From positions 62,001 through 126,000 of the forward strand of contig NZ_SCHL01000006.1 of assembly GCF_004099695.1 (NCBI RefSeq): 64,000 nucleotides of DNA, in the 5' to 3' direction. The DNA comes from Methanosarcina sp. MSH10X1 (GTDB taxonomy: Archaea; Halobacteriota; Methanosarcinia; Methanosarcinales; Methanosarcinaceae). The position numbers and the translations under genes were made by a program. Position 1 is the first letter of the stretch. Each line of letters opens with the position of its first letter. The notes beneath the pieces are model-generated. The model searched no databases. It was given only the letters and a program-made list of their open reading frames with translations, and was not told the origin of the DNA. Of the stretch, positions 1 through 64,000 are shown in pieces.

Positions 1-275
1 TAAAAATGAAAGCGTAAAGCCAGAATCTCACCTTTATAAACATAACTCCGAAGAGACACCAGTGTCTGGCTCCGCTTCCTTCTTAATAACACGAATCCTC
101 CTTTTAATCGACCTTTAAAGAAATTAAATTCCCTTGATTTCCAGCAACTATTATCTTCACCTACCCATCCCTTTATGGATAGGTTTTAACTGCCTTTTTG
201 AATTCCATAATGCTTTTCGTTAAGATTTTTCCTGGCGTACAGTTTCCCTGACATCATCTCTCACAATTGATAGCC

Positions 276-932
276 TTAGTCAATCAATAGGATAGACATT
301 GGTTCAGGCTGTCCTTTAATGGGGAATTCCAGGGGCATACCTGATTCTGCGGCTGTCTTCTTCATATTGATTCCGACTGCATGCTCCGGAATTCTTGCCA
401 TGTTTGAGTGGAGGCAGATTCCCTTCTCCACATTGCATTTTTCACACAGCCTGCATGAACCGTTCACAAATGCGACTGCGAAGGTAAAACCTTCATTAAA
501 GGCTGCCTTTTCAAGCTCCAGCATTGCGGACGCCATCTTCTTGCTGTAGTCAAAATAATCTGACCAGAATTTAGCAGCTTTTTCCCTTGTTTCTTCAGGC
601 TCCGTCGGGTCAAGCCAGGTTTTGTACGGGGCTTTTGCGATTTCTTCATCTGCGACTGCAGGAGACCTGAACTTAACAAGCATTGCGTAACTATATTCTT
701 TGAGGATCTCCCGAAACTCGTCAACCGTGGGAACGTGCGGAGGGCATGTCAGCTTTTTTCCGTACCCTATGCAACCCCTGCATTTTAAAACAACTCTTCT
801 TTCTACAAAGACTTTGTAAGTAGGAATTATCTTTGCATCAATTGCTTCCAGTTCCAGGGCTTTTTTTGTAAGAAAGTCAAACTCTTGATGTTGTATGTCT
901 CTTGATGACAAATTCATCCCTTCTAAAAACAT
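276..932 (-). CDS. DUF2284 family metal-binding protein
   Basis: A 218-residue soluble protein rich in cysteine. An N-terminal C-R-G-C-x6-K-L-T-C-P-P cluster (residues about 51-64) and a second C-R-L-C-E-K-C-x5-C cluster (about 160-174) match the DUF2284 family, which is common in methanogens and thought to bind an iron-sulfur cluster or zinc. The biochemical role is unknown. The start is unsure: the first ATG has no clear ribosome site, and the second ATG (917) has GAAGGG almost touching it. It is monocistronic, with 331 bp between it and thiE. The family assignment is firm; any function is inference. Confidence 0.8.
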   Translation of the reverse strand: MFLEGMNLSSRDIQHQEFDFLTKKALELEAIDAKIIPTYKVFVERRVVLKCRGCIGYGKKLTCPPHVPTVDEFREILKEYSYAMLVKFRSPAVADEEIAKAPYKTWLDPTEPEETREKAAKFWSDYFDYSKKMASAMLELEKAAFNEGFTFAVAFVNGSCRLCEKCNVEKGICLHSNMARIPEHAVGINMKKTAAESGMPLEFPIKGQPEPMSILLID

Positions 933-1263
933 TATTTTGAGTAAAAACTATTAATTAGCCGTTATTGAATTAAAAGTAGGCACTGCGAGCACAGGTTACT
1001 ATTTAATAATACGTAAAGACACTATCAGTTTAATTTTTATTTGTTGAAGTGGAAGAATTAAACTTACCTTAGATAAAATTTTCCATTTTTTTGTAAAATA
1101 TGGACTTAGCGTCTGGCCAGAAAATATAATACTGCAATATATGATAATAACAGCTTTCAGGAATGGTGAAAAGTACATTGTTTGAGGAAATCGGGAAAAC
1201 CAGGCTACTGGAGCATTATAATAAAAAAGAGTTAGAGTGAGAGAGGCAAGCAACTGGTGGAGC
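933..1263. other. Intergenic, no gene seen
   Basis: AT-rich spacer between the DUF2284 gene and thiE. An 84-codon reading frame on the minus strand has no ribosome site or recognisable protein. The stretch at 987-1003 contains the words GCGAGCACAGGTTACTATTT, which recur in a tandem repeat near 34.54 kb. Confidence 0.5.
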
Positions 1264-1926
1264 TTATTCCCTTCTGGTTTTTCGGATCATATCAATGAAG
1301 TATCTGGTTTCCTTTCTTACATCGTCACTGCACACAACTGCAGAAATTGCAACCAGGCTGTCAGCTCCGTTTTGGATAACGCTCTGACAATTCTCTTTGT
1401 TTATTCCGCCAATTGCAACTACAGGAAGCTGAATTGCGGCTTTAAGTTCTCTTATTTTAAGCGGACCTATTCCTTCTCCAGCGTCTTTTTTTGTAGCCGT
1501 ATCGAAGATAGGACCAAGCCCTATATAGTCAGCTCCGGCTTTCTCCGCCCGGATTGCCTCTTCCCTGTTGTGGACGCTAAGGCCGATGATCTTGTTTTCT
1601 CCAAGAAGTCGCCTTGCCATTTCAATGGGCATGTCGTCCTGCCCGATATGGATTCCATCCGCATCAACAGCCAGAGCGACATCGATCCTGTCGTTTACCA
1701 GAAATATCGCTCTGCCGCTGCAGATCCTCTTGATTTCGGAGGCTTCTTCGACCATCGCTTTCGTGCTTCTGGCTTTTTCCCGGTACTGAACAATCCTGCA
1801 GCCTGACTCAACTGCCTCCCTGACATCGGATAAAGTCCCTTTCTTCGAGAGTCCGGAATCCGTTACGAGATAAAAATCGATTTCTTTTAAAAGGGACTTT
1901 ATCCGGTTGAAGTTTTTCTGGTTCAT
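1264..1926 (-). CDS. thiE: Thiamine-phosphate synthase ThiE
   Basis: Couples hydroxymethylpyrimidine diphosphate to hydroxyethylthiazole phosphate to give thiamine phosphate in the cytoplasm. It is a TIM-barrel protein of about 220 residues. Visible family motifs are YLVTDSGL near the N-terminus, QYREK (phosphate/pyrimidine site), VNDRIDVAL and [11 protein letters not shown] (Mg-pyrophosphate site), [11 protein letters not shown] (thiazole phosphate loop) and VVAIGGI near the C-terminus. A GTG at 1941 in frame is an alternative start; I prefer ATG 1926. It lies 144 bp downstream of thiM on the same strand, so it is probably the last gene of the csd-fdhD-thiM-thiE run. Full length, nothing missing. 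Confidence 0.92.
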
Positions 1927-2070
1927 AATGCTTAAATCCACCCAGCTTATAGTTTTTCAAAAAATGCTTTCTCAGAAATCCGTTTTCCTGGAACTTACAG
2001 TCCTTTTTCTTCAGGGGCTTACAGATCTCTATATTTCTGAATTAATGTTCTCATCTTTTTTATTCTGAAC

Positions 2071-2856
2071 TTATTTTTCTTCAAAGTTCATCATATTTTT
2101 TGCTTTCTCATCCGACAGGTTGAATACTTCGTCATACAGGTTAACCTTAAAACTTCCGGGCCCGCTTGATTTTTCGGCTGCAAGTTCCCCTGCAACTCCG
2201 AAGTAACATAAAGCGTCCCTGGAGGCTTCGCAGTAATCAGGATTTACAGCAGCAAACAAACCTATTACCGATGCAGCCATGCATCCGGTTCCGACAATCG
2301 ACCCCATCTGCTCATGCCCGTTTTTTACAATAAATACCCTCTCTCCATCACTTATAATATCTTCTTTTCCTGTCATCACGACAATGGAGGAACTTGACTT
2401 TGCGAATTTCTTTGCAATTTTTTCGGGGTCCGCATTAATTGAAGTTGCTTCAACCCCTTTTGTCTCAGCATTTTCGCCTGCCAGTTTTGCAATTTCCGAG
2501 TAATTGCCTTTGATAATATCGATACGGACCGAACCAAGAATTTTTGCAGCCATCTCGTCCCTGAACCTCGTTGCCCCTACCCCGACGGCATCAAGCACGA
2601 CCGGGATTTTCTTTTTATTTGCAGCATCAGCCGAGAGAAGCATGGAACCAATTATCCCGGGTGTCAGGGTTCCGATATTAAGCACAAGAGCCGAGGAAAT
2701 CCCTGTCATCTCAGTACATTCCTCAGGGGCATGCGCCATTACAGGCAGTGCACCAAAAGCCCTTGTTATGTTTGCGCTGTCATAAATCGTTACCCAGTTT
2801 GTTATATGATGTATAAGGGGTTTTTTTTCTCTTATTGTTTTTAACGGAGTGTTCAT
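2071..2856 (-). CDS. thiM: Hydroxyethylthiazole kinase ThiM
   Basis: Phosphorylates 4-methyl-5-(2-hydroxyethyl)thiazole so that ThiE can use it; a thiamine salvage step. Ribokinase-like fold of 261 residues. Seen: [11 protein letters not shown] at the N-terminus, NIGTL and [15 protein letters not shown] (substrate pocket), [19 protein letters not shown], and the C-terminal [17 protein letters not shown] carrying the catalytic Cys of the ThiM family. The ATG at 2856 is preceded by GAGGA at good spacing, so I prefer it to the TTG at 2868. FdhD ends about 50 bp upstream, consistent with one transcript. No TPP riboswitch was recognised. Confidence 0.93.
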
Positions 2857-2907
2857 AAGATTCCTCAATAGACGTTTTAGGAGCTTATCCGTACAGGGCC
2901 GGTTGCA

Positions 2908-3822
2908 TCAGGGGTCGCAATCAGAAACGTTATGATCAGAGCCATGCTCAGCAGAATCCTTATTCCTGATCCTTTCTGCGCCTGTATAAACATTCATCTT
3001 CTGCCCCCGGACAAAACCGAGAATAGTAAGACCTGACTGTTCCCCAAGCCTTATGGCAAGCGTGGTGGTTGCACCTCTGGATGCAATAATAGGAATATTG
3101 GCTATAAGACATTTTCTTATCATTTCCGAGGAGAGCCTCCCCGAAGAGACTGCAATTGTCCTGGAAAAATCCACCCCATGCTTCAGCCCGTAACCTATTG
3201 CCTTGTCAAGAGCATTATGCCGGCCTATATCCTCCATTATGCAGAGCTTGCCCTCGGGTCCGAAAAGCCCTACGATATGGATCCCTCCTGTCCTTTCATG
3301 AAGCTCGGAAGCCAGGGTGACTCTCATCATATTTTTTACCGTGGAAAGTTCCAGGATCAGGTCGGACCGGATAGCAGGAAGCCTGTCAGCGTCAAGATAG
3401 GAAGTATCGCCGCCGCAGCCCGAAAGCACGGTTTTGCCTGAGAACATGATCGAAAAAGGATCTTTAGTAAGGACACTTGCACTCATGCCGGTGACACTTT
3501 TCTCTTCTCCCTGCTCTTCTATACGCAGGGATTCGAGATCTTCAAGTTTGCTTATTATTCTTTCCGTGTATAGAAATCCTGTAACGAACTCCTCAAGCTC
3601 TGTCGGGCTTATCATGGCTGTTAGAGCATGGCGCCCGTTGACGAAGACCGCAAGAGGCACTTCCATTACGACCTCATGTGAGGATGGAACCATTGATTCG
3701 CCATCAATTTTTATATAAGGAACCGTGCTGTACATTCTTACACCAAATTCCTGACGGATTTTTGTTTCTTTAGACTTCATTCCGGAATATTCCCGGATTG
3801 TGCTTTCACATTTTTCAGGCAC
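2908..3822 (-). CDS. fdhD: FdhD-type sulfurtransferase for Mo/W enzymes
   Basis: FdhD takes sulfur from a cysteine desulfurase and passes it to the molybdenum or tungsten bis-pterin cofactor of formate-dehydrogenase-type enzymes. In a methanogen without an obvious Fdh here, formylmethanofuran dehydrogenase is a possible client (inference). Seen: VPLAVFVNGRHA, ELEEFVTGFLYTERII, a loop S-G-C-G-G-D around residues 134-139, GGIHIVGLF, EDIGRHNALDKAIG, and SRGATTTLAIRLGEQSGLT. E. coli FdhD has a CxxC loop; here the first Cys is kept (C136) and the second position is Asp. It starts at GTG only 3 bp after the cysteine desulfurase stop, so the two are surely co-expressed; ATG 3780 is a possible later start. 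Confidence 0.9.
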   Translation of the reverse strand: MPEKCESTIREYSGMKSKETKIRQEFGVRMYSTVPYIKIDGESMVPSSHEVVMEVPLAVFVNGRHALTAMISPTELEEFVTGFLYTERIISKLEDLESLRIEEQGEEKSVTGMSASVLTKDPFSIMFSGKTVLSGCGGDTSYLDADRLPAIRSDLILELSTVKNMMRVTLASELHERTGGIHIVGLFGPEGKLCIMEDIGRHNALDKAIGYGLKHGVDFSRTIAVSSGRLSSEMIRKCLIANIPIIASRGATTTLAIRLGEQSGLTILGFVRGQKMNVYTGAERIRNKDSAEHGSDHNVSDCDP

Positions 3823-3825
3823 CCG

Positions 3826-5007
3826 TTACACCATACGAGCGATTTCTTCAACGGTTTCAATAAGCAGGTCAATCTCTTCCAGATTATTATACAGGTAAAG
3901 GCTTGCCCTGACAGTACCATTTTCAAGCCCTAGATACCTCATCAGCGGAATACAGCAGTGGTCTCCCGAACGGACAAGAATTGCGGCTCTCTCATCAAGC
4001 AGATATGCGATCTCATGCGGGTGGATTCCGTCTATGGTAAAAGAGACGACCCCTATCCTGTTTTTTAAGTTTTCAGGCCCGTAGACTGTGACGTTTTCAA
4101 TCCCGGTAAGCCCTGAAAGCAGGCGGTCAGTAAGTTTCTGTTCGTGCCTGAATACGGCATCCATCTCCAGATTCTCTAGATATTTCACAGCCTGAGCAAG
4201 CCCGATCGCGCCTGAAATGTTCGGGGTGCCCCCTTCAAATCGCCGGTATCCGTCGGTTAAGGTATATCCTCCGGTTGTGACGTCCTCGACTGTGCCTCCG
4301 CCCAGTATGAGGGGAGAAATAACCTCATCACGCATCCAGAGAACGCCTGTGCCGGTCGGTCCGAGCATCTTATGTCCCGAAAAGCAGAAAAAATCACAGC
4401 CCATGCGCCGGACATCCACAGGAAAATGGGGAACGGATTGTGCCCCGTCAACCAGAAGATAGGCTCCCCTCGCTTTGCAAATTTCAGCAATTTCCCGGAC
4501 AGGCTGCATGGTGCCGAGTACGTTTGAGGCATGGCTGACCGCAACCAGTTTTGTGCTTTCCGTAATTGCCTCCTTAAATGCTTCGAGACCAAAGACTCCG
4601 GCTTCGCCGGGCTGGATAATTCCCACTTTAATGCCCTGCTGGCGCAACCGAAGCCAGGGAAGCAGGTTGGAGTGGTGCTCTGCTCCTGTTGTGACCACCC
4701 GATCTCCGGGGTGCCAGTCAAGGCCGGCTGCAACCATATTGATAGCTTCGGTCGTATTCTTTGTGAAGACTGTCGTGCCTTCTTTCCCGCCAATGAAACT
4801 GCTGACCCTATCATGTGCGTCCTGATACCTCTGGGTTGCGACCCTTGCAAGCCTGTGCATCCCCCGCCCAACACTGGCCCGGTACTGCCGGTCGTATTCG
4901 TTCATTGAGGCGATTACAGGCTCAGGAATAAGACTGGTTGCCGCACTATCCATATAGTGGAGGAACCTGGGTATCTGGAAGTCAGCCAGGCAGTCTTCAA
5001 TTCTCAT
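3826..5007 (-). CDS. Cysteine desulfurase, SufS/CsdA-like
   Basis: A PLP enzyme of 393 residues that removes sulfur from cysteine as a protein persulfide. Visible: N-terminal YMDSAATSLIP, the PLP contacts TTGAEHHSN and LVDGAQSVPH, the Schiff-base lysine in FSGHKMLGPTGTG, and the catalytic cysteine in RSGDHCCIPL, which is the group II (SufS-like) form. First gene of the minus-strand run and immediately followed by fdhD, so the likely local role is to load FdhD with sulfur; supply of sulfur to thiazole or FeS synthesis is also possible. Promoter expected in 5008-5328, shared with the divergent receiver gene. Confidence 0.93.
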   Translation of the reverse strand: MRIEDCLADFQIPRFLHYMDSAATSLIPEPVIASMNEYDRQYRASVGRGMHRLARVATQRYQDAHDRVSSFIGGKEGTTVFTKNTTEAINMVAAGLDWHPGDRVVTTGAEHHSNLLPWLRLRQQGIKVGIIQPGEAGVFGLEAFKEAITESTKLVAVSHASNVLGTMQPVREIAEICKARGAYLLVDGAQSVPHFPVDVRRMGCDFFCFSGHKMLGPTGTGVLWMRDEVISPLILGGGTVEDVTTGGYTLTDGYRRFEGGTPNISGAIGLAQAVKYLENLEMDAVFRHEQKLTDRLLSGLTGIENVTVYGPENLKNRIGVVSFTIDGIHPHEIAYLLDERAAILVRSGDHCCIPLMRYLGLENGTVRASLYLYNNLEEIDLLIETVEEIARMV

Positions 5008-5328
5008 AAAACTTCATCCATACTACCGCTTTTCATTCCTATCAAAGAAAGGCACTGTACTGTAACACAGAACGAATTTACATTTATCTTCTCCTGCATA
5101 AATAATAGTCCTTCACAAGACAGCAGGCGTATAAAGCGTATATGTTTGATCCTGTTATGAAGCACGCTTTCTCAATACTGACCAAAAAGAATAAGACAGT
5201 TGAGTTCCGTAGATTAACTGGAAGTTTCTCGTTAACAGGGAACCAGGGGAGTATTCGGCTTAATGAATCATGCATGAAACCGCAGAATATTATAGTTATC
5301 TTAATAAAAATAAAAAGAAGGAAAACAA

Positions 5329-5709
5329 ATGGCAAGGGTTATGATCGTAGACGAGGCCGAGTTTATGCGGATGGCAATCCGTGACACTCTTTTCAGGCAC
5401 GGGCACGAAGTGGTCGCTGAGGTGGCTGATGAAGACGAAGCCGTTCAAAAGTATCTGGAGGTAAAGCCTGACCTCGTGTTAATGGATATAATGGTGCCGG
5501 ATAATGTGCCGGACAATATGAAATGGAAAAGTTTACTGGATAAATTACTTGTTGTAGACAACAAAGCAAAAATGGCAATGTTCTCTTCCTTTGGCCAGCA
5601 GGTTCTTATAACGGAATCCATGGAAATAGGTGCTATGGGTTTTGTAGTAAGGCCCTTTGAATCGGATGGAATCCTGGATATGCTTAAAAAAATTGCCGAG
5701 CCAAATTAG
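5329..5709 (+). CDS. CheY-like single receiver domain, degenerate
   Basis: A 126-residue response-regulator receiver with no output domain. The ribosome site GAAGGA precedes the ATG. Compared with CheY: the acidic pair is D8-E9 rather than D-D, the phospho-acceptor Asp is present (D53 in LVLMDIMVPD), the Thr position lies in MFSSFGQQ, and the conserved C-terminal Lys is Arg (R108 in VVRPFE). The region after D53 diverges from the common DGIEA-type loop. Phosphorylation or its signalling output may therefore be altered. No histidine kinase or chemotaxis gene is nearby, so its partner is unknown. Confidence 0.85.
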   Translation: MARVMIVDEAEFMRMAIRDTLFRHGHEVVAEVADEDEAVQKYLEVKPDLVLMDIMVPDNVPDNMKWKSLLDKLLVVDNKAKMAMFSSFGQQVLITESMEIGAMGFVVRPFESDGILDMLKKIAEPN

Positions 5710-6072
5710 GTTTTTGAGCTAACAGGAACTAAACAAAGCTTCCATTCCGAAATTAAACATATTTCCGGCTAAAAGTCCCAGTATGTAATACTTCACTTAC
5801 ATTCGGGTTTTTGTATAGAAAACACAATACAGCACGGTTTTTCTATTTTGAATCTCTTAATTTGGTTACCTGCAGTAAGTTCCGCTCCTGATATCACCAC
5901 CCAGCCATATTGTAGAATATAAATCAGGAATTTAGCAAAATATAATCCGGTTTTTCATTATCCAGATTTTGTGGCGAAAACCAATATAGGAAGAAATAAA
6001 GAAAACTTACCGGGATTCAAGAAAATTCACTAAAATCCACCAATCATAAAAGAAAAGAGTTTGCGGGGAAAT
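5710..6072 (+). other. Intergenic, leader region of the OYE gene
   Basis: 363 bp, AT-rich, no open frame of note. No strong terminator was seen after the receiver gene. Nothing else recognised. Confidence 0.4.
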
Positions 6073-7053
6073 ATGATGACCGAGATAACAGACGAACTGG
6101 TGATTCGCGGAAACCACATTAAAAATCGAATTGTAATGCCTCCTATGGTTACTTTTTCTTTTCGTGGGGATAATGGATCATATTATGGAAAGCAGCACAT
6201 CGAACATTATACAAAACGTGCAATAGGTGGAGCAGGTCTTATTATTGTGCAGGCAACCAGCGTTTTTGGGGCTGTGGATTCCACAGGCATGTGGTCAACA
6301 GGTGATATTGCGGCTTTGAAGCAAATTGTGAGCAATTGCCATGCGTATGGTGCAACAATAATGCTGCAACTTCATTGCGGGAATATGAATATTAATGAAT
6401 TCTCAACTGAAGAAATTCATTCCATGCAGAGAAATATGAAGCAAGCAGCCCTACGCGCCTGTGAAAAAGGTTTTGATGGCGTTGAGTATCATTTCGCCCA
6501 CGGGTTTACCTTATGCAAGTTTCTTGATGCTTCTTACAATCGTCGGACAGACCAGTACGGCGGCGACGCTTTAAACAGGGCAAGGGTTTTAACACAGATT
6601 CTACCGGATATTCGGAACAATACTCACAAAAACTTTATTGTCGGCGTGCGCATGGGTGAATATCTGCCAGAGAGCAAAGACGGCATCGAAGCAGCCAGAG
6701 CCTTTGAAAAAGCCGGTATTGATTTACTGCATATATCATTTGGCATGGAACCTCCTGCAAACCCTGTTCCCGAAGGTTTCATATGCAGTCCCATGACCTA
6801 TAGTGGCTGTAAGATCAAAAAGGAAGTAAATATTCCCGTTATCGCAGTTAATGAAATCCGCAAGGAAGAACAGGTACGATTTTTGATTGAGAATGACTAT
6901 GTGGATCTTGTTGCTGTCGGCAGGGGAATGTTAGCTGACCCTGAGTTTGCCAATCATGTAATTAACAGCGAGCCTGTGAACACGTGTGCAGGGTGTAAGA
7001 GGTGTTTCTGGTTTACTGACCATACCTTATGTCCGGCAAGAAGTGAAGAATGA
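6073..7053 (+). CDS. NADH:flavin oxidoreductase, Old Yellow Enzyme family (single barrel)
   Basis: An FMN-binding TIM barrel of about 326 residues, likely reducing an activated C=C bond or a related electron acceptor. Seen: KNRIVMPPMV near the N-terminus, GGAGLIIVQAT, QLHCGN (FMN/substrate segment), GFDGVEYHFAHGFTL, NRRTDQYGG, GVRMGEY and VAVGRGMLADPEF. The last 22 residues carry C-x2-C-x2-C-x8-C, resembling the [4Fe-4S] motif of 2,4-dienoyl-CoA reductases, but the usual C-terminal FAD/NAD(P)H domain is absent: the protein stops right after the cluster. ATG 6073 (GGGGAA upstream) is preferred to the TTG at 6061. No partner flavoprotein is adjacent. Confidence 0.88.
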   Translation: MMTEITDELVIRGNHIKNRIVMPPMVTFSFRGDNGSYYGKQHIEHYTKRAIGGAGLIIVQATSVFGAVDSTGMWSTGDIAALKQIVSNCHAYGATIMLQLHCGNMNINEFSTEEIHSMQRNMKQAALRACEKGFDGVEYHFAHGFTLCKFLDASYNRRTDQYGGDALNRARVLTQILPDIRNNTHKNFIVGVRMGEYLPESKDGIEAARAFEKAGIDLLHISFGMEPPANPVPEGFICSPMTYSGCKIKKEVNIPVIAVNEIRKEEQVRFLIENDYVDLVAVGRGMLADPEFANHVINSEPVNTCAGCKRCFWFTDHTLCPARSEE

Positions 7054-7253
7054 ATTTATGGGGATTTAAAGCAGGACTTTTATAAGGTTTTTAATTCATT
7101 AAATCATACATGCACGTGTGAGTTTTTAATTCACCTCTATCCTTCTTTTAACACTGACCCCTCATTTATATTTCTCATAATATTATATTCTCTGAATAAT
7201 ATTATATAATGACAAATTGAACTCTTTTTGTGGCACATAATATGGGGGTAAAT

Positions 7254-7331
7254 ATGGATCAAAAGAAAGAAGACAAAGCGTTTTTACAAAGTTCAGAGAA
7301 GGGAGGTGGGATATATGGAACAACCGGTTGA
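7254..7331 (+). CDS. Possible 25-codon leader peptide overlapping the HdeD-like gene
   Basis: ATG 7254 follows GGGGG and opens a short frame rich in Lys, Glu and Gly that ends at TGA 7329-7331, overlapping the start of the next gene in another frame. The ribosome site of the next gene lies inside it. It could couple translation, or be chance. No protein relatives recognised. Confidence 0.3.
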   Translation: MDQKKEDKAFLQSSEKGGGIYGTTG

Positions 7332-7881
7332 TACTGGTCCCAGAATAGAGTTAAAAGTACCGCAGGGACCAAAAGTACCTCAGGAACTGTGGTGGTCGGT
7401 TCTTCTGGAAGGAATTATTGCTACTATTATAGGTATATTCCTTTTATACGAGCCTATAGCAACCACTATTCTGCTAATACAAATTCTAGGCATTTTCTGG
7501 CTGGTAGAAGGAATTTTTTCTGTTATACGTGCACTGATATTTACAAAAAACGGGAAATGGAAATTGCTTTCAGGTATCCTGAGCATAATTGTGGGAGTTG
7601 TTATACTGATGTATCCTATCATCAGTCCCTTCATAGTTCTTAGATTACTCCTGGTCTTCATCGGAATTTTAGCTCTTGTCAACGGTGCTGTGATAGTTAC
7701 TTCGGCAATTAAAGGAGGAGGGTGGGGCACGGGAATTCTCGGTGCGCTTACCATAGTCCTGGGTTTACTTCTGTTATCCAATTCTCTGACCGGAGTCATT
7801 GTTCTGCCATGGGTATTCGGGGTCTTCTTTGTTATCGGGGGAATTGGAGCAATAATCTGGGGAATAAAAATGAGAACCTGA
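7315..7881 (+). CDS. HdeD-like (DUF308) membrane protein
   Basis: A 188-residue integral membrane protein with six hydrophobic helices arranged as three pairs, typical of the HdeD/DUF308 family (acid-stress protein HdeD in E. coli; role in archaea unknown). Repeated family features are G-x-I-L-L-x3-P and LxGIFWLVEGIF / ILALVNGAVIV / GGIGAIIWGI at the end of each pair. ATG 7315 sits 6 bases after GGGAGGTG; the frame could also begin at GTG 7306, inside that ribosome site, so ATG is chosen. Monocistronic apart from the possible leader peptide. Confidence 0.85.
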   Translation: MEQPVDTGPRIELKVPQGPKVPQELWWSVLLEGIIATIIGIFLLYEPIATTILLIQILGIFWLVEGIFSVIRALIFTKNGKWKLLSGILSIIVGVVILMYPIISPFIVLRLLLVFIGILALVNGAVIVTSAIKGGGWGTGILGALTIVLGLLLLSNSLTGVIVLPWVFGVFFVIGGIGAIIWGIKMRT

Positions 7882-8260
7882 AAACAGGATTGCTGTAATA
7901 TATTTTTGTGTTCCGTATTTAAGTTAAGGCTCGATTAACCTCAGAACTTGATGTATATAATTTCTAGAAGTAAGGTTGCGCGGAAAATCATTAGCTTGTC
8001 CATTAGTCTATTTTTAATGTTGACTGGAAAACCAGAAGACCACGAAGGATAAAAGAGCTTAATAAAAGAGCTTAATTCTAGTATGAGTCTTTTAGGTTTA
8101 ACAAACACAAATATTATATTTGTGGAGTTATAAATAGTAATTATATCTGTAGTTAAATGTTTATACTATCAATCAGTATTAATTATTAACTTAAGTTAGG
8201 ACATATTTAAAGTCAGAAAAAATAAAAGTGTTTTTTAATAATTTATAGGGGGTCAAAATA
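7882..8260 (+). other. AT-rich spacer before the RiPP locus
   Basis: 379 bp with no gene. It contains a short direct repeat (ATAAAAGAGCTTA twice around 8051-8077) and several TATA-like stretches near 8110-8140 and 8205-8215 that could serve the RiPP operon. The AT content rises sharply here relative to the left flank. Confidence 0.4.
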
Positions 8261-8623
8261 ATGAGAAAAACTGATAAGGGAATTAAATCGACAGCCACGC
8301 TGTCCCGCGAGGAGCTCAAGCAACAGGTCATCTCTAAAGCAGAGACGAATCCGGCTGCGAAAATTAAAGTTATTGAGGAATCTGCTGATATTGTTCACCT
8401 GGTGTTACCCCAGAAGCTGAAAGCAGCCAGTGGAGGATGTGTCGGATGCGATGGTGTAGGAGGTTGCGGATTCTGCGAGTGTAACAGCAATATCGGTGAC
8501 CAGATACAAATCAGGGATCAGGTACAAATAAAGAGTCAAGCACAAATAAAGAATCAGGCACAAATTAAAAATCAAGCACAGATTAAGAATCAAGCGCAAA
8601 TTAAGAAAAAGTTACAGAAATGA
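8261..8623 (+). CDS. RiPP precursor peptide, NHLP-like leader with Cys cluster and hexad repeats
   Basis: 120 residues. Residues 12-50 look like a nitrile-hydratase-type leader (NHLP, proteusin class): an SREELKQQVISKAETNPAA helix ending in ADIVHLVLP. A double glycine (G58-G59) follows and is a plausible cleavage site. The putative core has five cysteines (C60, C63, C69, C72, C74) in a Gly-rich stretch, then six consecutive hexads at residues 81-116 of the form Q-x-Q-I-K/R-D/S/N/K. AGGGGG precedes the ATG. The stop codon overlaps the ATG of the radical SAM gene (ATGA). Precursor identity is inference from leader, core composition and neighbour; the product and its activity are unknown. No transporter or peptidase gene is adjacent. 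Confidence 0.8.
   Translation: MRKTDKGIKSTATLSREELKQQVISKAETNPAAKIKVIEESADIVHLVLPQKLKAASGGCVGCDGVGGCGFCECNSNIGDQIQIRDQVQIKSQAQIKNQAQIKNQAQIKNQAQIKKKLQK
8501..8608 (+). repeat. Six 18-bp repeats encoding Q-x-Q-I-K/R-x hexads
   Basis: Tandem in-frame repeats at the 3' end of the precursor gene. Units differ by synonymous changes (CAA/CAG, ATA/ATT, AAA/AAG, GCA/GCG), which suggests the protein pattern is maintained rather than newly copied. Confidence 0.85.
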
Positions 8624-9984
8624 AACCGTCAGTTTATAATTTTGTCTGGTCAACCGATGACCCGGAAAAGGCAATTGTTTTCAACAGTCTTACTACAGCA
8701 CTGGCTGAAGTGAGAAAGAGCCGTACAGGCTTACTGAACGTTTCTCAGTTTGATTACGCCCTCCTGCCAGAAAATGAAAAGCAGTTTGTTGATGAGCTGC
8801 AAAAGGGAGGATTCGTTGTTGAAGACGCTGCGGATGAGCTGAAAACGGTAAAATTTGCCTACAACAGCGACAAGTATGACAGCTCGTTGACCAGACTAAT
8901 TATCGCTCCCACTTTAGCCTGCAACTTTGCCTGCTCTTATTGCTTCGAACAATCGGAGAAAAACCAGAGCAGGAAGAGCGAGCAAAATGCTTTCATGCCA
9001 GACAGTGTAAAGCAGGACTTACTTAGCTACGTTGAAAAAATTGTAAAGACGGGAAAAGATATATTCGTGACCTGGTACGGCGGAGAGCCGCTCCTGGCAA
9101 AAGATATTATTTTTGATCTTTCACAGAAAATAATTGCACTTACGGAAGAGAATAGCGTTGAATATTCGGCTGGCATGGTTACCAACGGCTACCTGCTTTC
9201 GGAAAATCCCGACATCGTGCAGAACCTTAAAGGAAGCCGAATTAAGTTTATCCATGTTACCCTGGACGGACCCCGCGAAGTGCATGACAGCCGCCGAATG
9301 CTCAAAGGAAGCAACGGCCCGACCTTCGACCGGATTCTTGACGGGGTCAGGCTTTTGAAAACGAATGGCATTGAGACATATATTCGCGTAAACATCGACC
9401 GCTCCAATATTGAAAACATTAGCAGACTCCTGGACGTGTTAAAGGAGAACAACCTGAGTGACGTATTCATCTACCTGGGCCATGTCATACCCTATACGGC
9501 GGGATGCAAGTCGTATGAGAGTTCCTGCATGTTGACCGAAGAATTCTCGGCAATAAACCAGGAATTTTATAAAAACCTGAACCTCATGGGATTTCAGGCA
9601 GGCAGAAAATCCTATTATCCGAGGTTTGCCCGCGCCTGCGATGCCAACCGGACAAATGCTTTTGTCCTTGACCCGGACGGGGACATGTACAAGTGCTGGA
9701 CCGAAATAGGCAACAAGACCTCAAGCATCGGAAAAATCGGCGACCTGGTACGACAGGACAACGAGAAAGTAAATCGCGAAATTCAATGGTTGACCTGGGA
9801 ACCTTTCGAGTATTCGGACTGCTTAAAATGCAAAATGCTGCCCATCTGCATGGGAGGCTGCGCCCATCAGGCAATGTTCATTAACAGCGGTCGACCTGAA
9901 TGTAAGGAATGGAAGTATGGTCTGGAGAATTATGTTCGGAATATGTTTTCAAGTTTGAAGAATTTGAGGGCAGACAGCAAGTAA
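8620..9984 (+). CDS. Radical SAM/SPASM peptide maturase
   Basis: 454 residues. The N-terminal 85 residues form a precursor-recognition-like region (no metal motif). The radical SAM cluster motif C-x3-C-x2-C is at C101, C105 and C108 (ACNFACSYCFE), followed by the SAM-binding TWYGGEPLL and MVTNGYLLS. A SPASM domain near residues 345-435 has the usual seven cysteines (RAC, YKC, DCLKC, PIC, GGC, PEC), able to hold two auxiliary clusters. SPASM peptide maturases form thioether, C-C or similar cross-links, or other radical changes, on ribosomal peptides. The four-base overlap with the precursor gene strongly suggests that peptide is the substrate. The exact modification cannot be read from sequence. 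Confidence 0.9.
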   Translation: MKPSVYNFVWSTDDPEKAIVFNSLTTALAEVRKSRTGLLNVSQFDYALLPENEKQFVDELQKGGFVVEDAADELKTVKFAYNSDKYDSSLTRLIIAPTLACNFACSYCFEQSEKNQSRKSEQNAFMPDSVKQDLLSYVEKIVKTGKDIFVTWYGGEPLLAKDIIFDLSQKIIALTEENSVEYSAGMVTNGYLLSENPDIVQNLKGSRIKFIHVTLDGPREVHDSRRMLKGSNGPTFDRILDGVRLLKTNGIETYIRVNIDRSNIENISRLLDVLKENNLSDVFIYLGHVIPYTAGCKSYESSCMLTEEFSAINQEFYKNLNLMGFQAGRKSYYPRFARACDANRTNAFVLDPDGDMYKCWTEIGNKTSSIGKIGDLVRQDNEKVNREIQWLTWEPFEYSDCLKCKMLPICMGGCAHQAMFINSGRPECKEWKYGLENYVRNMFSSLKNLRADSK

Positions 9985-10029
9985 GATTTGCTGACACAGT
10001 TTAATGAAGATATTTAGATCGTGATCAAA

Positions 10030-10764
10030 ATGGTTGAGTTTCTTGATACGAATGCAACATCTTCAGAACTAAGTAAAATGATTTCAAGGTCTGAAGAAAA
10101 GCTATACCTGGTAAGCCCGTATCTTCAAATGTCTGATAAGATAAAAATACTGATTCAACAAACGGAGAAAGAATCTCCTGAGATTGATATTAAGGTATTG
10201 TATCGTTCTGACAAAAACAACGAAATCAATGACAAGGACATGGATTTTCTTTTAAAACAACTAAATAATGCTAGCATTTATTCACTAGACAATTTGCATG
10301 CTAAATGTTACTTAAATGAGGATACTGCTGTCATTACATCGATGAACCTGTATCAACACTCCCAGGAAAATAATTGGGAAATGGGAATTAAAATTGATAA
10401 ATCAAAAGATCCCGTTCTTTATGCGGATACTACACAGCACATTTCTTTATTATTTGGTGCCAGTAAAAAGCATGAAAAGAAATTAATCGATTTTGGCGAT
10501 ATTGCCAATCAAACCATCCGCGCCCGCAAGAAATTAAAAAAGGCTGGCAAAATAGCAATACCAAATAGCTGTTTTTGTATAAGGTGTGGTAAGGGCGTTA
10601 ATTATGATATGGACAAGCCTCTCTGCCCTGCCTGTTTTAAATCATGGCAAAGGTACAAGGATAAAAAATATCAAGAAAAGTATTGTCACTACTGCGGAAA
10701 GGCAAATAAAACATCTTTTGGTAAGCCTTTGTGCACGGATTGTTATAAAGAGGTAAATCAATAA
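10030..10764 (+). CDS. PLD-like (HKD) protein with C-terminal zinc ribbons
   Basis: 244 residues. The N-terminal part is a phospholipase-D/nuclease-like domain with one HxK motif (LHAKCYL, about residues 95-101) followed by the conserved ITSMNLY segment and an E-N-N-W-E-M-G-I stretch; single-HKD proteins usually dimerise to form the active site. The C-terminal 70 residues carry two Cys-rich ribbons, C-I-R-C-G-x11-C-P-A-C and C-H-Y-C-G-x11-C-T-D-C, likely zinc-binding and possibly nucleic-acid binding. This architecture is found in uncharacterised proteins, some near defence genes. Start unsure: GTG 10021 or ATG 10030. The gap of 45 bp to the maturase gene allows co-transcription, but a link to the RiPP is unproven. 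Confidence 0.75.
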   Translation: MVEFLDTNATSSELSKMISRSEEKLYLVSPYLQMSDKIKILIQQTEKESPEIDIKVLYRSDKNNEINDKDMDFLLKQLNNASIYSLDNLHAKCYLNEDTAVITSMNLYQHSQENNWEMGIKIDKSKDPVLYADTTQHISLLFGASKKHEKKLIDFGDIANQTIRARKKLKKAGKIAIPNSCFCIRCGKGVNYDMDKPLCPACFKSWQRYKDKKYQEKYCHYCGKANKTSFGKPLCTDCYKEVNQ

Positions 10765-11169
10765 TTAATATGCTATATTCTTTTAAATAATGCCAGAGAG
10801 TGATAAACTTTTATTCTCAACAGCCACGTTTTGGAGAGGGTTAAGGCTTGGGAACAACTTGGTTTTGGGCGGTAAGATTAAGGCTTAAGGAAGTTTTAGG
10901 TTTTAAGATTAGGGCTAAGTTTTAAGATTTGGGGGCAGATTTTAAAGTTTGGGATTAAATTTTAAGGTAAAGGAGTTAAATAAAAAACACGAGTTTCGTT
11001 ACAAAAATATTTTTAAATCTTTAAAAATTTAACCCTTTTGTAACAACTCCTTTTAAACTATTTTTTCACAAGAGTTTTTAAAATTTTTCAGAAAATTTTT
11101 TCGTTATATTTATCGCAAACATCGCAAAAAAACGCAATATTTAAGCTATTGTGAACCAAACATTTCACT
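10765..11169 (+). other. Strand-asymmetric spacer before the TPR gene
   Basis: 405 bp without a gene. From 10861 to 10980 the plus strand has about 36 G but only 4 C by my count, with recurring TTTTAAGATT and GGGCTAAG-like words. It is followed by an AT tract whose TATTTAAG (about 11138) lies near 30 bases before the next ATG, as for a leaderless transcript. Confidence 0.45.
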
Positions 11170-13017
11170 ATGTCCACTTATTTGCGAGATTCAATTAGAA
11201 GATGTTTTCAAAAAAGTGTACAACTTATACAAAATGGAAAGTACAAGGAAGCTTTAAATGAGATCGAAAAAGCTGAAAAACCAGTAAAAGAATTGAATGA
11301 ACCTGGGGATACATCCATCTTAAGGAGCACAAAGGGACATCTGTTATACTGTGTAGATAAATATGAAGAAGCCTTGGAAAATCATATTCTTGCTTTAAAA
11401 ATTAGTGAAAATTTATTATCAAAAGAACCTGAAAATAAGACTTATCAGTCAACCTTTACGGTGAGTTTCACTGAGATTTTCGTTCTTGGAAACATATTCC
11501 ACAAGATGGGACGTTTTCTTCAGGCAGAACAATGCTATGAAATGCATCTAGCAATATCTCAAAGACTCCTCAAAACCAATCCCGGAGAGATATCATATCA
11601 AGCAGTTTTAGCAACGACACAAAACGATTTAGGAGTCTTGCTTATAAATATGGGACGTTTCAAAGAAGCGAAACAAAGGTTTGAAGAAGCGCTAGATGTA
11701 AGGCAAAAAATACTTGAAGTTACCCCTGAGAAAGCCATATACCTGTCAGATGTAGCAATTACACTCAACAATTTAGGCGGCTTGCTTACTAAGATGGGGC
11801 ACATTGAAGAAGCAAAGAAAAAGCTCGAAAAAGCACTAGAGGTGAGGCAACGGCTTCTCAAAAAATACCCAGAAAATTCATTATACCAATCATATGTAGG
11901 AGGCACACTCGTTAATCTTGGCGTTTTGCTTAAAGATATGGGACGTCTTGAAGAAGCGAGAGACAGATATGAAGAGGCACTAGAAATTTATGAGAAATTA
12001 GCTAAAGGAGATTCAGAAGACCCAATATACAGAGCAAATTATGCAGGTTTACTCGATAATCTTGGAAAATTACTCTCAGATATGGGAAGAGTCGAGCAAG
12101 CAAGACAATGGCATGAGAAAGCACTAAAGATCAGACAAGATTTCACCAAAGAGGAATCTGAAAACGTAGCATACCAATCCTATTTAGGGCAAATAAATAA
12201 TAGTCTTGGAAATATGCCTAAACAAATGTATAAGTGGGAAGAGAATGGGCAAGAACTAGAGGATTACATTGAAAGCTTTCTCAGAGTTTCGCTAAAAAAC
12301 GAGTTTTTAAAAAATTTCAAAGTTGAAAAGAACCATATTGAAGTGGGACGTGAGGGAACCGCGTATGAATTTGATATTTTTTATGAATTTACAATAGCTG
12401 GAATACCTCATAAAGCTGCAATAGAATGCCAGTATTATGATAAAAGAATAACAGAAGAAATAGTCAGACATTTTAAGTCAAAAATTGATGAATGCAATAA
12501 TATTACTGGTTTTATTCTAGCTACTAAAAGCTATAATGCAGACGCTAAAAGATACGCGGATCGTTATGGTATAAAGCTGATAACTGATGATGAGTTACCA
12601 AATATACCAGGAATGTTGCTTGCACATACTGAATCTCTTGTGCCAAACAAAGATGTTCATGGTGATCCTTTTTGGACTATTATGACAGCAAATGAAGACG
12701 GAAACAGTTCGGGGGCGTTCTATTCATTTAGAGGCAATATAGTAAATATTCTTATGCCTCGCTTTCTCTGGCGTGATAACAGAATATATTTATTCATTTC
12801 TAAAAAGTCTGCTGAGAGGGTATTAGAAGTCGATGGGGGGAAAGGTTATGGGGTATTCGGAGTTAGCCGAGAACTTTTGAGAGGTATCTGTCTTATGGCA
12901 AAATTGGCTGACTGTCGGATCGAAATAGTACCTAAATTGCGATTCGAAGACAATGGAGGACTACTCGTTTTTGAACATTCGTATGATGAAATATTAGCTG
13001 AATATGATTTGGAATGA
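11170..13017 (+). CDS. TPR-repeat protein fused to a degenerate PD-(D/E)XK (Mrr-like) domain
   Basis: 615 residues in three parts. Residues about 10-350 are six to seven TPR-like repeats (recurring LGxLLxxMGRxEEAxxxxEKAL with 42-residue spacing, kinesin-light-chain type). Residues about 365-495 are a restriction-endonuclease-like domain with D402 (EFD) and E419, but the catalytic Lys of the E-x-K motif is Gln (IECQ, Q421). Residues about 505-615 are a C-terminal domain shared with the next gene (GDPFWTIM, SKKSAERVL, VFGVSRELL, LVFEHSYDEIL). No ribosome site; probably leaderless. The next gene is a paralogue of the last 245 residues. It may be a sensor or regulator of that nuclease; function unproven. 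Confidence 0.75.
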   Translation: MSTYLRDSIRRCFQKSVQLIQNGKYKEALNEIEKAEKPVKELNEPGDTSILRSTKGHLLYCVDKYEEALENHILALKISENLLSKEPENKTYQSTFTVSFTEIFVLGNIFHKMGRFLQAEQCYEMHLAISQRLLKTNPGEISYQAVLATTQNDLGVLLINMGRFKEAKQRFEEALDVRQKILEVTPEKAIYLSDVAITLNNLGGLLTKMGHIEEAKKKLEKALEVRQRLLKKYPENSLYQSYVGGTLVNLGVLLKDMGRLEEARDRYEEALEIYEKLAKGDSEDPIYRANYAGLLDNLGKLLSDMGRVEQARQWHEKALKIRQDFTKEESENVAYQSYLGQINNSLGNMPKQMYKWEENGQELEDYIESFLRVSLKNEFLKNFKVEKNHIEVGREGTAYEFDIFYEFTIAGIPHKAAIECQYYDKRITEEIVRHFKSKIDECNNITGFILATKSYNADAKRYADRYGIKLITDDELPNIPGMLLAHTESLVPNKDVHGDPFWTIMTANEDGNSSGAFYSFRGNIVNILMPRFLWRDNRIYLFISKKSAERVLEVDGGKGYGVFGVSRELLRGICLMAKLADCRIEIVPKLRFEDNGGLLVFEHSYDEILAEYDLE

Positions 13018-13071
13018 TTTTCTTTGTATATTTTTGGAAGATTGTAGGCTCAATACTAATAAGGAGGAAAT

Positions 13072-13821
13072 ATGTCTAAATCACAAGAAGCAGGTAAAGA
13101 GTTAGAGAATACTGTTGAAAACGTTTACTCAATATTGTTGCAAAATGAGCATTTGAAGAATTCAAAAATTGAAAAGAATCATATTGAAATTGGACGTTCA
13201 GGAGCCAAACATGAGTTTGATGTGTTTTATCAAGTTGAAATTGCAGGAATAACTTATAAAGTCGCAATCGAATGTAAAAATCATAATAGGAATATAACAA
13301 AAGGAACATTCGGAGAATTTAAGCAAAAACTCGATGACTGCAATAATATTCGTGGTTTTATGGTATCTGCTAAAGGGTATCAAGAAGGAGCTAAACTAGA
13401 AGGAAAATACTATGGGATAGAGTTAATCACCACTGAAGATTTACCATATGTATATTCATTGTCTCTTACCCATGATAAATGGCTTTTACCAGAAGAAAAT
13501 ACATATGGTGATCCATTTTGGACTATTATGGCAGTAACTGAAGATGGGAAAAACATGGGAGTATTTTATGCACCTAAAGGTAATATACCACTATTTCTAT
13601 CGAAGAAGTCTGCTGAACGGGCATTAAAAAGGACTGAGGTACAAGGTTTTGCTGTTTTCGGAGTTACACGAGAACATTTGATAGGCATTTGTCATATGGC
13701 AGAAGAATATAATTGGCCCTTTGCAATTGCTGGAAAATTGGGATTTAGTGGGCCAGATGACGGAATCCTTATGTTTGAACATTCATATGATGAAATATTA
13801 TATCATTTTGACACAAAATAA
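13072..13821 (+). CDS. Stand-alone PD-(D/E)XK nuclease-like paralogue
   Basis: 249 residues matching the C-terminal two domains of the upstream TPR protein: the nuclease-like domain (residues about 15-125) with the full D50...E67-C-K69 signature (IECKNHNR), then GDPFWTIM, LSKKSAERAL, VFGVTREHL and LMFEHSYDEIL. It keeps the Lys the fused copy has lost, so it is likely the active member. A strong AAGGAGGAAAT precedes its ATG, 54 bp after the upstream stop. DNA cleavage (restriction or defence) is the probable activity by fold, but no methylase is nearby, so it is not a classic restriction-modification pair. Confidence 0.75.
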   Translation: MSKSQEAGKELENTVENVYSILLQNEHLKNSKIEKNHIEIGRSGAKHEFDVFYQVEIAGITYKVAIECKNHNRNITKGTFGEFKQKLDDCNNIRGFMVSAKGYQEGAKLEGKYYGIELITTEDLPYVYSLSLTHDKWLLPEENTYGDPFWTIMAVTEDGKNMGVFYAPKGNIPLFLSKKSAERALKRTEVQGFAVFGVTREHLIGICHMAEEYNWPFAIAGKLGFSGPDDGILMFEHSYDEILYHFDTK

Positions 13822-14240
13822 TTTTAACAGGCTCATAAAAGTTCCATTTTCACTGTCTTTGGACTCTTTTATTTTTTGCCTTTTCCCACACTATATTTTT
13901 CTAAACTCAATTACTCTGTATTTTATAGGAATACAGAATATATAGTTGATTATTGTTGATTTTAGAGCAAAATTATTTTGAGAAATGCGCGATAAGCAGA
14001 AAATAAACTTTTTAATAGCTGTTTTACTGCTTATATTTGTTCCCACCTGCTCTAAATATTTGGAAATTGTATCCAAGCTGACGGTCTGGGTTACATTAGA
14101 AAGGAAGCAAATATAGTCATACCTGTAATTGATGCAATCAAAATCACTCTATATCGCATTGATAATTGCATTACTTAGCGCTGTGACTATAATATTGAAT
14201 ATCAGTCTTTGGATGTAACTAAGTCACAGATATTCGTTAA
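13822..14240. other. AT-rich intergenic stretch, no gene seen
   Basis: No convincing frame on either strand; several stop-rich short frames. Possibly decayed sequence, as the adjoining 14241-14486 carries an orphan coding fragment. Confidence 0.4.
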
Positions 14241-14486
14241 TATGGGGAAGAGACTAAGAAGGAGATTACAGTATTAACTCCTGACGAAGCTATAAAAAAA
14301 GGAATTAAGAACAGGAGTGAATTAAAGTATCTAACGGAAAAAGAGAGGGCGGGAAATTTAAATATTAATACACCCATTTGGAGAAAAGTGATAAGATATT
14401 ATATTTATTTAGTATGTAAGCGCGAAACTGTAGATTATGAATGCTATTTAAGAATAATCAAGTGTAAAAGCTTATTAGATACTTAA
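14241..14486 (+). pseudogene. Orphan coding fragment without a start
   Basis: A frame of about 80 codons opening just after a TAA with no ATG/GTG/TTG near its beginning. The amino-acid pattern looks protein-like (TVLTPDEAIKKGIKNRSEL, then YLTEKERAG and WRKVIRYYIYLV) and it ends at TAA 14484. No family recognised. It is likely the remnant of an N-terminally deleted gene; could also be chance. Confidence 0.35.
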
Positions 14487-14562
14487 AACTTAATCAATTG
14501 TTTAAAATTAATTAAAAATTCTTCTAAAAAACTAATTATAGTTTTATTCATGGAGATTTATG

Positions 14563-15309
14563 ATGAGTGCCAGATATAATAAAAATTACTTATCTTTTGT
14601 AATTGCTCGTGTAGATTTCTCAAGTCCATTAAAAACAGATGAACTACCAGCAAATTTGAGAAAGACAATATTAGAGGAATTTCCAATACCAGAACCCAAA
14701 ACGATAATGGAGCAGGAAGTTATAATTAAACCACAGGAAAAAGTGGAGTTAAAGGGTAATGTAGCTGGGACTGAATGGAATTTTCATGGAAAAATGAGAG
14801 AAAAGCGCCTTGTAATGAGTCCAACTTTCTTATCTATTACATATGAGAAAAGCTATGGGTCCTTTGAGGCACTTCAGTCGGAATTCTTATCCATTGTTGA
14901 AAAATTATTTGAAGTATACGAAAACATTGATGTTGTTCGTCTGGGACTTAGATATATAAATGAGATTTCTTTACCCGAAAAAAATCCATTATCTTGGGAG
15001 GAGTACTTAAATCCAAACTTATTAACTATGTTTGACATTCCAGAGAAAAAGGAAGATATTTTAAGAGGGTTTAGTGAGCTTATTTTTAAGGTTGAGGATA
15101 TGAATTTGATTTTTAAATACGGGATACATAATCCAGATTTCCCTGCTCCAATTAGGAGAAAAACGTTTATACTTGATTTTGATGCACAAAACGCTTCCTT
15201 GCAGGAATATACAGATATAAAATACAATTTAGTCAAAGCTCACACTGAGATTGGAAATCTATTTGAAAAGTGTATTAAAGATCGTTTCAGAGTGATTATG
15301 AATGAGTGA
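14563..15309 (+). CDS. TIGR04255 family (sporadically distributed) protein
   Basis: 248 residues, soluble, beta-rich. It matches my memory of the TIGR04255 family: an N-terminal FVIARVDFSSP strand, a central mid-length WNFHGK...RLVMSPTFLSITY segment, the VVRLGLRYINEI motif, and a C-terminal helix TDIKYNLVKAHTEIGNLFE followed by the CIKDRFR ending. The family is scattered across bacteria and archaea and its function is unknown. First gene of a three-gene operon; GGAG precedes paired ATGs (14560, 14563). AT-rich codon use fits the rest of the accessory island. Confidence 0.75.
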   Translation: MSARYNKNYLSFVIARVDFSSPLKTDELPANLRKTILEEFPIPEPKTIMEQEVIIKPQEKVELKGNVAGTEWNFHGKMREKRLVMSPTFLSITYEKSYGSFEALQSEFLSIVEKLFEVYENIDVVRLGLRYINEISLPEKNPLSWEEYLNPNLLTMFDIPEKKEDILRGFSELIFKVEDMNLIFKYGIHNPDFPAPIRRKTFILDFDAQNASLQEYTDIKYNLVKAHTEIGNLFEKCIKDRFRVIMNE

Positions 15310-15502
15310 TGAATATTACAGATCCCATAAGGACCACTCGACAGAAACAAAAAACATAGAATTAGAATATTCTAGCGGAAAAGATGAAATTCCTATAATT
15401 GATGAGACAATTCCTTCAACAAGTACAAAAGGTGAAGAGAATAAATATAGCACAGGTAAGCCAAGGAGAGTTATAATCAGGGCACGGATTAACAATGACT
15501 GA
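15302..15502 (+). CDS. Small hydrophilic protein of the TIGR04255 operon
   Basis: 66 residues, charged and Ser/Thr-rich, no predicted membrane segment or metal site; likely disordered apart from the basic C-terminus (RRVIIRARI). It overlaps the upstream gene by 8 bases and the downstream gene by 8 bases, so expression is surely coupled. No family recognised. It may bridge or adapt its two neighbours. Confidence 0.65.
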   Translation: MSDEYYRSHKDHSTETKNIELEYSSGKDEIPIIDETIPSTSTKGEENKYSTGKPRRVIIRARINND

Positions 15503-16115
15503 AGCTCACGTTACTATAATTGAAATAGATAAGACCTATCCTCATCTATCTCAAGGAGATATTTTCAAGGATGTTGAGTATATAGAAAGCGTTAAAGTAT
15601 GCGGTAATGATGTAGAGATCTCTAAAATTATCTTCCCTTATGTAGTGGTTCTTACTCAAGATTGTGATTTGCTTCAAGATTATAAAACAAGACTTGATAA
15701 AAAAATCGTTGGCGGGCTTGTACCTAGTAATAATGTGATTGTATCAGTATTAGTAACCCCCTTATACAATGCTGCGCATTTTTTAGAAGGGGCACATTTA
15801 AGTGAGTTAAAAAAATCTATGGTAAAGATTAATAGGTACAAAAAAAAAGGAGAAGAAACTACTGATTATAAAAGATTAGTACAGAACGAGACACCTCGAT
15901 ATCACTATTTAAATTTTGGCACTGAATTTGAGATAGCCCCCTCTATTGTAGATTTTAAACATTACTTCTCATTAGATGCCGAATACTTATACGCCATTAA
16001 AAAAGAAAACTTTGTTTGTAAGATTTCTGAAATATATACAGTAGATATTTCTCAGAGATTTGCTAGTTATCTTTCGAGAGTAGGTTTGCCTGATATAGCT
16101 GATGAAAGGTGTTAA
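15495..16115 (+). CDS. Uncharacterised protein with TQDCD motif, TIGR04255 operon
   Basis: 206 residues. N-terminal TYPHLSQGDIF and a VVVLTQDCDLLQDY motif at about residues 50-63 are the most conserved-looking parts; similar S/TQxCD proteins sit beside TIGR04255 genes in other genomes as I recall. No catalytic fold could be assigned with certainty; the Cys-Asp pair may be structural or catalytic. The third and last gene of the operon, overlapping its neighbour by 8 bases. The operon is flanked by unrelated genes and looks mobile, so a defence or stress role is a reasonable guess only. Confidence 0.65.
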   Translation: MTEAHVTIIEIDKTYPHLSQGDIFKDVEYIESVKVCGNDVEISKIIFPYVVVLTQDCDLLQDYKTRLDKKIVGGLVPSNNVIVSVLVTPLYNAAHFLEGAHLSELKKSMVKINRYKKKGEETTDYKRLVQNETPRYHYLNFGTEFEIAPSIVDFKHYFSLDAEYLYAIKKENFVCKISEIYTVDISQRFASYLSRVGLPDIADERC

Positions 16116-16172
16116 TTTTCACACAGTAATTTTTTTCTCTAAAAGAAAAAGAACTGAGCATCACATACTCAG

Positions 16173-17933
16173 TTAAACAGCGGTCACAGTTATTTTATGA
16201 GTTCCCGGACTGACTGTATGGTACACATAATAAACGCCGTCTGCATTGATCACATTACACTTATCGGTTCCATCATACTGAGCCTTAAAACCTTTTTTGA
16301 TATTTGTCAGCTTAATTGTAAAGTTATTAATCGGTTTTGAGGTGGTAATGTCAATGGTAACCCCTTTTGGAGTGTTATATGCCTGTATTTTTGCGGATTT
16401 CAGGGAGTTATATTTTGCAATCTGGTCCAGCGTTGAGAATACGGTGTAGCCGGAGTTCTTACTTACATAATCCAGAGTTTTTGACATATTTGAGAACAGG
16501 TCCGGTTTTGTCATCATTCCCTGAATGTGACCGGCTATAATATAGTTCGCCGGGAAATTGATTCCTTTGAAATACTTCAGACCTGCGGTATTTTTCTTGT
16601 AGAATTCATTTGCATTGGGTGCGCAGATATCGAAATATCCGGGGACTTCCATCTCTATGGTATTTGTCTTTTTTCCGTACAGCAGCTTCTGCTTCGGGAA
16701 AAATACGTTATTTGACTGCGTATCTCCAAGGGCAGTCATGCTGGTGTAGTACCCGTAGCTGCTATCGATTGCGAATCCTGCATTCGATGCTGCCTGATAA
16801 GCGGGTATGGCTGCGGCTGTATTGGGGAAACGGATTGATGAAAAACCGTAGTTTGACACACCGGCAGCCTTGTTCATTATTGATTCGGCTCTGGTGATAT
16901 TCTTCTGGAACTGAGAGACTGTATAACCTGCCATCCAATCGGTGATTCTGTGGGGATGGATTGTGTGCGTATCCCCATACCTGGAAAAATGCTCAAGCCC
17001 GGATTTTGAGGTTTGTGCTTCCGATACGATGAAAAAAGTGTTCATGTCCTGCACGTTTGCAAGTTTCTTGCTTTTTTCCATGTCGAAGAAATTACGGGTT
17101 TTTGGGATTTCCTTATCGGCTCCCATAACATCGTCTATTGTCACAGTTATCTGCTTATCGCCTTTAGGATAAGTGATGCTTATACCATATGTGTTTTTGT
17201 CAAGCCCTAGAATCCAGCTTTTACTGTTCTGGAACAGGCGGGTTGCTGTATCTTTAGAGAAATAGTTGCACGAGCCGCCCGAAATGAACATATTCTCGTT
17301 CGAGTAGATGGCTTTAGCTCCTGTTTTAGTATTCTCGAACCTGATTAGCATATCCCCGTCTTTACGTACCGATGCCAGGACTCTGTATTTGAATCCTGAT
17401 ATATTGCCGCTGTCAGGATTGAATGCCCTTGTGTATGTGGATTTATTGGTTGTGCTCAGGGACCTGTATGATCCGGATAAACCAGTTGTTATCGGGTCGG
17501 TATTGTCTACAGTAAAATTGCTTTTACGGCTAATCCCTATTTCACCGGGCTTTCCCAATATACTGATTCTATTGTCCGAGATCGAACCGTCCGGTTTCAT
17601 CCTCGGATCGGCAAAAAACCAGACTTTTCCCCCACTGTTCAGGTACTTGTTTACAGCTTTAGCAGCTTTATCTGACATATGCTTATCCGGAACAAGAAGC
17701 AGTTCGTAGTTCTTTTTAGTGAGATTCGATGTGATAGTAGAGTCTGTAAGATAATCAGGATTGTACTCAAAAAACATTGCAGTACAGATCGGATCATGAG
17801 CCACGACATCAGTTGAAGGAAGATACACGGCTATCTTTTTTGTATTGTCCAGGCAATTTGAAGAGCCTGCTGCAGCTATCTGGCAGGCGAGAACAAGGCA
17901 TAATATTCCTGCAAGGATACAGCAGGTTTTCAT
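16173..17933 (-). CDS. Secreted polysaccharide-deacetylase-like protein
   Basis: 586 residues from the ATG at 17933, which gives a clean signal peptide (CCILAGILCLVLACQIAAAG). The frame extends 26 codons further up, but without a signal-like start. Seen: a Rossmann-like NYELLLVPDKHMSD and NSGGKVWFFADPR segment (about 75-115), then a NodB-like catalytic region with VTIDDVMGADKE, a DTHTIHPHRITDW stretch with paired His, and GFSSIRFPN, and a C-terminal beta domain (about 500-586). NodB enzymes remove acetyl or related groups from surface sugars. Likely acts on the cell surface. Neighbours are also surface proteins but not co-oriented as a clear operon. Confidence 0.75.
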   Translation of the reverse strand: MKTCCILAGILCLVLACQIAAAGSSNCLDNTKKIAVYLPSTDVVAHDPICTAMFFEYNPDYLTDSTITSNLTKKNYELLLVPDKHMSDKAAKAVNKYLNSGGKVWFFADPRMKPDGSISDNRISILGKPGEIGISRKSNFTVDNTDPITTGLSGSYRSLSTTNKSTYTRAFNPDSGNISGFKYRVLASVRKDGDMLIRFENTKTGAKAIYSNENMFISGGSCNYFSKDTATRLFQNSKSWILGLDKNTYGISITYPKGDKQITVTIDDVMGADKEIPKTRNFFDMEKSKKLANVQDMNTFFIVSEAQTSKSGLEHFSRYGDTHTIHPHRITDWMAGYTVSQFQKNITRAESIMNKAAGVSNYGFSSIRFPNTAAAIPAYQAASNAGFAIDSSYGYYTSMTALGDTQSNNVFFPKQKLLYGKKTNTIEMEVPGYFDICAPNANEFYKKNTAGLKYFKGINFPANYIIAGHIQGMMTKPDLFSNMSKTLDYVSKNSGYTVFSTLDQIAKYNSLKSAKIQAYNTPKGVTIDITTSKPINNFTIKLTNIKKGFKAQYDGTDKCNVINADGVYYVYHTVSPGTHKITVTAV

Positions 17934-18447
17934 TAAATTAAGTCTTATTTTCCTTTCTAAGAAGTTCACCAGGATCAGTCCGGATAATGTGTCTAAATTA
18001 TATGCATACATGTCTAAATCTTGGCTTTTACTAAACGATGTCCAGGCTTATGAGACAGAGAAAATAAAATTAGCCGAATGAGATATGTGACAATAACTAA
18101 ATAAATTTTTCTTTACTGTTGGGACTAAAGGCTAAATAAGTAAAGAATTGTCTTTTGGGGATATTGAAAATCTTGTAAACACATTAAAAGAAGTCCAAAA
18201 TCCTGCATTGCTTAAGAAAACAGAAAGGGAAGTACTGAGTTTGAAAATACTTAAGATCACTTCAATGTTCAGTGTGAAATGTAAATTTCGCATTTATCAG
18301 TTTATGTGATAGCCATATGGCCAGTGAAGAAAACCAGTACCAATAACCTGTCTGTCCAGTGGTATATTATAAGCTCTCTGCCCGCGAAATATATTATAAA
18401 AATATTAGGTGGATTAACCACCTATTCACAACAGACTTAATTAGTTA
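17934..18447. other. Intergenic between two surface-protein genes
   Basis: 514 bp. It holds the promoter of the deacetylase-like gene on the minus strand, an orphan coding fragment at 18139-18309 on the plus strand, and the 3' end of the large protease gene. No other structure seen. Confidence 0.4.
18139..18309 (+). pseudogene. Possible gene fragment
   Basis: A 56-codon frame without a good start, beginning shortly after a TAA. Its middle reads like a soluble helical protein (SFGDIENLVNTLKEVQNPAL, then LKKTEREVL). No family recognised and no ribosome site. It may be a remnant of a deleted gene, or chance. Confidence 0.3.
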
Positions 18448-21400
18448 TTACTTTTTTCTTTGGTATAGAGATACTGCAAATAAGCTGACAACTCCACAAA
18501 CCGCTTCAAATCCGGGTATGCTTGTACTCTTTCCCGTCTCAGATTTCTGTCCATCCTTACTTCCGGCGGCAATACTCTCTTGGCCAGCATCCTGGACACC
18601 GGTTGCAGGTTCAGTTTCGTTTCCGGTTTCTTTCACTACGGCCCTCCCTGTTATTGCAAAGGATGAGAACATCGGAGTTTCTGCCGTGAAGTACAGGTAT
18701 TTGCTATCTTCTTTCAACAGTTTTGCGGGCAGATATGACCATGTTTTGTCTCTGTAACTGTCGAGAGTGATCGAATTCCGGTCAATCTTCTTATCCTGCA
18801 GCCAGGACTTCTCAACCTTGAAACACACTACAGGGTTTTCGATGTTCTTTGAAGTTGCAACTCCTCCACTTCCGACCCAGACATTAAAGGAATTATAAAC
18901 TTCACCTTCGGGAAGCCCGGAAACCAGAGCTGATTTCCCTTTGAGCTGTTCAGCAATGGTTGTCGTCTTGCCAAGAGTTTTCTTTGCATCAAAGCTCACA
19001 TACACGACGCAGGTGGCGTTTCTTGCAAAACTAAACTTTACAGGTTTCCCGTTTATAATAGACGCTTGCGAAATTTCCTTAACCTGAACATTTCTTGCTG
19101 GCTCGGGAGAACCGCCGCCACCGCCACCACCGCGGCTTCCGCCGCTTTTGTAGCTGCCCCCACTGTTTACACCTGTGCTTCCACCTGTGCTTCCACCGTC
19201 TGAATTGCTGTGTTGCATGACAGCTATTGTAGCAAGCTTTGAGGCAGTTCCTTTTTCATTGTTTACTGTCAGGTTAACGGAATAGGTACCTGGTACAGAG
19301 TAAATGTGCACTGGATTCTGCTCGGCTGAAACAGCTCCGTCTCCAAAGATCCAGCTCCATTCTATTGCATTTTTCGAGAGGTCTGTAAACCGGACAGAAA
19401 GCGGAGCATAGCCCTCGCTCACACTGCTGTTGAAATTTGCAAAAGGAAGTACTGGTTGTTTTATAAACTGCCCGAAGGCAACAGGAAATTCTCCCACACT
19501 GATCGTGGTTTTAACCCTGTTTGTAGCAGTGTCAATTACAGAAACAGTGTTGCTGCCACTATTCGTCACATATGCCTCATTTTCACCGGGGTTGAACGAA
19601 ACGCCGATAGGATTAATTCCTACAGGTACAGTGGCTATAAGAATATTTGTAACCGTGTCAATTACAGAGATGGTATTGCTGTCGTAATTCACCACATATA
19701 CCTTTTTTCCATCCGGGCTGGCTGCAACCCCCTGAGGAGAACTTCCTGCAGGCACCGCGGCTATTATAGTGTTTTTAACCGTATCAATTACAGAGACAGT
19801 GTTGTCCAGACTGTTCGACACGTATATCTTTTTTCCATCCGGGGTGACTGCAATACCTGTAGAAGCGTTTCCTGCGGGCACTGAAGCTGTTACATTATTT
19901 GTGGCAGTATCAATTACAGAAACAACATTGTTTGTTGAGTTCTCAAAGTAAGCCGAACTCGCTAAGTATACCTTTGTTCCATCCGGTGTGACTGCAATTC
20001 CAGAAGGATAGATTCCTGCAGGTACCGTGGCTATAACTGAGTTTGTTGCAGTATCAATTACAGATGTGGTATTGTCCAGATTATTAGCCACATATACTTT
20101 TTTCCCATCCGGGGTTACTGCTACTCCCCAGGGCTCGCTTCCTACAGGTACCGTGGCTATAACTGAGTTTGTTGCAGTATCAATTACAGATACGATATTG
20201 CTGTCATTGTTCGCCACATATACCTTTTTACCATCCGAACTGACTCCAATTCCATAAGGACCAGTCCCCGCTTCCACCGTGGCAGTAACACTGTCTGCTG
20301 CCGTATCAATTACAGAGATAGTGTTGTTACCCATGTTTGCAACATATGCATAAGGAGGCTGTTTGAGAACAGTTATAGTAGCAGGTTTCGAATCCGTACC
20401 ATTATCATTGCTTGCTGTCAGGCTGACAGTATAAGGCCCTATTTTGGAATATATATGCACCGGATTCCTCTCGGTTGAAACAGTTCCATCTCCAAAGTCC
20501 CAGTGCCACGCGGTTACATTTCTTGAGCTGTCGTTGAACTGTACATTCAATGGGACATAACCTTCGCTTACATTGCTACTGAAGTTTGCAGCAGGAAACA
20601 GAATCGGATCGGTGAAGGCCTTGATGCACACATTTGTATTTCGGTCATATAACGCTATATCTTCCCACCGAATTCCATCAGGGCTTATGAAGCTCTCTCC
20701 TGCATTTGCTTTTGCCTTACTACTGTAGCCTGACATTGGATATTCATAGGCAACCGGGTAGTTGTATCCTGGAGTTGTAAGCTTCAGGGCTACCGAGAAC
20801 TTTTGATCTGCTTTGAGCTTAACCCCCGAATTAAGGGGAATCGTGTGATAGCCTGCAAATGGAATTGTACCGCTTTGGGAAAGAATATAAGCTGTTCTAT
20901 TTATGGGGCCGGACTCTGGATTAGTATATATATACATTTCATAGTTGCAGTTTAAGTCAGTTGTATAGAAACTTACGGCTTTGAGGACTTCATTGGATTT
21001 TGCAGTAAAGATGTTTGCACACCAGCAAGTGGGGTTACTATATCCAATACTGTTGACCCATCCGAGCGGGTCATACTGGTATATGGAATCATAATTATCA
21101 GGGATTTCAGCTGTGAACACGGCATTTCCATCGTATCCGAGTTTTGTGTCGTAGTAGGAAACATAGAAATACCCGTCCTCCCCCCAGGTCCCACCCCAGC
21201 TATTTTTTACAATAAATGCCCCGTTTCCCGAAGGAACGTTGGAAAACCGATTCTTATCAAACGAGTCATCCCAGCCCACAATGGCCACACCATGGTTAGG
21301 GTATAAGAAAGTACCGTTATAGTAATAGTAACGTTGATCAGGGGAATAATAGACGGTGCCCACGTACATTGTGGTAAACACCGCTCCGTAGGTCTGGACT

Positions 21401-22188
21401 GCATATTTTATGTTATCATTGTCCATTGAATTCTTCCTGCCTGGAATGATAAGTACATCCTGTACGTGTTTCTGTACATCCAGAACGGTGGGTGAATAGA
21501 CTGAGGAATAATTAGAAGGATCGTAAGGATCATCGGTTTCACTCACTGGTCCGCTCCAGCGAGCCAGATAAGCTGTTGACATGAGATTGTTTCCACCTTC
21601 ATCTGAAGTAAAGTCAAAACCTTCCGGATATGTAGAAGAAAGCAGGTTTTTCATATTATTCTCTGAAAAATCCCGATTTTCCCCCGGCATTAAACATGAT
21701 TCCATAGATGAATAAGTTGCAAATGCCCAGCAAGTTCCTTCAAAACCCTGATCTTTCACACTTGTTACCCTGTTTAGAGTTCGCAGGTCGTAATAAGCTG
21801 GAGCGGACACATATGCTGAGATATTGCTTCTTAGATGACTGAGGTCTACAGGTGATGGTATAAAACCGGTCTGGTACTCATTTTGGGAAGGTGTACCTTG
21901 AGTGTAATTTTTGTTGTTAAGATATTTGACAAATTCGGGGTTTTCAGGTGCATGTGCAAGCTTTGGGGAAGCATCAATCTGGCTTATGGCATTTCTCGGA
22001 ATTTCAGATGCTGTGTTTATTTCTGAAGATCTTGTATCTGCTATCGATATTGACGATCCTATAAACAAAAATAGAAATAGAAGTTCACTCAAGATTACTA
22101 ATTTTTTTCTAATATTTATATCGCCTTTTATACTGAGTTTTTTCTTCATTTTAATCTCATTTTTTGCTTTCTGGTAATATCTCTTCAA
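18448..22188 (-). CDS. Surface C1A cysteine protease with PKD, YVTN propeller and PGF-CTERM anchor
   Basis: 1246 residues. Order: signal segment (KKLVILSELLFLFLFIGSS), papain-like protease (about 120-350) with the catalytic Cys in FEGTCWAFATYSS, His in PNHGVAIVGWDDSF and Asn in VKNSWGGTWG, a beta domain, PKD domain 1 (WHWDFGDGTVSTERNP), a seven-blade-type YVTN propeller built of about 42-residue units (SVIDTATNSVIATVPVG), PKD domain 2 (WSWIFGDGAVSAEQNP), a Gly/Ser linker, a PGF-pre-PGF domain, and a C-terminal PGF motif, hydrophobic helix and RKK, the archaeosortase signal. The TTG start at 22188 is 8 bases after GGGAGGT, better than ATG 22149. Likely lipid-anchored outside the cell; substrate unknown. 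Confidence 0.9.
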   Translation of the reverse strand: MKRYYQKAKNEIKMKKKLSIKGDINIRKKLVILSELLFLFLFIGSSISIADTRSSEINTASEIPRNAISQIDASPKLAHAPENPEFVKYLNNKNYTQGTPSQNEYQTGFIPSPVDLSHLRSNISAYVSAPAYYDLRTLNRVTSVKDQGFEGTCWAFATYSSMESCLMPGENRDFSENNMKNLLSSTYPEGFDFTSDEGGNNLMSTAYLARWSGPVSETDDPYDPSNYSSVYSPTVLDVQKHVQDVLIIPGRKNSMDNDNIKYAVQTYGAVFTTMYVGTVYYSPDQRYYYYNGTFLYPNHGVAIVGWDDSFDKNRFSNVPSGNGAFIVKNSWGGTWGEDGYFYVSYYDTKLGYDGNAVFTAEIPDNYDSIYQYDPLGWVNSIGYSNPTCWCANIFTAKSNEVLKAVSFYTTDLNCNYEMYIYTNPESGPINRTAYILSQSGTIPFAGYHTIPLNSGVKLKADQKFSVALKLTTPGYNYPVAYEYPMSGYSSKAKANAGESFISPDGIRWEDIALYDRNTNVCIKAFTDPILFPAANFSSNVSEGYVPLNVQFNDSSRNVTAWHWDFGDGTVSTERNPVHIYSKIGPYTVSLTASNDNGTDSKPATITVLKQPPYAYVANMGNNTISVIDTAADSVTATVEAGTGPYGIGVSSDGKKVYVANNDSNIVSVIDTATNSVIATVPVGSEPWGVAVTPDGKKVYVANNLDNTTSVIDTATNSVIATVPAGIYPSGIAVTPDGTKVYLASSAYFENSTNNVVSVIDTATNNVTASVPAGNASTGIAVTPDGKKIYVSNSLDNTVSVIDTVKNTIIAAVPAGSSPQGVAASPDGKKVYVVNYDSNTISVIDTVTNILIATVPVGINPIGVSFNPGENEAYVTNSGSNTVSVIDTATNRVKTTISVGEFPVAFGQFIKQPVLPFANFNSSVSEGYAPLSVRFTDLSKNAIEWSWIFGDGAVSAEQNPVHIYSVPGTYSVNLTVNNEKGTASKLATIAVMQHSNSDGGSTGGSTGVNSGGSYKSGGSRGGGGGGGSPEPARNVQVKEISQASIINGKPVKFSFARNATCVVYVSFDAKKTLGKTTTIAEQLKGKSALVSGLPEGEVYNSFNVWVGSGGVATSKNIENPVVCFKVEKSWLQDKKIDRNSITLDSYRDKTWSYLPAKLLKEDSKYLYFTAETPMFSSFAITGRAVVKETGNETEPATGVQDAGQESIAAGSKDGQKSETGKSTSIPGFEAVCGVVSLFAVSLYQRKK

Positions 22189-22765
22189 CTTTATTTACCT
22201 CCCTTTCCATATTTGTAAATGAGATCATCCTGGAAGCGAAGATTTGCTTTTCGAATTTTACACTCCAAGCAATCTATCAAATTTCCGGATTATGAGAGCA
22301 ACTCTGGAAACTGTTAATTACTAAAAATAAGATGGCCATTGGGATTAGTTTTATAAACGTGCAACATTCCAGATAATTAAGTTTCTACAAATGTATCTTT
22401 GCCAAACTATAAGAGTATATTTAGAATGTTTTGCATAATAATTTGAGAAATAGCAGTTATAGAAAAATCTATAGCAATACTCATAGACACTATGCCCTTG
22501 AACAGGTAGAGTCCAGAAAATAACCCATTAGAATGTCACAGGATAAACTAAACTCAAACTATCCCCAGAATAATGGTGGAAGATACTGAGAGATATAAGG
22601 TTTCTTCACATGGACATAGAAAAGAAACGAAAATAGAAAAACAGTCAGATTAAAGACATATGAACTGAACCCTTTTATTATTCTATCAAGCGTGAATGGC
22701 ACATGAATCTTTGACAGCTTTCACAGTCACCTTTAAAGTATCCTGCTCCCTATTTTTTGAAACTA
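22189..22765. other. Intergenic, no gene seen
   Basis: 577 bp between the protease gene and the SPL-like gene. It holds the protease ribosome site (near 22200) and promoter and is otherwise AT-rich with only short frames. No strong hairpin or repeat was found by eye. Confidence 0.4.
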
Positions 22766-23794
22766 TCATGTGAAATATTCAATCCTGGCATCCGGAAATT
22801 TTTCCTCGATTAGCGAAGTTAGATATTCCCTTATTTCCACCGCGTCCTTCCTGGGATAGACATATTTGTACCTGCCGAATTTTCCCCATTTAAGGGTGCG
22901 TTTGTTTTCGTCCATGTCCAGGAGGGTATCAGGGAAACGCTCCATTATAACCTTTTTCGCGGCTGGGGTGAACCTGTGCTGGATGAGCTCGAATGTAACG
23001 GGTTCAGCCGATTTGACCGTATCAAGCCTGCGCCGGAGTTCGTCAAACAATTCAAGATATTCCTCTTTCCAGCGGTCGTAAACCATTATTGGAGCAACTA
23101 TAAAGCCGATAGGGTAACCGGCTGCAGCGAGCTTTGAAGCGGCTTCGATCCTTTCGTCGAAGCTGGCGGTGTTGTGTTCAAAGGTCTCTATGACATACCT
23201 GGAGTTGATGCTCACACGGAAGCGGGTCCTGCCGTTATGCTTCAAACCGAGCAGAGGTTCTATGTTGCTAAACTTTGTTACGACCCGCAGCCTGGCATTA
23301 TCCAGGGCTCCGAAAAACTCGATCGTCCGGGCAAGGCTGCCTGTGATATGTTCAATCGCCAGCGGGTCGCCTGCGCTCGCCACCTCAAAGATGGTCAGCC
23401 GGTCGGCGTTCCGGGCGATGTGCTTCTTTATGGAATCGAAGATCTCTTCCAGGTTTACATAGGTCCTGAGATAAGGCTTGCTGCTCTGCGTGGTATACAG
23501 GTAGCAGTATTCGCAGCTTGCAGGGCAGCCGGTGACCAGCGAAAACTCGAAATCGGCGGACGGTTTGCATACGTCAAATTTCAGGCTTCTCTTGACTGTA
23601 ACGACAAGGGTTTTCTTGCCGCCTGCATATTTCTGCCCATCGGTAGTCCCTGGAATAAAGGAAGATACCTTTTGAAGGGGTGCTATTATGATCTCAGTAG
23701 AGGTACCCTCAAAATAGTCATGGATTTTCTGTCCAAGGGGATAGTCCAGGGCTCTTGGCTCAAAAATCACCCTGTCGGGCGAAAACAGTTTCAT
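22766..23794 (-). CDS. Spore photoproduct lyase-like radical SAM protein
   Basis: 342 residues. The radical SAM motif C-x3-C-x2-C is in CPASCEYCYLYTTQ, followed by the FEVASAGDPLAIE and TKFSNIEPLL segments typical of the SPL/SplB family, and a C-terminal KWGKFGRYKYVYP block. Bacterial SPL repairs the thymine dimer of spores; non-sporulating archaea carry homologues of unknown role. I did not locate the additional Cys used by Bacillus SPL with certainty, so repair activity should not be assumed. ATG 23794 has GGAG 9 bases upstream; the frame runs to 23872 without a better start. Monocistronic. Confidence 0.82.
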   Translation of the reverse strand: MKLFSPDRVIFEPRALDYPLGQKIHDYFEGTSTEIIIAPLQKVSSFIPGTTDGQKYAGGKKTLVVTVKRSLKFDVCKPSADFEFSLVTGCPASCEYCYLYTTQSSKPYLRTYVNLEEIFDSIKKHIARNADRLTIFEVASAGDPLAIEHITGSLARTIEFFGALDNARLRVVTKFSNIEPLLGLKHNGRTRFRVSINSRYVIETFEHNTASFDERIEAASKLAAAGYPIGFIVAPIMVYDRWKEEYLELFDELRRRLDTVKSAEPVTFELIQHRFTPAAKKVIMERFPDTLLDMDENKRTLKWGKFGRYKYVYPRKDAVEIREYLTSLIEEKFPDARIEYFT

Positions 23795-24124
23795 GGTTAA
23801 CATCTCCTTCGCATAATATCCTGTATAGCGCCTCTTGAAAACCTGTTTCTTTATCGCGTTGTTATAGTGCAAACTTTATAGCCACCGGAGAAACACTGTA
23901 AAGTACCGGATTCATTCTGGAAATAATATTAACCGGGTATCATAGAGCTCCCAACTTTTACAACGTGCCATTATTGACTTTTCAAGAAGCTCTATTGACT
24001 TTTCGGAAAGCTCGAATCGATACAGTACACGCCTGTAATTATATATATCATCTAAATTTATAATAATCACGAGGTAACTCAAATACGCTTCCAGCAGGGA
24101 GATGGAAATGGGGGATGGAAACAG
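23795..24124 (+). other. Intergenic, divergent promoters
   Basis: 330 bp between divergent genes. It includes TTATATATC near 24037-24045 as a TATA box for the plus-strand gene and a short repeated TTGACTTTTC (about 23973 and 23995). Nothing else. Confidence 0.45.
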
Positions 24125-25348
24125 ATGAAAAATAAGGATAGTTTATACTTGACATTTTTAACTTCAGCAGTCCTGATTTGTTTTTTGATTCTCAGCTCAT
24201 CGGCTGCACTGGCATCTAACGGACAAAATACATCGGATAGCAACTCATTGAATAACAGTGAATTTCCGTATCCGCGTGGAACAGCTCCGGCATACGGGAT
24301 GATGGGATGGGAGACCGGCACTCAGTTTCTAACAGATAATGCTACACTTATTCACCTCGGATGGAGCACCTCCATAACTCCGCAGCAGTTTGTTGATAAC
24401 ATTAATAGAGGTAAACAACTGGGAATCTCGAAATATCTGGTAGCTACCGGCGGTCCCCAGATGGAGACGGAAAGCTTCTGGAGAGACGTCAGGGACCTGG
24501 GGGTTACTGATGATGAATTCTATGGGGTTTATTTCCCTGACGAGGAAGATAATCCTTCAACGCTTATCAGTATGTACACAGGTATGAAGAGATACTTCCC
24601 CAATGCTGTTGCTGGCGATTATTTAGGTGACATGCAGACCGGGCGTGATGATGAGGAATTTATTCCGGGACTGGATGTCTGTTATTTCACTACCTACACG
24701 AAATTTCATCCTGAACGCCCGCACGCCTGGGTATATGGGAATCTTATTGCCAATGCCCCTGACTGGAAAAACGCAGGAAAAACCGTATATGTAACAACCG
24801 AAGCCTTTGGTCAGGCTATTGAAGTGAATAATTTAGATCCGGACCTGGATACTGAGCAAAAAGTGGCTGATCGCCACGAAAGCCAGATTGTAATGGGAAT
24901 CTTAGGTGGAGCGCAGGGGGTTTTCTCATATGCCTACAAATACTCAGCCGATACTCCAAACTATGAAGGATGGGTTGACTTTAAGCCGAAATACGAACAG
25001 GTCTGGCCCTGGATTATGAACGACAACCGTACACTTCTGGCAACAAATGTGACAAGCGGCAGGACAAGTATAACTTCAGATCCGGGCGGCACAATAGATG
25101 CGGTTACTGCGTATATGTTTACTGATGCCGATGGTGGAAAACTAGTTGCATCATCCAGTATGCTCGATTTTACTGAAGCAAATGGTACGGAAAACGATGC
25201 AATAATCACCGGCGTACCAGATGGAACATATGAGGTCTTATGGGAGAACCGAACCGTGACCGTTACTGACGGAACCATTAATGATACCTGGGAACCGTAC
25301 GAGTATCATTTCTACCAGTTAAAGGAAAATGATACCTGTACCGGATAA
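24125..25348 (+). CDS. Secreted protein, glycoside-hydrolase-like barrel
   Basis: 407 residues with a signal peptide (LTFLTSAVLICFLILSSSAA, cleavage near LAS-N). The rest looks like an (alpha/beta)8 hydrolase-type barrel: LIHLGWSTSI, QLGISKYLVATGG, DEFYGVYFPDEEDNP (possible acidic pair), GLDVCYFTTYTKFHP, VYVTTEAFG and GILGGAQGVFSYAYKY, followed by a C-terminal beta-sandwich (about 320-400). No family name can be given with confidence and the catalytic residues are inferred. GGGGGATGG precedes the ATG. Likely acts on extracellular polysaccharide or surface glycan. Confidence 0.65.
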   Translation: MKNKDSLYLTFLTSAVLICFLILSSSAALASNGQNTSDSNSLNNSEFPYPRGTAPAYGMMGWETGTQFLTDNATLIHLGWSTSITPQQFVDNINRGKQLGISKYLVATGGPQMETESFWRDVRDLGVTDDEFYGVYFPDEEDNPSTLISMYTGMKRYFPNAVAGDYLGDMQTGRDDEEFIPGLDVCYFTTYTKFHPERPHAWVYGNLIANAPDWKNAGKTVYVTTEAFGQAIEVNNLDPDLDTEQKVADRHESQIVMGILGGAQGVFSYAYKYSADTPNYEGWVDFKPKYEQVWPWIMNDNRTLLATNVTSGRTSITSDPGGTIDAVTAYMFTDADGGKLVASSSMLDFTEANGTENDAIITGVPDGTYEVLWENRTVTVTDGTINDTWEPYEYHFYQLKENDTCTG

Positions 25349-25508
25349 GCCCATACGTTACCTCGTTTCCGGTTAAAGTTCTTTCACAGGGGTTGGCAGG
25401 TTACTATTCCTGCCAGACTCTCCTTTTCCGGCAAAGCGTTTGACAAATTCGAGACTTGCAGATATGGAAGAGATATCATAGGATAAACTGGATGGGGGCA
25501 GTGATATT

Positions 25509-26108
25509 ATGGACCTCAACGAAAAGATAGACATGATAGGGCGTTTATACCTTGGACTTGAACAAATCGAAGAATGTGCGGAATTCTCAGCTTTGATTCC
25601 TGAAGTTCGGACGAATTTCGTTTATGCCTCAAAAGACTCAGCTACTCCGGACGATGTGCTTGCAATCGACGGGAGGATTTCCGTAGTTGATGGATTTCCG
25701 GCAGCAATCGGAAAAATAAAATTCGGAGCTTCAGGCTATATGGCACACCTTCTTCTGGAAATCCGGAGAAAAGATCCTGAGATAAGGTCTATTATAGATT
25801 TTGCGAATAACCCGGAGATTGCCGAGTTCCTAAAAGCTTACTGCAAAAAGAAGGGATGGGATTTTTCAGTTGTCGACCGGAGCCGTGAACCTGAGAATCT
25901 GAAAGATGCGGAAGGAGAAGCCATCTCCTGGAAAGTCGAAGAAGCTATCCGGGCTGCAGGGGGAAAAATGCCAGGGGTCTTTTATGAAACCGGAGCTGTT
26001 GGGAAAGAGCCGGTGAGTATTCTTGTGGGGAAAGACCCGCTTGAAGTCGCGGAGCAGATGTGTGAACTTGCCAGAAGTTACCGTGAGTCAGGACAGAAGC
26101 CGAAATGA
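25509..26108 (+). CDS. ThiN-domain protein (thiamine-phosphate synthase family)
   Basis: 199 residues. A helical N-terminus of about 25 residues precedes a ThiN domain: IPEVRTNFVYASKDSATP, AIDGRISVVDGFPA, KIKFGASGYMAHLL, RSIIDFANNPEI, KKKGWDFSVVDRSREPE, ISWKVEEAI and EPVSILVGKDPLEVAEQ. In archaea ThiN is usually fused to ThiD or to an HTH (ThiR); here it stands alone. The family's FGASxHxAR-like motif, as I recall it, reads FGASGYMAH, so the usual His is displaced and the Arg is missing. It may be a second TMP synthase beside ThiE or a thiamine-phosphate sensor. GGGGG precedes the ATG. Not adjacent to other thi genes. Confidence 0.8.
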   Translation: MDLNEKIDMIGRLYLGLEQIEECAEFSALIPEVRTNFVYASKDSATPDDVLAIDGRISVVDGFPAAIGKIKFGASGYMAHLLLEIRRKDPEIRSIIDFANNPEIAEFLKAYCKKKGWDFSVVDRSREPENLKDAEGEAISWKVEEAIRAAGGKMPGVFYETGAVGKEPVSILVGKDPLEVAEQMCELARSYRESGQKPK

Positions 26109-26930
26109 AACTAAAAAGCTGTAAGCCGGAAAATAGGAACTGGTAAAAAGGGATGAGGAAAGGATTGTAAAACCCCTTCCCCGGTGGAGTAAAGGAAGCC
26201 GATTTTCTGGCTTTTTAATCTTAACCGGCATCAGTAGGGGTTATGATTGCCGGTTTCGGTATCCGTTTTGAGAGGTATGGTTTGTTCGCTTTTATGCGAT
26301 AATAAATAGCACTTTGTTATATTTAAATCTATGTTGCATGTTAGTAGACTACATACTAGCATAATGCAGTTTACGGCAGGTTCTAAAAAAATATTCTTGC
26401 TTTTATTAATGAAGAATAAGATGAGTTACAGAGTTCCTGAGATCCTGCGCATAATAAGATATTTGTATCAAATGCTTCCCGTTTGATACAGGCAGTAATA
26501 TGATACAAAATAAAGAATAAGTTTACCTGCGTGGAGAATCTTTCCCTGCAGGTTCGTATCTCGTACTCAGGGTAAAAAATGGGACTCTGGTCTATGCCTT
26601 AAAGTAACTTTCCTTTGCCTGAGTTCTGTGAAGGATGTGCATACATCCATGGGCTTGAACCTGCTCCTCTGCCTTCGAAGAAAAAAGCTTGCTCGAACAG
26701 GAGAATGCACTTTCAGACCTGTACAGAACAGTCAATTTTCTATTCTATGCATCTGAATGAAATCGTCAGGATGAAGTTTTAATATTAATACACATATTTT
26801 TTAATTAAAGAATAAAGAGTGGGATGGATAATTAAAATAAGGAAAACGAATGTACGCATCATAAAAATAAAAGGAAGACGCGCCACAAAAAGGATTTACC
26901 ATTTTCATGTCATGAAAGGGAGTGGATAGA
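26109..26930 (+). other. Long intergenic region upstream of uspA
   Basis: 822 bp without a supported gene. A short coding-like piece near 26678-26757 (LLEQENALSDLYRTVNFLF) may be a gene remnant. The segment 26770-26930 is AT-rich and probably holds the uspA promoter. No tRNA or convincing structured RNA was seen. Confidence 0.4.
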
Positions 26931-27371
26931 ATGGAAGGAAGCCTTTTCAAAAGAATTCTGGTCGCAACCGACGGCTCGGAGAATGCAGAAAGAGCGGCTT
27001 CTTATGGAATAAACACGGCAAAGGCAGCAGGTGCTGAAGTACATGCACTTTATGTGATCTCTACTCAGCATGCAGTAACTACACGGACCGTTATGGGCTG
27101 GAGTGAAGCCTTTGAAGAATATCTTGCGAATAAAGGCGGGGCTGCAGTTGGCAACGTGGAAAAGCTTGGAAGAGAAGCCGGGGTTAAAGTTAAGCCCGCA
27201 TTTCTGAAAGGCATTCCGGCGGATAAGATCCTTGAATATGCCGATGAGAACAATATTGACCTCATTATAATGGGCACACACGGCCTTACAGGAATCAAAA
27301 AATTCCTGATTGGCAGCGTAGCTGAGAAAGTAGTCAGGCATTCAAAGATTCCCGTAATGGTTATCCGATAA
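26931..27371 (+). CDS. Universal stress protein UspA, ATP-binding type
   Basis: 146 residues, full-length single Usp domain. ILVATDGSENAERAASYG at the N-terminus, IDLIIMGTHGL, and the ATP loop G-x2-G-x9-G-S (GTHGLTGIKKFLIGSVAEKV) with VPVMVI-type ending (KIPVMVIR) place it with the ATP-binding Usp proteins. ATG 26931 has AAAGGGAG eight bases upstream and is preferred to GTG 26922. A perfect hairpin follows directly after the stop. Role: stress survival, mechanism unknown. Convergent with pspAA. Confidence 0.92.
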   Translation: MEGSLFKRILVATDGSENAERAASYGINTAKAAGAEVHALYVISTQHAVTTRTVMGWSEAFEEYLANKGGAAVGNVEKLGREAGVKVKPAFLKGIPADKILEYADENNIDLIIMGTHGLTGIKKFLIGSVAEKVVRHSKIPVMVIR

Positions 27372-27373
27372 AT

Positions 27374-27391
27374 GCAGGCCTTTTGGCCTGC
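27374..27391 (+). terminator. Hairpin after uspA
   Basis: GCAGGCC-TTTT-GGCCTGC, a perfect 7-bp stem with a 4-base loop, 2 bases after the uspA stop, between convergent genes. No T-run follows directly, so it may act as a 3'-end processing or stability element. Confidence 0.6.
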
Positions 27392-27435
27392 TAACTCTGA
27401 TTCTCAGTGCCGGGAAGCTGTTATAAACAGCGATT

Positions 27436-27714
27436 TTAATCCTTAAAAATCCCTGAGCCTTTAAACACGTCTCTTGCTTCCTCAAGACTCAGATCCTCGG
27501 GGGGCACAATGATGTCGGATTCCGTGATCTCTTCCGCTTCAATAGGCTCCCCTTTTTTCTTTATCTCGGAGATCAATTTAGCAAGTTCGCTCTGGAATTC
27601 CTCGGCTTTTCCTTCCTCAACCAGATCCACGATCCGGTTATCGATCTGGTTCAGCTCGTCACAGAGAGCCTCAGGTGCTCTGTACTGGCCTTCGCCCATA
27701 ATCCTGATTATCAA
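27436..27714 (-). CDS. PspA-associated protein PspAA
   Basis: 92 residues. MIIRIMGEGQYRAPEALCDE at the N-terminus and a conserved acidic middle with SDIIVPPEDLSLEEARD match the PspAA domain, a small partner encoded next to PspA in many bacteria and archaea. It starts 3 bp after the pspA stop, so it is in the same operon. It probably works with PspA in membrane-stress response; mechanism unknown. Confidence 0.85.
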   Translation of the reverse strand: MIIRIMGEGQYRAPEALCDELNQIDNRIVDLVEEGKAEEFQSELAKLISEIKKKGEPIEAEEITESDIIVPPEDLSLEEARDVFKGSGIFKD

Positions 27715-27717
27715 TCC

Positions 27718-28470
27718 TCAGACCCCCTTTCGTTCTTCAGTATTTTCTTCCCCGGCTTTCGTTTTTTCAGATCCTTTTCCGGTTTCGGCCTTGAGCCTGG
27801 CAAGTTCGGATTCTACATTTGTCTGGGTGCTGATTTTTGCAAGCTCCCGGTCTATTTCATCCCTGCCGCCTGTAAGGTCTTCAAGTGTGCCGGCTTCCAT
27901 AAGCTCGTCAATTGCTTCAGCCCGTGCCTTCATCTCTTCGGTCTTGTTTTCAGCCCTTTCGAGGGCAAGACCTACATCTGCCATTTCCTCGCTTATCCCC
28001 GTAACGGATTCATTGATTTTTACCTGGGCTTCAGCTGCTGAATACTGGGCCTTAATCGACTCCTTACGGGTTCTGAAAATCTCTACTTTTGTTGAAAGGC
28101 GCTTTTCTGACTCCACCAGTTTCTCCTGCTGCTGATCAAGCTCTGCGATTTCCCGGTCAATCCCATCAACCTGCTGCTGAAGGGCAGCCTTTCTTTCAAG
28201 AGCGAGCCTTGCAAGATCCTCCCTGCCAGCTTCTATTGCGTCTCTTGCCTGACCTTCAAGTTTTTCCGTGTTCTGAACCAATTTTGCACGCTGGAGCTGG
28301 AGGCGTTTTTTAGAAGTTGCCACCTCTGCAACTCCCTTTTTTACGTTCTGGAGCAATTCAAGCTGCCTTTCGTAAGAATAATCCAGCGTCTCCCGCGGGT
28401 CATCCATCCTGTTAAGCACCTTATTCATCTTTGATTTGAATACCGTTTCCATTCTTGAAAATAATCCCAT
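27718..28470 (-). CDS. pspA: PspA/IM30 (ESCRT-III-like) membrane-stress protein
   Basis: 250 residues, almost wholly helical and coiled-coil. MGLFSRMETVFKSKMNKVLN (amphipathic N-terminal helix), DDPRETLDYSYERQLELLQ, then long heptad-rich helices with Q-Q-Q and E-K-R patterns, and AEAQVKINESVTGISEEMAD near residue 160 are typical of PspA/Vipp1. These proteins polymerise on damaged membranes. First gene of the pspA-pspAA pair; its upstream region is shared with the divergent MsvR-like regulator gene and holds an MsvR-type box, so redox control of both is possible. Confidence 0.92.
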   Translation of the reverse strand: MGLFSRMETVFKSKMNKVLNRMDDPRETLDYSYERQLELLQNVKKGVAEVATSKKRLQLQRAKLVQNTEKLEGQARDAIEAGREDLARLALERKAALQQQVDGIDREIAELDQQQEKLVESEKRLSTKVEIFRTRKESIKAQYSAAEAQVKINESVTGISEEMADVGLALERAENKTEEMKARAEAIDELMEAGTLEDLTGGRDEIDRELAKISTQTNVESELARLKAETGKGSEKTKAGEENTEERKGV

Positions 28471-28828
28471 ATATTTTCCCCTTTGCTTTTTTCAAAATTC
28501 TCAAGCCGAGCCGGTCTGAGTTTTCATGATTTTCTTAACATTCCTGCTAAGACCTTTCAGGCACCCTGTCAGGCGGCTTTAGCGTTTTTGCAGCTTATCG
28601 GTTTTCGCAGGAATTATATTATTAGCATATCTATATTTCTACCTGTATTTCTTTTCTACCTATATTTCTCCTACCAAATCAAATCTTTTTTCCTGAACGA
28701 GGTTCACCTTTCCACACTTACCTTTATAATAAGGAAATTTTATAGTGTCATAATTATATAAATTCTGAAATTATTCGCTGATGTGCGAACGATTTATATA
28801 ATCTAAATGCAACTTATCTAAAGATATT
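28471..28828. other. Divergent promoter region pspA / msvR-like
   Basis: 358 bp holding both promoters. The msvR-like gene has TTTATATA at 28793-28800, near 30 bases before its ATG; a second TATA-like ATTATATAAATT lies at 28753-28764. The palindromic box at 28774-28789 sits between the two. Confidence 0.6.
28774..28789. promoter_or_regulatory. MsvR-type operator TTCG-N8-CGAA
   Basis: TTCGCTGATGTGCGAA: inverted repeat TTCG / CGAA with an 8-base spacer, directly before the TATA box of the MsvR-like gene. Published MsvR boxes in methanogens have the same TTCG-N8-CGAA layout, so autoregulation is likely. Confidence 0.75.
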
Positions 28829-29566
28829 ATGGCAAAACCTGAGAGTAAAACAGAATTTTTTTATAATGAAAAGGGACTGATAACAGTAGGCAGTCCTGTT
28901 AAGCTCCAGATCCTCAATTTGCTCAGGAAAGAACCCAGGTCATTTGATGAAATCGTAAAATTTACAGCAAAAGCCAAATCAACCATTTCCGTACACCTCA
29001 GCAATCTAAGGTCATGCGAGCTTGTGGAAGAAAACCCTGACCCACAAGATCGCCGCCGCAAGATTTATTCCCTAACATCCCGCTACATGGGCTGCTCTCA
29101 GGAACCTTTCATAGAGCATTACAGAAATTTGCTGGAAAAGGCTTCCACAAACGGAAAAGACAGATCCTGCTTTGCGGAAATCCTGTTCCATGCGCTTTGC
29201 TTTGGCTTTGAAGCATACGGGATTGATAATGCCCCGGTTGTAAAAACGATCGGAAACGACCTTGGAAGATCGGTTTCCTCCATTTTCGGATCCGAAACCC
29301 CTGATGAGCTCCTGAGAGAGATTGCGGATTTTCTGGAGTTCCACGGAGAATGCAGGGTATCCGTACTCACCGAGTTTCCTGCTCTTCAGATTGAAGACAG
29401 TTTCAAAGCCAGATCAATGCCTGTCATCGGAAAACCTTTCTGCACCTTAAGAGAAGGAATTATTGAAGGGATTCTTGACGGAAAGCTGGAAAAGGATTAT
29501 AAAGTCACCGAGACCGAGTGTTACGGAACAGGGCACGAACACTGCCTATTTAAGGTAACAATATAA
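28829..29566 (+). CDS. msvR: MsvR-like redox regulator (wHTH + V4R domain)
   Basis: 245 residues. An ArsR-type winged helix (about 15-85; VKLQILNLLRKEPRSFDEIV and STISVHLSNLRSCELVEE) precedes a V4R domain (about 95-245) ending in TECYGTGHEHCLF, the conserved Cys pair of V4R domains. Further Cys lie at SRYMGC, DRSCF, GECRV and PFCTL. This matches MsvR, the methanogen-specific V4R regulator whose DNA binding is controlled by cysteine redox state. The gene's promoter carries an MsvR-type TTCG-N8-CGAA box. The gene is divergent from pspA. Assignment as MsvR rests on architecture plus operator; other V4R regulators exist in Methanosarcina. Confidence 0.82.
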   Translation: MAKPESKTEFFYNEKGLITVGSPVKLQILNLLRKEPRSFDEIVKFTAKAKSTISVHLSNLRSCELVEENPDPQDRRRKIYSLTSRYMGCSQEPFIEHYRNLLEKASTNGKDRSCFAEILFHALCFGFEAYGIDNAPVVKTIGNDLGRSVSSIFGSETPDELLREIADFLEFHGECRVSVLTEFPALQIEDSFKARSMPVIGKPFCTLREGIIEGILDGKLEKDYKVTETECYGTGHEHCLFKVTI

Positions 29567-29723
29567 ATTCCTTTTTTATATTCGCCGATTTACATACAAA
29601 TTATTATTAATAATTCCCGGTTTTAAGTCGCATCTCATCCTCAAAACCTACTGGCTTATAAAATGTTTCTCTGGCCAGCTCTTTTTTTTGGGTTTCAGCC
29701 TATTTTCTCACAGGGGCAATCTG

Positions 29724-30419
29724 TCAGCGAGCCTCTCCGATTATGACTCCCATCTCAGACTTCAGGCGAGGCCCTATTGCTGCAACTATACCGGGACCAT
29801 CGGTTTTTTCCCGGCACACGATTGCATGTTCCAGCAGCCCCAGACGTTCGATTTCATAAATATCCCTTCCGTGTCCTGTTTTTTTAATTGCGCTTTTAAT
29901 TTCCGAACGGGTTGCTCCGTTTACAATTACCCTATCGGTGGTTGCTTTTTTCCAGTTCCACCACAGGTCAAGCTGTTTTTTAGTAAAGCGTGCTTTTAAA
30001 TTCTTATTTGCCTCAATAACCTCGACTTCAACCGGCAAATGGGATATAAGGCCGAATCTGGAGGCAAGTTGTTTTGGTCTTCCAGTGCCCAGAGCTTTAA
30101 GCTCTTCGGCTTCAACCCTAACAGGCACACCGATATTTACCAGAAAAGCATCCTCTCCGAAAGCCTGGAGAAACCCAATGTATACCTTTCCGGGTTCAGC
30201 TTTTTCTGCAGGCGTCCCATATCTGGAGGTCAGCAGATTCGCAGACACCTCCTCATCCTCGCCTTCAAGAGTATATTCAGCCCAGTTTTCAGGGGTAATG
30301 GATATCTCAACCTTTACTTCAAGCTCTTTCAATTCATTCTCAACAAGGGTTTTTAAAAGACCAGCCATCCTTTCCCGGTTCTTTCCGTAAATATGCTGGA
30401 GGGTTACAACTTTTATCAT
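29724..30419 (-). CDS. DUF2110 family archaeal protein
   Basis: 231 residues, soluble, no metal motif. VVTLQHIYGKNRERMAGLL at the N-terminus, GKVYIGFLQAFGEDAFLVNI, LPVEVEVIEANKNLKARFT, LDLWWNWKKATTDRVIVNG and a C-terminal GIVAAIGPRLKSEMG match the archaeal DUF2110 family. Function unknown; some DUF2110 genes accompany transcription-factor genes. It lies 51 bp downstream of a winged-helix gene on the same strand, probably one transcript. Confidence 0.78.
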   Translation of the reverse strand: MIKVVTLQHIYGKNRERMAGLLKTLVENELKELEVKVEISITPENWAEYTLEGEDEEVSANLLTSRYGTPAEKAEPGKVYIGFLQAFGEDAFLVNIGVPVRVEAEELKALGTGRPKQLASRFGLISHLPVEVEVIEANKNLKARFTKKQLDLWWNWKKATTDRVIVNGATRSEIKSAIKKTGHGRDIYEIERLGLLEHAIVCREKTDGPGIVAAIGPRLKSEMGVIIGEAR

Positions 30420-30470
30420 ATTCTTCCTACCGATTCTCTGCTTTGTTTTTGATGGGGAATGGACAGGTTC

Positions 30471-31091
30471 TCAGCTTCTGAGGTAAGTTTCCAGAAGCGC
30501 TTCACTTTCCTCCAGGGCTAAGATCACAGTTTCATCAATTGGGCTTTCTGCCCTCTCAATCTGATTCTGGAGTTTCTTTATATCCCGGCTATAAGGGCCA
30601 AGCTTCCGGGAAATCGTATCCCTGCTATCTCCCTGTTCCACAGCGTCCCTATAAATACTTTCTATTTTATTTCGGAGTTTTTTTACCTTCTCAAGAATCT
30701 CGGCACTCAGAGGGTCCAGCTCTTTTGCCTGCTCAGGTTCATTCCCTTCTTCCCCGTCTACAGCCTTCTCCCTCTCAGCACCCGTAATTCGGGTCTCTTC
30801 TTGCTGATCCTTCGGAGGCTCCTCTGCGATGATATCTCTGAACTCTTTGAGGGCAGTTTCGACTTCTCTTCCGTACTCCGTAAGTTCGACAAATTTTATC
30901 CGCCCCTCGAATGTGAATCTTATAAGTCCGCACTGTTCCATTTTCGCGAGGATTCTTGTAGTATGGGCAAAGGTGGAATCTATCTCTTTAGAAATAACAG
31001 ATGCATAGGTCTTTCCCATCGAACCAATAAATAGCAGGGCACGAGTGGGTTTTTCCTGCAAAAATAACTTTTCTGCATTTTCATCGGACAT
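30471..31091 (-). CDS. Winged-helix DNA-binding protein with coiled-coil tail
   Basis: 206 residues. The N-terminal 80 residues are a MarR-like winged helix (RALLFIGSMGKTYASVISKE, FAHTTRILAKMEQCGLI, KFVELTEYGREV). A Glu/Lys-rich linker (about 85-125) leads to a C-terminal helical region (EILEKVKKLRNKIESIYRDA, RKLGPYSRDIKKLQNQIE) that may dimerise. No cysteine sensor is obvious. A TATA box at 31161-31173 on the minus strand lies about 70 bases upstream. It probably regulates transcription; its targets are unknown. Confidence 0.75.
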   Translation of the reverse strand: MSDENAEKLFLQEKPTRALLFIGSMGKTYASVISKEIDSTFAHTTRILAKMEQCGLIRFTFEGRIKFVELTEYGREVETALKEFRDIIAEEPPKDQQEETRITGAEREKAVDGEEGNEPEQAKELDPLSAEILEKVKKLRNKIESIYRDAVEQGDSRDTISRKLGPYSRDIKKLQNQIERAESPIDETVILALEESEALLETYLRS

Positions 31092-31160
31092 AATATCACA
31101 TTGAAATTTTCTAGCGGATTACTTCTGGATCTGAATCAAAGCGTTTTAAGTATTCGTCAA

Positions 31161-31173
31161 TAATTTATATAAC
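31161..31173 (-). promoter_or_regulatory. TATA box for the winged-helix gene
   Basis: GTTATATAAATTA read on the minus strand, about 70 bases before the ATG at 31091. Good archaeal TATA consensus. Confidence 0.5.
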
Positions 31174-31225
31174 ACCGGGGATACTTTCAGGCTGTGTTTT
31201 ACCTTTGCTCTTTTACCTGAGCAAC

Positions 31226-32392
31226 TCATCCCGAAAGTTTCCTGATTATCTCTTTTATTTCCATTATAGGTGCATCGGTTCGGAATGAGGTTCCGCTGAG
31301 GTGAGTCCTCGACGCCTCAAATCCGTTAGCCCTAAGGGCTTCTATCAGGATTTCTATTCCTGTTGCTGAAACTCCGAGTTCTTTACAGATAACGTGCTGG
31401 TCATAGAACATTGGAATATCGAGTTCGTCCCTGCAGAAAGTAATTAACTTATTTGCTTTATCCTTTGTGTTCAGAGGATGCACTTCAAGTTCGGAGATTA
31501 CCTCATTACAGAACGCCTGTTCCCTGAATGGTCCAAGCCATAGAGGACCTGCAATTTGTGTTAAAGACCTGCATACAGGGCATTCCTTTTCGATATGTAC
31601 GGCAAGCCCGTATACCGACCCCCGAAACCCGCATGTCGGACAGTGAATACTGAAACCCATTGATTCCAGAGTCCGGTCAGTCTGTTTTGTCCCGGGAAGA
31701 ATTTCGAGATAAGTACGAACATAATGGCGCGTCACATGGGAAAGCAAAGGCGACATTCCTTTTTCATGCTTTGCAAGCTCTCTGGCACAGGCTCCCAGGA
31801 GAACTCGAAGCCCCATCTCACTGTGATATTCCGTGTTAAGGGGTACAGCCGCATATTTCCTTATCCCGGCTTTCAGGTGGGCTCCGCATAGAGGAGCCGT
31901 ATCCGTTGCCGTAACCGACAGCAAATTCCGAACCGAGGCAGACGCCGCGTCCAGGAAAGGCGAAGGGGTACCGAAAGGATCGATATCCACGATATGAAAT
32001 TTTTGCTCATGAAGTAGCACGTTTGCGCTCTTGCGGGTAGCCAGAGTTCTTTCCTCAAGCCCGTTAATTTTTACATTTTCCTTTATCATTTCAAACGCGT
32101 CTGAACTCCAATCATTCATGGTCGCATGGATTCCTACTTCGCCTGCAATCCTGAGTCCCCTTATCCCTGACGCTGAAAAAGCGTCCACATAACGGATCTC
32201 TTCCCTGAGAAGCTCTTTTCTCGAAAGGAGCCTTCCCACAAATGCTGCCGTAGCTGCGACATTAATATCGCGATTAAGCTCCATCTCCGGATTGTAAAAA
32301 ACCGGAGCTGCCGAGGGAGGAAAGGCTGCATCCGGAGGCGGTACCGGAACTGAAACCTTTGTTGTGCCTTCGACTATGGTTTTATATATCAT
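31226..32392 (-). CDS. trm1: tRNA (guanine26-N2)-dimethyltransferase Trm1
   Basis: Methylates G26 of tRNA with SAM. 388 residues, usual archaeal length. Seen: VFYNPEMELNRDINVA near the N-terminus, YVDAFSASGIRGLRIAGEVG (SAM site), VDIDPFGTPSPFLDAA (catalytic region), LSVTATDTAPLCG, a zinc site CPTCGF...CPVC at about residues 265-290, GPLWLGPFREQAF, and a C-terminal winged-helix-like domain ending in ASRTHLSGTSFRTDAP. Nothing missing. Same strand as the downstream winged-helix gene but 134 bp apart with a TATA box between, so separate units. Confidence 0.95.
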   Translation of the reverse strand: MIYKTIVEGTTKVSVPVPPPDAAFPPSAAPVFYNPEMELNRDINVAATAAFVGRLLSRKELLREEIRYVDAFSASGIRGLRIAGEVGIHATMNDWSSDAFEMIKENVKINGLEERTLATRKSANVLLHEQKFHIVDIDPFGTPSPFLDAASASVRNLLSVTATDTAPLCGAHLKAGIRKYAAVPLNTEYHSEMGLRVLLGACARELAKHEKGMSPLLSHVTRHYVRTYLEILPGTKQTDRTLESMGFSIHCPTCGFRGSVYGLAVHIEKECPVCRSLTQIAGPLWLGPFREQAFCNEVISELEVHPLNTKDKANKLITFCRDELDIPMFYDQHVICKELGVSATGIEILIEALRANGFEASRTHLSGTSFRTDAPIMEIKEIIRKLSG

Positions 32393-32416
32393 TTGAAACT
32401 GCTATACTTTGGGATA

Positions 32417-33124
32417 TTATTTTACAGTGATGGTCATCTGCATCCTGGGGTAACCCTTTACACTGAAATTATAGCTACCGGGCTCATCGAATGTATGCTG
32501 CGTGGTATCTCCGTATACAAGCCTTTGATCCTCGAAAAGGTATTCCCTGCTGGTCAGGACAAGCACACTGGATTCCTGATAGTTTTTCCATACAACAGTT
32601 TCTCCGGTATTGATTTCCAGCCTTGAAGGAATCATGAGGTAATCCTTAATCCTCACAGAATGCGAGGTCTGGGCGGTTCTTCCGGGCTGTGCAGCCCCGG
32701 TTCTTTCTTCTTCAGTCCATGCTTCAGTTTGCCCTGGTTCAGCCTCTTCCCAGGTTCCCGGAATTGCTGTCTCTTCCGGTGTTCCTGATTCTCCCTGTGT
32801 TTCCGCTTCAATCGGTGTTTCAAATTCTTCCTGTGTTACCGTCTCTTCCGGTATTCCCATTTCTCCCGGACTCCACGTTTCCCCGTCTATACCTGCCTCT
32901 CCCGGTGTCCACATTTCCCCTTCGGTTGCCGTTTCTTCCGAGGTCCACATTTCTTCCTGCATGCCTACGGGTGTCGTCATCTGCCTCGGTCTTTGCGAGC
33001 CTCCTGAACTGCTACCTGCACCCCGGTCTTCTTCCTCGTTCTCCTGCTCGTCCTCCGAACTCAGGCAGCCTGATATTAGTACTGACAGAACAATCAGGAG
33101 TAAAATTACTTTGTTTGTTCCCAA
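32417..33124 (-). CDS. Lipoprotein with Glu/Thr-rich stalk and cupredoxin-like domain, copy 1
   Basis: 235 residues. Lipobox LLIVLSVLISGC (Cys at about 20), a low-complexity stalk (about 25-150) of imperfect P-E-E-T / G-E-M-x-T-P-G-E units, then a cupredoxin-like beta domain: DYLMIPSRLEINTGETVVWK, TSREYLFEDQRL, TQHTFDEPGSYNFSV, YPRMQMTITV. The usual copper ligands are missing: no His after the WKN segment and no C-x-x-H; only a Met remains. Start is TTG with GGGGGAGG close upstream. Paralogous to the next lipoprotein. It ends 24 bp from trm1, on the same strand, so trm1 could be read from this promoter. Function unknown. Confidence 0.75.
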   Translation of the reverse strand: MGTNKVILLLIVLSVLISGCLSSEDEQENEEEDRGAGSSSGGSQRPRQMTTPVGMQEEMWTSEETATEGEMWTPGEAGIDGETWSPGEMGIPEETVTQEEFETPIEAETQGESGTPEETAIPGTWEEAEPGQTEAWTEEERTGAAQPGRTAQTSHSVRIKDYLMIPSRLEINTGETVVWKNYQESSVLVLTSREYLFEDQRLVYGDTTQHTFDEPGSYNFSVKGYPRMQMTITVK

Positions 33125-33571
33125 TCGCCTCCCCCTTATTATTAATCTACCTTTTTTACTCCCATTTTAATATAAGCCTTTTATAAATAATAATGCTTTC
33201 TTATAACAGTCCTTTAAGCAGGAGTTTTCTTGAAATACACGCGCTGATATTAACTGGTAAATGCTGATCCGGATAATATAATACGGAATCAAATTCAGTG
33301 TTATTTGCCTGCTGTTACAAAAGAAATTACGGCTTTAAAGGTCTCAATTTACAGCACTGATCCTCAATATCCAGAAAAGAGCTAATGAGTGCTCGGGAAG
33401 ATCCCTGCTTAAAAGATATTAAAAATAGATTTGCCAGGAAAATTCCCGGCTTTTCCGCAGAATCCGTATTTCCTGTTTTTAGATACTCTTCGAAATAATG
33501 AAACATTTAGAGTGTTCCATTAATCCAATTTTACCTGAGCGTTCTACTTTTTAGTTTTGAAGATTTATTTT
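33125..33571. other. Intergenic between two lipoprotein genes
   Basis: 447 bp, no gene seen. Holds the ribosome site and promoter of lipoprotein copy 1 and the 3' end of copy 2's transcript. Confidence 0.4.
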
Positions 33572-34147
33572 TCAGGGCTCAACCACACTGACAGTCACAT
33601 TCATTCTTGGCTGACCTATAACGCTGAAGTGATATTCTCCGGTCTCATTGAAGGTATAGGCAAAAGGGCGCTTGTACGAAAGGTTTGTTTCATCAAAGAG
33701 TTTTTCTTCACTCACCAGGGTAAAGATCCTTTTCGGGTTGTCCTCCCAGTTTAACCAGGCAACGGTCTCTCCTTGCTTAATTTCAAGACTTGACGGGCTT
33801 GCCATATTATTGTCTAGTCTTACAGTATATGCAGCCGATCTTATTTCGGGAGTTGCGGCCCCGACTGTCCCTCCGGTTTCGTTTTCTTCCGGTGTTTCAG
33901 TTTCTACCTCAGTCACATCTTCTGCCGGTGTTTCAGTTTCTACCTCAGTCACATCTTCTGCCGGTGTTTCAGTTTCTACCTCAGTCACATCTTCTTCCGG
34001 TGTTTCTACAGCAGTCGCATTTTCCACAGGAGTAACCGTTTCTTCAGGAGTTATGTCTTCCTCGGGCGAAGGCTGTTCATCCCCTGCGCATCCTGAGAGT
34101 AAAACGGAGCTGAATATCAGAAGCAACACAATTATTTTTGTTTTCAT
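33572..34147 (-). CDS. Lipoprotein with repeat stalk and cupredoxin-like domain, copy 2
   Basis: 191 residues from the ATG at 34147 (GGGG at good spacing; GTG 34159 is the longer alternative). Lipobox FSSVLLSGC, then a stalk with a 12-residue unit (E-D-V-T-E-V-E-T-E-T-P-A) repeated three times, then a cupredoxin-like domain: MASPSSLEIKQGETVAWLNW, VSEEKLFDETNL, FAYTFNETGEYHFSVIG, QPRMNVTVSV. As in copy 1, Cys and His copper ligands are absent. Tandem duplicate of copy 1 with 450 bp between. Probably an extracellular membrane-anchored protein; role unknown. Confidence 0.75.
   Translation of the reverse strand: MKTKIIVLLLIFSSVLLSGCAGDEQPSPEEDITPEETVTPVENATAVETPEEDVTEVETETPAEDVTEVETETPAEDVTEVETETPEENETGGTVGAATPEIRSAAYTVRLDNNMASPSSLEIKQGETVAWLNWEDNPKRIFTLVSEEKLFDETNLSYKRPFAYTFNETGEYHFSVIGQPRMNVTVSVVEP
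33887..33994 (-). repeat. Three 36-bp tandem repeats in the lipoprotein stalk
   Basis: Nearly identical 36-bp units at 33887-33922, 33923-33958 and 33959-33994, with a partial fourth after. In frame, so copy-number change would only alter stalk length. Confidence 0.9.
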
Positions 34148-34686
34148 TTTATTCCCCACAGCTTACGGTTATGAATTTCGGAAATTAATACCGGACTCAA
34201 AGTTTAACACGATTCATAAGCTAATATTTATTTGAAACTTAACTGTTTAATTTATTTTTAGTTATGGTCTTTATAGAGCTCAACATTTGTAGTATTGCAG
34301 TCTTTCTTTAAGGGCATTTCGAATCCGATTTTCTTTTCAAGATGATTCATACATATAAATATACTTTTCACTTTCTTGAATTGAGAAAATTATTTTGAGC
34401 AAGTATCCCTTTAAAAAACTCCTGAAACTTGCTTCTCCACCCCCCGGCAATTCAGGCTTAACTTAATAATAATTTTATTACCTTACTCGCATATAAAGAT
34501 ATTCGCCGCCGGGCAGTAGTTGCGAGATTGCAAGCGCTGGTTACTATTTATGAAGTACAGGTTACTATTTACGAAATATAGGTTACTATTTATGAAGTAC
34601 AGATATCAATTATGGTGATAGAAATCCCAATTCCGGAATTGTAAGACCGTTTTTACCGGAGAATAAAAATCCATGTCAGATTCTGC
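34148..34686. other. Intergenic with a small tandem repeat
   Basis: 539 bp, no gene. Contains the 21-bp triplicate at 34539-34601 and promoter sequence for lipoprotein copy 2 (AT-rich near 34200-34260). Confidence 0.4.
34539..34601 (+). repeat. Three 21-bp tandem repeats (GGTTACTATTTA...)
   Basis: Units at 34539-34559, 34560-34580 and 34581-34601, each starting GGTTACTATTTA. Units one and three are identical. The same opening words occur once near 992-1004 after a shared GCGAG, so it is a dispersed repeat. Confidence 0.8.
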
Positions 34687-35919
34687 TTATAAGCTATTCC
34701 ATAAAAGTAAAGCAAGAGTCCCGATAACTGCAATTATTCCGAAAGTGTTTTTTGCAAGAGAGAACAGACTGGAGGAACCGGAAATTCTCGAAATCAGGAT
34801 TTTATTTAACGTACTGATCAGGCTTGCAAGCACTGCAGTATTCGCTGCGGTTTCGTAGGAGATATTCCCGCTTACGGCAAGTAAGGTTACTGAGACTATT
34901 ACTCCCGAACTGCTTACAAAAGCCCCGAGGGCAGTGAAGTAAATTCCTGCAGTTCCTGCAATTCTATAGGCAAAGCTTCCTGCTATAAGTATAACGGCAA
35001 ATGCAACGCCAAATTTAAATGCCTGGCCAAGTGAGAAAGGAGACTCGATTTTAAGCTCTTCCCCGCCTATAGGGCAGAATGCCTTATTGTACCTGAGAGC
35101 TACTCCTATTGAAACAAGAATAATTACGGCCTGGGGAGGGAACATACGCAGCGTTGTCTGGCCTGTCGGGTCAACTATCAGAGCTAAGACAAGGTTTCTG
35201 ATAAGCATGGAAATATTGCAGAGCAGGATCCCGGTAAGCACAGGCTCCGCCATTTCCCTTGCTCGTGTAGAGAAGCCCGCAAGTGCGGCTGCTGTGGCTT
35301 CACTATTCACGAAGCCGCCTACAAAGCCTGAATAGCAGATTCCGCGCGTTGTGCCGAATTTTCTCAGGAGCACATAGCTTAAGAAGCTAATAAGTGAAAC
35401 AAGAATTACAATAAGGATCGCAGACCTGAAATTTATAACCCCGAAAAACACTCTATCCGGCATCACAGGATAAAGTATGAAAGCCACAGCCAGGAACTGT
35501 ATGGCATTGTAGAGTTCCTCTTTTGTCAGGTTTCCTGCAAACTGATGGAGAGGCTTTTTCTGGATCAAAAGAAAAGCCACGACTATAGAAGAGACAATAG
35601 CAAACATGCCATAATCATAGCCCACAAGGATACCCATGACAAAAATAAAAAAAAGACTGATTGGGCTGGTAACCCCTATCCGTTTGAAAAGAAAGATCTT
35701 GGCATAAGTGATTATGGAGCAGATTGCCCCGAAAAAAAGCGCGGCTACATAGACAAAACCCGGCCCTGTTGCCTCGCTTACGAAAGCGGTTAACATACCT
35801 GTTATGCAGGTTATGCTGTAAGTTCTCACACCGGCAAAGATTTCATGCTCAACTCCTCTATGCTCCCTTTCTATGCCTACCATTATCCCTATCAGAAAGG
35901 ATATGGCCAGCTTTGTCAT
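34687..35919 (-). CDS. MgtC/SapB + DUF4010 membrane protein
   Basis: 410 residues, about twelve hydrophobic helices. The N-terminal third is MgtC/SapB-like (AISFLIGIMVGIEREHRG, FAGVRTYSITCITGML), the rest DUF4010 (FILYPVMPDR, GFVGGFVNSEATAAALAG, NTAVLASLISTLNKILISRI). The family is widespread and functionally unclear; MgtC itself links to Mg2+ or ATP homeostasis. The reading frame stays open for 16 codons before the ATG without a standard start and no ribosome site is obvious at the ATG, so the true start is uncertain. Monocistronic. Confidence 0.82.
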   Translation of the reverse strand: MTKLAISFLIGIMVGIEREHRGVEHEIFAGVRTYSITCITGMLTAFVSEATGPGFVYVAALFFGAICSIITYAKIFLFKRIGVTSPISLFFIFVMGILVGYDYGMFAIVSSIVVAFLLIQKKPLHQFAGNLTKEELYNAIQFLAVAFILYPVMPDRVFFGVINFRSAILIVILVSLISFLSYVLLRKFGTTRGICYSGFVGGFVNSEATAAALAGFSTRAREMAEPVLTGILLCNISMLIRNLVLALIVDPTGQTTLRMFPPQAVIILVSIGVALRYNKAFCPIGGEELKIESPFSLGQAFKFGVAFAVILIAGSFAYRIAGTAGIYFTALGAFVSSSGVIVSVTLLAVSGNISYETAANTAVLASLISTLNKILISRISGSSSLFSLAKNTFGIIAVIGTLALLLWNSL

Positions 35920-36435
35920 GAAATCCAGAAAAACCGGATCGAAACCGAATTCTTCAATGGTACCCGTAGTTCAACCTCTATGATTTTTCGGTCTATGAAG
36001 TCCAGAACTTTTCTCTGTGTCAGTAAAATAACAAAGGCAAGTGAGTAATTATGAGTAGTAAAGTGAAGAGAAGTGGGTAATAAAACTAACAGTTTTGAGT
36101 AATATTATTTCCTTCAGTGGAATGGAATAAACGGGACAAGCAAAACAAAATATAATTATATAGTAAGGATGTTCCTGGTAATGAATTTAGCCCCTGAAAA
36201 GAGAAAAAGGTTTAGAGTGGATTACAGGCGTATGTACCATTCTTTAAAGTATGCTCATTCTTTAAAATACACTCTAAAACCTGAGAAAACTTTTTACAGC
36301 AAGCACTTTACAACCAGCACTTAAACCTGAGAAAACCACAGCTTATTCCTTACAGGATGCAGTAACTGAAAAATTTGCTAAACCTGACTGAAGCTGATTA
36401 CAGACCAAGGTCGGATGTTATCGGCTCTTGCTGGT
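35920..36435. other. Intergenic, no gene seen
   Basis: 516 bp. A TATA-like AATATAATTATATAG is at about 36148-36162. Imperfect repeats of TTCTTTAAA and CCTGAGAAAAC lie between 36238 and 36345. No frame is supported. Confidence 0.4.
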
Positions 36436-37092
36436 TTACACGTCTAGAAATTCAATTTCAATGGGTCTGCCTTCCGACTCTTCAAGCTTAATAAGAGCGC
36501 AGGAACCCTTCGAGGCTTCGCCCGGATTTACAACCACAGTCTTTCCCACCTGCTCCAGTCCTTTTGCCTCATGGATATGCCCGCAGACGATGAGGTCAAC
36601 CCTGTCAACGAATTTCTGGATAGCTTTACTACCCACGTGCCCGAAAGGAAGTTCGTCCCTCGTGCCGTGTGGAGGGGCATGAGTCAGAAGTACTATGGTT
36701 CCACACTCACCTGTACTTTCGGCAGAGCAGACCATATCTTCAAGAACTTTTTCAATTTCTTCTTCCGGAAGCTCAAACGGAGTATTGAACGGAGTAGGAT
36801 TTGAGCCGCCCAGCCCAATAAACCTGATGTTTCCGATCTGCTCGGCTTTTCCGTGCAGGTTTATAGCTTTCGAGCCGTCAAGGGCTTTCAGGATACTTCT
36901 CTGGTCACAATTTCCCGGAATTGCAAGCACAGGCCTGTCAAAGAGTTCCATCAATTCATCGACCTTCTCATCGGGTCCGAAATGGGTGATATCTCCGACA
37001 ATAACTACCAGGTCAAAATCCCCTGCCTTTTCCATCATTTTCCTTATCTTCGAATAATCCCCGTGGGGGTCAGAAATAGCCAGTATCTTCAT
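36436..37092 (-). CDS. Metallophosphoesterase (YfcE/MJ0936-like)
   Basis: 218 residues. Motifs of calcineurin-like phosphoesterases in order: ISDPHGD (D-x-H), VIVGDITHFG (G-D), IPGNCDQ (G-N-x-D), LLTHAPPHGT (H), VCGHIHEAKG (G-H-x-H). This class hydrolyses phosphodiesters or phosphomonoesters with two metal ions; substrate unknown. No partner gene adjacent. Confidence 0.9.
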   Translation of the reverse strand: MKILAISDPHGDYSKIRKMMEKAGDFDLVVIVGDITHFGPDEKVDELMELFDRPVLAIPGNCDQRSILKALDGSKAINLHGKAEQIGNIRFIGLGGSNPTPFNTPFELPEEEIEKVLEDMVCSAESTGECGTIVLLTHAPPHGTRDELPFGHVGSKAIQKFVDRVDLIVCGHIHEAKGLEQVGKTVVVNPGEASKGSCALIKLEESEGRPIEIEFLDV

Positions 37093-37276
37093 CCTTATCG
37101 GTCCTATTATTCCTAATTATCAGTAAGACTGCTCTTAATCATATTTATTCCTGCAAGTCCTATTATTTGTAATTATTCGAAAAACCTCATAATATCAAAC
37201 TTTTGATAACCCTTTTAAAAAATATCTTCTGATAAACCTTTTTGGAGAAGTTTTTAATAGAACTTTTTTTGTAGAA

Positions 37277-37437
37277 GTTTTTGATCAAACTTTTTTTGAA
37301 AAAGTTTGCGATAAAACCTTGTTTGCAGAAGTTTTTGATCAAACTTTTTTGAAAAAGTTTGCGATAAAACCTTGTTTGCAGAAGTTTTTGATCAAACTTT
37401 TTTTGAAAAAGTTTGCGATAAAACCTTGTTTGCAGAA
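37277..37437 (+). repeat. Three 53/54-bp tandem repeats each forming a hairpin
   Basis: Copies at 37277-37330, 37331-37383 and 37384-37437, with partial copies on both sides. Each contains CAAACTTTTT ... AAAAAGTTTG, a 10-bp perfect inverted repeat with a loop of only 2-3 bases. They end 46 bases before the trmY ATG. Shadow reading frames on both strands are produced by the repeat and are not genes. Confidence 0.9.
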
Positions 37438-37483
37438 GTTTTCTAAAAAGGCTTTTTATATCCCTTATGTAAATATAGTGCCC

Positions 37484-38119
37484 ATGCGCGACATCGTTAT
37501 TATAGGGCATAAGGCAAAGACAGACGGCAGTTTTTCTTTAAATGATCTTCCAGGTTCTGCCGGAAGAATGGATATTCTTTGCCGCTGCGTGAGTTCTGCC
37601 CTTTTTCTCTCCTTTGGAATGCGCAGGGACGTGAATGTGCACCTGCTGCTACTGGGAGAACCCGACCCCGGAAAAATCATCAGGTTTGAAGGGCTTCACC
37701 TTAGATATCTGAACCCTGACGAGCGAAGCAGTGGTTCGCTTATCCAGAAAGCCCTTCAAAAGGATGCAACCGAACAGGATATTCGTTCCACTCCAGGCGT
37801 CTGGATTCGCAGGGGAGATCTTGGATTCCTGCTTTCGAAATTTGAGGGCCGTACCCTGCTTTACCTGAGAGAAGACGGGGAAGACTTCAGGGCAATTGCC
37901 AGTGAAATCCGGGACCCGGTCTTTATCCTGGGAGACCATACAGGGGTTACCGAAGAAGAGGAAGCGCAGCTCCTCAAGGCAGGAGCGAAAGTTATCTCGG
38001 TAGGTCCGATTTCCCTTCACTCCAACCACTGCATAACCCTTGTGCACAACGAACTGGACAGGGTGGAAGCAGAAAGAGGGGAATTGCCCGGAGAAGCCGA
38101 CCGCAGAAATGAGGATTGA
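37484..38119 (+). CDS. trmY: tRNA (pseudouridine54-N1)-methyltransferase TrmY
   Basis: Methylates Psi54 in the T-loop of archaeal tRNA to m1Psi. 211 residues, a SPOUT (knotted) protein: RDIVIIGHKAKTDGSFSLND at the N-terminus, GRMDILCRCVSSALFLS, VHLLLLGEPDP, IRRGDLGFLLSK, VFILGDHTGVTEEEE and the C-terminal VGPISLHSNHCITLVHNELD, the SAM/knot region of the family. The frame extends upstream through the tandem repeats, but ATG 37484 gives the proper family N-terminus. pus10, whose product makes the substrate Psi54, is the next gene. Confidence 0.93.
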   Translation: MRDIVIIGHKAKTDGSFSLNDLPGSAGRMDILCRCVSSALFLSFGMRRDVNVHLLLLGEPDPGKIIRFEGLHLRYLNPDERSSGSLIQKALQKDATEQDIRSTPGVWIRRGDLGFLLSKFEGRTLLYLREDGEDFRAIASEIRDPVFILGDHTGVTEEEEAQLLKAGAKVISVGPISLHSNHCITLVHNELDRVEAERGELPGEADRRNED

Positions 38120-38198
38120 ATTACAATCACGATTGAATTAAAGTCACGATTGAATTAAAGTCACGATTGAATTAAAGTCACGATTGAATTATAATCAG
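38114..38198 (+). repeat. Five 17-bp tandem repeats after trmY
   Basis: GATTGAATTAAAGTCAC-type units at 38114, 38131, 38148, 38165 and 38182; the three central ones are identical. The first overlaps the last codon and the stop of trmY. No reading frame or hairpin role is clear. Confidence 0.85.
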
Positions 38199-38443
38199 GA
38201 TTCGGCTGCAATTCCTGAATTTGTTCCGACACAAAAAGTTATATCCCATTTCCCTGTATCAGAATAGAAACTTATCCGGATACAGTTTTCCCGGAAATCT
38301 GGGTTTCGCGAAGATTTGCCTTTGCGATACTGGCAGTAATATAGTCTTTAAGGCAATCGCTCTTATCCAGTATTTATCCCTCACTTCCTGATTATTCACT
38401 CAGGTCTATTCCCAAATGAAGAGCTTAAAGAAAGTGAAAGAAA
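38199..38443 (+). promoter_or_regulatory. Leader region of pus10
   Basis: 245 bp non-coding after the 17-bp repeats, with AT-rich promoter-like stretches around 38336-38346 (AATATAGTC). The total gap trmY-pus10 is 324 bp, so pus10 probably has its own promoter. Confidence 0.35.
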
Positions 38444-39739
38444 ATGGATGTACTTGAAATTTCAAAAAAGATTCTGCACGAAGGCCCGGTATGTGACAAC
38501 TGTCTGGGCCGCCAGTTCGCAAAATTGTCCACCGGCCTGAGCAATAGAGAACGCGGGCAGGCCCTGAAACTCGCTCTTGTCCTTGAAGGAGACAGAATTT
38601 ACAAAACTGAAAATGACGATTCTCTCCTTCAGGAGCTTGCCCCTTGCAGCGCGTTTGCGAGAAAAACGCTTGGAATGGGGGATGAAGACGAGCAGTGCTG
38701 GGTTTGCCTTGACCAGTTCAAAAAACTGGAAGAATGGGCCGATAAAGCCGAAAAAGCCCTCGAAGGTCTCGAGTATTCAACGTTTCTGGTGGGCACTAAG
38801 GTTAGCGGGCTTCTGAGTGAAAATGAAGAAATTCTCTGGGCTGAGGTTGGGACCGCGTACGCAGAACAGCTTAAGACCGAGCTTAACAGGGAAGTGGGCA
38901 AACGGATTGCCGAAAAAGTCCAGAAAGATGTGGATTTTGAAAACCCTGATATTACGATTACCCTTGACCTTGCAAAGCACAAGCTCGAACTCCAGGTCCG
39001 TTCGGTATATATTCTGGGCCGCTACCGCAAACTGGTCAGGGGAATTCCCCAGACCCGCTGGCCGTGCAGGAAATGCAAGGGCAGAGGATGCGAAAGGTGT
39101 GATTTTACAGGGAAACAGTACCAGGAATCCGTAGATGAACTTATAAAGGGGCCTGTAGTCGAGGCGTTTCAGTCAATAGATACGGCTTTTCACGGTTCGG
39201 GCAGGGAAGATATCGACGCCCTGATGCTCGGAAGCGGGAGACCTTTTATAGTGGAAGCAAAATCCCCTAAGAAGCGCAACACAGATCTTGAAGCCCTCAT
39301 GAGAAGCATTAATGAAAAAGCTGCAGGGAAAGTTGAGGTAAGCGAGCTTACTTTCGCTGGAAAAGATATGATTGAGACCCTGAAAAGCTCAAAGGCGGAT
39401 AAAACTTATAAGCTTAAAGTTACATTTAAAGAGCCTGTTTCAGAGGAAAAGCTTAAATCCAGCCTTGAGGCTTTGAATGGCGTGGAGATCTCCCAGCAGA
39501 CTCCAAGGCGTGTAGTTCACAGGCGGGCTGACCTTGTCAGAAAAAGGCATGTGCACAGCATCAAGCTTGAAGAACTGACAGACGAGGGCTACGCCTACAT
39601 AACAGTAAACTGCGAAGGCGGACTGTATGTAAAAGAGCTTATTTCCGGAGATGAGGGCAGGACAAACCCGAGCCTTAGCGGACTTCTGGGTATTCCGGCG
39701 CTTGTGGAAGATCTTGATGTAGTCAACGTTGATATTTAA
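38444..39739 (+). CDS. pus10: tRNA pseudouridine(54/55) synthase Pus10
   Basis: Makes Psi54 and Psi55 in archaeal tRNA. 431 residues. An N-terminal zinc/THUMP-like part with CDNCLGRQF and CWVC, a central CRKCKGRGCERC cysteine cluster, and the catalytic domain with the conserved Asp in SGREDIDALMLGSGRPFIVE, VSELTFAGKDM, TPRRVVHRRADLVRKR and the C-terminal GLYVKELISGDEGRTNPSL. Full length. Placed between trmY and rpl21e, so two successive T-loop modification enzymes are neighbours. Confidence 0.95.
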   Translation: MDVLEISKKILHEGPVCDNCLGRQFAKLSTGLSNRERGQALKLALVLEGDRIYKTENDDSLLQELAPCSAFARKTLGMGDEDEQCWVCLDQFKKLEEWADKAEKALEGLEYSTFLVGTKVSGLLSENEEILWAEVGTAYAEQLKTELNREVGKRIAEKVQKDVDFENPDITITLDLAKHKLELQVRSVYILGRYRKLVRGIPQTRWPCRKCKGRGCERCDFTGKQYQESVDELIKGPVVEAFQSIDTAFHGSGREDIDALMLGSGRPFIVEAKSPKKRNTDLEALMRSINEKAAGKVEVSELTFAGKDMIETLKSSKADKTYKLKVTFKEPVSEEKLKSSLEALNGVEISQQTPRRVVHRRADLVRKRHVHSIKLEELTDEGYAYITVNCEGGLYVKELISGDEGRTNPSLSGLLGIPALVEDLDVVNVDI

Positions 39740-39829
39740 ATTCAATCTGAATCAGGTTTATTTAATACGCAGGTCAGGAGAGCATTCCCTGACTGAACGT
39801 TTTATTTAAATAATATCCATCTTATCTAG

Positions 39830-40180
<351 letters not shown>

Positions 40181-40708
40181 CTCCGATTCCGGGCAGTTAG
40201 GTTGTAAAACCTAACCCCTTTTATCCTGAATCTACAGATGCAGGCTTCTATAATAGCCCGGGCTCCTGCAGGAATTTTCGGGAACTTGCAAGAGCAATAG
40301 CCTGCAGTTAAGTTTAAGAAACTTAATGCCCCCGGAATACCTGCTAAAAGGCTGGAGGGGAATTTGAAGAGACTGCTTTTAAAAATCTTATCTCTTATCC
40401 CGACATGGGAATATCTATAATTATATATCGTTTGTCAGACATATACCTGAGCCAGATCAGGATAAGATTATTCGGGACAATTGCAGATTGTATTGAATAC
40501 GATCGAATTTCGTGCGTAACGGTAATCCGGATAAAGCTTGACAAGTGCAGGAATGCACGAACTGAGCGTGATTCAGATTTCCGGATACTGACAGGCGGAA
40601 ATTTATTTGAGCCAGGAACTCCTGGGGAATTGAAAAGTGATCCGGACGGATTGCTCATCAGGATATGGCAACCGGTTACAGCTTCTAAGTCAAAAAGAGT
40701 GTATTTCA
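40181..40708 (+). other. Intergenic between rpl21e and rpo4
   Basis: 528 bp. Contains the rpl21e 3' hairpin and a TATA-like ATTATATATCG near 40419-40429. Two overlapping frames of about 100 codons on opposite strands have no ribosome site and no family, so are left out. Confidence 0.45.
40196..40215 (+). terminator. Hairpin after rpl21e
   Basis: GTTAGGTT-GTAA-AACCTAAC, a perfect 8-bp stem with a 4-base loop, followed by CCCCTTTTA. 15 bases after the stop. Confidence 0.7.
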
Positions 40709-41062
40709 ATGATAGTTAAGGAAGTTATCAGTGAAGAATTATTGACCCTGGCCGAAGTCAGAGAACTACTTTCCACGATCGTCGAAGAACGCAGGGAACA
40801 GGGGCTTGAAGTAGGATACGGGTTCAGAAAAGCTCTGCGTCATGCTGAACAGTTCTCAAAAATCAGCGGGAAAAGATCAAGAGAACTGGTTAACAGGCTG
40901 TTAGAACTCGAAAAAATGAAGCCTGCAATCGCGATAAGGATCGCAGATATTCTTCCTCAGTCCAGGGACGAAATCCGATCAATCTACGCTAAAGAAAAAT
41001 ATACCCTGAGCAATGAGGAACTTGACCAAATTCTTGATTACGTACTCGAAGCTATTGAGTAA
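40709..41062 (+). CDS. rpo4: RNA polymerase subunit Rpo4 (RpoF)
   Basis: 117 residues, partner of Rpo7 in the archaeal polymerase stalk. IVKEVISEELLTLAEVRELL at the start, GFRKALRHAEQFSKI, KMKPAIAIRIADILPQSRDE, IYAKEKYTLSNEELDQIL at the end match the family, including its HRDC-like C-terminal helices. The longer frame from 40637 is not needed. Position after eL21 is the normal archaeal order. Confidence 0.95.
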   Translation: MIVKEVISEELLTLAEVRELLSTIVEERREQGLEVGYGFRKALRHAEQFSKISGKRSRELVNRLLELEKMKPAIAIRIADILPQSRDEIRSIYAKEKYTLSNEELDQILDYVLEAIE

Positions 41063-41400
41063 AACTGAGACGCAAAGGGAATAAGCTATATAGCAGGTTT
41101 CATCTTGTTATTTATCAGGGAAGTATCCGAAACATAGAGTGCTTTAGAGTATCAGGGAGTGTCCTGATATGAATTCAAATATAGAGGACTCTTTGGGTTA
41201 TAGATGAATTGAGTCCGGGGATGCCGGTTACAGGGTAGTTTGAAGTTTTACAGAACACTGGAAATTTGTGAATTGCCGACAGGTCCGATTAATGGGATAG
41301 GTCCCGAACCGGATATAAGTAAGTCGGGCATATCAGGATCAATTATATCCTGTATACAAATTTCGTGGGATTTTATACTTACTTTATAGGATGGGTGCTG
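41063..41400 (+). other. Intergenic between rpo4 and the DUF655 gene
   Basis: 338 bp, no gene. TATA-like GCTATATAGC is at 41086-41095. Nothing else recognised. Confidence 0.4.
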
Positions 41401-42132
41401 ATGAGAGTAGAGAAGTCGCAATCAGGTAGACCGTACGCTGGCAGATCAGCTGCTGAAAAACCTTCTTATGGCGGCAGGCGTCCGACAGGCAAACCGCAAT
41501 CCGATAGACAATCAGAGAGAGCTCCACGCTCATCCGGAAAATCCCTGGAAAGCCCACAGGACAGAGAGGAATATGCATGGGTCCTGGATTACCTCCCCTA
41601 TGGGAAGGCTGTTGACGGCACTGCCGCATACCAGAAAAAACCTCTCGTACAGGCTGTGGGAGATAAAAAATTCACCCTTATGGAGCTCGTTCCCAAAAGC
41701 GGCGTAGTTCCTCAGATCCAGTCAAGGGTTTACATAGGGCCGGGAGACCGGGATGAAATCGATCACGTAAAGCAAAGAATAGGCTATTCCGAGCTTACGA
41801 CAGGAGCTAATCTCGAATTGCCTTTTATCCTTGAAGCCTGTGTCAGGTATCAGGAAGAACGCTTCGTGAAGTTTTTCAATGAGGCCCATTCCATAACTAC
41901 CCGCCTGCACATGCTTGAGCTCCTGCCAGGGATAGGCAAAAAACTCATGTGGTCTATAATTGATGAGCGCAAAAAAGGGGACTTCAAGAGTTTTCAGGAT
42001 ATTCGGGAGAGAATTCCAAGCCTGCATGATCCCGCTAAGGTTCTTGCACACAGGATTGAAGAAGAGCTCAAGGATGATTTCATTAAATACAGACTGTTCA
42101 CAACTCCACCGCGCCGCCAGAAAGCCGAGTGA
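41401..42132 (+). CDS. DUF655 family putative RNA-binding protein
   Basis: 243 residues. A basic, Arg/Gly/Ser-rich disordered N-terminus of about 60 residues precedes the conserved DUF655 core: EEYAWVLDYLPYGKA, LMELVPK, RVYIGPGDRDEIDHVKQRI, LPFILEACVRYQEERFVKFF and a helix-hairpin-helix LLPGIGKKLMWSIIDERKKG. Universal in euryarchaea next to ksgA; likely binds RNA or DNA in ribosome biogenesis, role unproven. The start at 41401 is chosen; the longer frame from 41365 adds a hydrophobic stretch not in the family. Confidence 0.9.
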   Translation: MRVEKSQSGRPYAGRSAAEKPSYGGRRPTGKPQSDRQSERAPRSSGKSLESPQDREEYAWVLDYLPYGKAVDGTAAYQKKPLVQAVGDKKFTLMELVPKSGVVPQIQSRVYIGPGDRDEIDHVKQRIGYSELTTGANLELPFILEACVRYQEERFVKFFNEAHSITTRLHMLELLPGIGKKLMWSIIDERKKGDFKSFQDIRERIPSLHDPAKVLAHRIEEELKDDFIKYRLFTTPPRRQKAE

Positions 42133-42254
42133 GACGTGAACCCCTCTATTCTATTTTTTTAAATAATAATCTCACGGTTAAGCATTTTCAGCTTTTGACA
42201 ATTACTTCAATTTACATTAATCTGGTTTCTTCAGACCAGATACTCGATTCACTC

Positions 42255-42260
42255 AGGAGG
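42255..42260 (+). promoter_or_regulatory. Consensus ribosome binding site for the CTG-started ksgA
   Basis: AGGAGG followed by TTTCAAT and then CTG at 42268. It decides the start of ksgA. Confidence 0.8.
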
Positions 42261-42267
42261 TTTCAAT

Positions 42268-43104
42268 CTGGTTCGTTCTCTTCTTAAAAAATATAATATA
42301 AAAGGAGGCATTTTTGATCAGCATTTCCTTATCGATACAGGCTACCTGGACAGGATAGTAGCTGCTGCTGATCTGGGTCCCGAGGATGTCGTGCTTGAAA
42401 TCGGTGCAGGTATCGGAAACCTTACTGAAAGGCTTGCACGGAAGGCAAAAAAGGTAATTGTAATTGAATTTGACCCTGCCCTTGTCAGGGTTCTGCACGA
42501 CCGTTTCGATGAGGTTGAAAATATTGAGATAATTGCCGGCGATGCCCTTAAAGTCGATTTCCCGGACTTCGATAAAGTCGTTTCAAACCTTCCCTATTCC
42601 ATCTCTTCAGAGATTACTTTCAAGCTTCTCCGCCATAAATTCAAGCTTGGTATTCTCATGTACCAGTACGAGTTCGCAGCCCGGATGGTTTCTCCTCCCA
42701 ACTGCAAGGACTACTCACGCCTTACGGTTGATACGTATTATTTTGCGGATGCCTCGATCCTGATGAAGGTCCCGAAAAGTGTTTTCCATCCGGCACCCGA
42801 AGTTGATTCTGCAGTGATCAAACTTGTTCCCCGTCCTGCACCTTTCGAAGTCAGGGACGAAGCTTTTTTCATGGATTTCATAGCTGCCGCTTTCAGCCAG
42901 CGCCGGAAAAAACTGAGAAACGCAATCCTCAACAATAATCATGTGCTCAAAATTCCCGATATTAAAGAGGTAGTTGCCAGGCTGCCTGAGGATTTAATGA
43001 GCAAACGCGCTGAGAACCTGACTCCAGAAGAACTTGCTCAGGTAGCAAATCAGATAATTGATTTAAAAAAATCAATTCTCACAAAGGAAATAAAAGAACA
43101 ATAA
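42268..43104 (+). CDS. ksgA: 16S rRNA adenine dimethyltransferase KsgA/RsmA, CTG start
   Basis: Dimethylates the two conserved adenines near the 3' end of 16S rRNA. 278 residues when started at CTG 42268. The first residues after the start read VRSLLKKYN, then GGIFDQHFLIDTGYLDRI, the normal family N-terminus. SAM motifs: VLEIGAGIGNLTERLA, VIVIEFDPALV, GDALKVDF, SNLPYSISSEI (NLPY active site), and C-terminal FSQRRKKLRNAI. No ATG, GTG or TTG lies in frame between the upstream stop at 42196 and the first ATG at 42391, which is already past motif I's beginning. AGGAGG sits exactly 7 bases before the CTG. A frame scan with standard starts would lose 41 residues. Confidence 0.88.
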   Translation: MVRSLLKKYNIKGGIFDQHFLIDTGYLDRIVAAADLGPEDVVLEIGAGIGNLTERLARKAKKVIVIEFDPALVRVLHDRFDEVENIEIIAGDALKVDFPDFDKVVSNLPYSISSEITFKLLRHKFKLGILMYQYEFAARMVSPPNCKDYSRLTVDTYYFADASILMKVPKSVFHPAPEVDSAVIKLVPRPAPFEVRDEAFFMDFIAAAFSQRRKKLRNAILNNNHVLKIPDIKEVVARLPEDLMSKRAENLTPEELAQVANQIIDLKKSILTKEIKEQ

Positions 43105-43117
43105 AGAACCCGAAAGC

Positions 43118-43726
43118 ATGGTTGAAATCGAATACAAAAAAGCCCGGATCAGGTTGGGGAATACGGACCTTGTCTATGAGCCTGCAGAAGATTCTTTTTT
43201 ACTTGCCGATGCAGCGCTGGGCGAGGCAAAGCCGGGTATGCAAATCCTTGAGATCGGAACCGGTTCCGGCTTTGTATCGGCTGTACTTCTTGCAAACTTC
43301 AAAGGTATCCGCCTGGTAGCAACGGAAATTAACCCCCATGCCGCCATCTGTGCGAAAATGAACGGGGTGGAGGTTATCCGTACCGACCTTTTCAAAGGGC
43401 TCAGACCGCGGCGCCCGGAAACCTGTTTTGACCTTATCCTCTTCAACCCTCCATATCTGCCTACCTCAAAGGAGGAAAAAGTCCCAGGCTGGCTGAACTA
43501 CGCTTTTGACGGGGGAATTAGCGGGAGAGAGACTCTTGACCGTTTTCTGGATGAAGTAAGGGATTATCTCAAGCCAGGAGGGGAAATTCTTGTGCTTATC
43601 TCTTCCATTACCGGTCTGGATGCGGTGAAGGCGAAAATGAAGGAACTTGGGTTTGCGGTTGAGGTTGTGGCAAGAAAAAAAGTTTCTTTCGAGGAATTGA
43701 TTGTTGTCCGGGGAAAACTTTTGTGA
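43118..43726 (+). CDS. HemK2-type protein N5-glutamine methyltransferase
   Basis: 202 residues. Methylates the GGQ glutamine of release factor aRF1 (and possibly lysines of other proteins), as for archaeal and eukaryotic HemK2/Mtq2. Seen: VYEPAEDSFLLADAAL, ILEIGTGSGFVSAVLL, LVATEINPHAA, FDLILFNPPYLP (NPPY active site), GGISGRETLDRFLDEV and EELIVVRGKLL. 13 bp after ksgA, same operon. Confidence 0.93.
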   Translation: MVEIEYKKARIRLGNTDLVYEPAEDSFLLADAALGEAKPGMQILEIGTGSGFVSAVLLANFKGIRLVATEINPHAAICAKMNGVEVIRTDLFKGLRPRRPETCFDLILFNPPYLPTSKEEKVPGWLNYAFDGGISGRETLDRFLDEVRDYLKPGGEILVLISSITGLDAVKAKMKELGFAVEVVARKKVSFEELIVVRGKLL

Positions 43727-44382
43727 ATGAGTCCATCTCAAAACTAATGTTGTCTTGAAATTATGAATATGATAGTTTGTCATTCCGTGAAATCGCTGAT
43801 GTTCTCTGGAAAACCAACTATGTCTTCCTCCACAGAAACCACATACAAGAAGGCCACGTGCAAATATGTGAAAGTTAATGAACGGTATTTTGTATATCGT
43901 TATTAATGAGCTTATCCCCTCAGAATTATGGGTAGTGTGGAGATTTTTCTGCAAAATTGCATTTGGCTAAACTGAAAAGATACAGAGGTTTTGAGACAAA
44001 AACTGTGTATTCGAATTCATTTTATTTGTGCGAAATTAAAAAAGAAAAATTTTCCTTGAAGGAGAATGTAATTTTTTTGTGACCTTATTATAAATCTTTA
44101 TTATAAGATTAAGTTACTTCATTTAAACACAAGTTCATTTAAAAAAGTAAAAATATTAGTTTTTATAAGTTATTTATTCGTTTTTCTTAAAATTGAAGAG
44201 TTTTATAAAAAACTTAGTTACCCAATTAGGGGAAGGTTAATTCTAAAATTAACTCACGACCAGCAAAGGAATGATTTTCGAATGAAGTAATAAAACTAGT
44301 CCTGAAATCTGCTTTTTGTTATTTATTGCTTACTTTGTTGGTGTCAGGAAATAAGTAAAACATAAACAATGGAGTGTAGTGC
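43727..44382 (+). other. Intergenic, AT-rich, possible mobile-element trace
   Basis: 656 bp without a supported gene. Just after the hemK2 stop, TGAGTCCATCTCAAAAC resembles the TGAGCCTATCCCAAAA end near 54633, so an insertion-element trace is possible. 44060-44240 is very AT-rich. Confidence 0.4.
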
Positions 44383-45447
44383 GTGGTATCAAAGACAACT
44401 ATGAATATAGTGATCGGTATTCTCCTTTTTTGTCTCGGAGCGATTGTGACAATTGGCTTCCTCGCATCTTCTGGTGGTGACAATCAAGCATCGGCTTCAA
44501 ATGCAGTACAAGCAGGCAACGTAAATGCTAATACACCTGCAGCAACTGTAGCTACACCATATACGGGTGTTTTTCAATATTGTAAAGGCTCTTTTCAGGT
44601 GAGCCCATCTGAAAAAAATAGTCTTGTTGTTTTTTTACTTTACATAAACAATAACGGAGATAAAACATATTCAATTGATCAGAACAATTGGGATTTAGAG
44701 ATCAATGGTAAGACTTATAGTGCTTATATGTCATCAGACTTCAAAAATTCAGACAAAGATACTCTTTCCTATGTCAAACCCGGCAACGAAGCTTCGGCGA
44801 CTTTTGCGTATAAAGTCGATGGTAATGTTGAAGTTGGATCACCTATAAAATTAATATATAAAGGTATGAATAGCACATCTAACGACGTTGTTTCATGTAC
44901 AATTCAAAGTCTTGTTGACCAGTCTACAACTATAGGTCGTCTTGCTACTACAGGTATACCAGTTTCCAAGAACAGTGCAAGCAAAACACCAGCAGACAAA
45001 GAAGCAGATACAGAATCAGGAGGTATACACCCCAGTGAAGAGACAATTGACAATGCAGATACCAGCGAAAGTACAAAGTCTGCAGACAGTTCGACTCATA
45101 ACATTTTCGATTACTGCACATGGCAAGCCGAAACCACAAAAAAAATAGGTGAGTATAGCGAAGCACCAGAAAACAAAAACTATGTATTAGTCACTCTAAA
45201 AATAAATAATACTGGTGACCAAACATATTCAACCAATCCGGGTTATTGGCACTTGAAAATTGGCGATATGTACTATCAACATGATAGTTCAACATATGAC
45301 AGTTCTTTGAACCACATGACAACGGACGTTGGACCTGGTGGCAAAATAACAACTAAAATAGCATATCTCGTGGATGTAGAACCGTCAATTAGTGATCTGG
45401 ATATGTATTATGACGGTCCTGGATCGGATGGAACTATATACTCATAA
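44383..45447 (+). CDS. Membrane-anchored protein with two DUF4352-like domains
   Basis: 354 residues. An N-terminal helix (MNIVIGILLFCLGAIVTIG) anchors it to the membrane. Two Ig-like domains of the DUF4352 type follow (about 60-175 and 245-354), each with the pattern L-x-N-N-G-D-K/Q-T-Y-S, W-x-L-K/E-I-x-G and a P-G-x-x-A/I-T transition (YVKPGNEASATFAY; DVGPGGKITTKIAY). A Ser/Thr/Lys-rich linker joins them. GTG start with GGAG 8 bases upstream. Extracellular, function unknown. Confidence 0.75.
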   Translation: MVSKTTMNIVIGILLFCLGAIVTIGFLASSGGDNQASASNAVQAGNVNANTPAATVATPYTGVFQYCKGSFQVSPSEKNSLVVFLLYINNNGDKTYSIDQNNWDLEINGKTYSAYMSSDFKNSDKDTLSYVKPGNEASATFAYKVDGNVEVGSPIKLIYKGMNSTSNDVVSCTIQSLVDQSTTIGRLATTGIPVSKNSASKTPADKEADTESGGIHPSEETIDNADTSESTKSADSSTHNIFDYCTWQAETTKKIGEYSEAPENKNYVLVTLKINNTGDQTYSTNPGYWHLKIGDMYYQHDSSTYDSSLNHMTTDVGPGGKITTKIAYLVDVEPSISDLDMYYDGPGSDGTIYS

Positions 45448-45953
45448 CCTGATACAAAACCTTGAAAAGCTAGGAGGTGTGGATGATCAAATTCCTCCTA
45501 TTTTCCCTTTATAAAAGGAATTTGAAAATAAAATTTTGCATATAAGTTTTATTATTAAATTGTTAATATCTTGATGGAGTTTCCAGCCTAACAGTTTCTT
45601 GTTTTTCATTTACTAAAAAAAGTCTATTCTATCATTACTGAAGTCCGGAATAAAAAACTGAAAACAAAACCAAGTGTGTTGCTGGAAATATTGACCAATT
45701 AGAAAGGACGGCTAAAGTATCCTTGCTACTAAATCTAGGATTAATGATATCTTTGAGGACTTTCCAAGGAAAGCAAATTCATTATTAGTTTTTTTACATC
45801 CCAAGTTCTATATTCTATTAATGAATTAATAATCCTCCCAAATTAATACTTTCTCGAATTAATCACATTCAAGAAAATATAGTTAAAACTGGCAGATTGT
45901 GAACGCTCTCGACATGAAGGCGTTTGCATGGATTAACTGGAGATAAAAACTGG
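45448..45953 (+). other. Intergenic before the P-type ATPase
   Basis: 506 bp. Contains the hairpin at 45471-45500. The rest is AT-rich with only short frames; the segment 45740-45830 reads as an open stretch without start and is left out. Confidence 0.4.
45471..45500 (+). terminator. Hairpin after the DUF4352-like gene
   Basis: TAGGAGG and CCTCCTA arms (perfect 7 bp) with a 16-base loop, followed by TTTTCCCTTT. 23 bases after the stop. Confidence 0.55.
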
Positions 45954-48611
45954 ATGTTCTATGATGAAGCCGCTGATGCGGTTCTTAAAACCCTGAACAC
46001 GTCCGAGACCGGGCTGAGTTCGGGAGAAACGGAGAATCGGCTTGAAAAATACGGAAAAAACGAACTTAAAGAAGAAGAAAAGACTTCGGTTGTAAAACTT
46101 TTTCTTTCCCAGTTCAAGAGTTTCCTTATTCTGATTTTGATGGCTGCGGCACTGGTTTCCGCTTTCTTAGGGGAGCTTGTTGACGCTTTTGTGATACTGT
46201 TTACTGTAATCCTTGCCGGCGTGCTTGGTTTTGTTCAGGAATACAGGGCAGAAGAGTCAATTAAACTTTTGAAATCATTGACCAGCCCCGAAGCTCTGGT
46301 TGTAAGGGACGGGAAAGAGGTAAAAATTCCCTCTTCTCTGCTCGTTCCTGGCGACATTCTGATCTTGCAGGCAGGAGACAGGATTCCTGCGGATGCAAGA
46401 CTTCTTGAAGCTCTTTCTCTTAAGATAGACGAATCATCCCTTACAGGAGAATCCGTTGCTGTAGAAAAAAGCACTGAGGTTTTCCCTACCGAAACCCCTC
46501 AGCCTGACAGGAAAAATATGGTTTACACCGGAACTTCGGTCACTTACGGCAGGGGAAAAGCCGTTATTACGGCAACAGGTATGAGTACGGCTTTCGGGAA
46601 ACTTGCCGGGCTTCTGGGAGAAATCGAGAGGGAGAGAACCCCCCTTCAGGATAAACTTGACCAGTTCGGGCGCTGGCTCGGAACTGCAACCCTTATAGTT
46701 GTCGCTTTTGTGGCTGTACTCGGAATCTTCCAGGGCTTCGATCCCTTTGAGATGTTTCTCTGGGGAGTTGCCCTTGCGGTTGCCGCAATTCCGGAAGCTC
46801 TTCCCGCAGTCGTAACAGTCGGGCTTGCGCTTGGTGTCCGGAGAATGGTAAAAAGGCACGCGCTTGTAAGAAAGCTGCCGTCGGTAGAAACGCTTGGTTC
46901 TACCAATATCATCTGTACCGACAAGACCGGGACGCTTACCCAGAACAAGATGACAGTTGAGAAAGTATACGTTAACGGAACTCTCTTAAACGTTACAGGC
47001 GAGGGATACAAACCGATTGGAGATTTCTTCAGCGGAGATGTACCTGCTTCTGAGGATGTGCACCTTCACAGGCTGCTGGTTGCCGGAACGCTCTGTAACG
47101 ATGCAGGGCTGGTTGAGGAAAACGGAGTATGGGATATTACAGGCGACCCTACAGAGGGTGCTCTTGTAGTCGCAGCAGCTAAAGAGGGCATCTGGAAAAA
47201 CGCCCTTGAGGAGAAGCACAGGCGGAAAGGAGAAGTCCCATTCTCTTCCGAGAGGAAGATGATGACTACCCTTAACAGCTCCGAAGATGGGCTGTATGCA
47301 TATTCCAAAGGAGCTCCTGAGGTTATTCTTGCTTCCTGTACGAAGATTTTCCTTGGAGGGCATGAGGAAGAGTTAACCCCTGAAAGAAAACAGGAAATTC
47401 TCGATGTCTTAAACGACCTAGCAAACCAGACGCTTCGAGTCATGGGTTTTGCCTACCGCAAAGTTCCTGAGGATATCATTGCTGAAGAAGCTGAAAAGGA
47501 AATGGTTTTTGCAGGGCTTATGGGTATGCGTGACCCCCCGAGAGAGGAGGTAAAGGTTGCGATTGCTACATGTACCAGTGCAGGAATCCAGACCGTAATG
47601 ATTACGGGCGACCACAAGACCACGGCTTTTGCAATTGCCAGAGAACTCGGAATTTATCGGGAAGGAGATCTTGTTCTTACAGGTATCGAGCTGGATGCCC
47701 TTGATAATAAAGAATTTGAAGAGATCGTGGAGAAAGTCTCGGTCTATGCAAGGGTGTATCCCGAGCACAAGCTCAAGGTTGTTGAGGCTCTCAAGAAAAA
47801 GGGATACATAGTTGCAATGACCGGAGACGGGGTAAATGATGCTCCTGCCCTCAAAGCCGCAGATATGGGCATTGCAATGGGCATTACAGGCACGGACGTC
47901 AGCAAGGAAGCGTCCAGCATGATCCTGACCGACGATAATTTCGCATCCATCGTGTCGGCAGTGGAAGAGGGCCGGAATATATTGAAAAATATCAAAAACT
48001 TCATTGCCTACGGCCTCACCTGCCACATAGGAGTGGTTCTTATTGTCCTTGCAGGAGTGCTTGCCTGGCAGATCCTCCCTGTCATTGCAGTCCAGATTCT
48101 CTGGATCAACCTTATAACAGACGGCCTGCCGCCAATGGCGCTTTCCCTGGAAGCTCCTGACAGGGGGCTTATGAAGCAGAAACCCATAAGATCAAAAGAA
48201 GGGCTCGTTTCAAAAAGAATGCTTATAGCCAGTCTCGGACTTGGACTTTTGATTGCAGTCCAGTCGCTTGGAGTCCTTTACTGGGCTCTCGGTAACGGAG
48301 TGCCCCTTCCGAAGATCCAGACTCTGATCTTTACTCTGGTTGTCATTTCCCTGATGTTTAATGCCTTTAACTGGCGCTCGGAGAGATATTCGATCTTTTC
48401 CCTGGGGATCTTTACCAACAGATCCCTTATCTATGCCGTATTAAGCACAATAATCCTGCAGCTTGCTGCAATCTATGTGCCTTTCATGCAAATGGCTTTC
48501 AGGACTGTTCCCCTCGCGCTTTCCGACTGGGCAATGATAATTCCGCTTGCTTCAACCACCCTTATAGTCATGGAGTTTACGAAATATCTGGAATGGAGAG
48601 TACACAGGTAA
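45954..48611 (+). CDS. Ca2+-type cation-transporting P-type ATPase
   Basis: 885 residues, a P2A (SERCA/PMR1-like) pump. Order: N-terminal cation-ATPase domain, helices M1-M2, actuator domain with SLTGESVAVEK, M3-M4 with the ion-site motif IPEALPAVVT, phosphorylation site CTDKTGTLTQNKMT, nucleotide domain with YSKGAPEVIL, hinge MTGDGVNDAPALKAADMGIA, and M5-M10 with LWINLITDGLPPMALSLE holding further ion ligands. The P-E-A-L-P motif (Ala where Gly is usual) still fits Ca2+/Mn2+ pumps. ATG 45954 is preferred to TTG 45924. Monocistronic. Confidence 0.93.
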   Translation: MFYDEAADAVLKTLNTSETGLSSGETENRLEKYGKNELKEEEKTSVVKLFLSQFKSFLILILMAAALVSAFLGELVDAFVILFTVILAGVLGFVQEYRAEESIKLLKSLTSPEALVVRDGKEVKIPSSLLVPGDILILQAGDRIPADARLLEALSLKIDESSLTGESVAVEKSTEVFPTETPQPDRKNMVYTGTSVTYGRGKAVITATGMSTAFGKLAGLLGEIERERTPLQDKLDQFGRWLGTATLIVVAFVAVLGIFQGFDPFEMFLWGVALAVAAIPEALPAVVTVGLALGVRRMVKRHALVRKLPSVETLGSTNIICTDKTGTLTQNKMTVEKVYVNGTLLNVTGEGYKPIGDFFSGDVPASEDVHLHRLLVAGTLCNDAGLVEENGVWDITGDPTEGALVVAAAKEGIWKNALEEKHRRKGEVPFSSERKMMTTLNSSEDGLYAYSKGAPEVILASCTKIFLGGHEEELTPERKQEILDVLNDLANQTLRVMGFAYRKVPEDIIAEEAEKEMVFAGLMGMRDPPREEVKVAIATCTSAGIQTVMITGDHKTTAFAIARELGIYREGDLVLTGIELDALDNKEFEEIVEKVSVYARVYPEHKLKVVEALKKKGYIVAMTGDGVNDAPALKAADMGIAMGITGTDVSKEASSMILTDDNFASIVSAVEEGRNILKNIKNFIAYGLTCHIGVVLIVLAGVLAWQILPVIAVQILWINLITDGLPPMALSLEAPDRGLMKQKPIRSKEGLVSKRMLIASLGLGLLIAVQSLGVLYWALGNGVPLPKIQTLIFTLVVISLMFNAFNWRSERYSIFSLGIFTNRSLIYAVLSTIILQLAAIYVPFMQMAFRTVPLALSDWAMIIPLASTTLIVMEFTKYLEWRVHR

Positions 48612-48889
48612 AATTAGGAAACAGGGTTTGCTTTTAAGCAGCCCTGTTCAATTTTATGTTTTTAATTTTATATTTTTTTAGAAACTGAAGGCTTTTTTAT
48701 TTAGTTAACCTGATTCTTCTGAACTTCTATAATTATAGTGTCCGGACTGAACTTTTCTGTGCCCTTTATAAGAAGTTTGGAATAAACTTAAACCGCCGCA
48801 GTGCAGAAAATACAAAACAGCGATAAAAGAGATAAATAAAAATTCTCCTGTAATCATATATAGAACAAAAACAATAAGTATTGAACATT

Positions 48890-49759
48890 ATGACCCCAGT
48901 AGAAAGGGTAAATCCCATCTGCCCGGAATTCTGCCCGGAATTTATCGTAGGTATCGAGCCTCCAGCCGACAGGACGGAAAAAGCGCTCTGGTTTATTTTC
49001 CGGGGACGTGAGATTCTCCTCAGGCTTAATAAAAATCCCGGAGCAATTCCCAGGCTGCTAAATTTTGAGGAACTCGGGCTTCCGGGAATAAGGGAACAGT
49101 ATCTCGGAACGCTTGACGGAACCCACTGCTATTCCGTAGAGCTTCCGGAAGACTCGCAGGCGCCTGAGGGAACGAAATTTGCGGATCTCAGGCAGGCATA
49201 TTCCGAAATGAATGAGAAGTGCTTTGCGCTTGTTAATAAAGCCGTTCAGGTCATGGAATGGGACAGGACGAATCAATTTTGCAGCCGGTGCGGGACAAAA
49301 ACCCTGCAAAAGCCCGGAGAAAGGGGAAAAGAGTGTCCTGACTGCGGGGAGCTTTTCTATCCCAGAATCTCGCCTGCCGTGATCGTGCTTATCCGGAAAG
49401 AGCATGAAATCTTACTTGCAAGGTCGCCAAGTTTCCCGCAATGCCTGTATGGTTTAATAGCCGGTTTTGTCGAGCCCGGAGAATCCGCCGAAGCTGCTGT
49501 TGTCAGGGAAATCAGGGAAGAAGTGGGAATCGAGGTTAAAAATATCAACTATTTCGGGACACAGGCATGGCCATTTCCGAATTCTCTTATGATCGGGTTT
49601 ACTGCGGAGTACAGTTCAGGGGATATCCAGCCCGATGGGCTTGAGATCGATGACGCAAAATGGTTCCCTGCCGGAGACCTGCCTGTCCTGCCTGGAAAAA
49701 TAAGCATTGCAAGAAAGCTGATTGACCATTTCCTTAAAGAAGAAGGGATGGAAGTTTAA
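48890..49759 (+). CDS. nudC: NAD+ diphosphatase NudC-like Nudix hydrolase
   Basis: 289 residues. An N-terminal beta domain, a zinc ribbon C-S-R-C-G...C-P-D-C-G near residues 125-148, the Nudix box GFVEPGESAEAAVVREIREE with VGIEV, and the NADH-specific WPFPNSLMIGF segment mark it as NudC, which cleaves NAD(H) and can remove NAD caps from RNA. TTG 48881 is a possible earlier start; no ribosome site is visible and a TATA-like TCATATATAG lies about 30 bases upstream, so a leaderless message is likely. Confidence 0.92.
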   Translation: MTPVERVNPICPEFCPEFIVGIEPPADRTEKALWFIFRGREILLRLNKNPGAIPRLLNFEELGLPGIREQYLGTLDGTHCYSVELPEDSQAPEGTKFADLRQAYSEMNEKCFALVNKAVQVMEWDRTNQFCSRCGTKTLQKPGERGKECPDCGELFYPRISPAVIVLIRKEHEILLARSPSFPQCLYGLIAGFVEPGESAEAAVVREIREEVGIEVKNINYFGTQAWPFPNSLMIGFTAEYSSGDIQPDGLEIDDAKWFPAGDLPVLPGKISIARKLIDHFLKEEGMEV

Positions 49760-49864
49760 AACGGATTCATATTTGATTCAGAGTTTTATTCATCCTACTG
49801 CAACCTTTTTCTATTTTATATCTTTTTCAGAATATTCATCTGACTTACGGTATGCCCTATCTTC

Positions 49865-50124
49865 TCAATATACATCGTCATGATGTCCGTAATATTCCAG
49901 AATAACAATATTTTCTTTTTCATCCACTGAAACATCAAAACAAAATGAGAATCAATATGCACCCTTTTCCAGTGATTGAGAGGAGACCTCAAATTTTTGT
50001 ACCTATGAGGATCCTGAAGAATTTCATTTACCTTGCTAAATATGATTTCAACTTGCTTTTTGTCTTTTTTTGCTAGCTTCTCGACAATTTTTTGAACTTC
50101 TGGTCTCACTTGTAGTCGATACAT
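49865..50124 (-). pseudogene. RelE-family toxin, frameshifted
   Basis: The first 67 or so codons read as a normal RelE-like toxin (QVRPEVQKIVEKLAKKDKKQ, then NEILQDPHRYKNLR and RVHIDSHFVLMF). One T appears to be missing (plus strand AAA at 49930-49932, where AAAA would be expected). Restoring it gives S-V-D-E-K-E-N-I-V-I-L-E-Y-Y-G-H-H-D-D-V-Y and a stop at 49865, matching the ending of the intact paralogue at 63266. As it stands, the protein has a foreign tail from that point. Follows the DUF2683 gene by 6 bp. Probably inactive toxin; a sequencing error is the alternative. Confidence 0.82.
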
Positions 50125-50130
50125 GTAAGA

Positions 50131-50370
50131 TCAACAGTCGAGCACTTTTTTCCAATTCTCAACCGTTCCTACATCGATAGGTTCCTGTTTCATGATTTCC
50201 TGAGCCTTTTCAATAAACTCAGGCCTGAGTTCAGGCTCCATAATTTCTTTTTCATATTCGACTGCCATATGCATTATAGCAGCACTTTTGTCTTTCAAGC
50301 CGTATTTGGCTTTTATGATGTTAAGTATCCTGTTTGTTTTTTCATCAATATTGATCATTGCCTGGACCAT
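50131..50370 (-). CDS. DUF2683 family antitoxin-like protein
   Basis: 79 residues from ATG 50370. MVQAMINIDEKTNRILNIIK at the N-terminus (ribbon-helix-helix-like), KYGLKDKSAAIMHMAVEYEK, then an acidic tail ELRPEFIEKAQEIMKQEP. DUF2683 proteins are common in Methanosarcina and precede RelE-like genes, so an antitoxin role is likely. Paralogue at 63532. Its promoter holds a strong inverted repeat at 50374-50401. Confidence 0.8.
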   Translation of the reverse strand: MVQAMINIDEKTNRILNIIKAKYGLKDKSAAIMHMAVEYEKEIMEPELRPEFIEKAQEIMKQEPIDVGTVENWKKVLDC

Positions 50371-50373
50371 GAA

Positions 50374-50401
50374 GTATACACCATATATGTATGATGTATA
50401 C
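50374..50401. promoter_or_regulatory. Inverted repeat before the DUF2683 gene
   Basis: GTATACACCATA - TATG - TATGATGTATAC: 12-bp arms matching at 11 positions, 4-base spacer, starting 3 bases before the antitoxin ATG. Likely the operator for antitoxin autoregulation. Confidence 0.6.
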
Positions 50402-50542
50402 ATTGAATAAATGTTTAATGGTAATCCTCACTATAAACAAGAAGATTAAAAGAAGGATGTTTGGCTGTTATTGCTCAGATATATTAAAAATGCATTATAA
50501 AATGTAACAGAGGAAGAAACTCAACCTCAAATTCTAAAACAT

Positions 50543-51268
50543 TTAAGATTTCTTCCTCATTTTCTTCTCAGGTTCCACAGGCTCGGTTAAAAAGAATCCA
50601 GATGATGTGAAATCCTTGATAGCCATTTTGTGAGATTTCTCACTGGAAGAAATAGCAGGAATGATGAACCGGAAAAACTCACTTGTATACTGCTCGTAGC
50701 TGAACCCCTCAGCCTCGATCACCAGTTTCCATTTATTTTCCATTGACAGGATACCCATGAAGGAGATCATGAGGTACATCGAGGTAAGGAACGGATCGAG
50801 ATCGGCGCGGATTGTACCGTCATCAATACCTTCCCGGATCGCATCCCGCAGGATCAAACGGCAGGCACCGTATCCCTTTCCGATCTCAGCAGTACACGGG
50901 TTCTCTTTGGAAAAACGCTCGGAACCGTAAAAATGGATCATTCGAAGATAATCCGGGTATTCCTGTGCAAACCGGTAATAAGCCTGACCCATGAGGGCTA
51001 CCTTGACAATACCAGGTACCTCTTTTTCCATGCATTCCGTGTATTTTTCCTTCAGGATCTCGATGCCACGGAGTACGATAGTAGCGTAAAGTGCCTCTTT
51101 ATTTTTAAAGTACAGATAAATGGTAGCCTTATTCAGTTCGACCTCGCGGGCGATGTCTTCCATGGAAACATCTTCATAACTTCGAGAGAAAAAGAGACGC
51201 TCGGCTGCATCAATAATCTCGGTCTTTCGCTGTTCTTTTTCTCTCTGTCTTCTATCGGCGATTCCCAT
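50543..51268 (-). CDS. TetR/AcrR family regulator
   Basis: 241 residues from ATG 51268. N-terminal TetR HTH: QRKTEIIDAAERLFFSRSYE, VSMEDIAREVELNKATIYLY, FKNKEALYATIVLRG. The C-terminal helical domain (about 80-240) should bind a ligand; nothing indicates which. It is 151 bp downstream of the EFR1 gene on the same strand and probably controls it. The upstream AT-rich TTATAATATAAAAC (minus strand, near 51308) may be its own TATA box. Confidence 0.88.
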   Translation of the reverse strand: MGIADRRQREKEQRKTEIIDAAERLFFSRSYEDVSMEDIAREVELNKATIYLYFKNKEALYATIVLRGIEILKEKYTECMEKEVPGIVKVALMGQAYYRFAQEYPDYLRMIHFYGSERFSKENPCTAEIGKGYGACRLILRDAIREGIDDGTIRADLDPFLTSMYLMISFMGILSMENKWKLVIEAEGFSYEQYTSEFFRFIIPAISSSEKSHKMAIKDFTSSGFFLTEPVEPEKKMRKKS

Positions 51269-51418
51269 AGTTCTACTCAACCTGACCCACATTTATAAAT
51301 TTGTGTTTTATATTATAACTGTCAATTATATGATTTAAGGAATGATGTATTCCAGTTTTCCGCTTTAATCAATTGGGATATATTCAGGATACATTCAGGA
51401 TATTTTCAGGTATTTTCA

Positions 51419-52219
51419 TTAGATAAAATATTCAGGCTCCTTTCGCTGGCTATAGAGCGTATGGAGACGCACTGATGCATCTTTAACCAGTCCGGGTTTC
51501 ATGGATCTGGCACTTTGCAGGCAGCTTTTGATACACGCACAGCAGGTAATGCATTTCTCCGTATCAACCAGACGGGAATTTTCTGCATCAACAGCACCGA
51601 CAGGACACACCTCTGCGCAGGTTCCACACTGCGAACACTCATCACTGACCGCGATAAAATCAACAATCCACAGTTTTGTAACTCCCCCATAAGGATAATT
51701 GCCAGGCACATGCACATCTGAAACCTCAGAGATTGACGAAACCGGTTGCAGCTTTTCACGTATTTTCTGTCCGAATGCTTCTGCATGATGCAAATCATCT
51801 TCATCCGGACGTCCCTGTGCTGTTGGTGTCTCGGAATTTGAGAATGAGTGCTCCCCGATATATGCTGCCCCGGCAATGGGAACACACCCGCATTTCATTA
51901 CAGTATTTTTCAGTTCGAGCAGTGCATCGTCATACACCCGGTTGCCGTAAACCACAACACAAACGGTCGGCGTATTATGAGCCTGAATTGCATTCAGCCA
52001 TTCATTTAATAATGCCGGCACTCTTCCCATATAAACGGGAACTCCAACAACAAGCAATTCATCTTCTGAGATCACTAATGGCTGTTTTCTTGCATCCGGT
52101 CTGGTAATATCAATTAACTCCACGGTGCCTGCATTAATACCATGCGCAATGCCCTGAACAACCGCGGCGGTTGTTCCGGTAGGTGAGAAATAGACTAATT
52201 TCACAGACTCCATTTCCAT
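51419..52219 (-). CDS. EFR1-type flavodoxin-ferredoxin fusion
   Basis: 266 residues. Flavodoxin-like N-terminus with the FMN loop YFSPTGTTAAVVQ, VGVPVYMGRVPA and VVVYGNR; C-terminal two-cluster ferredoxin with CSQCGTCAEVCPVGA and CITCCACIKSCLQSAR (the second motif has C-L where C-P is usual). Likely moves electrons between flavin and 2[4Fe-4S]; partner unknown. GGAGG 7 bases before the ATG. Upstream gene of the TetR pair. Confidence 0.88.
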   Translation of the reverse strand: MEMESVKLVYFSPTGTTAAVVQGIAHGINAGTVELIDITRPDARKQPLVISEDELLVVGVPVYMGRVPALLNEWLNAIQAHNTPTVCVVVYGNRVYDDALLELKNTVMKCGCVPIAGAAYIGEHSFSNSETPTAQGRPDEDDLHHAEAFGQKIREKLQPVSSISEVSDVHVPGNYPYGGVTKLWIVDFIAVSDECSQCGTCAEVCPVGAVDAENSRLVDTEKCITCCACIKSCLQSARSMKPGLVKDASVRLHTLYSQRKEPEYFI

Positions 52220-52646
52220 TTCATTTCCTCCGTTAACTATGTAACTCCAAGTTATAATATAACGGTTGGTAATTAAATAAATGGCGGTTAGTAAATAACT
52301 ATCAGTTAGTTTAAAATTATTTCACAAGGAAAAAATATCAGATACCTGACGGGGGGTAAAACTTTTATGATCATTACAAAAACTTTCTCTCGTAAATAAG
52401 GGCATTACCGCCTCCTTCATAAAAAACAGTCACAGAAGGATCTTTTTATTTGGCATTTGTCCCTAATATGCGCTCATTTGTAATTTTATTCAGTACCTGA
52501 ACAAGAATAAGCAAATAGAAGAGTTTAGTGAAAACACACAAAATAAAAACATTAAAAAATGTTTGTACCATCTACTTAAAATGACAAAAGAATCCAAAGT
52601 AAGTGGTTAGATTTTTTACTTTTACAAAGTTCTAAAAGGTTTGATA
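52220..52646. other. Divergent promoter region EFR1 / PEGA lipoprotein
   Basis: 427 bp. Near the EFR1 gene it has a perfect TAACT-CCA-AGTTA inverted repeat and two direct CGGTTRGTAA words; the rest, 52330-52640, is AT-rich without a frame. Confidence 0.5.
52242..52254. promoter_or_regulatory. Candidate TetR operator
   Basis: TAACT-CCA-AGTTA perfect inverted repeat, 23 bases before the EFR1 ATG and overlapping a TATA-like TTATAATATA (52252-52261). CGGTTGGTAA and CGGTTAGTAA follow at about 52263 and 52286. Confidence 0.4.
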
Positions 52647-53735
52647 ATGAACAATAAAAATGTAATTCTGATAATTGTTCTAATCCTTGGGTTTACTGTA
52701 TCTCTGGGGTGCAGCGAGTCAGGTGATGATACTGAGACAGCAGTTAAGTCTGAGAATATACAGACAGGTGAAGTGCAGGCAGCGCAAGAAGAAGAACCCG
52801 AACCAGCCAGCACAGAGAAAACTGTGACGGAAACACCTGATAATAAAGGAACATTGGACATAGTAACAAGTCCTACAGGTGCTAGTGTTACAGTTGATGG
52901 AGTTACACAGGGTTTCTCCCCAGTAAAAGGGTTGTCTGTGGATGAAGGGAATCATGTTGTAGATTTATATCTTTCTGGATACAATCCAAAAACATTAACA
53001 GTAGATGTAACGAGTTTAGATACAAAAACAATAAGCTGGACTTTTACTCCATATGCAGAACCTAATCCAACATCGACAGAGACACCAACAACTGAATCAA
53101 CACCTTCAACTGACTACGATAGTTCATTGGTGAGGAATTACGATATCATACAAGAGGAAGATACAAGCATTAAAGCTTTAACTAAGTCTTTATCTTCATA
53201 CACAACAGAAGAAATTAATTCTTTACCACTGAATGTGAGAAAAGAATACAGAGTTGTAATTTCTTCTGATATTTCAGAAGAAGAACTAAAATCTACACTA
53301 ATTCAAGTGGTGATGGATAAAGCATCTGAAAACAATGATATTGATGAGGTTGTTGTTTTTGCTTATGACAGAGAAGAGGATGTAAATGATGCTTTCACTC
53401 TAGGTAAAGTCGAATGGTGCCCAAACGGTGACTGGGGCTCTATGACTCCAGAAATTGCATTTAGTAATGATCGAACTTCCTATCAATATGTGTTTGACAT
53501 TAAAGATAAAGTTGGAAATATAGATGCTTCAGACAGCCCTACAGAAAGAGAGTACGAAATCTATGATTATTATGAGAAATGCTATGGCGCTGCATGGGAT
53601 AATATTGACTTGAGTGACCCAACAGCAACTGTAGATGAAGACTTAATAATGGAAGAAGTTGCCAAAAAGTATGGAATTACCAAAGAAGAAGCAAGTAGAA
53701 TTTGCGATAAAGTGGTGCTTTACAAAATGAGTTGA
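52647..53735 (+). CDS. Lipoprotein with PEGA domain
   Basis: 362 residues. Lipobox LGFTVSLGC, an acidic Thr-rich linker (about 22-70), then a PEGA domain (about 73-140; GTLDIVTSPTGASVTVDG, FSPVKGLSVDEGNHVVDLYL, SGYNP), a second Thr/Pro linker, and a C-terminal domain of about 200 residues (YRVVISSDISEEELKSTLIQ, DEVVVFAYDREEDV) with no known name. A periplasm-like, surface-attached protein; function unknown. TTG 52641 is a weaker start. Confidence 0.78.
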   Translation: MNNKNVILIIVLILGFTVSLGCSESGDDTETAVKSENIQTGEVQAAQEEEPEPASTEKTVTETPDNKGTLDIVTSPTGASVTVDGVTQGFSPVKGLSVDEGNHVVDLYLSGYNPKTLTVDVTSLDTKTISWTFTPYAEPNPTSTETPTTESTPSTDYDSSLVRNYDIIQEEDTSIKALTKSLSSYTTEEINSLPLNVRKEYRVVISSDISEEELKSTLIQVVMDKASENNDIDEVVVFAYDREEDVNDAFTLGKVEWCPNGDWGSMTPEIAFSNDRTSYQYVFDIKDKVGNIDASDSPTEREYEIYDYYEKCYGAAWDNIDLSDPTATVDEDLIMEEVAKKYGITKEEASRICDKVVLYKMS

Positions 53736-53889
53736 TCTATATAAAATTATGACATAAACAGTAGCTTTGACCAAAATGTTCAGGCTTTGAGAATTGATAG
53801 TGTAATGACAAAAATTTCAGTGATTTTTTAATATCAAAGCAATTAAAATTTATGAATTATTCAATTAATTATGTTTATCGGGTGAAACT

Positions 53890-54426
53890 ATGCCAACATT
53901 AGAGGAAGTCAAAGACCAAATTTCACATCTTGATACTACAAGTAAATTGTTTGGGCATAAAGAGATTAAAGAATTACCAAATATTTTATGGGAAGACGAA
54001 AGAATTGAAAAACTCGTACAAGGGTTATATGAAAAGAAAAATGGTATATTAGTAGCAACAAACAAAAGATTGATTTTCATTGATAAGGGTCTGATTTATG
54101 GCCTTCGTGTTGAGGATTTTCCATATGATAAGGTTAGCTCAATTCAATACAAAACTGGACTGATTTTTGGAGAACTTACAATTTTCGCATCTGGAAATAA
54201 AGCAGATATACAACAAGTCGATAAAAAAATAGTAAGAAACTTCTCTGATTATGTTAGAGCTAGAATTACAGAAATTAAAGAACATCCAAATCACCCATCA
54301 GAAGTAAACCAAAATTCTTCAGGGGATTTAGCAGATCAAATTAAAAAATTGGCAGACTTAAAAGATCAAGGAATTTTGACAGAAGAGGAATTTAGTGCAA
54401 AAAAGAAGAAACTGCTAGGAATTTAA
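53890..54426 (+). CDS. PH-like domain protein with C-terminal SHOCT motif
   Basis: 178 residues. A bacterial-PH-like domain (about 35-125) with NGILVATNKRLIFIDKGLI, EDFPYDKVSSIQYKTGLIFG and ELTIFASGNKA; the C-terminal 30 residues are a SHOCT motif (LADQIKKLADLKDQGILTEE, EFSAKKKKLLGI). Such proteins are widespread with unknown function, perhaps oligomerisation or membrane contact. GGGTGAAACT before the ATG. A perfect hairpin follows. Confidence 0.85.
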   Translation: MPTLEEVKDQISHLDTTSKLFGHKEIKELPNILWEDERIEKLVQGLYEKKNGILVATNKRLIFIDKGLIYGLRVEDFPYDKVSSIQYKTGLIFGELTIFASGNKADIQQVDKKIVRNFSDYVRARITEIKEHPNHPSEVNQNSSGDLADQIKKLADLKDQGILTEEEFSAKKKKLLGI

Positions 54427-54455
54427 ATAATTTTTTAGTTCTTGTAAATATTCAG

Positions 54456-54474
54456 GTAGCCTTTTAAAGGCTAC
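54456..54474 (+). terminator. Hairpin after the PH-SHOCT gene
   Basis: GTAGCCTTT-T-AAAGGCTAC, a 9-bp perfect palindrome, followed by ATTTTTTCC. A second small stem TCCTC-ATTTC-GAGGA follows at about 54481. Confidence 0.75.
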
Positions 54475-54632
54475 ATTTTTTCCTCATTTCGAGGAAATAA
54501 CCAATAAAAGTAAACACGTCAGCTTGATAACAAACTTATCTCAAAAAGTTCCACCTGGATTTTTGCTTTATTTATTCTGTAATTTTCTTTTAAAAGAGGA
54601 TAGTTTGTTTTTTGGGAAGGCAACTTTATGAA

Positions 54633-54763
54633 TGAGCCTATCCCAAAAGCCACTTTTACTCCTATATTGGGAGGTACCCATAACTATTTTCCGGATCAAT
54701 AGTTCGATTGTTCATCTCAAAACAAAATTCAAAGAGCAGTTTTTGAGTTTTGGAATCAGCTCA
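54633..54763. mobile_element. Possible MITE / insertion-element remnant
   Basis: 131 bp bounded by imperfect 16-bp inverted repeats TGAGCCTATCCCAAAA and TTTTGGAATCAGCTCA (13 of 16 match). No reading frame inside. No clear target duplication. Confidence 0.35.
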
Positions 54764-55119
54764 ATATCAATTGAATTAGCAGTATAGTTTATTGTCTGTG
54801 AATGTTTATTCTTTTTTCATACCTTTTAGGAGTTTATTTAATGTTCAAGGCATTAGTGCTGCATAAAGATTGGACAAAGATATAACAATAAATGTTAACC
54901 AGAGCTAATATATGGTTTTAAATTATAGTTATAGAAAAAAAATATAGTAAAAACATTTGCCTTTATGGGGAAGAGGTTTTGAGGTTCTGTCAGGTCTATG
55001 AGGGAGAAATAGTTTACTTTCCTAAATTCTGCTGGAAATGATTTTTTCCTAATAGACTTGATAATGCCCTGATTTGAACATAAAAAGTTAGCGTGAGAGC
55101 ACATAGTTGAGGGTATTTT

Positions 55120-56817
55120 ATGAAAGGCGACAACTATAAGAATCCAATGGATAAAAACCAATTAGGTGAGCCGCTTCCAAGCAGAAATCAAACAGTGGGG
55201 GATACTCCTGAATTAACTACAGTAGCAGGAGCTCCGGTGGAAAGCAACCAGGATAGCATGACAAGCGGTAGACGCGGACCTCTTATGCTTCAAGAGATCT
55301 GGTTTCTGGAAAAATTAGCACATTTTGACAGAGAAGTAATTCCAGAGCGTAGAATGCATGCAAAAGGCTCAGGGGCATTTGGAACATTTACCGTAACTCA
55401 TGATATAACCAATTACACTAAAGCAGCCATATTTTCTGAAATAGGGAAACGAACTAAAATGTTTGCACGCTTTTCTACCGTAGCCGGTGAGCGTGGAGCA
55501 GCTGATGCAGAGCGTGATATTCGTGGTTTTGCTTTGAAGTTTTACACTGAAGAAGGCAACTGGGACATGGTAGGGAATAACACGCCAGTATTCTTTTTCA
55601 GAGATCCTCTAAAGTTTCCGGATCTGAACCACGCAATTAAACGTGATCCGCGAACCAATATGCGTAGCCCGAATACTAACTGGGACTTCTGGACATCTTT
55701 ACCGGAAGCTCTGCTACAGCTAACTATTATTATGGGTGATCGCGGACTGCCTTCTTCTTACAGGCACATGCATGGATTCAGCAGCCATGCTTACAGTTTA
55801 ATAAATAAAGATAATGAACGTGTATGGGTAAAATTCCACTTCAGGTCGCAGCAGGGTATAAGAAACTTAACCGACCAGGAAGCTGAAAAAGTTGTCGGAA
55901 TGGATCGCGAAAGCCATCAAAGAGACCTGTACGAAGCTATTGAAAAAGGCAAGTTCCCGAAATGGAGAATGTATATACAGGTTATGACAGAGGAACAGGC
56001 TAATTCTATGAAGAATAACCCCTTTGATCTGACCAAAATGTGGCATAAAAAGGATTTTCCGTTAATACCGGTTGGTGAATTCGAGTTAAACAAAAATCCT
56101 GAAAACTATTTTGCAGACGTGGAACAGGCTGCTTTTTCACCGGCTAATGTAGTACCGGGAATCAGTTTTTCCCCGGACCGTATGCTACAGGGACGTTTGT
56201 TCTCTTACGGAGATGCACAGAGGTATAGATTAGGAGTAAACCACCACCAGATACCTGTGAATTCTCCTCAGGGCGTTAAAAACTATCACAGCTTCCATAG
56301 AGACGGACAGATGAGAGTTGATGGTAATAGAGGAAGTCAAGTGCATTATGAACCCAACAGCTATGGAAACTGGAAAGATCAGCCCCAATATGCACTTCCA
56401 GTTGAAAAAACAGGTTCAACAGATATCTGGAGATATGATTTCAGAGAAGATGACAGTGATTATTATACCCAGCCAGGAGAGTTATTCAGAGCTATGACTC
56501 CTGATCAGCAACAGGTTTTGTTTGAAAACACTGCCCGAAATATGGGTGATTCCACTCTTCAAATCAAGCACAGATATATTTATAGCTGCTATCAGGCAGA
56601 CCCTAAATATGGTGAAGGTGTTGCAAAAGCATTGGAGATAGATATTTCAACCGTTGATTTAAATTTGCCGAAGCGCACTTCAAGAGAAGCCAATTACGAA
56701 GCAAACAATAAACATTCCGAATTAAATCAACCTACAATGAAAAAAGATTCAGGCAGGGAAATTGACACTAACGGCGATCCCTACATTGAACCCGAAAATG
56801 ATCCCTGGCTTTTGTAA
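55120..56817 (+). CDS. kat: Monofunctional heme catalase
   Basis: 565 residues. Breaks hydrogen peroxide into water and oxygen. Active-site His in [15 protein letters not shown] (H80), Asn in [15 protein letters not shown] (N153/N154), heme-ligand Tyr in [14 protein letters not shown]; conserved [18 protein letters not shown] and [16 protein letters not shown]. An acidic C-terminal tail is present. The family-typical V-V before H-A-K-G is R-M here. GAGG 7 bases before the ATG. Explains peroxide tolerance in an anaerobe. Followed by a branched inverted-repeat structure. Confidence 0.95.
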
Positions 56818-56841
56818 ATATTAAAATATACATCGGTACTA

Positions 56842-56910
56842 TCAAGTTTACGAGGAATAAACAAATTTGTCTCGAATGGGCTGAAATAATCTCAGCCCTT
56901 ATAAACTTGA
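56842..56910. repeat. Branched inverted-repeat structure after catalase
   Basis: Outer arms TCAAGTTTA (56842-56850) and TAAACTTGA (56902-56910); inside, CGAG...CTCG around the palindrome ACAAATTTGT (56861-56870), and a second hairpin GGGCTGA-AATAATC-TCAGCCC (56878-56898). Looks like a three-way junction as RNA; could be a terminator or a small palindromic mobile repeat. Confidence 0.6.
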
Positions 56911-56965
56911 CAATACCTTATTTCTAATTTTTTTACGTATTGTAATATTTACTTATTTAGTATTG

Positions 56966-57145
56966 ATGGGCGCGGATTTAGGAAATATGGAAAAAGCGCA
57001 GCCCATATTTGATTGGGGAAAATATCACGAAAAAGAAGGCAGATTGATGATGCCGTTTACAGTCCAGGTTCACCACGCATTTGTTGACGGTATTCATATT
57101 GGCAAACTTGCGGATAAGCTGCAGAGATACCTGGATGAAGTGTAG
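56966..57145 (+). pseudogene. C-terminal fragment of a chloramphenicol acetyltransferase-type protein
   Basis: About 59 codons, equal to the last quarter of a type A CAT (usual length about 215). The catalytic VHHAFVDGIHIG motif is intact, preceded by FDWGKYHEKEGRLMMPFTV, and the normal C-terminus RYLDEV is present. The N-terminal three quarters, including most of the chloramphenicol and CoA pocket, are missing, so no activity is expected. A second, more damaged copy lies at the right edge of the window. Confidence 0.8.
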
Positions 57146-57211
57146 ATAATAAGCATAATGGGAGATTAGAATGCTTTAAGGGAAAAACTCGAAAATAGTA
57201 GCAGTTATTTT

Positions 57212-57817
57212 TCAGACAATTTTGATTCCCAGAATCCGCGCAGCGAGTTCTATTGCTTGCCCGGCATTGAATATAGCTCCCCTGAGTTCATTGCGTGTAT
57301 CGGATACCGTGATCCCGTCAATGATACAATCCGATAAGTCGATGTCTTTGAGTAAGGTTTTAAAGAAATCCGCACCTGTGAAATTAACCGCTTTCAGCGT
57401 GGGTTTCTTTAACCGAATCTCGGATAAGAAGGCTTCCGTAAAATTGCAGTCACGAATGGTGCAGTTCTCCAGTACAGAACCTGAAAAATCTGCATATCGA
57501 AAAGAACCGTCCGTTAAAAAGGATTCTTTCATATGGCTCTTGCTGAAGTTGCTGCCATCGCCCTTGCACGTTAAAATTTTGGAGCCTTTCCAGTAGCTTT
57601 CCATAAAAATGCAGTTCGCAAAATTGCAGTTATCAAACACCGAATTGTAAAAGCTGGCTTTTGAAAAATCACATTTATTGAACTGGCATTGTATAAACTG
57701 TACCGATTCGAATTCTATCCTTGTGATATCGACGTCTGAAAGCATCTCGCCTTCAAAGCGAATCCGTTCTATAAAATTGTCATCAGATTGTGCGGCTATA
57801 ATTCTGCTTTCCAGCAC
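57212..57817 (-). CDS. Pentapeptide-repeat protein
   Basis: About 201 residues from GTG 57817 (GGAG 8 bases upstream); the open frame extends to GTG 57898. Pentapeptide units A(D/N)(L/F)xx run through the protein (CDFSKASFYNSVFDNCNFAN, FRYADFSGSVLENC, AVNFTGADFF), giving a right-handed beta-helix, as in Qnr and McbG proteins, with a short interruption near the middle (GDGSNFSKSHMKES). Such proteins can mimic DNA and bind gyrase; target here unknown. The extended N-terminus is mostly the 12-bp repeat at 57855-57890, which looks like promoter DNA. Confidence 0.78.
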   Translation of the reverse strand: MLESRIIAAQSDDNFIERIRFEGEMLSDVDITRIEFESVQFIQCQFNKCDFSKASFYNSVFDNCNFANCIFMESYWKGSKILTCKGDGSNFSKSHMKESFLTDGSFRYADFSGSVLENCTIRDCNFTEAFLSEIRLKKPTLKAVNFTGADFFKTLLKDIDLSDCIIDGITVSDTRNELRGAIFNAGQAIELAARILGIKIV

Positions 57818-57854
57818 GCTTCCATCTCCATATATTGAGGTTTCAAAGGATGGT

Positions 57855-57890
57855 GTTATATAGGACTTTATATAGGACTTTATATAGGAC
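57855..57890 (-). promoter_or_regulatory. Triplicated 12-bp repeat containing TATA boxes
   Basis: TCCTATATAAAG-type units repeated three times on the minus strand (last unit imperfect), each with an archaeal TATA-box-like TATATAAAG. They lie about 40-75 bases before the GTG at 57817. Confidence 0.5.
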
Positions 57891-58165
57891 TTACACACTG
57901 GCAGGCAAACCTATAGTAAGAGAGTACCATTAAGAGAGGGTCTCAAATTAAAGCTGAGGATAAGTTCAGATTTTGGGCATCTGTACTTCTCATTGAAGAA
58001 TGGCTTGGACGAAAGTTAAGAGTCAGAACAGCAGTGAAGTGCCTGAGATAAATGGAGGCAGGGTAAAAATGGAGGAGAGATTTAAGAAATACTGCACCTG
58101 ACTTTTATCTCCGTTTCCATCTCTCTGATCCGTCAAATGCTACTGCTGGAAAGCAAAAGATAAGT

Positions 58166-59854
58166 TTACTGCCTTTCATAGCCAGAAAGTCCCGAAAATG
58201 CAGATTTATAAAGCACCCATTTTTCATACCCTATCCTCTGGATTCTTTTACCTGGAGTTCTTGAATACATCCTGGCTCCGGGTATCAGGCTTAATAATCT
58301 ACTAACTTGCCTGTAGCGTTCAAGAAGGTACTGTTCCTGACTGATATCATCAAGTTTCTTAAAAATATAGGTGTTTTCAGGGATAAAAGGAATCTGAGTT
58401 CTAAGAGTGCTAAGCAAAGACTCAAGCTGCCTGTCCAGTTCTTTTCTATCCTTTTCAAGATCCTGTAAACTCCATGTTTTGACCCTCTGGTTTACAGCAC
58501 ATGTAATTTTTTCCGTAGGCTTGCCTTTTGCCTTGAAGCATGCTGTTCTTGCTTTATACTTAATTCCGGAAAGGACCTTTTTTAGCTCATGTTCCGCAAC
58601 TACTTTTCCCGTTATTGAACATTTTTTTCTCAAGTTTTTTTGCTCAAGAATAGCGTCTTCTTCCAGAATATCCAGAATTCCTGAAGCTCTGTCAAAAGCC
58701 TCAATGCAGGTCTCAAGAAGTTTTTTCCGGGCAGGCAAATCTCCGGCAGTCAGATTTCCTGCTGCTAAAAAGAGCTCTGAGAATTCTTCCATAGTTTTAA
58801 GAAGCCTCTGGTCTTCTTCAAGATACCTGATCTCATGGGTTACTTCTGAAATATATCGTTCGCTTTCAAGTCCTGGGGATCTTTCCCCGAAAAGGATCTG
58901 TAAGAGAGCCTCGTAAAAGGAATAGTATAATTCGGGAATAACAGTGCTGGCAGAGGCCTCAGCCGACTCTTTAAAGTATTTGACTGCCTCTTTAAGCCCG
59001 AAAAGATAAGCAGCTTCGTTTTCAGCCTTGAGAGCCCTCCAGAGGGAAGCTTTTCCAAGGGATCGAAGTGCGTACATACGGACGTAGATATAAGGGTTAT
59101 CAATAAGACCCTGCAAATCTTTCCATGCCTGTGTTTTATCAGGCACATAAAAGAAGGCAGGTCCAAGAGTCTTTGTTGCTACCCTTTGAACAAAATTATC
59201 ACCATGAGTCGAAAGCCTGATAAGGTCGCTCCAGACTTTTCTTTTATCCGGAACCTCTGAATAGCCTGACGAAAGCGCAAGTACAGCCTCTTTTCTTACC
59301 TCTCGGTCTTCAGCGGATGTAAGCCTCAAAAGCTCGTCCCATGTTTTTTGCTTATCAGCTGAGTACGCAAATGCGACAGTAAAAAGCTCTGCAGCTTTCT
59401 TCCTGAGCTGGGCGTCCCGACTCTCAGTGAGCTTTACAAGGTCAGAAAAAACGGTAGATTTTTCCTCAACCACCGGAAAGACACGCGAAAGCATGCTTGC
59501 AGCACCCTTTCTGACACCTGTGTCCGTATCTCCAGACATTTTTAGAAGTTCATCCCAGATATCCTGTTCTTTGCCTGATTTTAGCGAATAAATAGTAAGA
59601 AGGGACTCGATTACACCTCTTCTTATCTGCGGGTCCGGATCCGAACTGAGTCGAAGGAGCTCCTCTATAATTTTCTCTTTTTCTGAAAGACTTGCATATG
59701 ATCTTGCAAGAGAATCTTCTGAATCTTTTCTCAGATATTCGTCTCTGTCATCTGTAGGTCCCAGGAAACTAAAGGCGGATATTCTGCATCCTTTTTCTTT
59801 AACCTGCTCACATTCGATCTCGCCCTCGCTTCTCATTTCTCTCTCCCTTGTCAT
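58166..59854 (-). CDS. HEAT-repeat protein
   Basis: 562 residues from ATG 59854 (GAGGAG upstream; the frame also runs to TTG 59902 through a Lys-rich stretch). Residues about 60-290 hold six to seven HEAT-type repeats with about 39-residue spacing (LLRLSSDPDPQIRRGVIESL, LLKMSGDTDTGVRKGAASML, LVKLTESRDAQLRKKAAEL, LIRLSTHGDNFVQRVATKT). The rest is helical and Cys-poor without a known domain. HEAT solenoids serve as protein-binding scaffolds; partner unknown. The spacing W-D-E-L-L / W-S-D-L-I is regular, so recent repeat expansion is likely. Confidence 0.8.
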   Translation of the reverse strand: MTREREMRSEGEIECEQVKEKGCRISAFSFLGPTDDRDEYLRKDSEDSLARSYASLSEKEKIIEELLRLSSDPDPQIRRGVIESLLTIYSLKSGKEQDIWDELLKMSGDTDTGVRKGAASMLSRVFPVVEEKSTVFSDLVKLTESRDAQLRKKAAELFTVAFAYSADKQKTWDELLRLTSAEDREVRKEAVLALSSGYSEVPDKRKVWSDLIRLSTHGDNFVQRVATKTLGPAFFYVPDKTQAWKDLQGLIDNPYIYVRMYALRSLGKASLWRALKAENEAAYLFGLKEAVKYFKESAEASASTVIPELYYSFYEALLQILFGERSPGLESERYISEVTHEIRYLEEDQRLLKTMEEFSELFLAAGNLTAGDLPARKKLLETCIEAFDRASGILDILEEDAILEQKNLRKKCSITGKVVAEHELKKVLSGIKYKARTACFKAKGKPTEKITCAVNQRVKTWSLQDLEKDRKELDRQLESLLSTLRTQIPFIPENTYIFKKLDDISQEQYLLERYRQVSRLLSLIPGARMYSRTPGKRIQRIGYEKWVLYKSAFSGLSGYERQ

Positions 59855-60392
59855 TCCTTTTTTCTCCTCTTTCCATCTCTTTTTATCCTTCAATTTTTTC
59901 AAATTGACATATTCTCCAAATGAGTTTGAGTTATAAAATAAATTGGAATTGTCATTTAAATAAATGTCTATTTATTCCCTATAAATAATAAAGCTATAAT
60001 TAATTTCGAAAGACCAGAATTGGAAGACAAGTTTTCATTACAAAAGGCTCTTCACAAGATTATTTCAATCTAAAGCTTGTATTATATGAAACTGGGAGTC
60101 ATGGAATGTTATCTCAAATGAACGGGACGAGGGTGCTTGTGAAAGAATTTCTAAACGAATCCACCTATTAAACTGCATGTACCTGAATATTGAACTAACC
60201 TTTTCCAAAAGCTTTTGGGGATTGGCAGGTTAAGATATGGAAGATCTCCTTAAGTTGCACTATGGGACTATCTCAGAAAACAAGATGCAAACAAATATAG
60301 CAAAAGATTTTAATTTTGATGTGAAAATGGAGTAATTTTATTTTCATTCATTGAAAAAGCGGATTTACTTTATAGGTGAGGAGAAAACGACA
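59855..60392. other. Intergenic, divergent promoters
   Basis: 538 bp between the HEAT-repeat and GNAT genes; AT-rich with TATA-like tracts near 59935-59995. No supported gene. Confidence 0.4.
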
Positions 60393-61004
60393 ATGAACAT
60401 TTTTATAAGATTAGAAGAAGAAAAGGATTTCAAAATTGTAGAATACATGACAAGAGAAGCATTCTGGGATCTATACAAACCAGGATGCGATGAGCATCTT
60501 ATAGTGCATAAAATAAGAAAAGTACCTGCATTTGTGAAAGAACTGGATTTTGTTGCATATGATAAGGATACGATCGCCGGCAATATTATTTATTCAAGAG
60601 CTAAGGTCCTGAATGAGGAAAACAACGAATTCGAAGTTTTATGTATGGGCCCAATTGCAGTATCGCCATCATATCAAAAGCAGGGTATCGGTTCTTTATT
60701 AATGAATCATTCTATCGAAAAAGCAAGGCAGCTGAGATATAAGGGTATAATTATTTTTGGAAATCCAGACTATTATCATCGTTTTGGTTTTGTCAATGCT
60801 GAAAAATATAATATCCGGACATCCTGGGGCGATAATTTTGATGCATTTATGGCATTGGAACTCTACGATGGCAGCCTGAGGGAAATTTCAGGAAAATTTT
60901 ATGAAGACGAGGTTTTTAAAATAGAAAATGAGGAGCTGGAGGATTTTGAGAAGCAATTTCCCTACAAAGAGAAGCATGTTACGGACACTCAATTAAAACT
61001 ATGA
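60393..61004 (+). CDS. GNAT N-acetyltransferase
   Basis: 203 residues. IFIRLEEEKDFKIVEYMTRE, VAYDKDTIAGNIIYSRAKVL, CMGPIAVSPSYQKQGIGSLL with the acetyl-CoA loop Q-K-Q-G-I-G, IIIFGNPDYYHRFGF (typical of the YhbS/PA4866 group), and AFMALELYDG. Acetylates an unknown amine. ATG 60393 with GGTGAGGAG upstream is preferred to the TTG-type start at 60351. Confidence 0.88.
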   Translation: MNIFIRLEEEKDFKIVEYMTREAFWDLYKPGCDEHLIVHKIRKVPAFVKELDFVAYDKDTIAGNIIYSRAKVLNEENNEFEVLCMGPIAVSPSYQKQGIGSLLMNHSIEKARQLRYKGIIIFGNPDYYHRFGFVNAEKYNIRTSWGDNFDAFMALELYDGSLREISGKFYEDEVFKIENEELEDFEKQFPYKEKHVTDTQLKL

Positions 61005-61735
61005 ATAAAAGAGGCCTTCGCCTTGCATGTCGCAGTTTGATTGAAGGATAAGGAGTTTAGAATCCCACCCCGCACTTAAATTTTGTGTCGTCTATCTCAT
61101 AATTTTTTTCCAGTGCGCCTTCTTCTTAGAGGTCACGGTACCCGGACTGGTCCCTGACAGAGCTATGCTGTCCCAAAGCAGATCCGCTTCGAGCCTGCCT
61201 TCTTCGGTTTTTGGGTTTAAAGAAATTGTGATGATAGGCATGTATACCATGGTGAAAGTTCACATCAATACTGCAGCTATTGTCTCTGTATTGACAGAAT
61301 TATTTATTTGTTTTTTGTGAGTGCCATCTCATATTTGTCCATTGGCATTATGAGAATCTTTCAAATAAGCCAGAAGCGATACAGGATATAGATATTGCCT
61401 GATGATAGATGAGTGAGCCTTGCAGTGTTATGCGGTATATTGGACGTGGTGGCGCGCAAACAAACCGGAAACGGCTCTTGCATGAAGCGGCACACTATTA
61501 CAAAAAGAACCTTTGGAAGAACAGTGAATGCTGGGTAATCACATCATCAAAATAGGCAAAAGTATAAAGGGAGAGTTCACCGTTATAAGCGATTACTAAC
61601 TTTTAAGCAGTAAATTAATCTTAACTTTTCTAAAGTTGTGCTTATAGCTCTTAATTGTTTTTAATATGTCTTAAATATATGAATATGAAAAAGCAATTAA
61701 GTAGCTTTTTCAGAAAAATCACGGAAAGTCTAACT
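61005..61735. other. Intergenic with decayed coding traces
   Basis: 731 bp. The minus strand at 61063-61241 holds a protein-like fragment with internal stop or frame changes; the region 61420-61610 has coding-like scraps on the plus strand. The last 120 bp is AT-rich leader of the DEAD-box helicase gene. Confidence 0.4.
61063..61241 (-). pseudogene. Protein-like fragment, probably decayed
   Basis: From ATG 61241 the frame reads ISLNPKTEEGRLEADLLWDS and ends at TAG 61092; the neighbouring frame reads EEGALEKNYEIDDTKFKCG and ends at TAA about 61063. Together they suggest one gene piece with a frameshift. Family not recognised. Confidence 0.3.
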
Positions 61736-62944
61736 ATGAATAATTTTAAAAAACTAGGTCTCAGCAATGCTGTTTTGAAATCAATAGATGAACATGGCTT
61801 TGAAAGCCCTACAGCAGTACAGGAAAAATCAATTCCCCTAATACTTGCTGGGGAAGACGTTATAGCCGGAGCCGCAACAGGTACCGGAAAAACACTGGCA
61901 TTTGCTTCCGGCATATTACAAAATTCCGAAAAAGGAAAAGGAATTCAGGCTTTGATTCTGACCCCTACAAGAGAACTTGCGGAGCAGGTGGCAAGTTCTT
62001 TCAGGAAATTCTCAAAATACGACCCGTTAAATATCGCATCTATCTATGGCGGTGTAGGGATCAATTCACAAATTAAAGAATTAAAGAATGCCGAGGTTGT
62101 TGTGGGAACACCCGGTAGGCTACTCGATCATATCAGCAGAAATACTATCAAATTGAATAATATGAAAACCCTTGTCCTTGATGAGGCAGACCATATGTTT
62201 GATATGGGATTCAAAGTGGATGTAGAAAAAATTATCAAGGAATGTCCTCAAAACAGGCAGACCCTTTTGTTCTCTGCGACCATTACAAAAGATATTGTCC
62301 GGCTTTCCCGCAAGTACATGGAAAACCCGGTTCAAGTATCAACAGAGTCTTATATCGACCCGCAAAAATTGAATCAGGTCGTTTATAAAGTACAGGATGA
62401 CATGAAATTATCTCTGCTCGTGTACCTTCTGCAAAATGAGAAGTCAACCCTCGGGATGGTTTTCTGCAACACAAAAAGAAATACTGACAAAGTCGCAAAA
62501 AACCTGAGAAAATCAGGTATCAATGCCGTGGCAATTCATGGCGGATTGACACAGAACGAACGAACTCGCATAATGGAAAAATTCCACTCCGGGAACATAG
62601 GAGTCCTTATATGTACGGATGTAGCCGGAAGAGGTCTTGATATACAGGGTGTTTCCCATGTTTACAATTATGATATTCCCAGGGAGAGTAAACAGTATAT
62701 TCACAGGATTGGAAGAACTGCACGAGCAGGAACAGAAGGAAAAGCGATAAATATCCTTTCCAGAAATGACCATGCTAATTTCATGAGTGTACTGAAAGAC
62801 AATGATGTAAATATTAAGGAACAGGCACTACCTGCTCTGAAGAAGATTGTAATTGAAAGACCGGAAATAAGATTGCCAAAGCCGGTAAATAGGATGAACA
62901 ACCCCTCCAGAAAAGGTAATAAACCGAGGCACAAAAACTGTTAG
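61736..62944 (+). CDS. DEAD-box RNA helicase
   Basis: 402 residues from ATG 61736 (61679 is an alternative). Full helicase core: Q-motif FESPTAVQEKSIPLILAGED, motif I GAATGTGKT, PTRELAEQ, TPGRLLDH, DEAD in VLDEADHMFDMG, SAT in LFSATITKD, GMVFCNTKRN, ICTDVAGRGLDI and HRIGRTARAG. The C-terminal tail is short, basic and ends in KPRHKNC, far shorter than in E. coli DeaD. Likely unwinds RNA; cold-induced in related archaea, but no regulation is visible here. The 5' region is long. Confidence 0.93.
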   Translation: MNNFKKLGLSNAVLKSIDEHGFESPTAVQEKSIPLILAGEDVIAGAATGTGKTLAFASGILQNSEKGKGIQALILTPTRELAEQVASSFRKFSKYDPLNIASIYGGVGINSQIKELKNAEVVVGTPGRLLDHISRNTIKLNNMKTLVLDEADHMFDMGFKVDVEKIIKECPQNRQTLLFSATITKDIVRLSRKYMENPVQVSTESYIDPQKLNQVVYKVQDDMKLSLLVYLLQNEKSTLGMVFCNTKRNTDKVAKNLRKSGINAVAIHGGLTQNERTRIMEKFHSGNIGVLICTDVAGRGLDIQGVSHVYNYDIPRESKQYIHRIGRTARAGTEGKAINILSRNDHANFMSVLKDNDVNIKEQALPALKKIVIERPEIRLPKPVNRMNNPSRKGNKPRHKNC

Positions 62945-63265
62945 ACACCGTTCGTCTGTGCATTGCATTATAACTAACCATTGATCGATTGGCATCGGCA
63001 GGAGCAATGGACTGCTCCTGTAAAACCCGGGCACGAGAATAAGAACGACAGCCAGTTCGTGCCACTACGATATCAAAATGCACCCTTCCGATGCCTTCGG
63101 ACAAATGGGCAGAGTTCGTTGACTCCGGGATGGGAGATTTATGCTAAAATCAAATTGCGTACGGCACTCCAACTTAAACAGGCTATTCCCCTGGGCCTCT
63201 GGGCATATGAAGAAAGTGAAGAAAGTTTTCAAGGAGCTGCCAGAAAAATAAACAAAATTTCGAAG
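62945..63265 (-). other. Intergenic between the helicase and the toxin gene
   Basis: 321 bp with coding-like scraps but no supported gene. Contains the small inverted pair GGAGCA / TGCTCC near 63000-63020 after the helicase. Confidence 0.35.
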
Positions 63266-63526
63266 TCAATATATTTTATCGTGATGATCGTAATCTTCCA
63301 GGGTTATAGTTTTTGATTCCTCATCAATAGAGAAGACTAATACAAAATGTTTATCGATATGCACTCTTTTTAAATGGTTCATCGGAGCTCTTAAATTTTT
63401 GTACCGATGTGGATTTTCTAAGATCTCATTTACTTTACTTAAAATAATTTCAAGTTGTATTGTATTCTTTTTTGCTAATTTTTCAAATTTACTATCAAGT
63501 TCCGATCTGATTTTTAAAAAATACAT
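63266..63526 (-). CDS. RelE-family toxin, intact
   Basis: 86 residues from ATG 63526. KIRSELDSKFEKLAKKNTIQ, NEILENPHRYKNLRAPM, RVHIDKHFVLVFSIDEE and ITLEDYDHHDKIY; the closing D-H-H-D-x-I/V-Y is the usual RelE-like ending. It would cut or block mRNA on the ribosome if active. It lies 5 bp after its DUF2683 antitoxin-like gene. This is the intact match to the frameshifted toxin at 49865. Confidence 0.85.
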   Translation of the reverse strand: MYFLKIRSELDSKFEKLAKKNTIQLEIILSKVNEILENPHRYKNLRAPMNHLKRVHIDKHFVLVFSIDEESKTITLEDYDHHDKIY

Positions 63527-63531
63527 AAAAA

Positions 63532-63771
63532 TCAAAGACCATATCGTTTCCTTAAGTTTTCAACCGTGCCCAATTCTATAGTTTCCTGTTTTTCTACTTT
63601 CTTCAGTTTTTCAATGTATTCAGGCTTTAACTCTGGCTCTAATATCTCTTCTTCATACTCTTCAGCCATTTTAATAATAGCAGCACTTTTGTCTTTTAAA
63701 CCGTATTTAGCCTTGATAATATTCAAAACTCGATTCGTTCGCTCATCAATGTTTATTATCGCTTGAACCAT
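63532..63771 (-). CDS. DUF2683 family antitoxin-like protein
   Basis: 79 residues from ATG 63771. MVQAIINIDERTNRVLNIIK, KYGLKDKSAAIIKMAEEYEE, ELKPEYIEKLKKVEKQETIE. Close paralogue of the protein at 50131. First gene of the pair; its promoter has a 9-bp inverted repeat at 63779-63810. Confidence 0.83.
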   Translation of the reverse strand: MVQAIINIDERTNRVLNIIKAKYGLKDKSAAIIKMAEEYEEEILEPELKPEYIEKLKKVEKQETIELGTVENLRKRYGL

Positions 63772-63778
63772 ATATACC

Positions 63779-63810
63779 ATATTAATAAGAGGTTAATGCC
63801 CTATTAATAT
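63779..63810. promoter_or_regulatory. Inverted repeat before the second DUF2683 gene
   Basis: ATATTAATA - 14 bases - TATTAATAT, perfect 9-bp arms, 7 bases before the antitoxin ATG. Differs in sequence from the box before the first pair. Confidence 0.45.
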
Positions 63811-63859
63811 ATATCGTTCTGCCTCACTAAAGAATAATTATGTTCTCCAGATCCACTGG

Positions 63860-64000
63860 AGAAAAAGCGCAGTCCATACTTAGTTAGGGAAATATCATGA
63901 AAAAGAAGCAGATTGATGCCTTTTGCAGTCCAGGTTCATCATGCATTTATTGATGGTGTTCATACTGGCAAATTTGCGGATAAGCTGGAGAGATGCCTGG
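63860..64000 (+). pseudogene. Second, more decayed CAT-type fragment
   Basis: Clear DNA similarity to 56987-57136 (GAAAAAGCGCAG, then GCAGTCCAGGTTCA and GCGGATAAGCTG). The Trp codon is TAG, one A is lost in GGAAATATC, and bases are missing after GAAG, so no frame survives. It runs to the window edge. Confidence 0.8.

Follow-up and report, generated by a model that had tools for sequence, protein, structure and literature searches.

A probable Methanosarcina RiPP cassette that pairs a cysteine-cored, NHLP-type precursor with a radical SAM/SPASM maturase

Results

The gene pair and its surroundings

The window, the whole 64-kb stretch of Methanosarcina DNA analysed here, carries on its + strand an ORF of 120 aa with an ATG start (8261–8623) and a radical SAM ORF of 454 aa (8620–9984), which overlap by 4 nt (ATGA) and lie exactly where the original prediction, made from the sequence alone, had placed two genes. 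The smaller gene is read as a RiPP precursor from its open frame and from homologues beside the same maturase in eight archaeal and many Bacillota loci; since the pair recurs in other genomes it is not due to chance, and that the two genes form a RiPP cassette is almost certain. At 8152–8190, also on the + strand (as are all parts of the cassette described below), an element gttaaatgTTTATACTAtcaatcagtattaattattaac with a TATA-like core is near-identical 5' of the precursor in L003, L004, L006, L007 and L008, and to judge from its sequence it is likely an archaeal promoter.

No transporter, methylase or epimerase gene adjoins the cassette, as predicted, and no RNA element was found near it. An HdeD gene and a phospholipase-D-like gene were rejected as parts of the cassette, neither adjoining it in most relatives. 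In genome G157 (L080:3822-7700) two HdeD-like genes, 82 and 86 per cent identical to the window's HdeD, flank the cassette, and a fragment of an OYE gene is also present, a sign of local duplication. Elsewhere in the window a TPR protein and its neighbour (11170–13821) share a C-terminal domain (EFDIFYE...AAIEC), with paralogues also in G154, that by eye looks like a restriction-endonuclease fold, and a very large surface-type protein (18448–22188) appears by eye to combine a papain-like N-terminus, YVTN beta-propeller repeats and PKD domains.

Leader and core of the precursor

Residues 1–57 (8261–8431) form an NHLP-type leader, recognized by alignment and by the NCBIfam profile TIGR03793, that is about 25 residues shorter than those of L003 and L011–L014. 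The VHLVLP segment noticed originally is present, within a conserved stretch K-x-V-x-E-E-[SA]-x-x-[VI]-x-[YH]-L-[VI]-L-P. A profile search, which had been suggested as a check, upholds the NHLP assignment for the family and fails for the window's own leader: against a curated cut-off of 50.9 bits, the full-length leaders tested reach 64 and 68 bits in two homologues from Methanosarcina and 107 and 120 bits in two from bacteria, whereas the window leader reaches 20.4 bits (residues 34–54) because about 25 leader residues have been lost, as they have by alignment in L006 and L008. On this evidence the window leader is a shortened descendant of the NHLP family. The alignment also points to a putative cleavage site at G58-G59 (8432–8437), a double glycine that directly precedes the core in the window (S-G58-G59-C60) and is not strictly conserved, being GR in L006 and GS in L014.

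Five cysteines (C60, C63, C69, C72 and C74) follow at once, in agreement with the original prediction, within the core CVGCDGVGGCGFCEC at residues 60–74 (8438–8482). That prediction had treated the Gly-rich cluster as an exception; it turns out to be the conserved core. C63, C69, C72 and C74 are kept in all eight archaeal loci and C60 in six of them (Ser in L006 and L014), and the archaeal consensus [CS][VIM]GCDGVGGCGFCEC is nearly invariant. The expectation of selection on the peptide is borne out by a pN/pS, summed over all pairs, of 0.105 in the core stretch vs 0.413 in the leader. The sole Cys-x3-Asp/Glu pair kept in 8/8 archaeal loci is C69-x3-E73, and no such pattern is common to the bacterial cores. 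A linker, N-S-N-I-G (residues 75–79; 8483–8497), comes next and reads [NK]S[NS]IG in seven of the eight archaeal loci. What is conserved in the precursor is the Cys cluster GCDGVGGCGFCEC, not the hexad tail.

The hexad tail

The tail consists of six hexads of the form Q-x-Q-I-[KR]-x at residues 81–116 (8501–8608): QIQIRD, QVQIKS, QAQIKN, QAQIKN, QAQIKN and QAQIKK, whose last residues are the D, S, N, N, N and K reported originally and whose invariant residue is Ile. Its period is six, with 26 of 35 positions matching at lag 6; none of 20,000 same-letter shuffles reached 26 matches at any lag from 2 to 12 (maximum 16). Comparison with relatives marks it as an accessory tail of variable unit number: the window has six full in-frame units, L006 five and L008 four, the tail always ending in [NK]-K-L-Q-[RK]. 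L011/L004 contain homologous DNA units, spaced by eye at 18–21 nt, in which the frame is shifted after the first unit. The tail is absent from L003, L005/L012, L007/L013 and L014 and from all bacterial loci; the first three precursors end after G-N-[RK]-L-[DN]-I-R, and that of L014 ends earlier. With an intact frame in 3/8 archaeal loci, a shifted one in a fourth and no copy elsewhere, the hexads are poorly placed to be the main product they had been taken for; the maturase is not conserved for the sake of the tail, which most loci lack. In the tree the three sequences with an in-frame tail are neighbours (weak support, 83/75), with L011 on a branch further out; most simply, the tail would have arisen within Methanosarcina and been lost or disrupted repeatedly.

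Of the differences between adjacent units in the window, 11/17 are third-position changes (p = 0.008), as are 30/55 when two relatives are pooled in (p = 0.001), both against a simple 1/3 expectation that ignores mutation bias. This agrees with the original view, drawn from synonymous changes between units, that selection acts on the peptide. The out-of-frame units of L011 raised the idea that the repeat is conserved at the DNA level only, but the units stay in frame in the window, L006 and L008; the excess is clear in the window and L008 and weak in L006, and peptide selection on the hexads seems, from these comparisons, to act only where the frame is kept. A left-handed beta-helix was also considered for the hexads and rejected. 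LpxA, LpxD and NeuD profiles match the tail with E values of 8e-4 to 1e-2, and its I-x-[ND]-x-[AV]-x order agrees with the hexapeptide pattern; the scores, however, are 15–19 bits vs cut-offs of at least 160, six hexads would make two coils only, and a weak fold model suggests a helix.

The maturase

The second gene (8620–9984) encodes a radical SAM/SPASM maturase, identified by PF04055 (68.8 bits, Pfam), TIGR04085, TIGR04334 and alignment. It has the CX3CX2C motif (C101-x3-C105-x2-C108) and the seven-Cys SPASM motif CX9-15GX4C...CX2CX5CX3C...C (C340-x13-G-x4-C359; C401-x2-C404-x5-C410-x3-C414-x13-C428), all of these cysteines and an extra C296 being invariant in 18 aligned sequences; with 59.4 bits against TIGR04085 (cut-off 27), the SPASM assignment made at the outset holds. 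The best profile is TIGR04334 rSAM_Clo7bot, at 440 bits below its cut-off of 600 (the bacterial homologue L016 scores 461), followed by TIGR04463 'vs C-rich', CefB and FlmE/OhkG, with PapB (NF047865; 106 bits, cut-off 340) and SCIFF lower. Family membership therefore assigns no chemistry to the maturase, which lies below every equivalog cut-off. The closest PDB structures by sequence are anSME and CteB. A weak structural model (mean pLDDT 53, poor in the N-terminal and SPASM parts) gives fold matches to anSME, CteB, ChlB and SuiB, and its N-terminus (strands E8-11, E17-21 and E25-30, then three helices) would fit the element order of a PqqD-like domain, a possible leader-binding RRE, at a pLDDT of about 30–52.

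Two relatives carry damaged or interrupted maturase genes, which counts against the thioether reading proposed below. That of L003 (G155) has an in-frame TAG at codon 389 (L003:2665-2667), in place of the window's CAA (Gln); because TAG can be decoded as pyrrolysine in Methanosarcina, the codon may be read through, or the gene may be broken. In L008/L010 (G154) a frameshift near codon 275, from sequencing error or decay, breaks the gene in two, and the four-hexad precursor is intact.

Distribution and bacterial relatives

Among 186 genomes of the order, the maturase with an adjoining precursor occurs in seven of 29 Methanosarcina species, and the two co-occur in the same seven genomes, so that the co-occurrence proposed as a check across Methanosarcina is found. 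The eighth archaeal locus, L014, comes from a MAG filed as Methanomicrobiales; three of the eight related archaeal genomes are single-contig assemblies. Archaeal maturases are about 80 per cent identical to one another and 56–61 per cent identical to bacterial relatives in Desulfotomaculales, Peptococcaceae and kin. In a maturase tree, built without L054 (wrong open frame), a single clade of all archaeal sequences (100/100) lies among bacterial rows and suggests transfer, whose direction we infer to be out of Bacillota; the cassette was probably acquired, on this sequence evidence, from Bacillota of the Desulfotomaculales/Peptococcaceae kind. Some of these bacterial anaerobes are known syntrophic partners of methanogens. 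In several Methanosarcina the cassette stands in parts of one neighbourhood, thiE-thiM-fdhD-sufS-cheY-OYE (window genes by reading), so within that clade it has been inherited at this spot. A mobile origin was considered and rejected, the maturase having no viral relative and no close plasmid relative (best 41 per cent).

Three further NHLP matches in the order are a different precursor, adjoined where examined by another SPASM radical SAM gene. This second NHLP-leader peptide (66 bits, core ...FHVIGCSCWQGEGIT) occurs in three Methanosarcina genomes (L077:6550-8699 in G152; L078:4790-6950 in G155; L072/L079 in G176), in G152 and G155 beside a nif11-type SPASM maturase (436 bits vs a cut-off of 519), and is a candidate for another archaeal RiPP.

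The bacterial NHLP precursors have short and highly diverse cores, of which 22 of the 23 listed contain at least one Cys and are otherwise unalike. In L020, L016 and L058 (Bacillota) several precursors with diverse cores accompany one maturase, set against the single fixed core of Methanosarcina. Peptidase_C39 gives strong matches in 6/6 bacterial genomes; in the archaeal genomes tested no C39-ABC exporter was found, matches being weak and in short frames or absent, and the one weak match in the window genome (32 bits) lies in a 301-aa frame too short for such a transporter. NHLM ABC1/ABC2 genes adjoin the L021 cassette, and bacterial export is likely via these proteins.

The NHLP leader family was described by Haft et al. 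2010 (PMC2887384), which names no Methanosarcina, and putative clusters of NHLP and radical SAM genes in anaerobes by Letzel et al. 2014 (PMC4289311), which names no archaea. In the titles and abstracts searched, neither the present archaeal system nor any archaeal radical SAM RiPP of the NHLP kind was found.

Discussion

A proposed thioether-linked core

Given the genes themselves, their homology and co-occurrence, the selection on the core and the dispensability of the tail, the best explanation, which we hold to be rather probable, is an NHLP-led, ranthipeptide-like precursor whose cysteines are thioether-linked by a Clo7bot-like SPASM maturase. The maturase would hold the conserved segment of the leader and act on the Cys/Gly cluster, producing at least one thioether from Cys to a side chain (−2 Da each); the leader would then be cut near G58-G59, and the hexad tail, as a lineage-specific basic extension, may tether or space the peptide. 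A thioether is proposed by analogy, because the substrates of sister maturases are Cys-rich (Clo7bot, CefA) and because PapB offers a ranthipeptide precedent (PMC9413430). The best candidate pair for the link is C69-x3-E73, no other Cys-x3-Asp/Glu pair being kept throughout the eight archaeal loci. Which residue accepts the link is uncertain, because the bacterial cores share no acceptor.

The near-invariance of the core could also be expected of a metal site, in which the cluster would resemble one half of a zinc ribbon of the DnaJ type and the radical SAM enzyme would alter it slightly or act elsewhere on the peptide. CVGCDGVG...CGFC does fit CxxCxGxG...CxxC, and the sole PDB sequence match, itself non-significant (E 0.39), is a CPTCDGTG stretch of Embryo defective 2737. 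We consider this unlikely: C60 is Ser in L006 and L014, though four Cys are left, and a plain zinc site needs no strict pairing with a SPASM maturase.

The class of SPASM peptide maturases includes makers of alpha-thioethers and of beta/gamma-thioethers, and the same enzyme might instead join Cys to an alpha carbon, as in sactipeptides, or perform other Cys chemistry; the differing acceptor residues of the bacterial cores would suit this. The profiles with known thioether chemistry (PapB and SCIFF, both far below cut-off here) are those of ranthipeptide makers, and otherwise nothing specific speaks against a sactipeptide-type product, which we regard as a rather slim prospect.

That the maturase modifies the tail in another way, for instance at the invariant Ile, and that the Cys cluster is a spectator, has a precedent in TvgB, which modifies a repeat many times, at Val in TVGG repeats (PMC9062424); the idea is improbable, the maturase being kept where there is no tail, in 4/8 archaeal loci and in every bacterial one, and sister maturases being paired with Cys-rich substrates. 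Least credible of all is the polytheonamide/aeronamide analogy of the original prediction, in which the hexads are the product and Asn at six-residue spacing lines a D/L-alternating beta-helix: the hexads, their third-position excess, their six-residue spacing and an alternation of odd (N/D, V/A, I) and even (Q, Q, K/R) positions are real, but the tail is in frame in so few archaeal loci and in 0 bacterial ones despite maturases so alike among the archaea, at the NX5N position the window has D, S, N, N, N, K and its relatives have D or N, the tail is hydrophilic and basic (nine K/R vs two D/E) and in this does not resemble a membrane pore, a helix is suggested by the weak fold model, and 0/6 genomes have a match to PoyD, a family matched in no control genome either.

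A possible conserved cellular role

To return to the proposed thioether-linked core, its fixed sequence and the finding of no exporter-peptidase in the archaeal genomes tested point to a conserved role in the cell or its envelope more than to an antimicrobial one, and from the sequences we infer that the role of the peptide is non-antagonistic. A bolder proposal, offered tentatively and with more doubt than conviction, is that the cross-linked Cys-rich peptide is a conserved working part of the methanogen, metal- or redox-active or a signal, and not a weapon: a bacterial NHLP/rSAM system would have been taken over, one core frozen, the exporter dropped and a variable-number Gln/Ile tail added in one clade. 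The cassette also illustrates how a diversifying bacterial RiPP system became, after its probable transfer, a fixed single-product one. To our knowledge few radical SAM RiPPs have been described from archaea, and a small cassette with a near-invariant core in eight archaeal genomes allows a clean test of whether a methanogen makes conserved use of a cross-linked peptide.

Comparison with known systems

Polytheonamide/aeronamide-type proteusins share with this system an NHLP-type leader and, in the tail, a six-residue spacing; they differ in that no epimerase or methylase gene is nearby here and that the tail is dispensable, often with Asp at the key position. The PapB system (NF047865; PMC9413430) likewise has a SPASM maturase and Cys-x3-Asp/Glu pairs as possible cross-link sites, but the maturase here falls far short of the PapB cut-off and its cross-link is a predicted one. 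Closer is the Clo7bot pair (TIGR04334, ctpM), which supplies the best maturase profile, about 40 per cent identity to annotated members, and substrate Cys clusters rich in Gly and aromatic residues; the score nevertheless stays under the cut-off, and the leader of the Clo7bot peptides examined is of a short MKFIKKPxxKFEEG type, not NHLP. Most alike are the NHLP/rSAM loci of Desulfotomaculales/Peptococcaceae, in leader family, in the order of precursor then maturase and in maturase identity. Those bacterial precursors carry a full NHLP leader, mostly with ELTDEQLxxVAGG, often occur as several diverse copies and in some loci have NHLM ABC1/ABC2 nearby, whereas Methanosarcina, without LTDEQL and without a C39-ABC exporter, has one precursor with a near-fixed core.
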